From positions 1 to 39,270 of IMG/VR virus record IMGVR_UViG_3300023223_001311: a stretch of DNA of 39,270 nt, one strand, 5' to 3'. Positions within the stretch are counted from its first letter, which is position 1. Each line of letters opens with the position of its first letter. This DNA comes from a virus. The translations under genes were made by a program, and so were the position numbers. Positions 1 to 39,270 of this stretch are shown here, piece by piece. Under the pieces are notes generated by a model. That model searched no databases. It worked only from the letters and a program-made list of their open reading frames with translations, and was not told the DNA's origin.

Positions 1-144
1 GACCCTCACCATGGCTGAAGAGATCGAACTCGAAACCCTTTACGAGCTGGACGAAGCCTACCACCGGCGGCGGAAGCTCTGGACGTATTTCGAGGCCATC
101 GGCCCGACCCGGCGGGAGCTGTACGCTAAGCATATGGAGTTTTT
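1..144. repeat. Left copy of 144-bp direct terminal repeat
   Basis: Bases 1-144 are identical to 39127-39270, so the ends overlap. The simplest reading is assembly of a circular or circularly permuted molecule. A true short terminal repeat is possible but less likely, because the repeat starts inside the terL start region and has no gene boundary of its own. Confidence 0.95.
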
Positions 145-1471
145 TGCGGCCGGGGCCGACCACACCTCCCGGCTTTTTCTTAAGGGCAATCGCGTCGGGG
201 GCACGGACGCGGGGTGCTGCGAAGCGGCGTACCATATGATCGGAGAGTATCCGGCATGGTGGCCTGGTAAGCGGTTCGACCATCCTACGGACTGGTGGGT
301 TGCGGGCGTCAATGGGGAATCAACCCGCAATACGTTGCAAGAAAAGTTGATGGGTACGGTAGATATCCGACATGCAGATGACCTGGGGACGGGCTTTATC
401 CCTGGCGCCAATCTGCTCCTCGATGGCATGCGGGGCAGACATGGGGTATCGGGAGGGATTGAATTTATCCCGGTGCGCCATAGCTCCGGTGGCACGTCGA
501 CGCTGGGCTTCAAGAGCTTTGAACAGGGGCACAAATCCTTTCAGGGAACCGCAAAGCACGGGATTCTCTTGGATGAACTTTGCCCGCTCGACGTGCTGAC
601 GGAGTGCACGATCCGTATTGCGGCAACCGGACGCTTTGAGGGTGGCATCCTGCTGTGGACGATTGCTCCAGAAGAAGGTTTGACTACCGGTATCCAAGTA
701 TTCCTACCGGAAGGGGAGATGCCCCAAGACGAGCAGACGGGCTCCCAGCATGTCACCATGGCCTCGTGGGACGATGTGCCCCATCTCACCCGGGAGACGC
801 GGGAAGCCATGGAGGCGGCGATCCCTGCGTACCAACTCGATGCCCGCAAGCTGGGGCGGCCGATGTTGGGCTCGGGCGTGGTCTATCCGATTGCCAGAGA
901 GCGGTATTTGTGTGAGCCGTTCAAGATCCCGGATCACTGGCGACGCGGGTATGGCATGGATGTCGGGTGGAACTGGACGGCGGTGGGCTGGTATGCGTAT
1001 GATGATGAGACGGACACCTGGTACAATTACTATGTGTACAAGGCGGGGAAAGCCGAGCTATCGACCCATGCCCATGCTATCCAGTCGGTAGGCGACTGGA
1101 TACCCGGCGTGATTGATCCGGCGGCTAACGGACGGTCTCAGTCTGATGGCCAACAATTGCTGCAGCAGTATCGGGCGCTGGGCCTGCATATTACCCCTGC
1201 CAAGAATGCGGTGGAGTCCGGGATCTATGAAGTGTTCCAGCGCTTGTCGACCAGTCGGCTCAAGATTTTTGACAATCTGGCGCCCATTGAAGCCGAGCGG
1301 CGCACGTATGCTCGGGACAAGGTGGGCCATATCATCAAAGACAATGATCATTTAATGGATCAGGAACGCTACTTTTTCAATTCAGGCATTCACACGGCGA
1401 AGCAGAAGCCGGTAGTCCGCGCTACGCAAGAGCCTCGGTCGCGTGTGGCGGGCGGATGGGGGAGCGTATGA
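11..1471 (+). CDS. terL: Terminase large subunit (packaging ATPase/nuclease)
   Basis: Motor of DNA packaging: it docks on the portal, pumps DNA using ATP and cuts concatemers. The ATPase region has a Walker-A-like KGNRVGGTD at residues 58-66 and Walker B ILLDE at 185-189. The RNase-H-like nuclease has acidic residues in GMDVGW (D317), VIDP (D369) and DNDHLMD (D446/D450). At 486 aa the length is normal for the family. The usual Walker A lysine (NRVGKT in relatives) is Gly64 here. Closing the circle exposes an in-frame ATG four codons upstream (39125) with GGGAG about 9 nt before it, so the real start is probably there (490 aa). TerS and a zinc-ribbon gene lie just upstream. The stop overlaps the next start as ATGA. 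Confidence 0.95.
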   Translation: MAEEIELETLYELDEAYHRRRKLWTYFEAIGPTRRELYAKHMEFFAAGADHTSRLFLKGNRVGGTDAGCCEAAYHMIGEYPAWWPGKRFDHPTDWWVAGVNGESTRNTLQEKLMGTVDIRHADDLGTGFIPGANLLLDGMRGRHGVSGGIEFIPVRHSSGGTSTLGFKSFEQGHKSFQGTAKHGILLDELCPLDVLTECTIRIAATGRFEGGILLWTIAPEEGLTTGIQVFLPEGEMPQDEQTGSQHVTMASWDDVPHLTRETREAMEAAIPAYQLDARKLGRPMLGSGVVYPIARERYLCEPFKIPDHWRRGYGMDVGWNWTAVGWYAYDDETDTWYNYYVYKAGKAELSTHAHAIQSVGDWIPGVIDPAANGRSQSDGQQLLQQYRALGLHITPAKNAVESGIYEVFQRLSTSRLKIFDNLAPIEAERRTYARDKVGHIIKDNDHLMDQERYFFNSGIHTAKQKPVVRATQEPRSRVAGGWGSV

Positions 1472-1638
1472 TTTGTATCTTTTGCAAAACATGTCACGAT
1501 CTTATTAGCCCGTATTCCCCACATGCACGGCAATGTCCACACAAAGAACGTATGAAAAAAGAGGCTGTGAGGATGGCCGAACATAACGCCCTCATAGCGA
1601 GATTGCGAAGGGGTGACACGGAGAGGAGCAGCGTATGA
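1468..1638 (+). CDS. Small Cys-rich protein, probable zinc ribbon
   Basis: 56 aa, beginning MICIFCKTCHDL and continuing to a later Cys-Pro-His, so three or four Cys/His ligands could bind one zinc. The start at 1468 is chosen because its ATGA overlaps the terL stop and a GGGGGAG SD lies just upstream; an ATG at 1456 would place that SD inside the gene. The second half is basic and helical. No family was recognised. It is one of many mini zinc-binding proteins in this genome and is probably translated with terL. Confidence 0.6.
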   Translation: MICIFCKTCHDLISPYSPHARQCPHKERMKKEAVRMAEHNALIARLRRGDTERSSV

Positions 1639-1880
1639 TGGCCTACGGCGAATGCGTCCGCTTTGATGGTGGCACGTTGCAATGGGAATTTGTTGCCAAC
1701 TGGGCACGTACCCCCTATTCTTGCTATGCAGGCGCCATGATTCTTGAGGGGAAGGGCCTTGAGACAGCCACGGACTTTCCGCGCTTTGAGGCTGTGGAGG
1801 ATGCGCGTCAGCGCTTATGGAAGGCTTACTACGCTTCTTGCCCAACTCCGGCATTAGGCGCTCACGTGGCATACGTTTAG
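1635..1880 (+). CDS. Hypothetical 81-aa protein
   Basis: Begins MMAYGECVRFDGG, overlaps the previous stop by ATGA and has GAGAGGAG about 8 nt upstream. Trp/Tyr-rich segments (WEFVANWARTPYSCYAG and LWKAYYASC) suggest a small folded beta/alpha protein. No membrane segment and no recognised family. It lies between terL and portal, where phages often carry small accessory genes. Confidence 0.6.
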   Translation: MMAYGECVRFDGGTLQWEFVANWARTPYSCYAGAMILEGKGLETATDFPRFEAVEDARQRLWKAYYASCPTPALGAHVAYV

Positions 1881-1889
1881 GAGCAAAAT

Positions 1890-2198
1890 ATGACCGAAGA
1901 AGAGATGGTATATGCTAGCGTTCGGGCGGTCGTGGAACTGGACCAAGACCCTGAAGCGGAGGAACGAGGGCTGCGCGTCATGATGCAAAATTGTGTCGGA
2001 ATGCGTGCACGATACCCTACCCCGCATCCGTTGCGCTCCGCGCTCTCTGCGTGCATTGGCGCACTGAGTAAGGCGGTGGCGGTCTATGCGCCCTATCTGC
2101 CTCCTGTGTATGGCGTCAAGGATGGGGGCGATGCCGCCCCGCCCTATCTGCCTCCTGCGTATAGCATAAAGGATGGGGACGATGCCGCACCGGCCTAA
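1890..2198 (+). CDS. Hypothetical 102-aa protein with C-terminal Pro/Tyr repeat
   Basis: The acidic N-terminus (MTEEEMVYASVRAVVELDQD) is probably helical. The C-terminus carries two copies of a unit of about 17 residues, PYLPPVYGVKDGGDAAP and PYLPPAYSIKDGDDAAP, also visible as a DNA repeat near 2090-2190. The 3' end overlaps the portal start, giving translational coupling. Function not recognised; the repeated PYLPP.Y could be a short binding motif. Confidence 0.6.
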   Translation: MTEEEMVYASVRAVVELDQDPEAEERGLRVMMQNCVGMRARYPTPHPLRSALSACIGALSKAVAVYAPYLPPVYGVKDGGDAAPPYLPPAYSIKDGDDAAPA

Positions 2199-4242
2199 AC
2201 TCTCGAATGAGGACATTTGCACCCAAGCGCGGGACCACATGAAGGAGGTAGGTGAGCGAGAGAACCTCTATCGTATACGAGCACTAGAAGAGCTGCGATT
2301 CAGTCATGGCGATCAGTGGGAAGACACGTATCGTCAACTGCGCGAGAGTGGGCCTAATCCTCGTCTGTGCCTGACGATTAACCGGACTGAGGCAATGATT
2401 TTCCAAGAAATCAACGCCTTTCGCCAGAATCGGCCAGCGATTCGTGTACGTGCCACAACGAACGCTGACAAGGGCCTAGAGACTGCGCAGGTGCTTGCAG
2501 GGATTATTAAGCGGATCGAGCAGGAAAATAACGCGGATATCGTCTACGAGACGTCGGTAGATCACCAATTTCGCATCGGGCGCGGCTGGTATCGAATTAT
2601 CTTAGAGTTTGCAGACGAAATGTCGTTTGACTTGGTGCCAAGACTTGTACGGGTGCGCGACTGGAATAGTGTGTATCTGGACCCGCTCTGCCTTGAGCCA
2701 GATGGGGCTGGCTCCCAGTGGGGCTTTGTCGTGGAGGATATGAGCCATGAGGAATTTCGGCGGCAATATCCCGGGAAGGCCATCGTGGACTACGCACCGT
2801 TGGCGCAGGACACGCGGTTTCAGGGCTGGATTACGGCAGACACCGTGCGAGTAGCCGAGTATTTCTATGTTGAGAAGAACACAGAAAAGATTGTGCAATT
2901 GAATGATGGATCTGTCTTTAAGGCGAGCGAGCTGCCCTCGGAGCTTCCCGAGAGCGTCAAGATCGTCAATAATCGTATGGCAACCTTTGAGCAGATTTGG
3001 CATGTCAAGTTGAGTGGGGCTGAAGTTCTCGATGCACCGTGGGCTTGGCCAGGTAAAGATATTCCCATTATCCCGGTCATCGGTGTGGAAGAAGATATCA
3101 ATGGATTGATAGCCTACAAGGGGATGACGCACAATCTTATTGACCCCCAGCGGATTTTCAACTTTGAAGCCACGATTGAAGTGGAGACAGTCGCGCTGGC
3201 TCCGCGTGCGCCATGGGTCGCGGCTGAGGGTAGTTTCCAGGGCCACGAAACAGAGTGGCGGGATTCCAATATCTCGAATGCACCCTATTTGGAGCACGCC
3301 ATTGTGATGACGCCGGACGGCCAAGGCGTCATGCCGCCGCCGCGTCGGGAGGTGGCCGAGCCGCCTATCCAAGCGTTGGCTCTGTTGCGCGCACAGGCCG
3401 CAGAGGATATGCGGGCGGTTTCCGGCGTGCATCAGCCTACGATGGGTGAGCTTCCCCAGGGGCGTCTTCCTGAGAGCGGCGAAGCGTTGCGACGTTTGCA
3501 GCACCGGGGCGACATCACCAACGCGCATTTTCCGGGCAATGCCCACCGCTCCATCCGGCAAGGTGGTAGGATTCTGCTCGACCTGATCACAAAGTTGTAC
3601 ACGCAAAAGCGGGTTGTCAGTATCATTGGCCTGGATGATAAAGAGGACGTGGTTACCATTAACGAAGAATTTACCAATAAAGACGGACAGAAGAAGTTCT
3701 TTGACTTGAGCGCGTCCAAATTCGAGGCAACGATTGACACTGGCCCGAGCCTGGCCACACAACGGCAGGATTCCGCGGACAGCCTTATTAAGACGACAAC
3801 GGCGTACCCTGACTCTGGTCCGGTGTTAGCGGATATTATTGTGCGGAACCTGGACTTTCCCGATGCCCAGGAAGCGTCTGACCGGCTGAAGCGCATGGTG
3901 CCGGTGCAGGCACTGGGGACGGACGATGAGCCGAGCCCGCAGCAGCTTGCAGCGCAGGTGCAGCAGCAAACGCAGCAGTTGAAACAGCTCAATGCCTACG
4001 CTGAAGAACGGGAACAGGAAACGAAACAGCTCCGTACGCAGATGCAGAGCCAGCAACTGGCGCTTGACGATAAGACACGGGATTATACGATAGAACTGGG
4101 TAAACTGGAAATCCAACGCGACCAGCTCGCGCAGAAGACGGCCGCTGACAACCGGAAGCTTGATATTGAGGCACAGACGAAAGAACGCGGCTTGGATATT
4201 GAGGAGGCGGAACTGGTGATTGACGCAGCGCAAGGGGGCTGA
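2182..4242 (+). CDS. Portal protein (P22-like)
   Basis: Dodecameric portal ring through which DNA enters and leaves the head. The N-terminal third has the P22-type pattern: a GDQW motif near residue 40, then LTINRTEAMIFQEINAFRQNRPAIRV-like sequence and a basic segment before IGRGWYRI. The C-terminal 120 residues are Gln/Glu-rich coiled coil, like the P22 portal barrel. About 686 aa against 725 in P22. ATG 2182 is preferred to ATG 2173 because AAGGA at 2169 is about 8 nt from 2182 but touches 2173. Gene order TerL-portal-scaffold-coat supports the call. Confidence 0.9.
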   Translation: MPHRPKLSNEDICTQARDHMKEVGERENLYRIRALEELRFSHGDQWEDTYRQLRESGPNPRLCLTINRTEAMIFQEINAFRQNRPAIRVRATTNADKGLETAQVLAGIIKRIEQENNADIVYETSVDHQFRIGRGWYRIILEFADEMSFDLVPRLVRVRDWNSVYLDPLCLEPDGAGSQWGFVVEDMSHEEFRRQYPGKAIVDYAPLAQDTRFQGWITADTVRVAEYFYVEKNTEKIVQLNDGSVFKASELPSELPESVKIVNNRMATFEQIWHVKLSGAEVLDAPWAWPGKDIPIIPVIGVEEDINGLIAYKGMTHNLIDPQRIFNFEATIEVETVALAPRAPWVAAEGSFQGHETEWRDSNISNAPYLEHAIVMTPDGQGVMPPPRREVAEPPIQALALLRAQAAEDMRAVSGVHQPTMGELPQGRLPESGEALRRLQHRGDITNAHFPGNAHRSIRQGGRILLDLITKLYTQKRVVSIIGLDDKEDVVTINEEFTNKDGQKKFFDLSASKFEATIDTGPSLATQRQDSADSLIKTTTAYPDSGPVLADIIVRNLDFPDAQEASDRLKRMVPVQALGTDDEPSPQQLAAQVQQQTQQLKQLNAYAEEREQETKQLRTQMQSQQLALDDKTRDYTIELGKLEIQRDQLAQKTAADNRKLDIEAQTKERGLDIEEAELVIDAAQGG

Positions 4243-4247
4243 GATGG
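4231..4247 (+). repeat. Junction repeat, copy 1 (stop + SD + start)
   Basis: A 17-bp sequence (caagggggctgagatgg) covers the last codons of portal (Gln-Gly-Gly-stop), the SD and the next ATG. It recurs exactly at 4496-4512. Confidence 0.8.
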
Positions 4248-4507
4248 AAATCCCTGTAGTCCTAACATCTGTACGTGAGAAAGTCAATTCTGGCCGGGCG
4301 ACCATCGTTTTTGATTCTGCCAGAGACGAATACCGTGTTCGCACCTTTGATCTGTTGAAACAAGAATCCATAAGCCATCCTTTGCCCGATGCGTTACAAG
4401 CACAGTTCCTTGCAGAAAATTTAGCACCGGCGGAAGTAGAAAGTAGTTTATTGTATCACTTGTGGCTAACGTTTCAGGAGAGCCCAGACGCGGTACAAGG
4501 GGGCTGA
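4244..4507 (+). CDS. Hypothetical 87-aa protein
   Basis: Begins MEIPVVLTSVREKVNSG. The start is set by AAGGGGG 5-6 nt upstream and 1-nt spacing from the portal stop. Predominantly beta N-terminal half, helical C-terminal half (LPDALQAQFLAENLAPAEVESSLLYHLW). It ends in QGG like the portal protein because both genes end in the same 17-bp junction sequence. No family recognised; the position suggests a head accessory role. Confidence 0.65.
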   Translation: MEIPVVLTSVREKVNSGRATIVFDSARDEYRVRTFDLLKQESISHPLPDALQAQFLAENLAPAEVESSLLYHLWLTFQESPDAVQGG

Positions 4508-4512
4508 GATGG
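4496..4512 (+). repeat. Junction repeat, copy 2 (stop + SD + start)
   Basis: Exact copy of 4231-4247, again spanning a Gln-Gly-Gly-stop, the SD and the ATG of the following gene. Confidence 0.8.
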
Positions 4513-4715
4513 CGCATTTAATAAACTTTGATGAACCGCCTGAGCAGTGGATAGAAATTCCAAAAGAGTGGCACGATAGGACATTTGACTTTATGCCTAT
4601 CCCGGTGCTTTCCCATCCGCAACAGCTTGGGCAATCTAATGTGTACGACCCACGTTTTGCAGTTAGTACCCGTCTCTCCGACTCGCACGCGGAGCAAGAC
4701 GCCTTAGAGGAGTAA
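4509..4715 (+). CDS. Hypothetical 68-aa protein
   Basis: Begins MAHLINFDEPPEQW, with AAGGGGG upstream in the repeated junction. The sequence is Pro/Trp/Phe-rich early (EWHDRTFDFMPIPVL) and acidic at the end (HAEQDALEE). No transmembrane segment, no Cys pair and no family recognised. It lies immediately before the scaffold candidate, so it may be a minor head or assembly factor. Confidence 0.6.
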   Translation: MAHLINFDEPPEQWIEIPKEWHDRTFDFMPIPVLSHPQQLGQSNVYDPRFAVSTRLSDSHAEQDALEE

Positions 4716-4722
4716 GTGCGCC

Positions 4723-5709
4723 ATGGCTGATGAAGCCCAAGTCACGTTCGGTGGTGTCACCATCACCTCCACGACCGAGGACCAGGTCGCGCTTGATACC
4801 GTGCTGGCTGTTCCCGAGTCGCCTGACCCTGACGTAACGCCCGCAGTGGCGCCCGCAGTACCCACGCCTCCTAAAACGGAGACGCCTGCAGTACCCACGC
4901 CTCCTGTAACGGAGACGCCCGCAGTACCCACGCCTCCTAAAACGGAGACGCCCGCAGTACCCACGCCTCCTAAAAAGGAGACGTCTGAAGAGTATGGAGG
5001 CCGCGCCCGTGACCGCATAAACGGGATGACGGCGACGATGCGAGAACAAGACCGGCGTATCGCAGAATTAGAAGGGCAATTAGCAACGCAGCAAGCGGCG
5101 GTACCCTCGCCAGAACCTGCTGCAATGCCCAGCTCGACTGATTTTATTGATAACGCCGATGGGTATATACAGGCGTTGGCGGCCTCTGAGGCGACAAACG
5201 CGACACACGCAGCGTTGGCTGCAGATCGGGAACAACGCCAGGTGGCACAGCAAGCCACGAAGGCGGAACAGGTACAGAGTCGGTGGAATCAAGGAATACA
5301 AGAGATGCGGGCGCGCCATACCGACTATGACGCACTGACGCAGCAGGCAGGAACGACAGAAACCCTCGGGCAAAGCGCGCTCAACCAAGTGCTGGGGCAT
5401 TTGGTGGAGACACCGCAAGGCCCGGAAGTTTTGCATAGTCTGCTGTCCGAACCAGGGGCGCTCACTCGGGTGGGCGCCATGTCGCATCTTGACCAGGTCC
5501 GCGACTTTGCGGTACGGGCCTCGCGTGTTGGGGGGATTCCGGCAGTGATACCTGCGCCCTCGACACCTGCGGTGCCTGGTGTGCTGCCTGTCACTCCACC
5601 GATTCCCCCGGTCAATCCCGGTGCTGCGCACGTTCCGAAATCGCCGGATGAGATGACGCCCAGCGAGTATGACAAGTGGGCAAACCAAAACAATATACGT
5701 ACCGGTTAA
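4723..5709 (+). CDS. Putative scaffolding protein
   Basis: 328 aa, low complexity and probably elongated. Residues about 45-87 are 11-aa PTPPKTETPAV repeats; residues about 88-130 form an Arg/Glu coiled coil (RDRINGMTATMREQDRRIAELEG); an Ala/Gln helical region follows; a Pro-rich linker leads to a C-terminal tail with SPDEMTPSEYDKWANQ. The position directly before the coat gene, size near P22 scaffold (about 303 aa) and a helical C-terminus fit an internal scaffold that is removed on maturation. No sequence family was recognised directly, so the call rests on context and architecture. Confidence 0.65.
   Translation: MADEAQVTFGGVTITSTTEDQVALDTVLAVPESPDPDVTPAVAPAVPTPPKTETPAVPTPPVTETPAVPTPPKTETPAVPTPPKKETSEEYGGRARDRINGMTATMREQDRRIAELEGQLATQQAAVPSPEPAAMPSSTDFIDNADGYIQALAASEATNATHAALAADREQRQVAQQATKAEQVQSRWNQGIQEMRARHTDYDALTQQAGTTETLGQSALNQVLGHLVETPQGPEVLHSLLSEPGALTRVGAMSHLDQVRDFAVRASRVGGIPAVIPAPSTPAVPGVLPVTPPIPPVNPGAAHVPKSPDEMTPSEYDKWANQNNIRTG
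4861..4983 (+). repeat. 33-bp tandem repeat inside scaffold gene
   Basis: Units begin at 4861, 4894, 4927 and 4960 (the last is 24 bp), each encoding PTPPKTETPAV with minor changes. Near-identity at the DNA level implies recent expansion by slippage or unequal exchange. Confidence 0.9.
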
Positions 5710-5735
5710 GGTTTGCCCCCTGAACGAGGGGAACC

Positions 5736-6974
5736 ATGGCAGAAGTAACCAATACTCTATTAACGATTGCGATGATTACCAATCAGGTGGCAAGGGTCTT
5801 AAGGAATAACCTTTCCGCCACACGCTTTGTGACTCTCCGGTATGATGACCGGTTTGCAAACAGTGGAGGAAAGATAGGACAAAGTCTCGATATTCGGCTC
5901 CCGGCGAAGCACACATCCACACCGGGGACGGCGTGGGTTCCGCAAGCTCACGTAGAAGAGTTTGCAACCTTAACGTTACAGCAAGAGCATGTGCCGATGC
6001 TGTTTTCGACAAACGACCTGCTCCTTGACATTAACTCTTTTTCGGCACAGGTTATCGAACCTGCGATTGCACCGCTCGCCAACGCCATCGATCAATCGGT
6101 GTGTGATCTGTCCATTGGCGTGTACAACCAGGTGGGCATACCGGGCACGCCGCCCGCTAATACCGATATCTTTCTCGATGGGGGCGTGCTCCTGGACTTT
6201 GAGGGCGTGCCCAAGGGAAAAATGCGGGCCGCACTGGTCGATCCCAGGGCGGAAGCCCAAGTGATCAAGGGATCACGGGGCTTGTTTAATGCCCAAGCCA
6301 CCATTGCTCGGCAGTTTACCGAAGGGAGCATGAGCGGCCCGAACCTGGTGAGCGGGTTTCGGTGGGAGATGGATCAGAATATGCGGGTGCATACGGCAGG
6401 TAACTTTGTAGGCACGCCTGTGACAGAAGCAACGCAGGTCGAAGGCGCCTCACAGCTTGTGTGTGACGGGTTTACTGTTACGGTGGCCACGGTCAAAAAA
6501 GGCGACCGGTTTACCTTGGGCACGCTGGGAGCCGACGGCATTAACATGGTGCGGGCGCAAAGCCTGAGCGATGCGGGCACGTTGCGGACGTTTGTTGTGA
6601 CTGCGGATGGCACCGCAGACGGGACGGGAGACTTGACGATTCAAATCGAGCCGCCACTCATAACAACCGGGCCGCGTCAGACCATTGTAGGGCTTCCTGC
6701 TGACGGGGTTGCCCTCAATTTTCTCGGCGCGCCAAACGCGACAAGCGTGGAAAACATGGTGTTCCATCCAGAAGCCATCGGTCTGGCCTTCGTCGACTTG
6801 CCCTTGCCGCGTGGCGTGCATATGGCATCACGAGTGCAGGATAAGGAGATGGGCATGGCCTTCACATTCATTCAGGATTTTCGGGCGGACACGTACGATT
6901 ATATAAGCCGCGTGGACGCACTGTGGGGCGTGGTGCTCCAACGACCTGAAATGGCCACGATCGTCTATGGGTAA
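5736..6974 (+). CDS. Major capsid (coat) protein, P22-like
   Basis: 412 aa against 430 in P22. An N-terminal helix (LLTIAMITNQVARVLRNNL) is followed by the HK97-type E-loop and P-domain region. A central inserted beta domain (about residues 225-330) includes VKKGDRFTLGTLGADG and VENMVFHPEAIGLAFVDLPLP, which match the P22 coat family pattern. The C-terminus (SRVDALWGVVLQRPEMATIVYG) resembles the family ending ALWYGVNATRPE. The SD GAGGGGAACC lies just before ATG 5736. Placement after scaffold supports the assignment. Confidence 0.9.
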   Translation: MAEVTNTLLTIAMITNQVARVLRNNLSATRFVTLRYDDRFANSGGKIGQSLDIRLPAKHTSTPGTAWVPQAHVEEFATLTLQQEHVPMLFSTNDLLLDINSFSAQVIEPAIAPLANAIDQSVCDLSIGVYNQVGIPGTPPANTDIFLDGGVLLDFEGVPKGKMRAALVDPRAEAQVIKGSRGLFNAQATIARQFTEGSMSGPNLVSGFRWEMDQNMRVHTAGNFVGTPVTEATQVEGASQLVCDGFTVTVATVKKGDRFTLGTLGADGINMVRAQSLSDAGTLRTFVVTADGTADGTGDLTIQIEPPLITTGPRQTIVGLPADGVALNFLGAPNATSVENMVFHPEAIGLAFVDLPLPRGVHMASRVQDKEMGMAFTFIQDFRADTYDYISRVDALWGVVLQRPEMATIVYG

Positions 6975-7328
6975 ATGACTATGCCACCGCTCCAACCGCA
7001 TGACCCACGTGTCCGCTATCGGCCTGGGGTGAAAGCCTGGTGTGACAACCAAGCTGCAGAGGACACGCTAGGTAGCGGTTGGAGCAGGTCTCCACAGCCT
7101 CTTTCCGAGATAGAGGCGCCCACAATGTCAGGGAATGTAGAGCTTAACATCTCTGCCATCTTGGCAACGGTGCTTCCAGAACGTGTGATTTTTCCGCCCC
7201 TTGAACCAGGGGAAACGGTGATAGAGGGGCCGGTTGACAATATTGTGACGATTGGGCGAAGTACCACTGCTGCCCCGAAACGTAAGCGGGGGCGGCCCAG
7301 GAAAGTACCAGATGGCAACAGTACGTGA
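6975..7328 (+). CDS. Hypothetical 117-aa protein with C-terminal AT-hook-like tail
   Basis: Starts directly after the coat stop (TAAATG); a second ATG lies two codons in. The middle, NVELNISAILATVLPERVIFPPLEPGETVIEG, looks beta-rich. The C-terminus is KRKRGRPRKVPDG, an AT-hook-like RGRPRK that could touch minor-groove DNA. The 3' end overlaps the next gene by 17 nt. Head decoration, DNA-contacting head completion or a simple basic tail are all possible. Confidence 0.6.
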   Translation: MTMPPLQPHDPRVRYRPGVKAWCDNQAAEDTLGSGWSRSPQPLSEIEAPTMSGNVELNISAILATVLPERVIFPPLEPGETVIEGPVDNIVTIGRSTTAAPKRKRGRPRKVPDGNST

Positions 7329-8031
7329 TTTAATTACACGGTCCTTGAGGACTCTGGGGGCCACGTCGCTTGGCGAACTCCCAACAGCCGATGAGGCTGA
7401 GAGTGCCCGGGCAATTGCGGATGAGATGCTTGAGAGTTGGAGCCTCGAAAGCCTCATGGTGTTCACCATGCCCGAGGTGGTGCAAACACTGGTCCCAGGC
7501 AAGGCTACCTACACCTGGGGACCGGGCGGGGATTGGAATCTGGCGCGACCGAATCGGGTGGATAGTGTGTCGTTTCGGTTTGTGTCCAGCGGGACGAAGT
7601 GGCCGGTGACCATCCTGACGGACTTGCAGCACCGCACGATCCCGGTACCACAGACCACGAGTAGCGTCACCTGGTATATCTATTTTGATGATGCGTATCC
7701 CGTGCTGAATGCGACGGTGTTTCCGGTGCCGACCGAAGCGAACGAGCTGTTTCTGTATCCCTGGGAAGCCCTGCAACGATTCCCTGACCTCGATACCGTC
7801 CTGGCGTTCCCCCCGGGCTATGCAGCGGCTTTACGCTACAACTTGGCAGAGTGGTTGGCGCCAGAACACGAGGTAGACGTACTGCCGCCGAGGCTGGCCC
7901 TATTGGCTGCACAGACAAAGCGTGTGATCAAGACGAACAATAGTCCCCGGGAAGTGATGTCTCTGGATAGCCGCTTGCCGGGTGGCTTACGCACGTATGG
8001 GTATAACCGGGCATTGAGGGCGTATCGCTAA
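7312..8031 (+). CDS. Head-to-tail adaptor / neck protein (P22 gp4-like role)
   Basis: 239 aa beginning MATVRDLITRSLRTLGA, with AGGAA about 8 nt upstream and overlapping the previous gene. The N-terminal helical hairpin (residues 1-42, ending ADEMLESW) is the pattern of neck adaptors that bind below the portal. A central beta domain follows, then FPPGYAAALRYNLAEWLAPEHE (about 160-185), a common motif in this type of neck protein. It lies between coat and the gp10-like gene, as in P22. It is longer than P22 gp4 (166 aa). Confidence 0.65.
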   Translation: MATVRDLITRSLRTLGATSLGELPTADEAESARAIADEMLESWSLESLMVFTMPEVVQTLVPGKATYTWGPGGDWNLARPNRVDSVSFRFVSSGTKWPVTILTDLQHRTIPVPQTTSSVTWYIYFDDAYPVLNATVFPVPTEANELFLYPWEALQRFPDLDTVLAFPPGYAAALRYNLAEWLAPEHEVDVLPPRLALLAAQTKRVIKTNNSPREVMSLDSRLPGGLRTYGYNRALRAYR

Positions 8032-8032
8032 T

Positions 8033-8224
8033 ATGGAATCTCATGTATGTAGTTTTCGTGACTGTGACGCCATGACGACCCCAAAGACTGGTGCCGTGGG
8101 ATGGCTGGTTTTGGAAGCTCCAGGCCAGTGCTATGAGCGGTATTTTTTTTGCCCAACCTGTAAACTGAGACTGCAGAGCGAAGAAGAAATGCACGCTTCT
8201 GCGCCCGTATCAACTGAGGGCTAG
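8033..8224 (+). CDS. Small CxxC zinc-binding protein
   Basis: 63 aa. VCSFRDCD near the start and FFCPTCKLRLQ near residue 40 supply four Cys for one zinc site. It sits in a one-nucleotide gap between two neck genes and has weak SD context, so translation is probably coupled. Function not recognised. Confidence 0.6.
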   Translation: MESHVCSFRDCDAMTTPKTGAVGWLVLEAPGQCYERYFFCPTCKLRLQSEEEMHASAPVSTEG

Positions 8225-8225
8225 C

Positions 8226-9650
8226 ATGCCAAAGATCCCGCTGGCCTTTGTTGGCGAAGCCTACGAGTCTCGGAGCCTCACACTTGACGCGCAGCGCTGC
8301 GTCAACCTGTACCCGGCGCTGGCCGAAAGCGCCAACCCCAAGGACGTCGCGGTGCTGCACGGCACGCCCGGGCTTACCGTGCTGCAAACCTTCCCAGGGC
8401 AAGGCGCTATCCGTGGGATGCACGTGGTGACAAGAGGTAACCGACCGTTTGTGGTGCAGGGGGAGAAGCTTTTTGAGCTGACCAGCCCGACAACGTCGGT
8501 GGAGCGGGGAACGCTTACAGGCAACAGTACACGGGTGTCGATGGACAACACGAGTCTGGAGTTGTGCATTGTGGCCGACCGGCGCGGCTGGATTTTGAAT
8601 CTGGGCACCAATGCATTCCAGGCGATCACCGATCCTGACTTTCTACCAGCCGATACGGTCGTCTCACTCGATGAGTTTTTTCTCTTCAACCACAGTGGTA
8701 CCAACCAATTTTTCCATAGTTTGGCGCTGGATGGACTCAGTTATCTCGGGTCCGACTTTGCCAGCGCTCAAGGCAGTCCGGACTTGGTTGTTGGTGTCCA
8801 CCGGAGCCATAGCGAGTTGTGGGTTTTTGGCACCCAAACGGTGCAGGTGTTTGTGAATACTGGCGCGCTGTCTCGCCCTTTTCAGCCCCTGCAAAATCCG
8901 TTTATTGAACAGGGCACGGCCAGCCCGTTTACCATGGTGGAGCTTAATGAGGTCGTCTATTGGGTCGGCGGGAACGACAAAGGGCCGGGCATTGTCTGGC
9001 GAGCGGTAGGCTACGCGCCGCAACGCATTTCAACGCACGCTATTGAGACCGCACTCAACCGGGTGGACCAGGCCAGCATTACCACGTTTGGCTACCAGGA
9101 GGAGGGTCATTGGTTTTTTGTCGTCCAAACACTGACGCATACATGGGTCTTTGACGCAGCGACCCAGATGTGGCACGAGCGCGGTAGGCTTGGCGCCGAC
9201 GGGCTCATTCAGCCGCATGATGGATGGCTGCATATGCACGCTTTTGGGCGACATATTTTGGGCAGTAAGGCCACCGGCACCTTGTATGAGAGCAGCCTGG
9301 ACACCTACACGAACGTTGACGAGCCGCTGCCCCGGATTCGTGTTGCGCCATACTGGCATACGGCTCGAGAGAAATCGACACATGTGTCGCTGGAAATTGA
9401 CATGGAAGTCGGTGTGGGGCAATCGGTCGCGGCTGGGCCGGACCTGGACCCACAGATGGCCCTATCCTGGTCCGATACGCATGGCCAGACATGGAGCAAC
9501 GAGCATCCCATGTCGCTGGGGAGGCAAGGGGAATTTCGCACGAGGGCGAAGCGGCGGCAGTTGGGGCGTACCTATGATCGCGCCTACCGCATGCGTTTTA
9601 CAGCGGCGGCCAAATTTGCCATGTTCAGCGGGTATTTACAGGTACGATAA
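8226..9650 (+). CDS. Packaged-DNA stabilisation / tail hub protein (P22 gp10-like)
   Basis: 474 aa, almost the size of P22 gp10 (about 472). The N-terminus PLAFVGEAYESRSLTLDAQRC and the following VNLYPALAE segment are characteristic of the gp10 family. Repeated beta-propeller-like segments (VSLDEFFLFNHSGTNQFFHS, SHSELWVFGTQTVQVFVNTG, HTWVFDAATQMWHERG) fill the middle. The protein forms the hub below the adaptor and helps plug DNA in the head. It follows the gp4-like gene. Its last 40 bases are duplicated downstream at 10192-10231. Confidence 0.85.
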   Translation: MPKIPLAFVGEAYESRSLTLDAQRCVNLYPALAESANPKDVAVLHGTPGLTVLQTFPGQGAIRGMHVVTRGNRPFVVQGEKLFELTSPTTSVERGTLTGNSTRVSMDNTSLELCIVADRRGWILNLGTNAFQAITDPDFLPADTVVSLDEFFLFNHSGTNQFFHSLALDGLSYLGSDFASAQGSPDLVVGVHRSHSELWVFGTQTVQVFVNTGALSRPFQPLQNPFIEQGTASPFTMVELNEVVYWVGGNDKGPGIVWRAVGYAPQRISTHAIETALNRVDQASITTFGYQEEGHWFFVVQTLTHTWVFDAATQMWHERGRLGADGLIQPHDGWLHMHAFGRHILGSKATGTLYESSLDTYTNVDEPLPRIRVAPYWHTAREKSTHVSLEIDMEVGVGQSVAAGPDLDPQMALSWSDTHGQTWSNEHPMSLGRQGEFRTRAKRRQLGRTYDRAYRMRFTAAAKFAMFSGYLQVR

Positions 9651-9655
9651 GGGGG
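9616..9655 (+). repeat. 3' end of gp10-like gene, original copy of a 40-bp duplication
   Basis: Matches 10192-10231 with five mismatches, including the stop codon and following Gs. The HslV-like gene lies between the two copies. Confidence 0.8.
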
Positions 9656-9659
9656 CGAC

Positions 9660-10187
9660 ATGACAATTGTTATTGCTGATATTCGTGATCAAACCTGCCC
9701 TGTCCTCTGGGCTGATACGTGTACGCATAGTTGCGATTTAACATTTCAAGCAACGAAAATTAGAAAAATAAATGCTTCGATACTCTTTGGTTCTTCTGGA
9801 AATACAAATGACGGCATACGTTTCGGTCATTATTTGTCTGCGTATGATTTTGAGGTTCTTTTGTCGCGCCCAGGGGAGGCCGTTTCTTTTACTTTTGCTG
9901 ACGAAAAAGATAGGCCCAGTTTCCTTGCATGCTTGATTTATCGTCCAGAGGGATGCGCTCCTAAGATATATCAAATATATGAAGACATGATCCCTACTCT
10001 TATGTCTCTTCCGTTCCATGCTATAGGGTCTGGCGCGGCGTTTGCGCTAGGGGCTATGCAATGTGGCGCGACAGCGCGTCAAGCGTTGGCAGTTGCGATA
10101 ACGCTTGATAAACATTCACGCTTGCCAATAGAATCGCTTTCTTTTGATAAAGACGATGTGTGTCGATTTCCGTATTTTAACGATTGA
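9660..10187 (+). CDS. HslV/proteasome-like Ntn-hydrolase
   Basis: 175 aa. It begins MTIVIADIRD; Met removal would expose an N-terminal Thr, the HslV nucleophile. ADTCTHS at residues 18-24 aligns with the HslV Asp17 region, and KIRKI at residues 33-37 with its Lys33 motif KVRRL. AIGSGAAFALGAMQCGA (about residues 122-138) followed by ARQALAVAITLD matches the HslV AIGSGGPYAQAAA helix. This family is seen in other phages, usually near structural genes. Codon use is clearly AT-richer than the flanking genes, and the gene sits between two copies of the gp10 3' end, so it looks acquired. No HslU partner is present. Target unknown. Confidence 0.75.
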   Translation: MTIVIADIRDQTCPVLWADTCTHSCDLTFQATKIRKINASILFGSSGNTNDGIRFGHYLSAYDFEVLLSRPGEAVSFTFADEKDRPSFLACLIYRPEGCAPKIYQIYEDMIPTLMSLPFHAIGSGAAFALGAMQCGATARQALAVAITLDKHSRLPIESLSFDKDDVCRFPYFND

Positions 10188-10191
10188 GAGA

Positions 10192-10231
10192 TTGCCATGT
10201 TTAGCGGGTATTCACAGGTGCGGTAAGTGGG
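10192..10231 (+). repeat. Duplicate remnant of gp10-like 3' end
   Basis: Second copy of the 40-bp sequence at 9616-9655, including a pseudo-stop TAA, left after the HslV-like gene. It has no reading frame of its own that makes sense. Confidence 0.8.
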
Positions 10232-10301
10232 TAATATGCGCGTAAAGGGGATAAAAGTGGTGATGAAAGCGCGTAATTTGCGTGTATTTTGAGGTGCGCT
10301 G

Positions 10302-10385
10302 ATGGAAGGCGTTGTAGTGTCCTTTGTCATTATGGCGCCTGGGTTTTTGTTTATGGTTGCCTGGCTATTTTTAGGCAAGGACTAA
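10302..10385 (+). CDS. 27-aa single-span membrane peptide
   Basis: ATG 10302 follows GAGGTG with 5-nt spacing. The product, starting MEGVVVSFVIMAPGFLF and ending LGKD, is one hydrophobic helix with a charged C-terminus. The stop is 3 nt before the next gene. It could be a holin-like or spanin-like micro-protein or an inert peptide. Upstream, 10236-10292 contains only an 18-codon basic frame with no good SD, which is not called. Confidence 0.45.
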   Translation: MEGVVVSFVIMAPGFLFMVAWLFLGKD

Positions 10386-10388
10386 TCA

Positions 10389-10757
10389 ATGGGTGAAACA
10401 CGGGAACAATTAACGCGGCCTCTCTTGCGGGCGCGGTTGACAGAGCAACGCACTGGCCTAGTCGCCGTGGCTTGGCAACCGTGGTTTGAGTTGGTTGATC
10501 GTGTCATTCGTGGACTTGAAGGCGGGCTGGTAGATGTTGAAGCCAACCCCGAACAAGGCGATGTGGCGGTAGCCAAACGCTTGGGCGATCCAGTTGAAAC
10601 GTTTTCCGATGTGCCGCAACTGGCTGAGTTGGTCAACCGGGCGTTTGATCTTGCCACACGGGAGTTGGCAGGGGCGGGCGATCCGGTGGCGGCCGACTCG
10701 ATTCGTCTTGGGCGCAAGCCCGGAGACTTTTATCAACGCTTTGGATTGGCGACCTGA
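10389..10757 (+). CDS. Hypothetical 122-aa protein
   Basis: Arg/Glu-rich and mainly helical (MGETREQLTRPLLRARLTEQ, then WFELVDRVIRGLEGG). The stop TGA overlaps the next start (TGATG). No Cys pair, no membrane span and no family recognised. In P22 the needle and gp14 genes lie about here, but nothing in this sequence shows it is either. Confidence 0.65.
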   Translation: MGETREQLTRPLLRARLTEQRTGLVAVAWQPWFELVDRVIRGLEGGLVDVEANPEQGDVAVAKRLGDPVETFSDVPQLAELVNRAFDLATRELAGAGDPVAADSIRLGRKPGDFYQRFGLAT

Positions 10758-11440
10758 TGAGTGTTGCGTCTCGACTGCTCGCTCAGGCGCAAATGACCAC
10801 GAGCCCGGTGGGCATTTACAGCCCCCCGGCGAGTACGATTGGGGTGATGAAGTATTTTTCCATTGCCAATACGTCAGCCAGTGACCAGACGTACCGGCTA
10901 TTCCTCGACATTGACGGAACGACCTATGACGAAGATAGCGGACTCTTTTGGGATGTGTCTATTCCACAAGACACCGTGGATCTCGTTCCTGTCTGGGCGC
11001 CGATGCGTTCTGTGTCGAACTTTGCGATCCAGGCGGCGGCGAATACGGCTATCACGATTACGGTTGGTGGCTATGAAGTCACGGAAGATGAGTTTTTTGC
11101 CGAACGGCCACTCGGGCAAGTTCGTCCCAGTGTGGTAGATACCCCGGTATCGATCATTTCTCCCAACGTAGGGTTGCGGGTGGTGATTCGAGGGCTTATT
11201 GTGGCAAATGTGGACTTAGTGGGCGCGGATGCGAGGTACAGTATCTACCTCGACCACGATGGGACGACCTACAATGACAGTACGGCCATTGCGCGCAATA
11301 TTTTACTGGCGCGTTCGACTTCGGACGTTTTGCCGATGTATCTGCCCATGGAAGACAGCGCCGGGAATTTTGCGGTCGAAACGAATGATGCTGCGAACGA
11401 AGTGAACTTCACAGCATTTGGGTTTTTTGAGGTCTTATAA
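10757..11440 (+). CDS. Virion-type protein with internal duplication
   Basis: 227 aa made of two related beta-rich halves. YRLFLDIDGTTYDEDS (about 47-62) corresponds to YSIYLDHDGTTYNDST (about 162-177), and NFAIQAAANTAITITVGGYEV corresponds to NFAVETNDAANEVNFTAFGFFEV. Such jelly-roll-like repeats suit a virion surface or tail accessory protein. It starts by TGATG overlap and ends one base before the next ATG. No named family recognised. Confidence 0.65.
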   Translation: MSVASRLLAQAQMTTSPVGIYSPPASTIGVMKYFSIANTSASDQTYRLFLDIDGTTYDEDSGLFWDVSIPQDTVDLVPVWAPMRSVSNFAIQAAANTAITITVGGYEVTEDEFFAERPLGQVRPSVVDTPVSIISPNVGLRVVIRGLIVANVDLVGADARYSIYLDHDGTTYNDSTAIARNILLARSTSDVLPMYLPMEDSAGNFAVETNDAANEVNFTAFGFFEVL

Positions 11441-12207
11441 TGGCGACAAGCGGCTTTCGTTTCCCCCCAGAAATTCTCACAGCCTTTCAACTTGCCGGAG
11501 CAGGGAGGGCCGGGCTCACGCAACAAATTGGCAATGGGCTCTGTGATGTGGTGAGCAATACCGTGTTCACCGACATCTGGGAACCTGGGGGCATTCGTCC
11601 ATGGTTACAGGCTCCCGAGCGTCTGCAGATCACGTCTGACAGTGCGGATGATACGGCAGCAGGGACGGGGGCTCAAGGAATTCTCTTGGAAGGACTCGAT
11701 GTGGCTGGGGCTCCGATTGTGGAAACGATTGCTACCGCTGGCCTTGCGGTGTCTGCCCTGACGACGCAGAGTTTTTTCCGACTCAATCAGGCCCTGGTAC
11801 GTCCCGTGGGAACCTACGGCGGGGCCAATGCCGGACAATTATTGATTGAGACAGAGTCGAGTATTTTGCAAGCAACGATTCCTTCAGGCTTTGGCCGATC
11901 CACGCATTGTCACGTTACCGTTCCGAGTGATCAAATTGGGTTACTTTTTGGTATTTTCCCTGGCATTGACGCCCACAAAACGGCGGTGCTTCGTTTGCAG
12001 GTCCGCACGGATGCGGGCAATATTGTCCCGCCCTTTTTCCCCACCCAGCGGGTGTTTACTGTGCCAGGGCTTCTAGGTTTTGTGCCAATTGCCTCGCCTG
12101 TTGCGGCCCCGATTCCGCCTTTTTCCGATATATGGGTTGCGGCCCTTGGCGAATCGCCTATGACGACCATAGGAATCACGTTTTCTCTGTTATTCGTTCC
12201 TGTATGA
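11440..12207 (+). CDS. Putative virion structural protein
   Basis: 255 aa. SDSADDTAAGTGAQGILLEG followed by LDVAGAPIVETIATAG (about residues 67-103) matches a pattern common in phage virion proteins (SxDtaaGtGartv.i.GLd...Etv.l.G). The C-terminal third is hydrophobic beta (ITFSLLFVPV ending). It forms a block with the genes on either side. Exact role in the particle unknown. Confidence 0.65.
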   Translation: MATSGFRFPPEILTAFQLAGAGRAGLTQQIGNGLCDVVSNTVFTDIWEPGGIRPWLQAPERLQITSDSADDTAAGTGAQGILLEGLDVAGAPIVETIATAGLAVSALTTQSFFRLNQALVRPVGTYGGANAGQLLIETESSILQATIPSGFGRSTHCHVTVPSDQIGLLFGIFPGIDAHKTAVLRLQVRTDAGNIVPPFFPTQRVFTVPGLLGFVPIASPVAAPIPPFSDIWVAALGESPMTTIGITFSLLFVPV

Positions 12208-12215
12208 GGTGAAGA

Positions 12216-12536
12216 ATGGCCATCAAAAATATCAACATGTTTGCGGGAACACTGACAGCATCACTGGCCAGCGCCTACATCACAGCCGTTGGGGTGACGG
12301 GCATTGTTAAGGCGGCGACGTTCTGTAATGTCACCTCTGGCGTGGTCGCGCTCACTGTGACGCTGAATCCTCGCACGGCTGGCACGGCAATCACGGTGAT
12401 CGACGCCCAAAACGTGAGCGTCGGTCAGACCTTCTTTGGTTCGGAACAGATCAACCAGACGCTCGAGCCCGGTGGGGAAATCCAGGTGCAAGGGCTGGGG
12501 ATTGAGGGGTATATTTCCGGGGTGGAGATTTCCTAA
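12216..12536 (+). CDS. Small beta-rich virion-type protein
   Basis: 106 aa with Thr/Ala/Val-rich strands (TLTASLASAYITAVGVTGIV, then ALTVTLNPRTAGTAITVID). SD GAGGTGAAG lies upstream. The stop overlaps the next start (TAATG). Composition and context suggest a decoration or tail-decoration subunit; no family recognised. Confidence 0.6.
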   Translation: MAIKNINMFAGTLTASLASAYITAVGVTGIVKAATFCNVTSGVVALTVTLNPRTAGTAITVIDAQNVSVGQTFFGSEQINQTLEPGGEIQVQGLGIEGYISGVEIS

Positions 12537-13138
12537 TGGCTGTTCTTGATAATTGGGACATGACGACACACGCCATTGTTTCCTCGATGAATATAGCTGC
12601 GCTTGATTGTGAAATCCGACGTTTACAGCGAGCCAAGCGGCGCCTACAAAAAGTAAAGGCGTCCCCTGTAGTGATGGCGCCGCTGGACAACGTAACAGTC
12701 CAGCGGGACACGTGGGCACGCTCTGAAGTCGAAGTGCGTGGGCTGATTGATGCCTATTGGGCAGAGGTGCGCGCCGACTCGCAGCCTGACCACCTGGCCC
12801 TGGATAGCAGTATGTATGAAATTTTGGAAGAAAATGGGACGCTCGTGGTCGTGACGGTCCGTGATGGCGGGAAGCTTGTCGGCTTTAGTGGCTGGACGAT
12901 TATCGCCCATCATCACTACGCCCATGTGCTAACAGGCGTTGATGATTCGTGGTATCTAGCGGACGATTATCGCCAAGGCAGTTTAGGGCTGAGGTTGTTC
13001 CAACGGGCTCAGGTGGAGTTGAAGGCCGAGGGCTGTGAGCATGTCATTGCCAGCACCTCCGTGGCCAAAAATGTCGAAGCGTTGTTGCTGCGGGAAAAGT
13101 TCGAACCATTTGAAATCTTGTATAGCAAAAAACTGTAG
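12536..13138 (+). CDS. GNAT-type N-acetyltransferase
   Basis: 200 aa. A helical N-terminal extension rich in Arg/Lys (residues 20-42) precedes a GNAT core: beta strands GTLVVVTVRDGGKLVGFSGW (101-120), then DDSWYLADDYRQGSLGLRLF (136-155), where RQGSLG is the acetyl-CoA pyrophosphate loop, then CEHVIASTS and a closing strand. Acetylates an amine using acetyl-CoA; the substrate is not evident. GNAT genes recur among virion genes of other podophages, so a structural or host protein is a plausible target. Confidence 0.75.
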   Translation: MAVLDNWDMTTHAIVSSMNIAALDCEIRRLQRAKRRLQKVKASPVVMAPLDNVTVQRDTWARSEVEVRGLIDAYWAEVRADSQPDHLALDSSMYEILEENGTLVVVTVRDGGKLVGFSGWTIIAHHHYAHVLTGVDDSWYLADDYRQGSLGLRLFQRAQVELKAEGCEHVIASTSVAKNVEALLLREKFEPFEILYSKKL

Positions 13139-13149
13139 AAGGGGAAATT

Positions 13150-13266
13150 ATGTCGTTTGAAGCCGGAGCGCTCTGTGCCCAAGCATCGACCCTTGCGGAG
13201 TTGCACGCACGCATTGCGGCAAAAAAGGCTGAGGAAGCCTCCCAGGACGAGGACTCCGAGTCATGA
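13150..13266 (+). CDS. 38-aa acidic peptide
   Basis: ATG 13150 follows an AGAAGGGGA SD. The product runs from MSFEAGALCAQASTLAELHA to an acidic end (SQDEDSES) and is largely one amphipathic helix. The stop overlaps the next ATG as ATGA, which supports it as a real coupled cistron. Function not recognised. Confidence 0.5.
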   Translation: MSFEAGALCAQASTLAELHARIAAKKAEEASQDEDSES

Positions 13267-14246
13267 GTGTTATTTCTGGCACTGTTGGTGCGTTGCTCCA
13301 GTCGCGAGCAACAAGAAGTTCCGCTGAGACTCTGTCAGAAGCGACCACGGAGGCCGCCGACGTCGGGGTTGAGGCCGCACAACTTGCCGCAGACGCACAG
13401 CTTACAGCCACGCGAGAGTCGTTGGATTTTCAGCAGGGGATTTTTGACGTCACCCGCGAAGATTTACGGCCTTTTCGGGAAGCCGGGGTCGGCGCGCTGA
13501 CAGAGCTTGCGGGATTATCTGCGGTGGGTGGGGAGTTTTCCCAGCAATTGGCCCAGCCTTTTGAGCCTTTCGATGAACCCTTCAAATTTGGCACCGAAGA
13601 ATTTGAGGCCGATCCGGGCTTTCAGTTTCGTCTAGCTGAAGGTGAGCGCGCCTTAAACCGTGCAGCTTCCGCCCGGGGCGGTTTAGTCAGCGGTGGCCAA
13701 CTCCGCGATCTCACGGAGTTTAGTAGCGGGCTGGCCTCGCAAGAGTTTGGCGCGGCGGAGGCGCGGGCGCTCAATGAGCGCAACCTCAACTTTAATGAGT
13801 CCTTGGCGAGCTTTAGCCTCGACCGTCAGGGCACGCTCGACCGGGCGAACTTGCTGAGCACCCTTGCCGGGTTTGGCTCCATAGCGACGGGCACGGGCGC
13901 GGCAGTGGGCAGCAACTTTGCGACCAGCGGTGGCAATACGATTGTCGAGGGGGGCACGGTTGCTGGAAACGCGGCGTTGAATGAAGGGCGCATTCTTTCG
14001 GACGCGCTGATTAATCAGGGGAATATTGGCGCCGTGTCGACCGTGGGACAATCCAACGCTATCACCCAGGGATTGAGTAATATAGGCTCGACTGCGACCA
14101 ACTTGTTTTTGCTGAACAAGCTCGGATTCTTGGGAAGTGGCACTACGACGGGAGCGACCGCTGGGCTTTCTACGGGCCACGGAGGCGCTGGCAATTTCCC
14201 CAGCGGGTTTGCCGCGCCTATTGCGGCATCAGGAGGCGCAGCATAA
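13263..14246 (+). CDS. DNA-ejection / internal virion protein (P22 gp7-like position)
   Basis: 327 aa. The N-terminal helix is Ala/Thr-rich. The diagnostic block FEADPGFQFRLAEGERALNR (about 118-137) followed by AASARGGLVSGGQL is shared by many phage DNA-transfer proteins. The C-terminal half is a Gly/Thr/Asn-rich low-complexity region with small hydrophobics, typical of proteins that enter the cell envelope. First of three large ejection-module genes. The end overlaps the next start (TAATG). Confidence 0.7.
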   Translation: MSVISGTVGALLQSRATRSSAETLSEATTEAADVGVEAAQLAADAQLTATRESLDFQQGIFDVTREDLRPFREAGVGALTELAGLSAVGGEFSQQLAQPFEPFDEPFKFGTEEFEADPGFQFRLAEGERALNRAASARGGLVSGGQLRDLTEFSSGLASQEFGAAEARALNERNLNFNESLASFSLDRQGTLDRANLLSTLAGFGSIATGTGAAVGSNFATSGGNTIVEGGTVAGNAALNEGRILSDALINQGNIGAVSTVGQSNAITQGLSNIGSTATNLFLLNKLGFLGSGTTTGATAGLSTGHGGAGNFPSGFAAPIAASGGAA

Positions 14247-15761
14247 TGGCTGAAATCGATTTTCGCATTCCGCTCCAAACGCGCCCTGTCCAGACGCCGA
14301 GCATTGTGCCCACGTTATTGGCGTTGGGCCGGTTGCAGCAGGGGCAACAACGGGGGCGTATCAATGATTTGCTGATAGGCAGGGGCGAACGGGAAGCGGC
14401 GCAAGCGGCACAGATTCAGGAAGCGTTGGCGACGCTGGGGCAACGGCGCGGCGCTCAGCAGCAACCAGCGGCGCCCGCCGCTTTTGACGTGCCCTCTCAG
14501 GATGTGAGTGTCCCACCAGGCGGAGCCCAAGCGTTGCCTGAGCTTGAAGATACCCTTGCGTCACAACCCCCCCCCCGGGGCGCAACCTCAAGCACCTACA
14601 CCGGCCCTGCCTACTCCCGCCCAAATTATGCGGGGGGAGGAGATTTTTACCCGTCAGGAAGTTTTTGCCGTGGCCAACCGCGTTGCCGCGCTGGGAAGCC
14701 CGGAGATCGCCCGGCAGTTGGTCGCGTTCCATGATGCTAAGATCGACTCGACATCACGAGAGATTGACCTCAAAAGAGTGCAAATGGAGGCGGCGGGGAA
14801 TGTTTTGGATTTGATTACTGACCAGGAATCGCTGGACCGCTGGCGAACTCGCTTGCAACCGTTGATATCGCAGGTGTGGCCAAATCAACGTATTTCGGCG
14901 ACGTGGGATCCTCGCGTCTTTGCAGAACTGCGAGCGCTCGGGAAGACCTCTGCGGAGAAACAAACACAATTTCAGATAGATATTCTCCGAGAGAAGAGTA
15001 CGGCGGCGGTGGCGAAAGAAAAACGGTTAGCACGGGAAGCTCAACAGGAACTACCAGCGCGTATCAAAAGTCTTTCGACCGGCGTGAAAAACATTTTATC
15101 TGGAGAGGGCGGATTGACACCCCCCTTTGCCACGGATGCACAGATCGCTGTAGCGGTGGAGAAGGACAACGCGCAAACGCTCAGGGAGATGGGAGAACGG
15201 GCACGATTACTCATCGAAGGGCGGCCACTTCCGGCGGCGACCCAGAAGAGCTTAGGGCAAGTGGGGGACTTGCGGCGGCTTTTACGGGTCATGAAAGACA
15301 ACTTTGAGCCAGGCTTTACTGGGTTTATTAAAGGCCCCCAACAGCGCCTTGTTGCGAAATTTACCGGGAAAATCACTGAAAAGGGCATCCGGTTTCAGCA
15401 GGCGTTGGCCCTCGCGGAAGAAATATGGTCTCGTGCACAATCCGGGGCGGCGATTGCCGGATCAGAGATAACGAAATTCCGGCAACAAGTCCCCACAGCA
15501 GGGGACGTCGGCAATGTGTTTCTGGGCAAGCTTGAAGGGCTGGACGACTTCTTAGTCAATAGAGAACGTGTTATTACACGTTTGGGCACGTTGACTGTCG
15601 GGGAAGCACGAAAGCTGACCGAGCAGGGGATTTCCCCGATCCCGGAACCCAGGCAAGGTGGTGGTGGCGGGCAGACGGTTGACTTGGACGCGCTCCAAGG
15701 ATCAGGAACAGCAGCGACAGGTACTGCACCGGTGGTGAAGCGCTTCCGTCGCGTGAGGTAA
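14246..15761 (+). CDS. DNA-ejection module protein, split by a C10 tract (frameshift)
   Basis: Frame 1 (14246-14734, starts MAEIDFRIPLQTRPVQ) and frame 2 (open through to 15761) overlap at a run of ten Cs, 14567-14576. With nine Cs they join into one protein of about 504 aa: a Gln-rich helical N-terminus, a Pro-rich linker, then a long helical body (EEIFTRQEVFAVANRVAALG, then coiled segments to about 15560) with a basic C-terminus. Size and place match P22 gp20 (471 aa). After the tract, the frame-1 extension is low-quality (SFCRGQPRCRAGKPGDRP), so the fused product is the functional one. An assembly error, phase variation or programmed slippage could each explain it. Confidence 0.65.
14567..14576 (+). 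other. Homopolymer C10 at frame junction
   Basis: Ten Cs followed by GGGG. Loss of one C restores the frame between the two halves of the ejection protein. Confidence 0.85.
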
Positions 15762-15764
15762 CTT

Positions 15765-17360
15765 ATGGCTGTCTACGAGGTCACGACCGACCAGGGAACG
15801 TTTGAAATCGAAACCGATGAGATAATTTCGCAAACGCCAGCGGGACAAGCACGCCTTCAGCAACTCGTCATAGAGTCGCAACGGCAAGCAGCATTGCCGC
15901 AAGTAGAATCGATCGCACGGGCGCGGCCTGAAACACGTCTCCAGGGATCTCTTGATCCGACAGCGCTCACGCGCAGCATGAGTATCCCAGAGCAACTTCA
16001 AGCTATGGCGGCTGGCGTGTTTCGGAAATCTCCGTCAGGGCCAACCACGACACTATCACGTATCTTTCGTAAAGAAGGGCCGCAAACGTTCGCAGAAGGG
16101 CTTGAATCTCTCGGCCCTGTGGGCGAAACGGGTGCGACGAGTGGCGGGGAAATGATAGGGCAGCGACTTGGCATTGTCGCAGGGGCTCCCTTTGGGCCTG
16201 CAGGGGTTGCCATAGGGAGCGCGCTTGGTGGTGCGACAGGAGCAACAGCAGGGCTTGCCGCTGAACGCCTGGCGACAGAAGGACAATTGCCTTCTGTCAG
16301 CGAAATGGGAACAGAGTTTGGTATGTCTCTTGTGCCTGAAGTGGCAGAACCGCTACTGAAACGCTTCGGTCGTGGACTTGTCCGGCGGACACCGGCAGCG
16401 CAGGTCATACGGAGGGAAGCAGCAACTGAGCTTGCACGTGATATTCCGCGTCGTGTTTTCCAACCGCAGACGCGTCAGGAGGTAGGGGCCGTGTTTAATG
16501 AGGTCCGTGAGTCTGGGGTACGGTTTGACTTGAGCACGGTGTCGGACAGCGTAGCCGACCTGACTCAAGGGCAGACCGATGAACTTTTACGCAATATACG
16601 GCGACTTGATAGGAATCACGGAACCGGAGGACGTTGGCAAGCTTTAGTTCAAGGAATTGTGGACGATAGCACAGGGTCCCATGATATGGGAGACTTGCAG
16701 GCGCTGCATAGCGCAATACGTGAACGTCTTGAGAACGTTCAGTCTTTTGAATTGCGGCAACTGCTACTAGATTTCAACGATGATATTGATACGGCTATTT
16801 TCCGCTCACCAACGTCAGAGGGTGGTGAAGTTGTGCGTAGACAATTAGCGGGGGCGCGCCGTGCTTGGGCACGATTACGGGGCGCTGAAGAATTGGGGGA
16901 AATGTTTGAAACCGCGATAGGGAGTACTTCAGACGCTCGTCGAGAATTGCTCAGCGTGGCAACTTTTTCCAATCAATTACGGCGTAACCGTACTCCGCTA
17001 GCGCGGGCCGTAAATAGAGCGCTAGACGCGACCCCAGGAGGACGAGACACATTTAATGCTTCGATGGAAGATGTCCGGCAGTTTTTCCGTGTGATTGAAA
17101 CTCCGCTAGCTTCTGATGTCGCTGGGCTCGCACGGGCGCCACTTGTTGGAGGCATCATGCGTGAAATTAGCGATCAAATGCTTGAAGATCCTGCAGAAGT
17201 TAGCCGTCTCATGCGCCCGCTGATTACTGAAGCGCGAGCGGTTGTGCGCGCTCCCGACAAGGCACTTCCGGCTGGCAAGTTGGCGGCCATTGTCAATCTG
17301 TTACGCCGGGCGTTTTTTCCACAAGGGAAACAGGAAGGAATTACCTCGCTTGCACCTTAG
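15765..17360 (+). CDS. DNA-ejection / internal virion protein (P22 gp16-like position)
   Basis: 531 aa. The N-terminus MAVYEVTTDQGTFEIETDE is a small beta element seen at the start of many phage internal virion proteins. Residues about 127-168 are a Gly/Ala-rich hydrophobic stretch (AGAPFGPAGVAIGSALGGAT) with GxxxG spacing that could insert into the host membrane. The rest is helical and Arg/Glu-rich, with possible coiled coils. Third of the three ejection genes, starting 3 nt after the previous stop. Its last 20 bases overlap a minus-strand gene. Confidence 0.7.
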   Translation: MAVYEVTTDQGTFEIETDEIISQTPAGQARLQQLVIESQRQAALPQVESIARARPETRLQGSLDPTALTRSMSIPEQLQAMAAGVFRKSPSGPTTTLSRIFRKEGPQTFAEGLESLGPVGETGATSGGEMIGQRLGIVAGAPFGPAGVAIGSALGGATGATAGLAAERLATEGQLPSVSEMGTEFGMSLVPEVAEPLLKRFGRGLVRRTPAAQVIRREAATELARDIPRRVFQPQTRQEVGAVFNEVRESGVRFDLSTVSDSVADLTQGQTDELLRNIRRLDRNHGTGGRWQALVQGIVDDSTGSHDMGDLQALHSAIRERLENVQSFELRQLLLDFNDDIDTAIFRSPTSEGGEVVRRQLAGARRAWARLRGAEELGEMFETAIGSTSDARRELLSVATFSNQLRRNRTPLARAVNRALDATPGGRDTFNASMEDVRQFFRVIETPLASDVAGLARAPLVGGIMREISDQMLEDPAEVSRLMRPLITEARAVVRAPDKALPAGKLAAIVNLLRRAFFPQGKQEGITSLAP

Positions 17361-17490
17361 TAGTGTCCTCCTGGAAAAAGGAGGCAAGGTAGCTTAGAAA
17401 AGCAATTCCTACGGGTACGCCGACAACCCAAGCGCCCACAATGAGCAGGTTGGTCGTCGTCAGCCAGATCCAGAGGTCAACGAGCGTCAT
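17341..17490 (-). CDS. 49-aa membrane protein, holin-like size
   Basis: Minus-strand ATG 17490 with GGAAAGG 8 nt upstream. It begins MTLVDLWIWLTTTNLLIVGA and runs into a second hydrophobic stretch before a charged C-terminus (FFQEDTTKVQAR), giving one long or two short membrane spans. It runs antisense into the last 20 bases of the ejection gene. Its ATGA overlaps the stop of a small RHH-like frame, suggesting a two-gene unit. Lysis, superinfection exclusion or an orphan gene are possible. Confidence 0.5.
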   Translation of the reverse strand: MTLVDLWIWLTTTNLLIVGAWVVGVPVGIAFLSYLASFFQEDTTKVQAR

Positions 17491-17651
17491 GAGCGGGGCC
17501 TTTCCTGGGTTTTTATCTCCCACCAGTGAGCGGGGCCATGGCGGAGAAGCCGTTCGAGCACGGCGCTTTGGGACATGCCGCTTACGTCGGCCAATTGCCG
17601 GAGAATGGTTTTTGCTTCAACCGTGAGCACGCATAGCGCGGTATACGTCAA
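17487..17651 (-). CDS. RHH-like frame, start uncertain (possible relic)
   Basis: An open frame on the minus strand reads TYTALCVLTVEAKTILRQLA, then DVSGMSQSAVLERLLRH, then a Trp-containing tail. Strand-helix-helix spacing fits the CopG/ribbon-helix-helix fold. No ATG begins the domain; a TTG at 17651 or GTG further in would have to serve, and neither has an SD. The stop overlaps the ATG of the membrane gene as ATGA, which argues that the frame was once translated. It is either a short regulator with an unusual start or a truncated copy of an RHH gene. Confidence 0.35.
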   Translation of the reverse strand: MTYTALCVLTVEAKTILRQLADVSGMSQSAVLERLLRHGPAHWWEIKTQERPRS

Positions 17652-17662
17652 GGTAGGTGCCT

Positions 17663-18364
17663 ATGGTCACCACGCTGCTCCAGCCGTTTTTTCGCTATCG
17701 AGTATTTAACGTCAACGGCGATCCTGGCGCGTTTTTCAAGTTGAAAACCTTTGTCGCAGGCACCGTTGACACGCCGAAAGCCACCTTTCAAGACTTTGAG
17801 GGATTGGTAGCGAACACGAATCCAGTTATTTTCAATGCGGTGGGCGAGGCCGAAATCCACTGGGCAACCGACGGGTTGTACAAGATTGACCTTCTCGACT
17901 CCCTCGACAACCTGCAATCGACTGAAGACAACTACGGGTCGACGTCCGCAACGGGCCAGGAGAGCCCCAACCGGCAGGGCAAAGAAAAGACGGTCCGCCT
18001 CACCGCCACCAGTGGCGATACCATCCTATCGGGGACCGGTGCGGACAGTCCTCTCGGCATCTTCCCAGCGGGGTCTGTCCCCTATGGCGCGCTCCTGTCC
18101 GTGGAAACGAGCTTTGGCAATGGGCAGGGGCTCACGGGCTTGACCGTGGGGACGTCGAGAGTGACGGATGTGTACGGCCGGGGCATTGCACGCTTGGCTG
18201 GGACACCAACAACGCCCGCCGTCTACACGAGCTATAATCCGGCGCCGGTCCCGAGCCTGACCGACGTGGTCATACGAGCCGAGGGCGGGCCGTTTGATGG
18301 CACAGGCAGCCTGTTGGTCACAGTATTTTATGAAGAACAATTCGCGGTGGTTACGCTCCCCTAA
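17663..18364 (+). CDS. Tail fibre/spike head-binding protein
   Basis: 233 aa. The N-terminal domain reads PFFRYRVFNVNGDPGAFFKL, then TFVAGTVDTPKATFQDFEG, then NTNPVIFNAVGEAEIHWATD, then GLYKIDLLDS. This is the widespread phage fibre head-binding pattern (NGxPLxxG...aGT.tp..tY.D..G....NPVvLd..Ge..iwl..G.Yk..l.D). The C-terminal half is a beta sandwich. ATG 17663 is preferred (AGGTAGG upstream); a GTG two codons earlier is possible. It attaches to the tail and probably carries or precedes the tailspike. Confidence 0.75.
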   Translation: MVTTLLQPFFRYRVFNVNGDPGAFFKLKTFVAGTVDTPKATFQDFEGLVANTNPVIFNAVGEAEIHWATDGLYKIDLLDSLDNLQSTEDNYGSTSATGQESPNRQGKEKTVRLTATSGDTILSGTGADSPLGIFPAGSVPYGALLSVETSFGNGQGLTGLTVGTSRVTDVYGRGIARLAGTPTTPAVYTSYNPAPVPSLTDVVIRAEGGPFDGTGSLLVTVFYEEQFAVVTLP

Positions 18365-18397
18365 CGTCCCAACCGGGTTTCTAAAGAAAGCACCGCC

Positions 18398-20362
18398 ATG
18401 CCCAATGACCATAATCTTCCCAGCTCGACTGAGGAGCAACGCGCCCGCGATGCCGACGCGCATGATCCCTGGATAACCCGTGGGGGTGTGCCCGACGTGC
18501 CGGTGTCGTCTCTGACACTTCCTGCGTGGGCAACGTCTGCCTATGTCCTGGGAGGCGTCGAGAGTATTTTTGTGGAACAACCTGCTGTCAGCGTGGTGCT
18601 TGCGGACGTCGCAGGTATGCATTGGATTGCCCTGCATGCCAGCACCGTGGACGCGGTGGCAGGCTGGACACGTCCGACCTTCGGCTCGCATTATCTGCTG
18701 CAAGTCTCTGCGACACGTCCCGTTGATCCCGCGGGGGGTCTCGTCATCGGTGCGGCGACTGTTGCGGCGAGTATTATCACGACGGTGGGAGGCTATGGGA
18801 CGCGCCGGGTGACGACCACGCAGACGATTCCCTACGATCAGCAATGGAACGATCCCGTCCACATCCAGCCTGCTGGGCTTTTGGATGTCGACGCGGGCAT
18901 TACCTTAACGATCAATGGCGTGTTGACGGCGCCCCCGCAGCAGATTTTTACCGGAAGTGGCGTGGTAGAGTTTGGTCCAGGCGCTACTACCGAGCTGTAC
19001 ATTGAATGGTGGGGCGGCAAAGCGGACAACTCCACTGATAACACCGCAGCCTTTGCGGCAGTGATTGCCAACATGATCGCTCGCCCGGCGCATCTCCAGT
19101 TGCTGGAAGGGACGTATTTGACTGGGCCTATCGACTTCACGAATCTTACAGACTGTTCAGTCTTTGGCAAAGGCTACCGCTCGACGGTCATCCTGGCGAA
19201 TGTCGGCGGGACCAACTTTATGACGTTTGGCACAGCCATTGCTGTGCCCTTTCGGGTGTGGCGGTGCCGGTTTGGGGGGTTCAGGATCGAGGGGGATATC
19301 CATACCTATACCAACGCGGGCCTCCGTCTCAACATGCAAGAATCGTATTTTTCCAATCTATATATTTCAGGCTTTGATACCCAGGTGTCTATCGAGGCAG
19401 GGGCGATCAACACGTGGGATGAAGTGCATCAGTCGCAATTTAGCACCAATGGCACGGTATTTATCACCAATGCGTCGGGGGTGAATGTATGGCGAATGCG
19501 CAACGGAACAGTACTTGGCCCGAACCCTGAAGGAGCCTCGACAGGCTTTAGCCTGCACGGGGTCAAGGCGTGTTTTATTGAAGGATACGTATTTGAACGC
19601 CTAGATATAGGCGTTCGTGCTCGGCTTGGAAACTCAATCAATGTGCATGCCAGCTATTTTGAGGATTGTAATCGAGGCATTCAAACAGGCGACACGTCTT
19701 CCGAGGGCGTGGGCTCGGCCATGAACATAATAGGCAGTTTCTTTACCAGGTGTGAACTCTTTGCCATCGACTGGGATACGGTCAATAAGTTTCGGGTCAT
19801 TAATGTGCAAGGATGTTTTTTCTTAGAAGACTCAGCGCTCGGGGTTCCCTCTGGGAATACCGCGAGGATAGGTGCAGTGCAGGGAGTTTGGGAAGGCAAC
19901 GACATCAAGGACAACGCCGGGGGGACGTTAAAAGGCGTCATCGCGGCCGATACGCTCACCAGGCTGCGTTATGAGGATGAGGGGACGGAATGGTTCGGGC
20001 TGGGAGTGGTGGGTGTGCGACAAACAACGTATGTCGATCCCATGCCTACGGGGACGCCAGGGGCCAATCTGCTGCGCCTGCCGAAAAATGGCGTGGGCTT
20101 CGTCATCCAGGCTACACAAAGGCTGTCGGCCTCTGATACCGCAGTCTCCACGGACTTTGTCACGATTGATTCGGCGGGAGTATTGACCAGATCAAACATC
20201 TCAACTGTTGGGGCACCTATGGGCATTGTGTATGAGGTAACCGCGCCCTCTCCCATCATTCTGCGTGCCTTTTCGACAAACACAGCACAGATGAACTTCA
20301 TTATCCAAGGCACCTTTGATACGCCGGTCACTCAGGCGTTTATGCCCCAGGGGGTGTTCTAG
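18398..20362 (+). CDS. Tailspike with pectate-lyase-like beta-helix
   Basis: 654 aa. Residues 1-190 form an adaptor with beta segments. YIEWWGGKADNSTDNTAAFA (about 202-221) is the classic opening of a right-handed beta-helix tailspike, followed by rungs such as CSVFGKGYRSTVILANVG, FRIEGDIHTYTNAGLRL and VHASYFEDCNRGIQTGD. The last 130 residues (after RYEDEGTEWFG) are a C-terminal beta domain, probably for trimerisation. Expected to recognise and cleave or modify host surface glycan; catalytic acids cannot be fixed by eye. Last gene of the plus-strand late block. A minus-strand frame overlaps its 3' end. Confidence 0.8.
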   Translation: MPNDHNLPSSTEEQRARDADAHDPWITRGGVPDVPVSSLTLPAWATSAYVLGGVESIFVEQPAVSVVLADVAGMHWIALHASTVDAVAGWTRPTFGSHYLLQVSATRPVDPAGGLVIGAATVAASIITTVGGYGTRRVTTTQTIPYDQQWNDPVHIQPAGLLDVDAGITLTINGVLTAPPQQIFTGSGVVEFGPGATTELYIEWWGGKADNSTDNTAAFAAVIANMIARPAHLQLLEGTYLTGPIDFTNLTDCSVFGKGYRSTVILANVGGTNFMTFGTAIAVPFRVWRCRFGGFRIEGDIHTYTNAGLRLNMQESYFSNLYISGFDTQVSIEAGAINTWDEVHQSQFSTNGTVFITNASGVNVWRMRNGTVLGPNPEGASTGFSLHGVKACFIEGYVFERLDIGVRARLGNSINVHASYFEDCNRGIQTGDTSSEGVGSAMNIIGSFFTRCELFAIDWDTVNKFRVINVQGCFFLEDSALGVPSGNTARIGAVQGVWEGNDIKDNAGGTLKGVIAADTLTRLRYEDEGTEWFGLGVVGVRQTTYVDPMPTGTPGANLLRLPKNGVGFVIQATQRLSASDTAVSTDFVTIDSAGVLTRSNISTVGAPMGIVYEVTAPSPIILRAFSTNTAQMNFIIQGTFDTPVTQAFMPQGVF

Positions 20363-20449
20363 AGGCGCCCTCTCCAGGTTCTTACGCAGCAGCCGGGTGA
20401 AGAGTATCCAGGCGAGCCCGATGAGCACGGGCTCAATGAGAGCTATCAT
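20201..20449 (-). CDS. Small membrane protein reading antisense into tailspike
   Basis: Strong start: GGGAGGA 6-7 nt before ATG 20449, inside the 22-bp GC repeat. The first 29 residues (MIALIEPVLIGLAWILFTRL, then LRKNLERAP) are a membrane helix with a basic tail. From 20362 the frame continues antisense through the tailspike end to a stop at 20201, adding about 53 residues of poor quality. The gene may have lost its original stop when the spike cassette joined here. Last cistron of the minus-strand RHH operon. Confidence 0.45.
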   Translation of the reverse strand: MIALIEPVLIGLAWILFTRLLRKNLERAPLEHPLGHKRLSDRRIKGALDNEVHLCCVCRKGTQNDGRGRGYLIHNAHRCPNS

Positions 20450-20455
20450 GTTCTT

Positions 20456-20477
20456 CCTCCCGCCGCGCCGGGGCGGC
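20456..20477 (-). repeat. 22-bp GC-rich SD cassette, copy 1
   Basis: On the minus strand, GCCGCCCCGGCGCGG then CGGGAGG. It begins with the G of the upstream TAG stop and supplies the SD of the next gene. CCGCC and GGCGG within it can pair. Confidence 0.85.
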
Positions 20478-20704
20478 TACGTATCCGCCCGGTCCCGTTG
20501 TCCCTGGTACGCGATATAGTCTACGTTGGCATTGCTGTCTTTCCTCAGAGCATACGGAGTAGCGAGCCGGTGCCGTTCTTGAAACGCGCGGTCGAAGTAC
20601 CAAACCCACGGACTGTCTTTGTAGATCCTGAGATACGCAAAGAGAGGCCAGTCAGCACACGTGAGGCGCGGGATCTCTTGCTCTAGCGCGTCGTGCAATG
20701 TCAT
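20477..20704 (-). CDS. Hypothetical 75-aa protein
   Basis: Begins MTLHDALEQEIPRLTCADWP at ATG 20704, with GGGAGG of repeat copy 2 about 4 nt upstream. Aromatic-rich middle (FAYLRIYKDSPWVWYFDRAF), basic end. No transmembrane segment and no family recognised. It lies between the NUDIX and membrane genes and shares their SD cassette. Confidence 0.6.
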   Translation of the reverse strand: MTLHDALEQEIPRLTCADWPLFAYLRIYKDSPWVWYFDRAFQERHRLATPYALRKDSNANVDYIAYQGQRDRADT

Positions 20705-20708
20705 TTTC

Positions 20709-20730
20709 CCTCCCGCCGCGCCGGGGCGGC
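20709..20730 (-). repeat. 22-bp GC-rich SD cassette, copy 2
   Basis: Identical to copies 1 and 3. It lies 6 nt after the NUDIX stop and provides the SD of the 75-aa gene. Confidence 0.85.
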
Positions 20731-20736
20731 TTCCGA

Positions 20737-21264
20737 TCAATGCTTTAGATACCCCTGTAACCGTGCAACCAGCATGCCTACTAATGGATCAGGGGAGGAC
20801 CATACGGGATTCATGGTCCACATAATGCTTGCCTCGGCTTCCAAGCGAGAGCCATCGCCTTCGGCTTCTCCAGGATCGATTCCCGTAACGTCCGCGCCAT
20901 ACAGATAGTAAATTGTATCGGTCGATTTTGTCCCTCGACATTCTCCAAGGGTATGGAGTTTCGTGAGATGTCGATACCCAGATTCTTCTCGTATTTCGAC
21001 CCACAGGGTCTGTATGGGCGTGCTGTCCTTCTCCACGCCGCCAGTCAAGGCACTCGGGATCGGTGTATCGACGGCCCAGCAAGGCGTACATTCACACCGT
21101 AAGCCGTACTCAACTCCCGACTCAATGTATCGAAACAACAATACAGCAATGATTTCTCCCCTACACCGCTCTTCATGGCTGAAAACATAACCATTGATGC
21201 CGCGTTCTGGCACACAGACCCGTTTGAGACTGAGCCATTCATTGTGATAAAGCGTTTCGATCAT
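20737..21264 (-). CDS. NUDIX-family protein with degenerate Nudix box
   Basis: 175 aa from ATG 21264 (MIETLYHNEWLSLKRV), SD GGGAGG in repeat copy 3. The fold signature is clear: GEIIAVLLFRYIESGVEYGL strands, SALTGGVE, then WVEIREESGY in place of the canonical REUXEEXGU, then TLGECRGTKSTDTIYYLYG. The box is one residue short, the REU Arg is Val, and the first metal-binding Glu (GX5E) is not where expected, though REESG is kept. Typical members hydrolyse nucleoside diphosphates linked to another group (dNTP, ADP-ribose, NAD or cap-like substrates). Here it may be an altered enzyme or a binding protein. Confidence 0.7.
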   Translation of the reverse strand: MIETLYHNEWLSLKRVCVPERGINGYVFSHEERCRGEIIAVLLFRYIESGVEYGLRCECTPCWAVDTPIPSALTGGVEKDSTPIQTLWVEIREESGYRHLTKLHTLGECRGTKSTDTIYYLYGADVTGIDPGEAEGDGSRLEAEASIMWTMNPVWSSPDPLVGMLVARLQGYLKH

Positions 21265-21422
21265 TGTGCCCCCTCCCGCCGCGCCGGGGCGGCTTGTGTC
21301 CCCAGGCACGTCTTCCCCATGGGGTTGGTGTGCAGCCACAGCGTCCCAGACAGATTGCCGGGCACACTGCCTCGGCCACACAGCGGGCACCGCCAGAGTG
21401 TGAGCCCCGATGGAAGCGTCAT
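21261..21422 (-). CDS. 53-aa zinc-ribbon peptide
   Basis: ATG 21422 overlaps the RHH stop (ATGA), and its own TGA overlaps the NUDIX ATG. It begins MTLPSGLTLWRCPLCGRGSV and has a third Cys near residue 39. Its last residues (AAPARREG) are encoded by repeat copy 3. Function not recognised; possibly a small regulator, or a spacer cistron that couples RHH and NUDIX translation. Confidence 0.5.
   Translation of the reverse strand: MTLPSGLTLWRCPLCGRGSVPGNLSGTLWLHTNPMGKTCLGTQAAPARREGAQ
21272..21293 (-). repeat. 22-bp GC-rich SD cassette, copy 3 (coding)
   Basis: Same 22 bp as copies 1 and 2, but here in frame, encoding AAPARREG at the end of the zinc-ribbon peptide while giving the NUDIX SD. Confidence 0.85.
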
Positions 21423-21613
21423 GCTGTTCCCTCCCGCCGCGCCCGCGTGGCTTTTGCTGTGAGCTGGGTCAGATAGAGTCGTAATGCGTGTTCGATGACT
21501 CGTCGCGTGCTCAGGCGCGTCTCCTTCTTTATGCGCTTCAGCCGCGCTAGCCCTATAGGTGTCAGTCGCACAGTCGTACGGTGTACAATTGCCTCATCTA
21601 TGGCCATGCCCAT
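21419..21613 (-). CDS. Ribbon-helix-helix regulator
   Basis: About 64 aa, with start candidates ATG 21622, 21613 or 21607. 21613 is favoured because AGGA is 9 nt upstream, while 21622 abuts it. HRTTVRLTPIGLARLKRIKK is a beta strand plus helix A, and LSTRRVIEHALRLYLTQL is helix B: a CopG/Arc-type DNA-binding fold. The C-terminus ATRARREG is encoded by diverged repeat copy 4. First gene of the minus operon, preceded by a sigma70-like promoter with repeated GTATGCCA sites, so autoregulation is likely. Confidence 0.7.
   Translation of the reverse strand: MGMAIDEAIVHRTTVRLTPIGLARLKRIKKETRLSTRRVIEHALRLYLTQLTAKATRARREGTA
21430..21451 (-). repeat. 22-bp GC-rich SD cassette, copy 4 (diverged)
   Basis: Three mismatches to copies 1-3. 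It codes the end of the RHH protein and provides the SD for the zinc-ribbon peptide. Confidence 0.7.
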
Positions 21614-21629
21614 ATCATCCATTCCTAGG

Positions 21630-21672
21630 GTATGCCAAAAAAATATGTCGATTCATTGATGAAAGTATGCCA
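21630..21672. promoter_or_regulatory. Candidate RHH operator: two GTATGCCA sites
   Basis: GTATGCCA occurs at 21630-21637 and 21665-21672, 35 bp apart, on the same strand. The second overlaps the -10 of the minus promoter. Confidence 0.4.
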
Positions 21673-21693
21673 TATTTTCCTTGTGAACGTCAA
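21664..21693 (-). promoter_or_regulatory. Sigma70-like promoter of the RHH-NUDIX operon
   Basis: Minus strand: TTGACG (21693-21688), an 18-nt spacer, then CATACT (21669-21664). Places transcription start about 40 nt before the RHH gene. Confidence 0.55.
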
Positions 21694-21709
21694 GCGAAGG
21701 CTGTAAGAT
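21681..21709 (+). promoter_or_regulatory. Weak sigma70-like promoter for the early helicase operon
   Basis: TTGTGA (21681-21686), 17-nt spacer, TAAGAT (21704-21709). It overlaps the -35 of the divergent promoter. Confidence 0.35.
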
Positions 21710-21759
21710 TTTGGCAGAGTGGATTGACGGGAGACAGGAAAACCAGGAGGACGCACTGT

Positions 21760-21996
21760 ATGAGCCTGCATGAGGGATACGCTTTGTTTGCCCACGATGC
21801 GGCGGACCTACTTTTTCAGTGGAACCAAGTGGGCGACGGCACACTGGCAACGCATGAAGTCATTGCCCGGCTGTGGGAACTGGCCGAGTTCTATGGGGCG
21901 GTGAGGTCAAGTGAAGCAGAAATTATGGCAATTACCCACGAAGTCCGTAAAGGGATCGCGGCTGAAGCGGAGGACAACGCGCATGCAACGGCCTAA
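21760..21996 (+). CDS. Hypothetical 78-aa helical protein
   Basis: Start ATG 21760 with AGGAGG 9 nt upstream. All helical and acidic: HEGYALFAHDAADLLFQWNQ, then ATHEVIARLWELAEFYGAV. First gene of the plus-strand early operon, divergent from the RHH operon. Overlaps the next gene by 14 nt. No family recognised. Confidence 0.65.
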   Translation: MSLHEGYALFAHDAADLLFQWNQVGDGTLATHEVIARLWELAEFYGAVRSSEAEIMAITHEVRKGIAAEAEDNAHATA

Positions 21997-22174
21997 CGTG
22001 ACTACCACGCAGGAATTTACCCTCCCTGTTCCGCTTGCCGCCTGGCTGGAAACGCTGGCGTGGCAATGGCATCTGACGGTAGGGGAGGTGCTAACCGAAT
22101 TGCTGGTGCCCGTGATGCAGCATCACCATCGAGAGGCGTTATATGAAAAGCTCGGCCACGACACAGCCCCCTGA
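21983..22174 (+). CDS. Hypothetical 63-aa protein
   Basis: ATG 21983 with GGAGG 9 nt upstream, inside the previous gene. EFTLPVPLAAWLETLAWQWH followed by LTVGEVLTELLVPVMQ gives strand-helix-helix spacing reminiscent of RHH proteins, but the strand is weak. Overlaps the next gene by 32 nt. Small early regulator or accessory protein. Confidence 0.55.
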   Translation: MQRPNVTTTQEFTLPVPLAAWLETLAWQWHLTVGEVLTELLVPVMQHHHREALYEKLGHDTAP

Positions 22175-22331
22175 CCTCCCTGGTCAAACCTTCTGGTGCG
22201 TGGTGTTTCATGCCACGCTAAAGAGCGAGGCGGCGTGCCCGCACGAACACGCCCCGGCGCGAGAACAGGTACTAGAAAGCGAGGCGCGGGCGGTGATGAA
22301 ACACCTTGCAAACTCTGAGACAGCAGGCTAA
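22143..22331 (+). CDS. Hypothetical 62-aa protein
   Basis: ATG 22143 with GAGAGG upstream, inside the previous gene. FWCVVFHATLKSEAACPHEH provides two Cys and three His that might bind metal; the C-terminal half is one amphipathic helix. Third of three overlapping small early genes. No family recognised. Confidence 0.55.
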   Translation: MKSSATTQPPDLPGQTFWCVVFHATLKSEAACPHEHAPAREQVLESEARAVMKHLANSETAG

Positions 22332-22366
22332 AGTAGGCAGGTGTGGGACACATGATAAGCAGGAAA

Positions 22367-22384
22367 GGCCGCCTTGCGGCGGCC
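22367..22384 (+). other. Strong hairpin before helicase gene
   Basis: GGCCGCC, loop TTGC, GGCGGCC: a perfect 7-bp stem in the 168-nt gap ahead of the helicase gene. There is no T-run, so it is not a typical intrinsic terminator. It may pause RNA polymerase or shield the mRNA end. The rest of the gap holds a weak promoter-like TTGCGG-17-TATACC at 22407-22435. Confidence 0.5.
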
Positions 22385-22499
22385 TCGGAGCGAACTATGA
22401 GGTTGATTGCGGGGAACAATCACACAAAGTATACCAGAGATATACAATCATAGCACGCTCTTTCTCTCCAAACACTTAGGCATGAGAAAGGGTATAGGC

Positions 22500-23852
22500 A
22501 TGGCACTATGGGACGCAGAAGACAGTGACCTCATGGGTCCATTGATGGATGCTCTTGGTTCCGAGGCCACCATGGCAGACGTCAAGGCCCTGGCCGAGAC
22601 CTTTGGGACATGGAAGGCCCAGCAACGCGCTGAGCTGTGGAGTGAGTTTACCGCGTGGTTTACTCCGAGCGAGAATGGAGCGCCCCCGGATTTTGCGACG
22701 AACCCGCAAGCCTACCTGGCAGGCATGCAACAGTTGCTCACCAAGAATCTGGGGTTTTTACAGGAAGAGTGGATACGCAAAGGGTTACTTGCGATTGCTG
22801 AGGAGCCTTTGCTGAAATTCCAATGGGACACGTACCTCAAGCAGCAGCATTTCTCTCCGATGGAGTTTTGGGGTACAGTACGCACCATGGAAACGCAGAA
22901 ACACAACATGGGGTACAACGACACAGAGATCACCGCCCAGTCCTTGCTTGCGAAATCCTTCACGCCAATCCGATGGTTTGCATCGGGGCTGTTGCACGAG
23001 GGAATGGTGTTGTTTGGGGGGCGATCCAAGCGGGGAAAGTCGTGGGTGGCGATGAATATGGCGGTGTCCCTGGCCCAGGGGGATAAAGTGTTTGGGCAAT
23101 ATGAAGTCGCGGAGCCACGCAAGGTACTTTACGGTGCCCTGGAAGATGGGCCGCGCCGCACTCAGCGGCGGTTGCAGCTTATGGCCGCTGATCCTGCCCT
23201 CGACAACCTGCTTATTGCTTTCAAGATGCCGCCCTTGGCCGAAGGGGGAGTGGACTATCTGGCCGAGAAAATCAAGGAAGGGTATGAGGTTATTTTTGTT
23301 GACGTGTTGGCGCACCTAGAAAAGGCAGGGAAAAATGGCTTGCCGAATTATCACGAAGTGTACAGCATGTTTGCCCCGCTACAGGTGCTGCGCAGCGAAC
23401 ATCAGTTTGCCCTGGTGATGATCACCCACTTACGAAAAGGCGAGTCGGAAGAAGTGTTTGACGCGCTCCATGGCAGCGTAGCCTATCAGGGCACCCAGGA
23501 CGCCCTGTGGGTAATGGAGCGCCGCATGGGGGATGACCTTGCCAATGTCCATGTACGGGATAAGGACGCCGAAGATAAGACGATCCAGCTTAGGTTTGAC
23601 GGGGAGGGCACATGGTCTTTTGTCGGGGAAGGAGAGGAACACACTACAACCACCGAAGAATCAGCGATTCTTGCATTTCTGCTTCAGGAAAAACAGCCCC
23701 AACGTGTGCAAGAAATTATGCTCGCGCTGGGCATTCCGCAGAGTCGGTATGCCGCGTTCCGCCAGCGGTTAGTACGCATGGTGTCGAAGCAAAGTATCTT
23801 GCGCACTGACCACGGCAAGTATGCCGCGCTGGCCTCGTCAGGGTGGGAATGA
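22500..23852 (+). CDS. RepA-like RecA-fold helicase/ATPase
   Basis: 450 aa from ATG 22500 (SD AGAAAGGG 7 nt upstream; ATG 22482 is an alternative). Residues 1-150 are a helical domain without known motif. The ATPase core follows: Walker A GRSKRGKS (174-181), ALEDGPRRTQRRL (213-225) as in RepA, Walker B VIFVDVL (264-270), sensor VMITHLRK (306-313), then HGSVAYQGTQDALW (324-337), typical of the RSF1010 RepA/AAA_25 hexameric helicase group. A winged-helix-like region ends the protein (about 385-445). Probable replicative helicase; the iteron array follows at once. Confidence 0.8.
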   Translation: MALWDAEDSDLMGPLMDALGSEATMADVKALAETFGTWKAQQRAELWSEFTAWFTPSENGAPPDFATNPQAYLAGMQQLLTKNLGFLQEEWIRKGLLAIAEEPLLKFQWDTYLKQQHFSPMEFWGTVRTMETQKHNMGYNDTEITAQSLLAKSFTPIRWFASGLLHEGMVLFGGRSKRGKSWVAMNMAVSLAQGDKVFGQYEVAEPRKVLYGALEDGPRRTQRRLQLMAADPALDNLLIAFKMPPLAEGGVDYLAEKIKEGYEVIFVDVLAHLEKAGKNGLPNYHEVYSMFAPLQVLRSEHQFALVMITHLRKGESEEVFDALHGSVAYQGTQDALWVMERRMGDDLANVHVRDKDAEDKTIQLRFDGEGTWSFVGEGEEHTTTTEESAILAFLLQEKQPQRVQEIMLALGIPQSRYAAFRQRLVRMVSKQSILRTDHGKYAALASSGWE

Positions 23853-23878
23853 GTCAGCCTCGCGCACGCGCGCGTAGC

Positions 23879-24042
23879 GTCACAATGTCACAATGTCACA
23901 ATCACTACCTATAAAGACAAACCGCCCTACTCCTACCGAGGGGATGCAGGGAAATAAATTGTGACACGGTTGTGACATTGTGACAAAATGACTGTGACAT
24001 TGTGACGGATGTGACGGATGTGGGTATTGTGACAATTGTGAC
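23879..24042. repeat. Iteron array: candidate replication origin or control site
   Basis: The 8-mer ATTGTGAC occurs exactly at 23958, 23977, 23999, 24026 and 24035, and one mismatch away at 23969, 23991 and 24008. Its reverse complement GTCACAAT is in perfect tandem at 23879, 23887 and 23895. Eleven sites in 164 bp, in two opposed blocks around an AT-richer 55-bp centre, directly after the helicase gene. This is the layout of an iteron origin or of a multi-site operator. Alternating CGCGCACGCGCGCG lies just before it (23860-23874). Confidence 0.75.
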
Positions 24043-24155
24043 AGTGAATGCGTTTTTCTTGGTATTCCCTGTTCTTACTCTTAGAGAGGGGAACGGGAAC
24101 GCGATCTAAAGGGCCTCTTGCCTACGCTTCGCTTTCCTGCTACCCAGGAGATGTT
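24043..24155 (+). other. Noncoding stretch after iterons
   Basis: No gene seen. Contains T-rich CGTTTTTCTTGG and the related GAGGGGAACGGGAACGCG. No convincing promoter pair; probably the leader of the next operon or part of the origin region. Confidence 0.4.
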
Positions 24156-24542
24156 ATGCCACGTAAACGTATACGGCAAAAGCACTACCCCGGAGTAGCT
24201 CCCACTGCAAAACCTTTTCGGCGTAAAGAGAAGCTTCCTGATGGCCTGAAGGAGTTTGCGCCATTTTCTTTCTCTATCGATGGCGTCCCGCATACGATGC
24301 GTCAAGAGGATTTTGACGCTCTTGGTGAGTATCTGCCTGATGTGTGTATGGTGTGCCATGCCCATCCTCGGGGCATTGTTCTCGCCTATTCTCCTCTGGA
24401 CTCTCAGCAATGGGGAGCGGCCCCAGGCAAAGACCGATTAATTTGGTATACCCTCTGTATCCCCTGCTATGAGTCGTCTGACTGGAAGACTCGTGCAGAA
24501 AAAATGCTGGCTGCGTGGTTGGGCCTCCCTGGGTATGAATAA
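24156..24542 (+). CDS. Basic protein with Cys-pair motif
   Basis: 128 aa. ATG 24156 is preceded by CCAGGAG. The N-terminus is strongly basic (MPRKRIRQKHYPGV, then KPFRRKEKLP). VCMVCHAHPRG (about 68-78) and LCIPCYESSDW (about 102-112) form two Cys pairs, an HNH-like or treble-clef zinc arrangement. The central DGVPHTMRQEDFDALGEYL is helical. A DNA-binding or nuclease-like role is possible but no catalytic His-Asn set is clear. First gene after the iterons. Confidence 0.6.
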   Translation: MPRKRIRQKHYPGVAPTAKPFRRKEKLPDGLKEFAPFSFSIDGVPHTMRQEDFDALGEYLPDVCMVCHAHPRGIVLAYSPLDSQQWGAAPGKDRLIWYTLCIPCYESSDWKTRAEKMLAAWLGLPGYE

Positions 24543-24711
24543 GAAGCATTATGCGGAGCCCGACATTGTCCAGTGGATTGCGACCATGACCGCGGACCAC
24601 ACGCCGATCAAAGTCACCTGCCTGCTCTGTGCGCAAAGCTGGATCGCGGCGCTAGACACCCTGGCCGTCCCCTGTGTGCATTGCGGGGATGATCCCACCC
24701 GAGAGGAGTGA
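24535..24711 (+). CDS. 58-aa zinc-ribbon protein
   Basis: ATG 24535 lies inside the previous gene's last codons. VTCLLCAQSW (about 28-37) and VPCVHCGDDP (about 45-54) make a compact CxxC-CxxC ribbon. The gene ends in the repeated junction sequence (PTREE-stop). Function unknown; one of four Cys-rich genes in a row. Confidence 0.6.
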   Translation: MNKKHYAEPDIVQWIATMTADHTPIKVTCLLCAQSWIAALDTLAVPCVHCGDDPTREE

Positions 24712-24714
24712 GTA
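24694..24714 (+). repeat. 21-bp junction repeat, copy 1
   Basis: Runs from CCCACCCGAGAGG into AGTGAGTA, covering the last codons, stop and SD. Identical to 25161-25181. Confidence 0.85.
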
Positions 24715-24717
24715 CCA

Positions 24718-25182
24718 ATGTCCACCCGGTTTTTTACACGACGGAGCGGGCCGCCTGGGTCGGCGATGTGGCCGCTGAGTGGGAAAGATCGATTTTGGGA
24801 TGAAGCGCGGTGTGGCTCGTGCACCTGCGAGCATTTTTGTGCTCGGCGTGAGGGGGTCAAGTCTCCCACCTGTGACTGCGGACACCCGCAGCGGTGGCAT
24901 GGAAATGGACGTCAGGGGTGCGAGGAATGCCGGTGTCGTCGATTTGCAAAAGATTGCTTTGGCGAACCATCGCGGGGCTTTAGGGGCGCTCCTGACCCGC
25001 CCGCTCACTATACCTTTGCGTATTCGCCGGACGCAGACGACAGGGAAAAGTTGGCCTGTTTGGCGTATAACTGCCTGACGTGCGATCCTGGGAATGTCAT
25101 GATCCCGGGAAGCGCCGGGGAACAGACACAACAACGGACAAAACATCGGCATGTCCCGGCCCCACCCGAGAGGAGTGAGTAA
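24718..25182 (+). CDS. 154-aa Cys/His-rich protein
   Basis: SD GAGAGGAG upstream of ATG 24718. About a dozen Cys: CGSCTCEHFC (32-41), then CDCGHPQRWHGNGRQGCEEC (52-71), then CRCRRF, and LACLAYNCLTC near residue 115. The C-CGH-H-C-C-C-F arrangement recurs in small phage zinc proteins of unknown role. Two zinc clusters are likely. The C-terminus ends PPERSE because of the second junction repeat. Confidence 0.6.
   Translation: MSTRFFTRRSGPPGSAMWPLSGKDRFWDEARCGSCTCEHFCARREGVKSPTCDCGHPQRWHGNGRQGCEECRCRRFAKDCFGEPSRGFRGAPDPPAHYTFAYSPDADDREKLACLAYNCLTCDPGNVMIPGSAGEQTQQRTKHRHVPAPPERSE
25161..25181 (+). repeat. 21-bp junction repeat, copy 2
   Basis: Identical to 24694-24714. The two copies are read in different frames (PTREE-stop and PPERSE-stop), so identity is at DNA level. 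Confidence 0.85.
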
Positions 25183-25496
25183 TGGAAATGTCAAAAGGTG
25201 GCCATATTTTCATGCGTGGCCCGTATCCTCGTGATGCATTTGATGTCTATATTTGGCTGGGCAAGCTCGTTGTTGCCCATGGGAGCCCGTGGCCCTATGC
25301 CGGGGAGACGCGGTACACGCTGCAGCCTGTCTATGGGCTCGAGGATACTTTTTATCTTCCGGCACACTCCGCGCTGGCCTTGCCACAGTTTAACGGGTAC
25401 CGCCATGATCAGGTGCTGTCTGCGCCCCCCTCATGGTGGTGCGGGGAGGGAGCCTCGCAGGACTCGATTGAGAAGTACGGGAAGGGCCTGGAGTGA
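25182..25496 (+). CDS. Hypothetical 104-aa protein
   Basis: Starts MEMSKGGHIFMRGPYPRDAF, with GAGAGGAG upstream in the junction repeat. Aromatic and beta-rich (DVYIWLGKLVVAHGSPWPYA). Single Cys, no membrane span, no family recognised. Part of the early plus-strand operon. Confidence 0.6.
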   Translation: MEMSKGGHIFMRGPYPRDAFDVYIWLGKLVVAHGSPWPYAGETRYTLQPVYGLEDTFYLPAHSALALPQFNGYRHDQVLSAPPSWWCGEGASQDSIEKYGKGLE

Positions 25497-25500
25497 ACAC

Positions 25501-25704
25501 ATGCCGACACATGATTGCAGCCTCTGCGGCGCCCCCTGTTGGCCCATCCAGACCCATTACGGCGGGATCGTACAGATGTGTACCCATGGGGATTGCGACG
25601 GCTACGATGCGTATATTGAGTCGTATAGAACGGAAGATCAGTCACGACCAGATCGGCGCCGCCGCCCAGCCCAACGCCAGGCAGACAGCGTGCGCGAGGA
25701 GTGA
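25501..25704 (+). CDS. 67-aa zinc-binding protein
   Basis: ATG 25501. CSLCGAPC (6-13) and MCTHGDCDGYD (about 26-36) supply Cys/His ligands for one zinc. The C-terminal third is very basic (RPDRRRRPAQRQ), so nucleic-acid contact is possible. Last gene of the operon; converges on the minus-strand RHH gene with an 18-bp gap. SD is weak. Confidence 0.5.
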   Translation: MPTHDCSLCGAPCWPIQTHYGGIVQMCTHGDCDGYDAYIESYRTEDQSRPDRRRRPAQRQADSVREE

Positions 25705-25722
25705 CTGAGGGTTGTTGGTGCG

Positions 25723-25992
25723 CTACGCGATCTGGGGAGCAGGCCCCTCGGTATCGAGGCGGGCGCTCGTCGCCGCGAGGTCGGCGAGGAGTTTCTGCTC
25801 GTGAGCTTCGTAGGTCTCCTGCTGTGCCGTCTTCTGCTCAAAGCGCACCGTCCAGGGGCTGTGATCCCTATGCGTTTCGAGCACCAGGGCCATGAGTTGG
25901 ATGCGGGACATGCCTAGCCTATCGGCTTCTTCGGTATACCATGCGATGAGTTCCTTCTTGAGCCGCACGCTTATCTGGGATCTGGGGATCAT
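25723..25992 (-). CDS. Ribbon-helix-helix regulator with C-terminal coiled coil
   Basis: 89 aa from ATG 25992 with AGGAGGAG just upstream. PRSQISVRLKKELIAWYTEE (3-22), then ADRLGMSRIQLMALVLE, is strand-helix-helix of the RHH type. Residues 48-85 form a Gln/Glu/Ala helix, probably for oligomerisation. Divergent from recT with overlapping promoters and clustered TGATAT sites, so it is the likely repressor of itself and recT. Confidence 0.7.
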   Translation of the reverse strand: MIPRSQISVRLKKELIAWYTEEADRLGMSRIQLMALVLETHRDHSPWTVRFEQKTAQQETYEAHEQKLLADLAATSARLDTEGPAPQIA

Positions 25993-26029
25993 AGCTCCTC
26001 CTGTGGAGTGGGGTATTGGAAATATATCA

Positions 26030-26059
26030 TTGACATATTGATATGATATCTGATATACT
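26030..26059 (+). promoter_or_regulatory. Strong sigma70-like promoter for recT
   Basis: TTGACA (26030-26035), 18-nt spacer, TATACT (26054-26059). Transcription would begin near 26066, about 170 nt before recT. Confidence 0.7.
26039..26056. promoter_or_regulatory. Candidate operator: three TGATAT sites
   Basis: TGATAT at 26039, 26044 and 26051 lies between the -35 and -10 of the recT promoter and across the -10 of the opposite promoter. RHH dimers typically bind such short tandem sites. Confidence 0.45.
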
Positions 26060-26071
26060 CTCAATATGCAA
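26043..26071 (-). promoter_or_regulatory. Sigma70-like promoter for the RHH gene
   Basis: Minus strand: TTGCAT (26071-26066), 17-nt spacer, TATCAT (26048-26043). It overlaps the recT promoter almost completely. Confidence 0.5.
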
Positions 26072-26238
26072 GCCAGGGGTTTCTGGGAAGCGGCGGACCT
26101 GCCCGCATGTGGATAGCTCTTACGCCCCTGGCTGCCTCGTAGCGCGTGGCGCGTAAAAAGGGTTTCCCTTCGGGTGAGACCGGGCCACGCGCTGCGCTTT
26201 TTAATTATGCACCCTGTGAATGGACGGAGGACGGAGCG
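26066..26238 (+). promoter_or_regulatory. Structured recT leader, possible attenuator
   Basis: Two long-range stems lie in tandem: AGCCAGGGG (26071-26079) with CCCCTGGCT (26125-26133), and AGCGCGTGGC (26141-26150) with GCCACGCGCT (26184-26193). A small AAGGG/CCCTT hairpin sits inside the second. The second stem is followed by GCGCTTTTTAATT, as in an intrinsic terminator. No coding frame with an SD was found in the leader. Confidence 0.5.
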
Positions 26239-27612
26239 ATGAGTGAGCAGAACGGATCGACGGCCTTAGTGAGCGTGGAAATTCAGCAAGCGGTGGAGCG
26301 GGCGTTGGTGGACGTCCAACAGTTTATTGATTCGGAGGGCGCCAAGGAGAAAATGTCGTATGTACTTGTGCGTCAGGTAGCTGCCAATACGGAATTACAA
26401 CGCTGTACGCCGGAAAGCTTTGCCGTTGCGATCTACGAGATGTTCAAGCTGGGGCTCGACCCACGTGGACAAAATGAAGCCTGGCTTATTGCGTATAAAG
26501 GCAAGGCGACGATGCAAATGGGCTATGCGGGGAAGCGAAAGCTTGCCTTGAATGACCCACGGGTTGATGATGTGTATGCTAAGGCTTTTCACCAAAACGA
26601 TCACTATGAAATCGACCCACGCAACGGACAACCTCTCCACACCTATACGCCCTTTGGCGCCCGTGGTCCGGTTGTGGGGTACTATGCCGCTGTGCGGTAC
26701 ACCAACGGCGCATGGCATACGGAAGAAATGGACGTTGCCGCTATGCGGCAATGGAAAAATACGTTTTCTCGTGCGGCCCAAAAGTCCGTATGGGCGGAGA
26801 CGCGGGGCACGGACGGATTGCAGCCTTGCTCTTTTGATGGCATGGCCCTCAAGACCATGCTCTCCCGTATCTGTCACACAAAGCACATGGCGCTGTCTCC
26901 CGAAGCGCAAGAAGCCTTGGCCCTTGATGATACACTCTACGGGCGGGAGAGAAATATCACGCCTGACCCTAGCCCGTATGTGCCCACCACGACCGAGCAT
27001 CTGCAGAATGTCGAGGAGGTCTGGAGGCCAGAACCCGCACCCCGGCCTGTGCCAGACATGAGCGCACCGGCTGCGTCTGTGTCTCCTCCGGTGTCCACTG
27101 CTGCCACACTCACGGCGCTCGAACCCGAGGAGATGCCGTTGGAGATGCCGTCGGAGATGCCGTCGGAGATGCCGTCGGACTTCCGCTATCAGGCGAACAC
27201 GCTCGTCAGCCTCGCCGCGGACCAGTGCGGAGCCATGCGGGCCGAGTTGTGGACCGTGCTGAAAGGGCTCGTGGCAGAAGGGTTTGGGTTGAATACGGCG
27301 GCTGATGTCGTCACCATCGAAGGCTTGTTACCGGAAGCGGTGGCGCAGTGGGAGAGCGAGCGAGCGGCCGATAACGCATGGGGACCAGCTACAACCAGCG
27401 CTGAGGACGGCTCTCACCACGCCTGGCTTATCACGATGGCCGAGAAGCACGGGGGCACGCCAGAGGATATTGTTGCGTGTCTGGTGACCCACGATCTGGA
27501 CGATTTGTGGGGACAAGCGCCAGGGCTCGATCCAGTGAGTGAGTTGCCAGAGTGTCTAGAGAAGCTTGAAAGTATTCTCTTCCCCGCCGCGCCGGTGGCC
27601 ACGGAGGGCTAG
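26239..27612 (+). CDS. recT: RecT-family single-strand annealing protein
   Basis: 457 aa from ATG 26239 (CGGAGG/ACGGAG upstream). The RecT core spans about residues 15-250: CTPESFAVAIYEMFKLGLDP (56-75), AWLIAYKGKATMQMGYAGKR (81-100), then an AKAFHQNDHY strand and FDGMALKTMLSRICHTKHMA. It anneals complementary strands during recombination-dependent replication. Residues about 250-310 are a Pro-rich linker with an EMPLEMPSEMPSEMPS repeat, followed by about 150 residues of helical domain (SLAADQCGAMRAELWTVLKG, then HHAWLITMAEKHGGTPEDIV) absent from typical RecT (about 270 aa). No partner exonuclease is recognisable. Confidence 0.85.
   Translation: MSEQNGSTALVSVEIQQAVERALVDVQQFIDSEGAKEKMSYVLVRQVAANTELQRCTPESFAVAIYEMFKLGLDPRGQNEAWLIAYKGKATMQMGYAGKRKLALNDPRVDDVYAKAFHQNDHYEIDPRNGQPLHTYTPFGARGPVVGYYAAVRYTNGAWHTEEMDVAAMRQWKNTFSRAAQKSVWAETRGTDGLQPCSFDGMALKTMLSRICHTKHMALSPEAQEALALDDTLYGRERNITPDPSPYVPTTTEHLQNVEEVWRPEPAPRPVPDMSAPAASVSPPVSTAATLTALEPEEMPLEMPSEMPSEMPSDFRYQANTLVSLAADQCGAMRAELWTVLKGLVAEGFGLNTAADVVTIEGLLPEAVAQWESERAADNAWGPATTSAEDGSHHAWLITMAEKHGGTPEDIVACLVTHDLDDLWGQAPGLDPVSELPECLEKLESILFPAAPVATEG
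27131..27181 (+). repeat. 12-bp tandem repeat in recT linker
   Basis: Four units of about 12 bp (gagatgccgtcg-like) encode the EMPS repeats between the RecT core and its extension. Confidence 0.8.
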
Positions 27613-27614
27613 GC

Positions 27615-27974
27615 ATGGTGTCCATGACCGAGCATCCGTACGGGCCATCGATCCAGACCCATGTGTGGCAGGGTGCGATTCTCTACATTTTTGAGGGCTC
27701 GATGGGCGCTGCAGCGCGACGGGCGATGCTCTTCTCTTTTGTGGAACCTCTCACGCATGGCCCTGACGTGGCTGATATGCGCCGTCAGGGCCATGCGCTT
27801 GTGTGGGAAGGGGAAACCCCGTATCTGTTCCCAGGGAGCCTGACGGCAGCTCTAGGACGTGGAAAGGGGCATCTGCGAGACAGAAAGCACCAACGACACG
27901 TGCAGCATGATGCAGAAAAGCGGGCATTGAGACAGTTTAATGAGCAGTACGCAAAGGGGATCGGAGAGGAGTGA
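27615..27974 (+). CDS. Hypothetical 119-aa protein
   Basis: SD GGAGGGC 7 nt before ATG 27615 (a second Met lies at codon 4). The N-terminal beta region is THVWQGAILYIFEGSMGAAA; the C-terminal basic helix is RDRKHQRHVQHDAEKRALRQ. The stop overlaps the next ATG. No family recognised. Co-transcribed with recT. Confidence 0.6.
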   Translation: MVSMTEHPYGPSIQTHVWQGAILYIFEGSMGAAARRAMLFSFVEPLTHGPDVADMRRQGHALVWEGETPYLFPGSLTAALGRGKGHLRDRKHQRHVQHDAEKRALRQFNEQYAKGIGEE

Positions 27975-28225
27975 TGGCGGATTTCGCTGAAGACCAAGCG
28001 ATCGCCTTGCAGCAATTCGGGCATGCGGTCGCGCTCCAGCTTCTCCACCGTGAGGCGCGACATCGGGCCTGGGTGCGGGGAGAAAAAGTCCCCCAGATAT
28101 CCCTGCCGTACTTGCCCCCGATTGAGGTGTGTGAGCCGCTCCTTGAGCTGGCGCAACGCCATGGGGTGGATCTCGCATGGGTGTGGGAAGCATTTGAGGC
28201 ACAGGGGACAGCAGGAGAGGCTTGA
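27974..28225 (+). CDS. Hypothetical 83-aa helical protein
   Basis: ATG 27974 overlaps the previous TGA, and GGAGAGGAG lies upstream (the same SD type as the 24.7 and 25.17 kb junctions). Helices FAEDQAIALQQFGHAVALQL and VCEPLLELAQRHGVDLAWVW. No Cys pair or membrane span. Last gene of the recT operon. Confidence 0.6.
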   Translation: MADFAEDQAIALQQFGHAVALQLLHREARHRAWVRGEKVPQISLPYLPPIEVCEPLLELAQRHGVDLAWVWEAFEAQGTAGEA

Positions 28226-28281
28226 GAGTCCTCGAGGCCGGGGGTAGAGTACGAGGTATTTACGGGATGAATGCACAACTG

Positions 28282-28350
28282 GCGCCGCCTTCCAGCCACC
28301 GCACAAGGGGACGGGAAAGGCGGCGCTGTGTGGTTAGGGGGTTTTTTTCT
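28282..28350 (+). terminator. Candidate terminator of the recT operon
   Basis: GCGCCGCCTT (28282-28291) pairs with AAGGCGGCGC (28317-28326), a perfect 10-bp stem; GGGGG and TTTTTTT follow at 28344-28350. The T-run is 17 nt past the stem, so efficiency is uncertain. It lies between convergent operons. Confidence 0.5.
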
Positions 28351-28525
28351 TAGAAAAAGTCACCCCGCTGTTATCTTTGAGCGTGGAATTGTTCCCTTTA
28401 TCCTTCACAACTTTTTGAGGAAAGGGTTTGCCGCTCGGTCCTACTTTGAACTGCACGGTGTCCCCTTTGTTCGGGCCACGTTCGAGCACTTTGGTAAACG
28501 TACTGCCGGGTTTCCTGCTTGCCAT
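28334..28525 (-). CDS. 63-aa basic protein
   Basis: ATG 28525 with GAGGAG upstream on the minus strand. Begins MASRKPGSTFTKVLERGPNK and is Lys/Gly-rich throughout, ending FSKKKTP. Predicted small beta-type, basic and possibly nucleic-acid binding. Follows the PAPS-reductase-like gene by 7 nt. No family recognised. Confidence 0.55.
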   Translation of the reverse strand: MASRKPGSTFTKVLERGPNKGDTVQFKVGPSGKPFPQKVVKDKGNNSTLKDNSGVTFSKKKTP

Positions 28526-28532
28526 ACTCTCC

Positions 28533-29291
28533 TCACTTTGCGCAAATGAGACATGGGCGCCGATCTCTTTTCTCTAGCATAGCACGCCGGTCAAAAAGTT
28601 GCCCTTGGCGGTCATACTCGTCGGCAAGCTGTGTCAACGGGATGCGGTGTATTGACCATGTAGCATTGTATCCGTCCGTACTGGTCTCGCTCGCCAGTTG
28701 TTCCTCGGCGACCGCTTGCGCAAACAACGCTGGGTGAAAAAGGCGCAGATCCATCCATTCTTGGTCACGCTGCCAGGGGCACATGTAGCATCCTCCGGTG
28801 CTGCGCCACGCGTAGAAGTCTGGTACGGGGAAAGGTAAGGTCGTTAAGAGTGATTCCACCTCTTCAAGGCCGAGCCCGTCTTGGCGGAGCGGATACGCAT
28901 ATTCGATACCCGTGGTCAGACCATAGTTGCCTCGGCTCTCATTTTCATCGGCACGAATGCCGATATAGACTATACAGGGGAGGGAGGTTTTACAGTAGCG
29001 CTCGAACGGCCGAATTTTTAGGTGCGAGGTACACCACCGGCTCGCCTTGCCTGGCAGAAAATAGCCCCAATGTGGCAGGTAGTAATCAAAGCCTCGTCCG
29101 TAGTCATTCAATCGGTGTATCGGGGCCTGTAAGTACTCGGCAAGGTTATCAAGGAACCGATAGAGGTCTGGAAATTCTCGGTCCGTATCACAAAACACAT
29201 ATTCGTAAGGGATAGCGGCCCGTGTGGCATGCAGATGCAAAGCCATCGCAGTAGAGTCCTTCCCGCCTGAGAGAGCTAAAACATGACGCAT
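28533..29291 (-). CDS. PAPS-reductase-like PP-loop protein
   Basis: 252 aa from ATG 29291 with AAAGGAG upstream. The PP-loop ALSGGKDSTAMALHL (6-20) binds ATP, adenylyl or a nucleotide. FCDTDREFPDLYRFLD follows, then KASRWCTSHLKIRPFERY, IGIRADENESR, and Cys pairs GGCYMCPW and CLICAK. The family covers PAPS reductase, DndC-type DNA phosphorothioation enzymes and many phage members of unproven role; the Cys residues could hold an Fe-S cluster. No dnd partners are nearby. Sulphur transfer, nucleotide modification or tRNA/DNA modification are open options. Confidence 0.75.
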   Translation of the reverse strand: MRHVLALSGGKDSTAMALHLHATRAAIPYEYVFCDTDREFPDLYRFLDNLAEYLQAPIHRLNDYGRGFDYYLPHWGYFLPGKASRWCTSHLKIRPFERYCKTSLPCIVYIGIRADENESRGNYGLTTGIEYAYPLRQDGLGLEEVESLLTTLPFPVPDFYAWRSTGGCYMCPWQRDQEWMDLRLFHPALFAQAVAEEQLASETSTDGYNATWSIHRIPLTQLADEYDRQGQLFDRRAMLEKRDRRPCLICAK

Positions 29292-29380
29292 AGTATTTCT
29301 CCTTTGGGTTTCGTGCCACCTCTTCAGCCCATTGACCCGGGGGGTGAGAAAGGGCGGCGCCAGTTGTGTTCGAGGGCCTC
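29292..29380 (-). other. Short spacer
   Basis: Contains only the SD of the PP-loop gene and a GGGTCAATGGGCTGAAG segment on the minus strand. No gene or clear hairpin seen. Confidence 0.4.
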
Positions 29381-29566
29381 TTACGGATTCCAGAAAAGCG
29401 CAACGGCTCCCCACAGGAGGGCAAACGCGACACACCCAGCAATGATCCATCCATCATGCCGGTGTCCGTGGGCGATGCGCTGCGTATCCTTGTCGAATGA
29501 CTCTCGCAAGTGGTGTATTTCTTCCTTCGTCATCCCTGTGGTATTGAGGTTGTTAACATCTCGCAT
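29381..29566 (-). CDS. 61-aa tail-anchored membrane protein
   Basis: ATG 29566 with AAGGA 7 nt upstream. A charged helix (GMTKEEIHHLRESFDKDTQR) is followed by one C-terminal membrane span (WIIAGCVAFALLWGAVALFW). N-in/C-out small membrane protein. Could act in exclusion or lysis timing. It sits in the long early minus operon. Confidence 0.65.
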   Translation of the reverse strand: MRDVNNLNTTGMTKEEIHHLRESFDKDTQRIAHGHRHDGWIIAGCVAFALLWGAVALFWNP

Positions 29567-29596
29567 CGTTCATCCTTTCAGGGTGTGCCGGGGTTG

Positions 29597-30307
29597 CTAT
29601 GCTATCTCATTATATTCGTGGTAATAGGCCGCTTCCCACCGCTCATTATCCTCCTGTGGTGTGGGAGTGGGGGGTTTTGACGGGGTAAAGTACAGGCCGC
29701 TTGTGAGCAGGACGCAGTCTGATGAATTGGTAAAGAACCCGCGTGGCCCGCCGAACGGAATGAATACCCATGCATTTTCCGTAATATGTACGACCCCTCC
29801 TATCTTGCCGACTGCGGCCTCCCACCAGTTCTCCGGCGCCAACATGGCCTTGTGAATCGAGGCCATTTTCCGATGCAGATTCTTTGCCCATATATGCTTA
29901 CAACGCGAGGTCGGATCAGGGCAACTGCACCCATGCCCGTTAATCGTATAGCTCTTGGTCGCGTCGGTACTCTTTATGGTGGTATACCCGTCGTGCTCGA
30001 GGACGTCGAACGGAATCGAAGCAGTCTGCGCGCCCTTGAGGATGCGTTTTTCCTCCTCTGGGTACGCATCGAGGGCTTTGGTCAGGGCGATAAACAGCGC
30101 CGCACTTGTGGTTGTGAATGCCTTGTGTATCATGCTATCCTTTTGGTCCTTGTTTTGGTCTGACTGGTGGTCCGGTTTTCCCCAGATGGCCGGGCCACTG
30201 CTCGCACTTGATGGGACGGACTCCTCTTTTTCTCTTCCCTTTTTTTTGTTCTCCCCCTTCCCTTTCTTCTCGTGGACTTTGGCCCAGGCGATCTCTTGAG
30301 CGGTCAT
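29597..30307 (-). CDS. SWIM zinc-finger protein
   Basis: 236 aa. ATG 30307 overlaps the pentapeptide gene stop (ATGA), with AAAGGAG upstream. The N-terminus is Lys-rich and disordered (VHEKKGKGENKKKGREKEES). YTINGHGCSCPDPTSRCKHI (120-139) is a SWIM motif, CxCx6CxH (C127, C129, C136, H138), used for DNA or protein contacts. The C-terminal 80 residues form a beta domain (VVHITENAWVFIPFGGPRGF). Internal Met59 could start a shorter form. Role unknown; SWIM proteins occur with recombination and transposition enzymes. Confidence 0.7.
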   Translation of the reverse strand: MTAQEIAWAKVHEKKGKGENKKKGREKEESVPSSASSGPAIWGKPDHQSDQNKDQKDSMIHKAFTTTSAALFIALTKALDAYPEEEKRILKGAQTASIPFDVLEHDGYTTIKSTDATKSYTINGHGCSCPDPTSRCKHIWAKNLHRKMASIHKAMLAPENWWEAAVGKIGGVVHITENAWVFIPFGGPRGFFTNSSDCVLLTSGLYFTPSKPPTPTPQEDNERWEAAYYHEYNEIA

Positions 30308-30711
30308 GGTGTGCTCCTTTCTGTGCCGCACTTTCTGTAAGCCCCTTGCAGGTCGGCCCCTTGCAGGTTGGCCCCTTGCAGGTTGGCCCATCGCAGGTCG
30401 GCCTCTTGCAGGTTGGCCCATCGCAGGTTGGCCCATCGCAGGTTGGCCCCTTGCAGGGAAGCCCCTTGCAGGGAAGCCCCTTGCAGGTCGGCCTCTTGCA
30501 GGTTGGCCCCTTGCAGGGAAGCCCCTTGCAGGTTGGCCCCTTGCAGGGAAGCCTCTTGCAGGTTGGCCCATCGCAGGTTGGCCCCTTGCAGGTTGGCCCC
30601 TTGCAGGGAAGCCCCTTGCAGGCCTATTAACGCTCCAGGGTATTTTTCCCTTTCGGCGTTCCAGGCTGCGATCCCCTGTGTGGTGAGACGTTCATACATT
30701 TGTGTATCCAT
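30304..30711 (-). CDS. Pentapeptide-repeat protein
   Basis: 135 aa; ATG 30711 with GAGGAG 6 nt upstream. After a 30-residue helical N-terminus come about 18 A(D/N/S)L(Q/R)x pentapeptides (ASLQGANLQGANLRWANLQE and so on), forming a quadrilateral beta-helix that can mimic DNA. Family members such as Qnr and MfpA protect or inhibit gyrase. The nearly identical 15-bp DNA repeats show recent amplification. Overlaps the SWIM gene start, so the two are translated together. Confidence 0.85.
   Translation of the reverse strand: MDTQMYERLTTQGIAAWNAEREKYPGALIGLQGASLQGANLQGANLRWANLQEASLQGANLQGASLQGANLQEADLQGASLQGASLQGANLRWANLRWANLQEADLRWANLQGANLQGADLQGAYRKCGTERSTP
30340..30625 (-). repeat. 15-bp tandem repeats coding pentapeptides
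   Basis: About 18 units of ggccaacctgcaagg-type on the minus strand, with few variants (wobble and CGATGG forms). All frames stay open because of the period, so other frames here are not genes. Confidence 0.9.
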
Positions 30712-30763
30712 CGTCATCTCCTCAGTGTGGATAGCGGGGAGGCGGTGGCCTCCCCAGGGGGTG
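30712..30763 (-). other. Intercistronic hairpin before pentapeptide gene
   Basis: Minus strand: GGGGAGG-CCACCG-CCTCCCC, a 7-bp perfect stem between the stop of the C2H2-like gene and the GAGGAG SD. It may stabilise or process the mRNA. Confidence 0.5.
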
Positions 30764-30991
30764 TTATTCGACGCGGGCAGTATGCAACGCCTGGTTGATT
30801 TCCTCCTGTGAGAGTCCATGCGCTTGACGTAAATGATGGGCAGTATCTCTGCGAGGTGCATTGATAAGCGGGTGGCGCACTCTGGGCTTTGTGCAGGTAT
30901 GGCATGTCCATCTGGGATCTTTCCTGCCTTCTGGCCCCCGTGTGCGAGATAGATCCTGGTCGGGCCGTGGGGTGCGATCGACGTCCATCAT
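30764..30991 (-). CDS. 75-aa C2H2-like zinc protein
   Basis: ATG 30991 (or 30988) with AAGGAG 7 nt upstream. The basic N-terminus (DRTPRPDQDLSRTRGPEGRK) is followed by WTCHTCTKPRVRHPLINAPR, then DTAHHLRQAHG: two Cys and His ligands of a zinc-finger type that often marks phage transcription-related small proteins. The helical end is LSQEEINQALH. The upstream spacer is the structured element A. Confidence 0.6.
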   Translation of the reverse strand: MMDVDRTPRPDQDLSRTRGPEGRKDPRWTCHTCTKPRVRHPLINAPRRDTAHHLRQAHGLSQEEINQALHTARVE

Positions 30992-31015
30992 CGTTCTCTC
31001 CTTCGTGTAGGTGTA

Positions 31016-31102
31016 TCTCCGGGCTGGCAACCGACACCTGCATACCTTGTGCGTGCAGGCGGCCGCATTACACCCCGCATCGGCGGGGCTGCTCTGCGTT
31101 TA
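31016..31102 (-). ncRNA. Structured intercistronic element, copy A
   Basis: On the minus strand it starts at the stop codon (TAAACGCAGAGCA), has hairpin CCCCGC-CGAT-GCGGGG, then GTAATGCGGCCGCC, a CCTGCA...TGCAGG hairpin, then CGGTTGCCAGCCCGGAGA just before the SD region. Flanks match copy B (31429-31509) while the first hairpin has a different sequence. CGCA and TGCG around the hairpin can also pair. Confidence 0.6.
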
Positions 31103-31402
31103 GACTAGCGATTGATACGGCATGGGCTGATCATGGTACCTATCACCGGCGGCATAGGCGTCGATGAGGTGCCAGGCCGAGTCTGTTGAATCCATAGGGA
31201 GAAAGCCGCCATTATGATGCTGGATCTGATAGGCAATCATTCGCTGCAGCTCGTCGGGGGTGCCCTGCAACCGGTCCAGGCAGGTGTGCAAAGACACTTC
31301 CATCTCATCAGCTATTACCAGATGCCGTGTACGATTTGTGGTGCGTTTCCGTATAAGAATCTGACGGGTTTCATCAGTGGCTTGTAGAAATTCATCGATC
31401 AT
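31100..31402 (-). CDS. Hypothetical 100-aa protein
   Basis: ATG 31402 with GAGGAG 8 nt upstream. Helical N-terminal half (MIDEFLQATDETRQILIRKR, then LVIADEMEVSLHTCLDRLQG); GTPDELQRMI resembles GTNDELDKCF in the next-upstream gene, so the two may be distant paralogues. Flanked by structured elements A and B. Function not recognised. Confidence 0.6.
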   Translation of the reverse strand: MIDEFLQATDETRQILIRKRTTNRTRHLVIADEMEVSLHTCLDRLQGTPDELQRMIAYQIQHHNGGFLPMDSTDSAWHLIDAYAAGDRYHDQPMPYQSLV

Positions 31403-31428
31403 CGTCGCATCTCCTCAGTGTTTCGGAT

Positions 31429-31509
31429 CTCTCCGGGCTGGCAACCGTCACCTGCGTGATGCGGGCGGCCGCATTACAGCGCTGTGTAGCGCTGTGCTCT
31501 GCGTTATCC
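31429..31509 (-). ncRNA. Structured intercistronic element, copy B
   Basis: Minus strand from the stop: TAACGCAGAGCA, hairpin ACAGCGCT-ACAC-AGCGCTGT, GTAATGCGGCCGCC, a shorter second arm, GCAGGTG, CGGTTGCCAGCCCGGAGA. Compared with copy A the conserved blocks are the same but the hairpin stem is completely different and still fully paired. Confidence 0.6.
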
Positions 31510-31722
31510 TTCAAGTGGACAGTACGCATCAAAGCATTTGTCCAACTCGTCATTTGTCCCATTGAGTCGTTCAAAGGCAAACCGAATGGCACTCTCGTTA
31601 ACATCGGCGCATGGGTTTTCACAAATGGCCTCAACTTGCCCTTGTACTGCCTCGCCCAAATCATTCCATTTGCGGGAAAAATCGAGCAGATCGGTCCAAT
31701 GGACGGCCTTGAGGGTATTCAT
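31504..31722 (-). CDS. Hypothetical 72-aa protein
   Basis: ATG 31722 with AAGGAG upstream (cacgaaggagataccATG). Helical and acidic: WTDLLDFSRKWNDLGEAVQG, then RFAFERLNGTNDELDKCFDA. First gene of the long minus operon and so expressed early, next to the strongest minus promoter. No family recognised. Confidence 0.6.
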   Translation of the reverse strand: MNTLKAVHWTDLLDFSRKWNDLGEAVQGQVEAICENPCADVNESAIRFAFERLNGTNDELDKCFDAYCPLEG

Positions 31723-31886
31723 GGTATCTCCTTCGTGTTTCGTGTGGTATCTCATCAGCACCTGGCTACCATGCCAGGGGACACTGTCCATGAGGCCCCT
31801 GCCCCTTGCCCTTTTCTCTTCCCGTGCCTGGTTTCGAGGGTACCGGCTCCGGTGGATGGCGCCTGCGGTGCGCTGTCATCCTTGAT
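31723..31886 (-). promoter_or_regulatory. Structured leader of the minus-strand operon
   Basis: About 165 nt between promoter and first gene with no coding frame. Contains CCTGGC-ATGGTA-GCCAGG and GGACA-G-TGTCC hairpins, and a duplicated CACGAAGGAGATACC/GAGATACCACACGAA segment around the SD. Confidence 0.4.
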
Positions 31887-31892
31887 TTACTA

Positions 31893-31922
31893 AGTATACA
31901 TCGATGTAGAATAACATGTCAA
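31893..31922 (-). promoter_or_regulatory. Strong sigma70-like promoter of the long minus operon
   Basis: Minus strand: TTGACA (31922-31917), 18-nt spacer, TATACT (31898-31893). Both hexamers are near consensus. Confidence 0.7.
31897..31908. promoter_or_regulatory. Candidate operator palindrome
   Basis: TACATCGATGTA, a perfect 12-bp palindrome between the -10 and -35 of the minus promoter. Related ATGTAGAA occurs at 31904 and 31927, suggesting repeated half-sites for the adjacent XRE repressor. Confidence 0.5.
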
Positions 31923-31946
31923 GGGTATGTAGAAAAAAATACGCTA

Positions 31947-31975
31947 TTGGCGAAAATAAACTTTTATTGTATACT
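31947..31975 (+). promoter_or_regulatory. Sigma70-like promoter of the XRE repressor
   Basis: TTGGCG (31947-31952), 17-nt spacer, TATACT (31970-31975) with an upstream TG. It ends 21 nt before the repressor ATG. Confidence 0.65.
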
Positions 31976-31996
31976 AAAGGAAAAAAGGGGAACATT

Positions 31997-32236
31997 ATGA
32001 GAGCACGCAATCCATCGCCAATTGGCGCGGCAGTCCTTGCATATCGGCATAAGGTCGGCCAAACACAAATCCAGTTTGGGGCGCTCGTCCAGTTGACGGG
32101 CAATACGATTGCCCGTATTGAAACTGGGGATATTCAAGAGATCCGCACGGGGGCGTTGTGCCGCATTGCGGACGTGTGCGGGTATTCGACAGATTATTTA
32201 CTGGGGCGCGAGGGGGGCGGACATGCAAGAGAATAA
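31997..32236 (+). CDS. XRE/cI-like HTH repressor
   Basis: 79 aa; ATG 31997 with AAAAAGGGGAAC upstream. IGAAVLAYRHKVGQTQIQFG (9-28), then ALVQLTGNTIARIETGDIQE, is a helix-turn-helix of the XRE/lambda-cI class, ending at YSTDYLLGRE, a typical family close. No peptidase domain, so it acts as a short dimeric repressor. Divergent from the long minus operon, whose promoter holds a palindrome. The next gene overlaps its 3' end. Confidence 0.85.
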   Translation: MRARNPSPIGAAVLAYRHKVGQTQIQFGALVQLTGNTIARIETGDIQEIRTGALCRIADVCGYSTDYLLGREGGGHARE

Positions 32237-32549
32237 ATGGCCCCCAGACCTCATCACCGCGCTTCGTGAAGCTGGGCGGCCCCAGCGCCTGGCACTGGCT
32301 CGCCAGACGCCGGAGCAGAAAGCCGGGCAGCGTGCCCAGATGCGAGCGAGCTTTCCAGAGCCGACGGAACACGCCCTGAACGTCTGGCAGGAATTCGCCC
32401 AGGCCGTGCGAGAGTTGCGCCAGGCGGTCGAGGCCTTCCACGAGTCGCTAGCGCAGCAGGTACGCCCCCTCGATGATCAACACCAGCACGATCAAAAAAA
32501 TGAGACACGGGTCCATGCTGAATCTCCCCCGGCCGAACATCGGCCATAA
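32223..32549 (+). CDS. 108-aa helical/coiled-coil protein
   Basis: ATG 32223 lies inside the repressor's end. After a Gln/Arg-rich N-terminus, HALNVWQEFAQAVRELRQAV (about 50-69), then EAFHESLAQQV, is a heptad-like helix. The C-terminus is polar and His/Asp-rich. SD is GGGGCGGAC-like. Translational coupling suggests it works with the repressor, for example as an anti-repressor or co-factor; no direct evidence. Confidence 0.55.
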   Translation: MQENKWPPDLITALREAGRPQRLALARQTPEQKAGQRAQMRASFPEPTEHALNVWQEFAQAVRELRQAVEAFHESLAQQVRPLDDQHQHDQKNETRVHAESPPAEHRP

Positions 32550-32730
32550 CATGCTAGACTGTAGCCGTGGCCTCAGCTATCGCCGGATGAGGTCGCACCT
32601 CCCGTAGGTGCCTGCACAGTTTGTGCCTACGGGAGCGCCATTGATAACGCAGGGGTTGTGGGGATGTGGTACGAGGACGTGTCCATAAAGGATGCCTGTA
32701 GAGGGTGTCCGTCTGGGAAGGGTGCAAAGG
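32550..32730 (+). other. Noncoding gap with long hairpin
   Basis: CTCCCGTAGG (32599-32608) pairs with CCTACGGGAG (32626-32635). Inside it GCACA (32614-32618) pairs with TGTGC (32622-32626) around a GTT loop; the strands share one C. No T-run follows. It may be a small RNA, an mRNA processing site or part of an attachment site. Nothing else is seen in the gap apart from the SD for 32731. Confidence 0.5.
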
Positions 32731-32943
32731 ATGCGGGCGTCTGAAGCGTGGCTCAAGGACTACCAGAAAAAACAGGGGCAACCGCCCGGACAGAAGAAGG
32801 CCGCCGCGCCCGTGATTACACAGGCCCAGGCCCGCTACTACACCACAGAGGCGGCCGCGTGGCAGGCGTATCGGCAGGCGGAGGCCGCCGCGTGGCACGA
32901 GTGCGTAGGAAGGGGGGAGGATGACGCCGTACAAGATATCTGA
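32731..32943 (+). CDS. 70-aa Ala/Gln-rich helical protein
   Basis: ATG 32731 is preferred (AAGGG 8 nt upstream); ATG 32692 would add 13 residues but has its purine run abutting the start. It runs MRASEAWLKDYQKKQGQPPG, then AAAWQAYRQAEAAAWHECVG. Mainly one or two helices, basic N-terminus. Overlaps the next gene by 23 nt. No family recognised. Confidence 0.5.
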   Translation: MRASEAWLKDYQKKQGQPPGQKKAAAPVITQAQARYYTTEAAAWQAYRQAEAAAWHECVGRGEDDAVQDI

Positions 32944-33124
32944 AGGTCCACATCCGGCGCGGCCACCGCTAGGGTATAAACGCAATGGGGATTTTAGGCC
33001 GCTCTGGGTAGCACTGATACTCTACGGGGTGGTGTCCTCACTCACACTGACCGTTATGGTGGTTGAGAAGCTCTGGGGCATTATCTCGCCGTGGTTCTGG
33101 CGGGTGATTGGCGTTTCTCCTTGA
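32921..33124 (+). CDS. 67-aa membrane protein
   Basis: The ATG follows AGGAAGGGGGGAGG. A Pro-rich N-terminal 28 residues leads to one membrane span (ALILYGVVSSLTLTVMVV), then a second aromatic, partly hydrophobic segment (LWGIISPWFWRVIGV). Holin- or antiholin-sized. Start of a run of three small membrane proteins. Confidence 0.55.
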   Translation: MTPYKISEGPHPARPPLGYKRNGDFRPLWVALILYGVVSSLTLTVMVVEKLWGIISPWFWRVIGVSP

Positions 33125-33172
33125 CACATGGGCGCCTTGTGTGTCATAGAGACAGCAGACACGGAGGGGGGG

Positions 33173-33265
33173 GTGTGCATACTAGGCATCATTGGCGGCG
33201 CTGTGGGGGTGACGATGCTGTATATCCTCATCGGGGCGTGGTACGTCATCCGCGAACGTGCATGA
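33173..33265 (+). CDS. 30-aa membrane peptide (GTG start)
   Basis: GTG 33173 with GGAGG 5 nt upstream gives a peptide of ILGIIGGAVGVTMLYILIGA, then WYVIRERA: one membrane span. An in-frame ATG at 33128 would add 15 residues but lacks an SD. Lysis micro-protein candidate. Confidence 0.4.
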   Translation: MCILGIIGGAVGVTMLYILIGAWYVIRERA

Positions 33266-33274
33266 GAGGCAGGC

Positions 33275-33475
33275 ATGCGGTGGGAAAACTGGACGCCACG
33301 CGCTTGCATGATGCTGCTGTTTGTGGCGACCATCTGCGTGATGCTGGTGGGGTCGGTGGTGCTCCCGGTGGTCACGGGTGAACAGATCCCGCCGGAGCGG
33401 AGCGAGGCGGTCAAGGATATCACCTTAGTGATTGTGGGTGGCGTGTTGCATTGGATTACCGAACCGGTGAAATAG
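33275..33475 (+). CDS. 66-aa membrane protein, holin-like
   Basis: ATG 33275 with GAGAGGCAGG upstream. Span 1 MMLLFVATICVMLVGSVVLP, a short polar loop with EQIPPERSEAVKD, span 2 ITLVIVGGVLHWI, short charged tail EPVK: the two-span plan of class II holins. No endolysin gene follows. It precedes virion-type genes directly. Confidence 0.55.
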   Translation: MRWENWTPRACMMLLFVATICVMLVGSVVLPVVTGEQIPPERSEAVKDITLVIVGGVLHWITEPVK

Positions 33476-33485
33476 AGAGGTCATC

Positions 33486-33839
33486 GTGAGTTTTACTGAT
33501 CAATATGCCGTAGGGCAGGACCCAACGTTCAAGACGAAGGTTGAGGTAGGGATACTGAAAGTCGCAGGACAAGTACAAGGCGAGGCCATGGCCGCCATGA
33601 CGCAAGCGCAATGGCGGAAAAGAGCAAGTTTAGCTCAGAACGTTATCCTTGGAGGCGGGCCTCTTATAGCTGCTGATGGTACGGTAATTGTATCATGGGT
33701 TGATCAGTTTAGTATTGTAGTCCCGTCAGCAAATGCGACGATTACTTTAGCAAGTAGTGATGCTGATATTGAGTTTCAGATTGCCGCAAGCTGGGATGAT
33801 ATGGCCGGAGTGACTGGTGAAGATTTGCAAGCGCAATAG
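33486..33839 (+). CDS. Hypothetical 117-aa virion-type protein
   Basis: SD AGAGAGG upstream. The N-terminal helix (AMAAMTQAQWRKRASLAQNV) is followed by beta segments (VSWVDQFSIVVPSANATITL). From about 33590 the codons become AT-rich relative to the rest of the late genes. It resembles small head or tail accessory proteins, without a named family. Confidence 0.55.
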   Translation: MSFTDQYAVGQDPTFKTKVEVGILKVAGQVQGEAMAAMTQAQWRKRASLAQNVILGGGPLIAADGTVIVSWVDQFSIVVPSANATITLASSDADIEFQIAASWDDMAGVTGEDLQAQ

Positions 33840-33857
33840 AGCCATGGGTTAAATAAT

Positions 33858-34469
33858 ATGGCTACGCCTAGTAAAACTGTAGGTACAAGTATTATAGCGC
33901 ACGCACTGGTAACGCATCCAGGTACTGTTATAGGTGCTGCTCAAGCTGTAGCTACAGCAATACAAGTTACGTTGTTTTTAGATCAAGGTTTCGTTGAAGC
34001 AGCAGTTAATACTAATCCTGCTAGTTGGTTGATACAGGTTTCAGCTCAGTCGTCAGGTGATGAAGATTGGTACACTATACAGGAGATATTATTGTCTGAA
34101 AATGGGACTCCTGCTGATGAAAATTTAACCGCAACAGAAGCAATCGGTGAAGATGAATTAGCTATGGTTGCTACAACAGGGTTTGCAGCAGGTGAGTATG
34201 TATATATACAAGATACCGGAACTTTAGCTAATAGTGAGTGGGGCTTGATTCAAGCTTTACTGACTGGTCCAGTTCGCATGCATTTATTAGATGGGTTGAC
34301 TACTGGGAAAGATAGCTCTGATACTGCCTGGGGCCAAGCTGAGAGAAATATTGTGACGCTTAATCTTGAAAGTATAGCAAGATATAGGGTGGTGTATATG
34401 CATGCGGGAGCTGCGGGAGCTAATACGCATATCAGAGCTACGGCAACCGTAGAGGATAGTTTTGGATAA
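33858..34469 (+). CDS. Putative virion protein, AT-rich gene
   Basis: 203 aa, all-beta with Ala/Thr strands (SIIAHALVTHPGTVIGAAQA, then WLIQVSAQSSGDEDWYTIQE) and an ATTGFAAGEYVYIQDTGTL segment typical of phage surface proteins. Codon use is TA-rich, unlike neighbours. The last base overlaps the next ATG (TAATG). Likely partner of the fibre gene that follows. Confidence 0.55.
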   Translation: MATPSKTVGTSIIAHALVTHPGTVIGAAQAVATAIQVTLFLDQGFVEAAVNTNPASWLIQVSAQSSGDEDWYTIQEILLSENGTPADENLTATEAIGEDELAMVATTGFAAGEYVYIQDTGTLANSEWGLIQALLTGPVRMHLLDGLTTGKDSSDTAWGQAERNIVTLNLESIARYRVVYMHAGAAGANTHIRATATVEDSFG

Positions 34470-36223
34470 TGCTTGGCACACCTGAACCGTCAATAGCGCA
34501 AGGGTATGTAAGGCCGACAGATAAGAGGTTGAAGCTTCTGTTGATTCCTGCCCTTGGAAAACAAGGGGCTGTTGTGCAAGACGTAAGCGGATTTAAGAAT
34601 GATGGCGTATTCACTGGGATAGATTCTTCTACCGGATGGGTACCCAGTGATAATCATAGAATGCCAGGGTATTCAGTAGACTTTGATGGGACAAACTCCG
34701 TGGACATAGGAGATGTCCCTGCCTTAAAGATTACAACGCATATTACCATGACTGTGTGGGTCAAATTTGCTGTGGTGTCATCGTCATCCGGGTCAAGAAT
34801 ACTGTCTAAAGACAACGGGGCTAATGGAGACAACTGGGCGATAAATTCACGAGACACTGCTGCTATTGATATACGTATAAATAATCAAGCGCATTTTACC
34901 GCAACAGGACTGTTAACAGTTGGCCCATGGTTTTTTATTGTTGCGACATATGATGGCGTAACTGTACGTGTGTATCTTAATGGCATTGAAGTACACTCTG
35001 CTGCTTTAGCTGTTAGTATTAATACAGCGGGAGAAGTGGTACTTGGGAGGAATTTCGGGACCGCAGGCAGATTTTTGACTGGGCAAATTTCGTATGCAAG
35101 TGTGTATGATGCGGTACTGCCTGCAAGCGAAATACGTGATTTATATCATACCCCATTACGCGTAGTCACAGAGCCTCAGCGTATAACCAGGAAAGCGCTG
35201 CCGCAGGTTACTGTTGCCGTTTCGGGCACAACCACAGCCAATATTGACGAAGATGACATGACAGGCGCGCCAGCGGAAACCACGATTCTGACGCTGACGG
35301 GGGATACGTGGGTCGCGGCGGGGGCGACGTTTGACGCGCAACGGGCCGCGATTCGAGACGGTTGTACGAGCGCACAGAGCGAGTTGCTGGGCTGGAACAA
35401 TGAGGTACGGGATACCGCCTTAGTGGCCGCCGTGGTGCGAACAAGTCCCACCGTGGTAACCATCACGTGGGCGACGGCGCAGACGGGCAACTACGACATC
35501 ACCGCCCAGGAAACGATTGAAGTTACGGTTCCGGCAAGTGCCTTGGTCACCTCACTAATCAGTGTAGTTGGTACCCCGACGTTTACGGTTGATGCGGTCG
35601 CGGCCGCAACGTTTGGCGCGCTGGCCGTGACAGGCACGGCTGATGTGGGGCTGTCTGGATTTGCCAAAGCCTTTGGCGCGCTGGCCGTGACAGGCACGGC
35701 GACGGTGGACGTCGAGGCGTTTGTCCGGTTGCTTGCGTCGCTAAGTGTAACAGGCACGGCGACGGTAGACGTCGAGGCGTTTGTCAAAGCCTTCGGCGCG
35801 CTCGGCGTGACGGGCACCGCTGACGTCGATATGCAAGCATTTGTCCGGGCCTTTGGCGCGCTCGGCGTGACGGGCATGGCCATGGTCAACTTGACCAATG
35901 TCATTTCGAACATCATCTTTGGGCAAGTGCTTATCGAAGGCGCGGCGCTTGGCCCGAGTGATTTTAGTGGGCTACTCGCTGAGGCTGAGGCGCTGGTTGC
36001 CGCGTCGGGGTTGAGCCGCGTCCTTGGATCGTCGGCCAGCCAGGAGCAAGCGCTGGTCGCGCTGGGGGGGCGCACTAGGTGGGTGGCGCAAATGCTCGCA
36101 GCGCTCGAGGCAGAGGTACAGAGTCGGGCTTTTGTCGAGGCCAGAGTTGAAGCGAGTGCCACGGGAGCCTCTACGGTTGACCTGCAGGGATTTGTCAGAA
36201 TTTTGGGGACAGGAGGGGCCTAA
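34469..36223 (+). CDS. Fibre/receptor-binding protein with LamG domain and tandem repeats
   Basis: 584 aa. Residues about 30-230 form a LamG/concanavalin-like jelly roll (YSVDFDGTNSVDIGDVPALK, then MTVWVKFA, GPWFFIVATYDGVTVRVYLN and VVLGRNFG), a common carbohydrate-binding fold. A beta domain with EDDMTGAPAETTILTLTGDT follows. Residues about 380-475 are five 20-aa repeats (FGALAVTGTADVGL...AFV). A helical Ala-rich end closes it. The LamG part is AT-rich and the rest GC-rich, with a sharp change near 35,170. Probably binds host surface sugar. Confidence 0.7.
   Translation: MLGTPEPSIAQGYVRPTDKRLKLLLIPALGKQGAVVQDVSGFKNDGVFTGIDSSTGWVPSDNHRMPGYSVDFDGTNSVDIGDVPALKITTHITMTVWVKFAVVSSSSGSRILSKDNGANGDNWAINSRDTAAIDIRINNQAHFTATGLLTVGPWFFIVATYDGVTVRVYLNGIEVHSAALAVSINTAGEVVLGRNFGTAGRFLTGQISYASVYDAVLPASEIRDLYHTPLRVVTEPQRITRKALPQVTVAVSGTTTANIDEDDMTGAPAETTILTLTGDTWVAAGATFDAQRAAIRDGCTSAQSELLGWNNEVRDTALVAAVVRTSPTVVTITWATAQTGNYDITAQETIEVTVPASALVTSLISVVGTPTFTVDAVAAATFGALAVTGTADVGLSGFAKAFGALAVTGTATVDVEAFVRLLASLSVTGTATVDVEAFVKAFGALGVTGTADVDMQAFVRAFGALGVTGMAMVNLTNVISNIIFGQVLIEGAALGPSDFSGLLAEAEALVAASGLSRVLGSSASQEQALVALGGRTRWVAQMLAALEAEVQSRAFVEARVEASATGASTVDLQGFVRILGTGGA
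35612..35893 (+). repeat. 60-bp tandem repeats in fibre gene
   Basis: Units begin at 35612, 35672, 35732, 35792 and 35852 (the last is partial), each encoding about 20 residues of the form FGALxVTGTAxVDVxAFV. High DNA identity implies recent duplication. Confidence 0.85.
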
Positions 36224-36682
36224 ATGCCGTTTTCTACAGCGTTCGCGGAGGATGTTCACAAGCTTTTTTTCCAAGCGATAGGCATTCCTGAATTGGCAGA
36301 CAATGACCAGACAGGGCCTACTGCGACAATCACCATGGCCCTGCATACTGCCGACCCTGGCGCCGGGGGGGATCAGACGGCGAGCGAGGCCACGTACACC
36401 GGGTATACCCGCATCACGGTGGCTCGCACAACAGGCGGGTTTCAGGTGACGACGAATGTCCTGGAATTTTTTAATGATGTGCTCTTCCCTGAAGCCACGG
36501 GGAGCGCGGGCGGGGAGACGCTGGGGTTTGCCAGCTTTGGCACGGGTACCTCAGATAATCTCATGTATCGCGGAGTGATCACGCCCGCCATCGTGATCCC
36601 GGTGGGCGGCGGGGGGGTCCAGCCTGGCCTACGTGGCAAGGATAACGCGCCGTCTAGTAAGATTACGTTGTTGGATGTGTAG
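36224..36682 (+). CDS. Virion protein of the HTADPG family
   Basis: 152 aa; starts directly after the fibre stop. LHTADPGAGGDQTASEATYT, then GYTRITVART, matches a widespread phage family (LHTaDPG..G.qt.nE..YtGYaR..V.R) found among tail or decoration genes. LFPEATGSAGGETLGFASFG and the GVITPAIVIPVGG strand are also family-like. Role unproved, probably particle surface. Confidence 0.65.
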   Translation: MPFSTAFAEDVHKLFFQAIGIPELADNDQTGPTATITMALHTADPGAGGDQTASEATYTGYTRITVARTTGGFQVTTNVLEFFNDVLFPEATGSAGGETLGFASFGTGTSDNLMYRGVITPAIVIPVGGGGVQPGLRGKDNAPSSKITLLDV

Positions 36683-36694
36683 GGAGAGAATGCC

Positions 36695-36865
36695 ATGATC
36701 GTATGGGGCAGTGTAAGTGTGGAAGGGCGCACTGAGTCGATACCCCCGGAACACGATCAGCCAAAGACAGAGACTGAAGACGTTGCATGGAATTGGATAG
36801 TGCAAGGTCTTACTATGAATATTAGTCAGGGCTATGTTCCTGGGGTGACGGCGAGGAAGGATTGA
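36695..36865 (+). CDS. Hypothetical 56-aa protein
   Basis: ATG 36695 with AGGGAGAG 6-7 nt upstream. It runs MIVWGSVSVEGRTESIPPEH to WIVQGLTMNISQGYVPG and ends TARKD. No Cys, no membrane span. The stop is 1 nt before the next ATG, which supports translation. Function unknown. Confidence 0.5.
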   Translation: MIVWGSVSVEGRTESIPPEHDQPKTETEDVAWNWIVQGLTMNISQGYVPGVTARKD

Positions 36866-36866
36866 T

Positions 36867-37124
36867 ATGCACATGCATCTGTTGACAACGGACATTGAGC
36901 GGGGTGACGAAGGCGCGCTCATTGGGCCGACTGTTATCGATTGCGCGAACTGTGGGAAGCAGTGGCGTCTCAGCCTGACGGAGAGGGAACAGATGTTCGA
37001 TGCCTTGTTGACGCTGACGCAAGAGGTGGCCCCTGCGTTACTTGGCAGACTGCTAGAGGCATCGGAAGGCGAAAGAGACAAGATAGTGCTGACGTATCTT
37101 AACGCCTATTCTGCGGCGTGGTGA
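36867..37124 (+). CDS. 85-aa zinc-pair protein
   Basis: ATG 36867, possibly coupled to the previous stop (TGATATG). IDCANCGKQWRLSL (about 24-37) holds a CxxC pair, followed by helical LTQEVAPALLGRLLEASEGE. A single CxxC suggests dimeric zinc binding, or His/Asp help. The stop overlaps the methyltransferase start (GTGATG). Confidence 0.55.
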   Translation: MHMHLLTTDIERGDEGALIGPTVIDCANCGKQWRLSLTEREQMFDALLTLTQEVAPALLGRLLEASEGERDKIVLTYLNAYSAAW

Positions 37125-38461
37125 TGGCGAGGAAAGGGGCAGTTGTGGCCGAATGGCGCGACCGGACGGTGGCCCAAGCGCACGTGGCGCCGAGTGAGTT
37201 GGTGAAACATCCGCAGAATTGGCGGGCGCATCCCCAGCATCAGCAGGCGGCCATGGTGGGCGTGCTGGAAGATATCGGATGGATACAGGATGTCATTGTC
37301 AATCAGCGCACCGGGTTTTTGATTGATGGGCATTTGCGGGTCGCGTTGGCCTTGAAACGGAAAGAGTCCACGGTGCCAGTCAAGTACGTCGATCTGAGCG
37401 AGGCCGAAGAGCTGGAAGCGTTGGCGACGTTTGACCCGATTACGGCGCTGGCCACGGCGGAGCAGGCGACACTTAAAGCGGTGCTTGAACAGGTGCAGTC
37501 GGATGAGGCCGGGGTGCAGGCGTTGTTGGCAAGCCTGGCAGAGCAGGAAGGCATTGTGCTAGCGGGGCTCGACGAGGAACCACTAGAAGACCCAGGCCCA
37601 GCCATTGACCGGGCGGAAGAGCTACGGGAGCAGTGGGGTGTCGAGCTGGGGCAGGTGTGGGAGCTGGGTGAGCATCGAGTTGTGTGTGGGGATTGTAGGA
37701 ACAAGAAGGTGGTGAATGCGGTAATGAGTGGAGAGCAAGCTTGCCTTGGTGTAACTTCCCCTCCTTATTCTATAAGAAAAGAATACGAAAAGGACGTTTC
37801 GTTTGCAGAACACTTAGCGCTCTTACGCAGCGTGGCGGATAGTGCGCTTTCAATTATAGCGCCAGGAAAGTTTTGGTTTGTAAACTTCGATGAGATTTCG
37901 GCGCAATCTCACGCTGGGTCGCTTACTGGGAGTTCTCGGCAGTGTATTTATCCTATAAGTATGAATTATTGGGAAATTTGCCACATAGAGCGCAAAATGG
38001 ATTTGTACGCCCAGAGAATATGGTATAAGCCTTTTAGGATGCTATCACAACCATTTTGGACATATCATACAAGTATTCCACATCATCAAGAATGGGAACA
38101 TATTTGGACGTGGCGTCTTCCTGGAGGAAGTGTTGATGAGGTCTATGATTGGGATATAAGTTGTCGAGCAATATGGGATACGCGAGAAGAATCTACAAAT
38201 CCCGATACACCTCATATGGCAGCTTTCCCGGTAGGCATACCGGAAAGAGCTATCAAGGCGCATTCTGCTAAGTTAGATATTGTATGGGACCCCTTCCTCG
38301 GCTCCGGCACCACCCTGATCGCCTGTGAACGCCTGCACCGGAAATGTCGGGGCATCGAAATCGCACCGGGCTATGTCGCCGTCACGCTGCAACGTTGGGC
38401 TGAGATGACTGGCAAGACGCCGGTACTTTCTTTTTCTGATATTGCCACAAATGTCACGTAA
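37124..38461 (+). CDS. ParB-domain / DNA methyltransferase fusion
   Basis: 445 aa from ATG 37124 (GTG 37118 also possible). N-terminal ParB/sulfiredoxin-like domain (about 8-120) with FLIDGHLRVALALKRKES. The DNA methyltransferase follows: catalytic motif IV TSPPYS at 211-216 and, near the C-terminus, AdoMet motif I DPFLGSGTTLIA at 389-400, so motif order is the permuted beta class (N4-cytosine or N6-adenine). The part between the motifs, about 37735-38285, is AT-rich unlike both ends, suggesting a swapped target-recognition segment. It methylates phage DNA, probably against host restriction or to mark packaging DNA. Confidence 0.85.
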   Translation: MARKGAVVAEWRDRTVAQAHVAPSELVKHPQNWRAHPQHQQAAMVGVLEDIGWIQDVIVNQRTGFLIDGHLRVALALKRKESTVPVKYVDLSEAEELEALATFDPITALATAEQATLKAVLEQVQSDEAGVQALLASLAEQEGIVLAGLDEEPLEDPGPAIDRAEELREQWGVELGQVWELGEHRVVCGDCRNKKVVNAVMSGEQACLGVTSPPYSIRKEYEKDVSFAEHLALLRSVADSALSIIAPGKFWFVNFDEISAQSHAGSLTGSSRQCIYPISMNYWEICHIERKMDLYAQRIWYKPFRMLSQPFWTYHTSIPHHQEWEHIWTWRLPGGSVDEVYDWDISCRAIWDTREESTNPDTPHMAAFPVGIPERAIKAHSAKLDIVWDPFLGSGTTLIACERLHRKCRGIEIAPGYVAVTLQRWAEMTGKTPVLSFSDIATNVT

Positions 38462-38466
38462 CTACT

Positions 38467-38886
38467 ATGGCTTATCCTATTAAAACGATTATTGAAGCTT
38501 TAAGAGCTACCGGAGGGCTTGTGTCCTTTGCTGCCGATAAGGTTGGTTGTGCACCAAAGACTATTTACAGGATGATAGAACAATACCCCACCGTCAAGGA
38601 AGCGTGGGAAAACGAAAAGAGCCGCCTGCTCGACCATAGCGAACTCGGGTTAAAGCAGCATATCCTGCATGGCAACATGACCGCAATTACCTACCACCTG
38701 GACCGGAAAGGCCGAGACCGGGGCTATGTCAAGACGATAGCGGTTGAGGCAAAAGTTGAAGTGCAGGACAATGACGTGGCTGCGCGACAGGCCCGTATTA
38801 CGATACTCGAAAAGAAGCGGGCGGCGGTGATGCCGCTCGAGTTGTTGGCAGGCGAGCCAGGGAGGGATGGAGATGCCGGGCTGTGA
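38467..38886 (+). CDS. terS: Terminase small subunit
   Basis: 139 aa. The N-terminal HTH (IIEALRATGGLVSFAADKVG, then CAPKTIYRMIEQYPTVKEAW) binds packaging DNA; the central HSELGLKQHILHGNMTAITY helix forms the ring; the C-terminal tail is acidic/basic. This is a typical phage TerS pattern (P22 gp3 has 162 aa). Two genes before terL. Overlaps the next gene by 14 nt. A pac site would be expected in or near this gene; none was identified. Confidence 0.85.
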   Translation: MAYPIKTIIEALRATGGLVSFAADKVGCAPKTIYRMIEQYPTVKEAWENEKSRLLDHSELGLKQHILHGNMTAITYHLDRKGRDRGYVKTIAVEAKVEVQDNDVAARQARITILEKKRAAVMPLELLAGEPGRDGDAGL

Positions 38887-39118
38887 CTTAGGGCACGAGT
38901 GGAAAGGCTTGATGGAGAGCAACGGTGACGTGTCTCTTTGGTGTAAGAAATGTTGCCGAGGTTGGGACATGGATGATGAGACGTTGGGAAAGCTTGCGAA
39001 CGCATTGGAGGAAGTTGGTGGCGTGACAGCGGTAGTAGATATACTGGCCGCAGGCGACCTTGCCCCTCCGCTCTCTGAGAGGCCATTGGCCCATAACTCA
39101 GCCTATGTTTGGGAGTAA
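38873..39118 (+). CDS. 81-aa zinc-ribbon protein between terS and terL
   Basis: ATG 38873 is favoured (GGGAGGG 8 nt upstream; ATG 38867 is too close to it). CDLGHEW and WCKKCCRGW supply Cys/His ligands; the helical part is DDETLGKLANALEEVGGVTA. The overlap with terS and the GGGAG SD for terL inside its end indicate coupled expression of all three. Possible terminase cofactor; not proven. Confidence 0.6.
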   Translation: MPGCDLGHEWKGLMESNGDVSLWCKKCCRGWDMDDETLGKLANALEEVGGVTAVVDILAAGDLAPPLSERPLAHNSAYVWE

Positions 39119-39124
39119 TCCCGC

Positions 39125-39270
39125 ATGACCCTCACCATGGCTGAAGAGATCGAACTCGAAACCCTTTACGAGCTGGACGAAGCCTACCACCGGCGGCGGA
39201 AGCTCTGGACGTATTTCGAGGCCATCGGCCCGACCCGGCGGGAGCTGTACGCTAAGCATATGGAGTTTTT
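39125..39270 (+). CDS. terL: Partial second copy of terL start
   Basis: ATG 39125 gives MTLTMAEEIELETLYELDEA in frame with the large-subunit gene at 11. It shows the upstream start that is hidden at the left edge of the window. It is cut by the window end. Confidence 0.8.
   Translation, partial: MTLTMAEEIELETLYELDEAYHRRRKLWTYFEAIGPTRRELYAKHMEF
39127..39270. repeat. Right copy of 144-bp direct terminal repeat
   Basis: Identical to 1-144. Confidence 0.95.

Follow-up and report, generated by a model that had tools for sequence, protein, structure and literature searches.

Predicted type-P5 twister ribozymes at stop codons in a phage operon with a hammerhead-like leader element

Cleavage by nucleolytic ribozymes yields a 2',3'-cyclic phosphate and a 5'-OH, and to our knowledge the biological role of the twister ribozymes of bacteria and phages is unsettled. 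The closest described arrangement is that of clustered hammerheads that flank single prophage genes and were suggested to divide long phage transcripts into mRNAs of operons or of single genes (Perreault et al. 2011, PMC3088659). These hammerheads cleave in vitro and, in the case of one array, in E. coli (PMC3088659). Twisters and hammerheads have also been found to associate with phage genes and with other ribozymes (PMC4604425). In our own scans, a 206-kb phage contig was seen to carry a pistol ribozyme (L041:5527-5607, minus strand, 63.2 bits) at a distance of about 1.2 kb from two Twister-P5 copies, all on one strand.

The window, by which we mean the whole stretch of DNA that was analysed, is an uncultured virus contig of 39,270 bases. 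The phage encodes a portal protein, a P22-type coat protein and a RecT-like protein; a phosphoadenosine phosphosulfate reductase-like gene is also present (28536-29291, minus strand). The operon studied here runs leftward and comprises the following elements, listed together with a divergent gene:

31893..31922, minus strand: promoter-like site of the leftward operon, TTGACA-18-TATACT, 11 of 12 consensus matches
31504..31722, minus strand: gene 1, 72 aa, orphan; SD AGGAG ahead of the ATG; no match in PHROG or Pfam
31100..31402, minus strand: gene 2, 100 aa, orphan, between the two twisters described below; no relatives found
30764..30991, minus strand: gene 3, 75 aa, orphan; no match in PHROG or Pfam
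30711-30304, minus strand: pentapeptide-repeat gene (LQGANLQGA...), after gene 3 in leftward order
31997-32236, plus strand: helix-turn-helix regulator gene, divergent from the operon

On the minus strand, the order from 31922 leftward is promoter-like site, leader, genes 1, 2 and 3, and pentapeptide-repeat gene. No convincing terminator was found between the operon genes. The palindrome TACATCGATGTA (31908-31897), which lies in the promoter spacer and covers the first two -10 bases, is a possible operator for the divergent helix-turn-helix regulator. The spacer 3' of gene 3 is without a ribozyme and contains a perfect hairpin, GGGGAGGC-CACC-GCCTCCCC (30755-30736), without a U tract. A long open repeat frame (GQPARGFPAR..., 30571-29597, minus strand) overlaps the pentapeptide-repeat gene in another frame. 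Among viral contigs and phage records there were no relatives of the neighbouring proteins, and no nucleotide relatives of the region were found.

A first-pass annotation, made from the letters of this DNA, had noticed that the spacers behind genes 1 and 2 share three blocks in the same order on the minus strand, between which each copy carries an unrelated hairpin. All three blocks are present where it had placed them, and both hairpins, ACAGCGCT-ACAC-AGCGCTGT (8 bp) and CCCCGC-CGAT-GCGGGG (6 bp), are perfectly paired. Its statement that the element could not be assigned to a known RNA family was wrong, as the Twister-P5 model of Rfam (RF02684) matches both spacers:

31504..31506, minus strand: TAA stop of gene 1, 1 nt ahead of the GCAGAG of copy A
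31433..31503, minus strand: Twister-P5 ribozyme copy A; RF02684 37.7 bits, E 2.7e-5; own model R2 41.1 bits, E 4e-8
31475..31476, minus strand: predicted cut U31476^A31475 of copy A
31100..31102, minus strand: TAA stop of gene 2, 2 nt ahead of the GCAGAG of copy B
31019..31098, minus strand: Twister-P5 ribozyme copy B, with a longer P3 hairpin; RF02684 28.8 bits, E 0.005 (6 kb); R2 32.0 bits, E 6e-6
31069..31070, minus strand: predicted cut U31070^A31069 of copy B

Copy A just passes the RF02684 gathering threshold of 37.6 bits and is the sole match in the window at the curated threshold. Copy B, found at a permissive threshold, is under the gathering score and spans the whole model; it is filed as Twister-P5 because of its homology with copy A and its match to R2. 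The latter is a covariance model built from 32 type-P5 twisters that were retrieved by pattern, with the window left out. It found both copies and nothing else of note in the window, and RF02684 detected copies A and B and nothing else of the Twister family. Since the curated model matches both spacers, and the window-free model does so with the low E-values listed above, their resemblance is not due to chance. On sequence grounds, both spacers are type-P5 twister self-cleaving ribozymes of the known class RF02684, for which cleavage is predicted.

The shared blocks correspond to parts of the ribozyme. Block 1, CGCAGAG, is one P2 strand plus GAG; block 2, GUAAUGCGGC, holds the scissile U^A together with the second P2 strand and that of T1; and block 3, CGGUUGCCAGCCCGG, is P4 with the active loop L4. 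The CA after the GAG pairs with UG in L4 to give the pseudoknot T2 (CA/TG, intact in both window copies), and the hairpin that is swapped between the copies is stem P1. P1, P2 and P4 are paired in both copies, while T1 (GC with GC) was assigned by eye only. An unconstrained minimum free energy (MFE) fold of copy B recovered P2, P1, P3 and P4. All positions of the optional P3 pair in copy B (CGCCTGCA/TGCAGGTG, one G-U), whereas that of copy A (CGCCCGC/GCAGGTG) contains a single C-A mismatch without compensation. Both copies have U^AAUGCGGC and GCCC with its preceding A. The putative cuts were placed by mapping the consensus scissile U-A (PMC5408937) on the Rfam alignment. A cut inside the stop codon (TAACGC block) was ruled out, as the alignment assigns the site to UAAUGC of block 2. 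Support was also lacking for a P5 helix flanking the element (GGAU/AUCC in copy A, GUCU/AGAU in copy B), the mean best stem across relatives being 2.67 versus 2.60 with shuffled partners.

In both window copies, L4 reads CCAGCCC instead of the usual CAAGCCC, which puts a C at a near-invariant adenine, as in about 3 of 285 relatives; no same-lineage twister copies with CGGTTGCCAGCCC were found. This C could make the ribozymes slow or dead. The two elements might then be descendants of an active twister that were inactivated by the A-to-C exchange and kept as structured spacers, a scenario to which the scores of 28.8 and 37.7 bits (39-66 in the relatives scanned) and the P3 mismatch of copy A would also be suited. 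However, both copies have kept P1, P2, P4 and T2 despite unrelated P1 sequences, the G of L4 and the scissile U-A are likewise intact, and a few twisters that are otherwise normal have this C too (P1-type L018 and L047, P5-type L244). We thus consider decay to be distinctly unlikely.

Relatives were collected by pattern-based scans of sequence collections, and all copy counts are lower bounds. Retrieval made use of the family's conserved letters, so that the conservation of those letters is circular. The relatives were also filtered for a pairable T2 (212 of 249 passed); this filter affects neither P1 pairing nor the variety of pair types in T2. In the ungapped alignment of 32 relatives, standard pairs occupied 94.5% of the pair cells, T2 pairing being partly a result of the filter, versus 70.5% after shuffling, and the covariation score was 0.585 versus 0.147. 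When partners were slid by one column, pairing fell to 35-38%. Changes on both sides were seen at all seven P1 pairs and at both T2 pairs, the latter occurring as UA, GC, CG and AU. A P1 with at least four contiguous pairs was present in 176 of 210 copies, which together had 128 distinct stems; when the stem halves were swapped among copies, the proportion was 13%. These data support the view, first put forward in the earlier annotation on the basis of the two window copies, that the elements are under selection for RNA structure.

To relate the ribozymes to genes, 205 P5 twisters with non-redundant upstream sequence, taken from viral contigs and from bacterial and archaeal genomes, were analysed, with genes approximated by ORFs of at least 60 codons. 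Of 104 stop triplets at offsets 1-2, 64 closed an open frame of this length, versus 7% for triplets 40-139 nt upstream (p 1e-46). A second class has its stop at -9 (GCA GAG TGA; 25 of 88, p 1e-9). Here, the frame ends at the TGA of GCAGAGUGA, with one TAA among the 25, and the stop falls within the first 9 nt of the ribozyme. The stop of the upstream gene lay within -12 to +6 nt of the ribozyme in 123 of the 205 copies (101 of 150 in viral contigs versus 22 of 55 in genomes), and few upstream frames ran on into the catalytic core. The stops near twisters include TGA, TAG and TAA; since TGA and TAG are also used, the peak is not merely the ribozyme's own A-rich edge. The tight packing may be a mere effect of compact phage genomes. 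However, the concentration of stops at exact offsets, together with the class at -9, suggests that compactness is probably not the whole explanation.

In several contigs, single ORFs exactly fill the space between successive twisters. The window is one of them: its 100-aa ORF starts 32 nt after one twister and stops 2 nt before the next. Ribozyme-ORF-ribozyme units of this kind, whose stop codon is fused to the ribozyme that follows, are found repeatedly with different genes, and the window genes are orphans. Both observations would be expected if the ribozymes were conserved boundaries for the swapping of single-gene cassettes, with cleavage being secondary. We regard this as highly improbable, because the stems diverge in sequence while their pairing is kept, which makes them poor sites for homologous recombination, and because selection acts on RNA structure.

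The leader of the operon contains a further element, which the first-pass annotation had overlooked:

31735..31784, minus strand: type III hammerhead, predicted cut C31780^C31779; 40.8 bits, E 2e-11 with a model that leaves out the window; every modelled pair standard

Its sequence (31784-31735) is GUGUC^CCCUGGC-AUGGUA-GCCAGGUG-CUGAUGA-G-AUACCACA-C-GAA-ACAC. The core consists of CUGAUGA, GAA-A, the pair U31781-A31738 (A15.1-U16.1) and the cleavage triplet GUC (NUH). Stem I has 7 bp with one bulge and stem III has 4 bp, and both covary in relatives. Stem II is a single G-C pair, and loop I forms a pseudoknot (UGGUA : UACCA) that is nearly invariant among the relatives. The model was built from seven of these, without the window. 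When the same loop I / stem II pseudoknot was searched for, at least 29 contigs were obtained, more than a dozen of them with complete hammerheads that differ in stems I and III (L302, L305, L306, L310-L313, L317-L319, L321-L324 and L326). As the pseudoknot letters and CTGATGAG belonged to the search pattern, the independent evidence for a hammerhead is stems I and III and the NUH site. Rfam Hammerhead_II gives the window element 18.8 bits versus a gathering score of 37, and none of the related hammerheads in 12 loci scanned reaches the gathering score. Judged by its core and predicted pairing, 31784-31735 is hammerhead-like, with predicted cleavage, and lies outside the thresholds of curated models; it represents an under-described type III subtype of phages that these models miss. 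The twister model had no match in the hammerhead loci, so the two classes are not, as a rule, found together.

In most relatives of this hammerhead, stem III adjoins or overlaps the SD of the next gene. Downstream of P5 twisters, the start codon is mostly at most 60 nt from the ribozyme, and an SD-like motif was found in 136 of 193 cases. It is therefore conceivable that cutting or refolding controls access to the next SD and not the length or stability of the mRNA. In the window, however, the SD itself is left unpaired by the twisters and the hammerhead, and no ligand-binding domain was seen, so that we hold a purely translational role to be unlikely. Tuning of translation, one of three functions that had been suggested for the spacers, is possible mainly as a consequence of cutting; for another, the binding of a phage protein, we found no support.

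The P1 permutation of the twister is also common in phage contigs. There, the hairpin before the cut is separate from the ribozyme, whereas in the P5 type it is P1 itself that terminates the upstream product. The mean MFE of the last 40 nt of the upstream product was -15.1 for the P5 type (shuffled: -9.7) and -13.5 for the P1 type (shuffled: -8.0). In 60 of 80 P1-type copies, a hairpin of at least 5 bp was located at most 8 nt from the cut, versus 10 expected by shuffling. Viral P1-type twisters with a GC-rich hairpin a few nucleotides before the scissile bond include L008, L013, L030 and L036. For both permutations, the upstream product is thus predicted to terminate in a strong 3' hairpin. 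The env22 twister is able to cleave without P1 (PMC5408937). Since the P1 of the P5 type also joins the ribozyme halves, its conservation is not proof of a role at the 3' end.

We propose that the type-P5 twisters act as operon punctuation which splits the leftward transcript into gene-sized mRNAs, and assign this reading a probability of roughly 80%. Family, fold, covariation, operon position and abutment on stop codons are observed, and from these we infer cleavage, end chemistry and an effect on stability. The promoter would fire leftward, and the nascent RNA would fold a hammerhead in the leader and twisters between genes 1 and 2 and between genes 2 and 3. Each ribozyme would then cut itself, yielding the leader and the mRNAs of gene 1, gene 2 and gene 3 with what follows it. 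As P1 is closed 5' of the cut in the P5 permutation, each upstream messenger would retain its stop codon and terminate in a GC-rich hairpin that carries a 2',3'-cyclic phosphate, while each downstream mRNA would start with a 5'-OH and retain its own SD. The stop codon at the ribozyme edge would let ribosomes exit ahead of the catalytic core. The likely benefit would be that defined, nuclease-resistant ends uncouple the lifetime and expression of neighbouring genes. That both permutations appear to end the upstream messenger in a hairpin, though P1 is dispensable in env22, favours punctuation with mRNA 3'-end formation. Processing of the polycistron, the third of the suggested functions, is hence the option that the Twister-P5 family implies, with the cutting itself predicted.

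More tentatively, and at somewhat less than even odds, phages might use twisters widely as a system of mRNA 3'-end formation, in which the ribozymes are fused to stop codons and both permutations leave a terminal hairpin. If so, each small gene would obtain a stable and separately regulated mRNA without a terminator. The stop-codon position and the 3' hairpin offer a handle on the role of twisters, as they predict specific RNA ends and effects on stability.

The window copies agree with Twister-P5 (RF02684) in element order, conserved blocks, T2, the scissile U-A and the circular permutation with P1 closed. They differ in having CCAG and not CAAG in L4 and a P3 hairpin that is absent in most relatives, and in that copy B is under the Rfam threshold. 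The idea of punctuation is not new, as it was put forward for the clustered phage hammerheads in 2011. As in those clusters (PMC3088659), several self-cleaving ribozymes lie between consecutive phage genes, with cleavage predicted in the window; however, the window mixes twisters and a hammerhead in one operon, and its twister edges coincide with stops. The hammerhead resembles the pseudoknot example with a one-base-pair stem II in PMC3088659 (Fig. 4), in which a loop I pseudoknot likewise carries the tertiary contact. That example is of type II, with the pseudoknot partner 3' of stem II, whereas the one in the window is of type III, has its partner in the loop of stem II, immediately ahead of the SD, and remains under Rfam thresholds. 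The open-access literature that was searched, which did not include Roth 2014 and Weinberg 2015, held no report of the stop-codon fusion or of the shared 3' hairpin. Taken together, the locus presents an RNA class that is already known, in a type of setting that is known as well, plus an under-described hammerhead subtype and two testable regularities.
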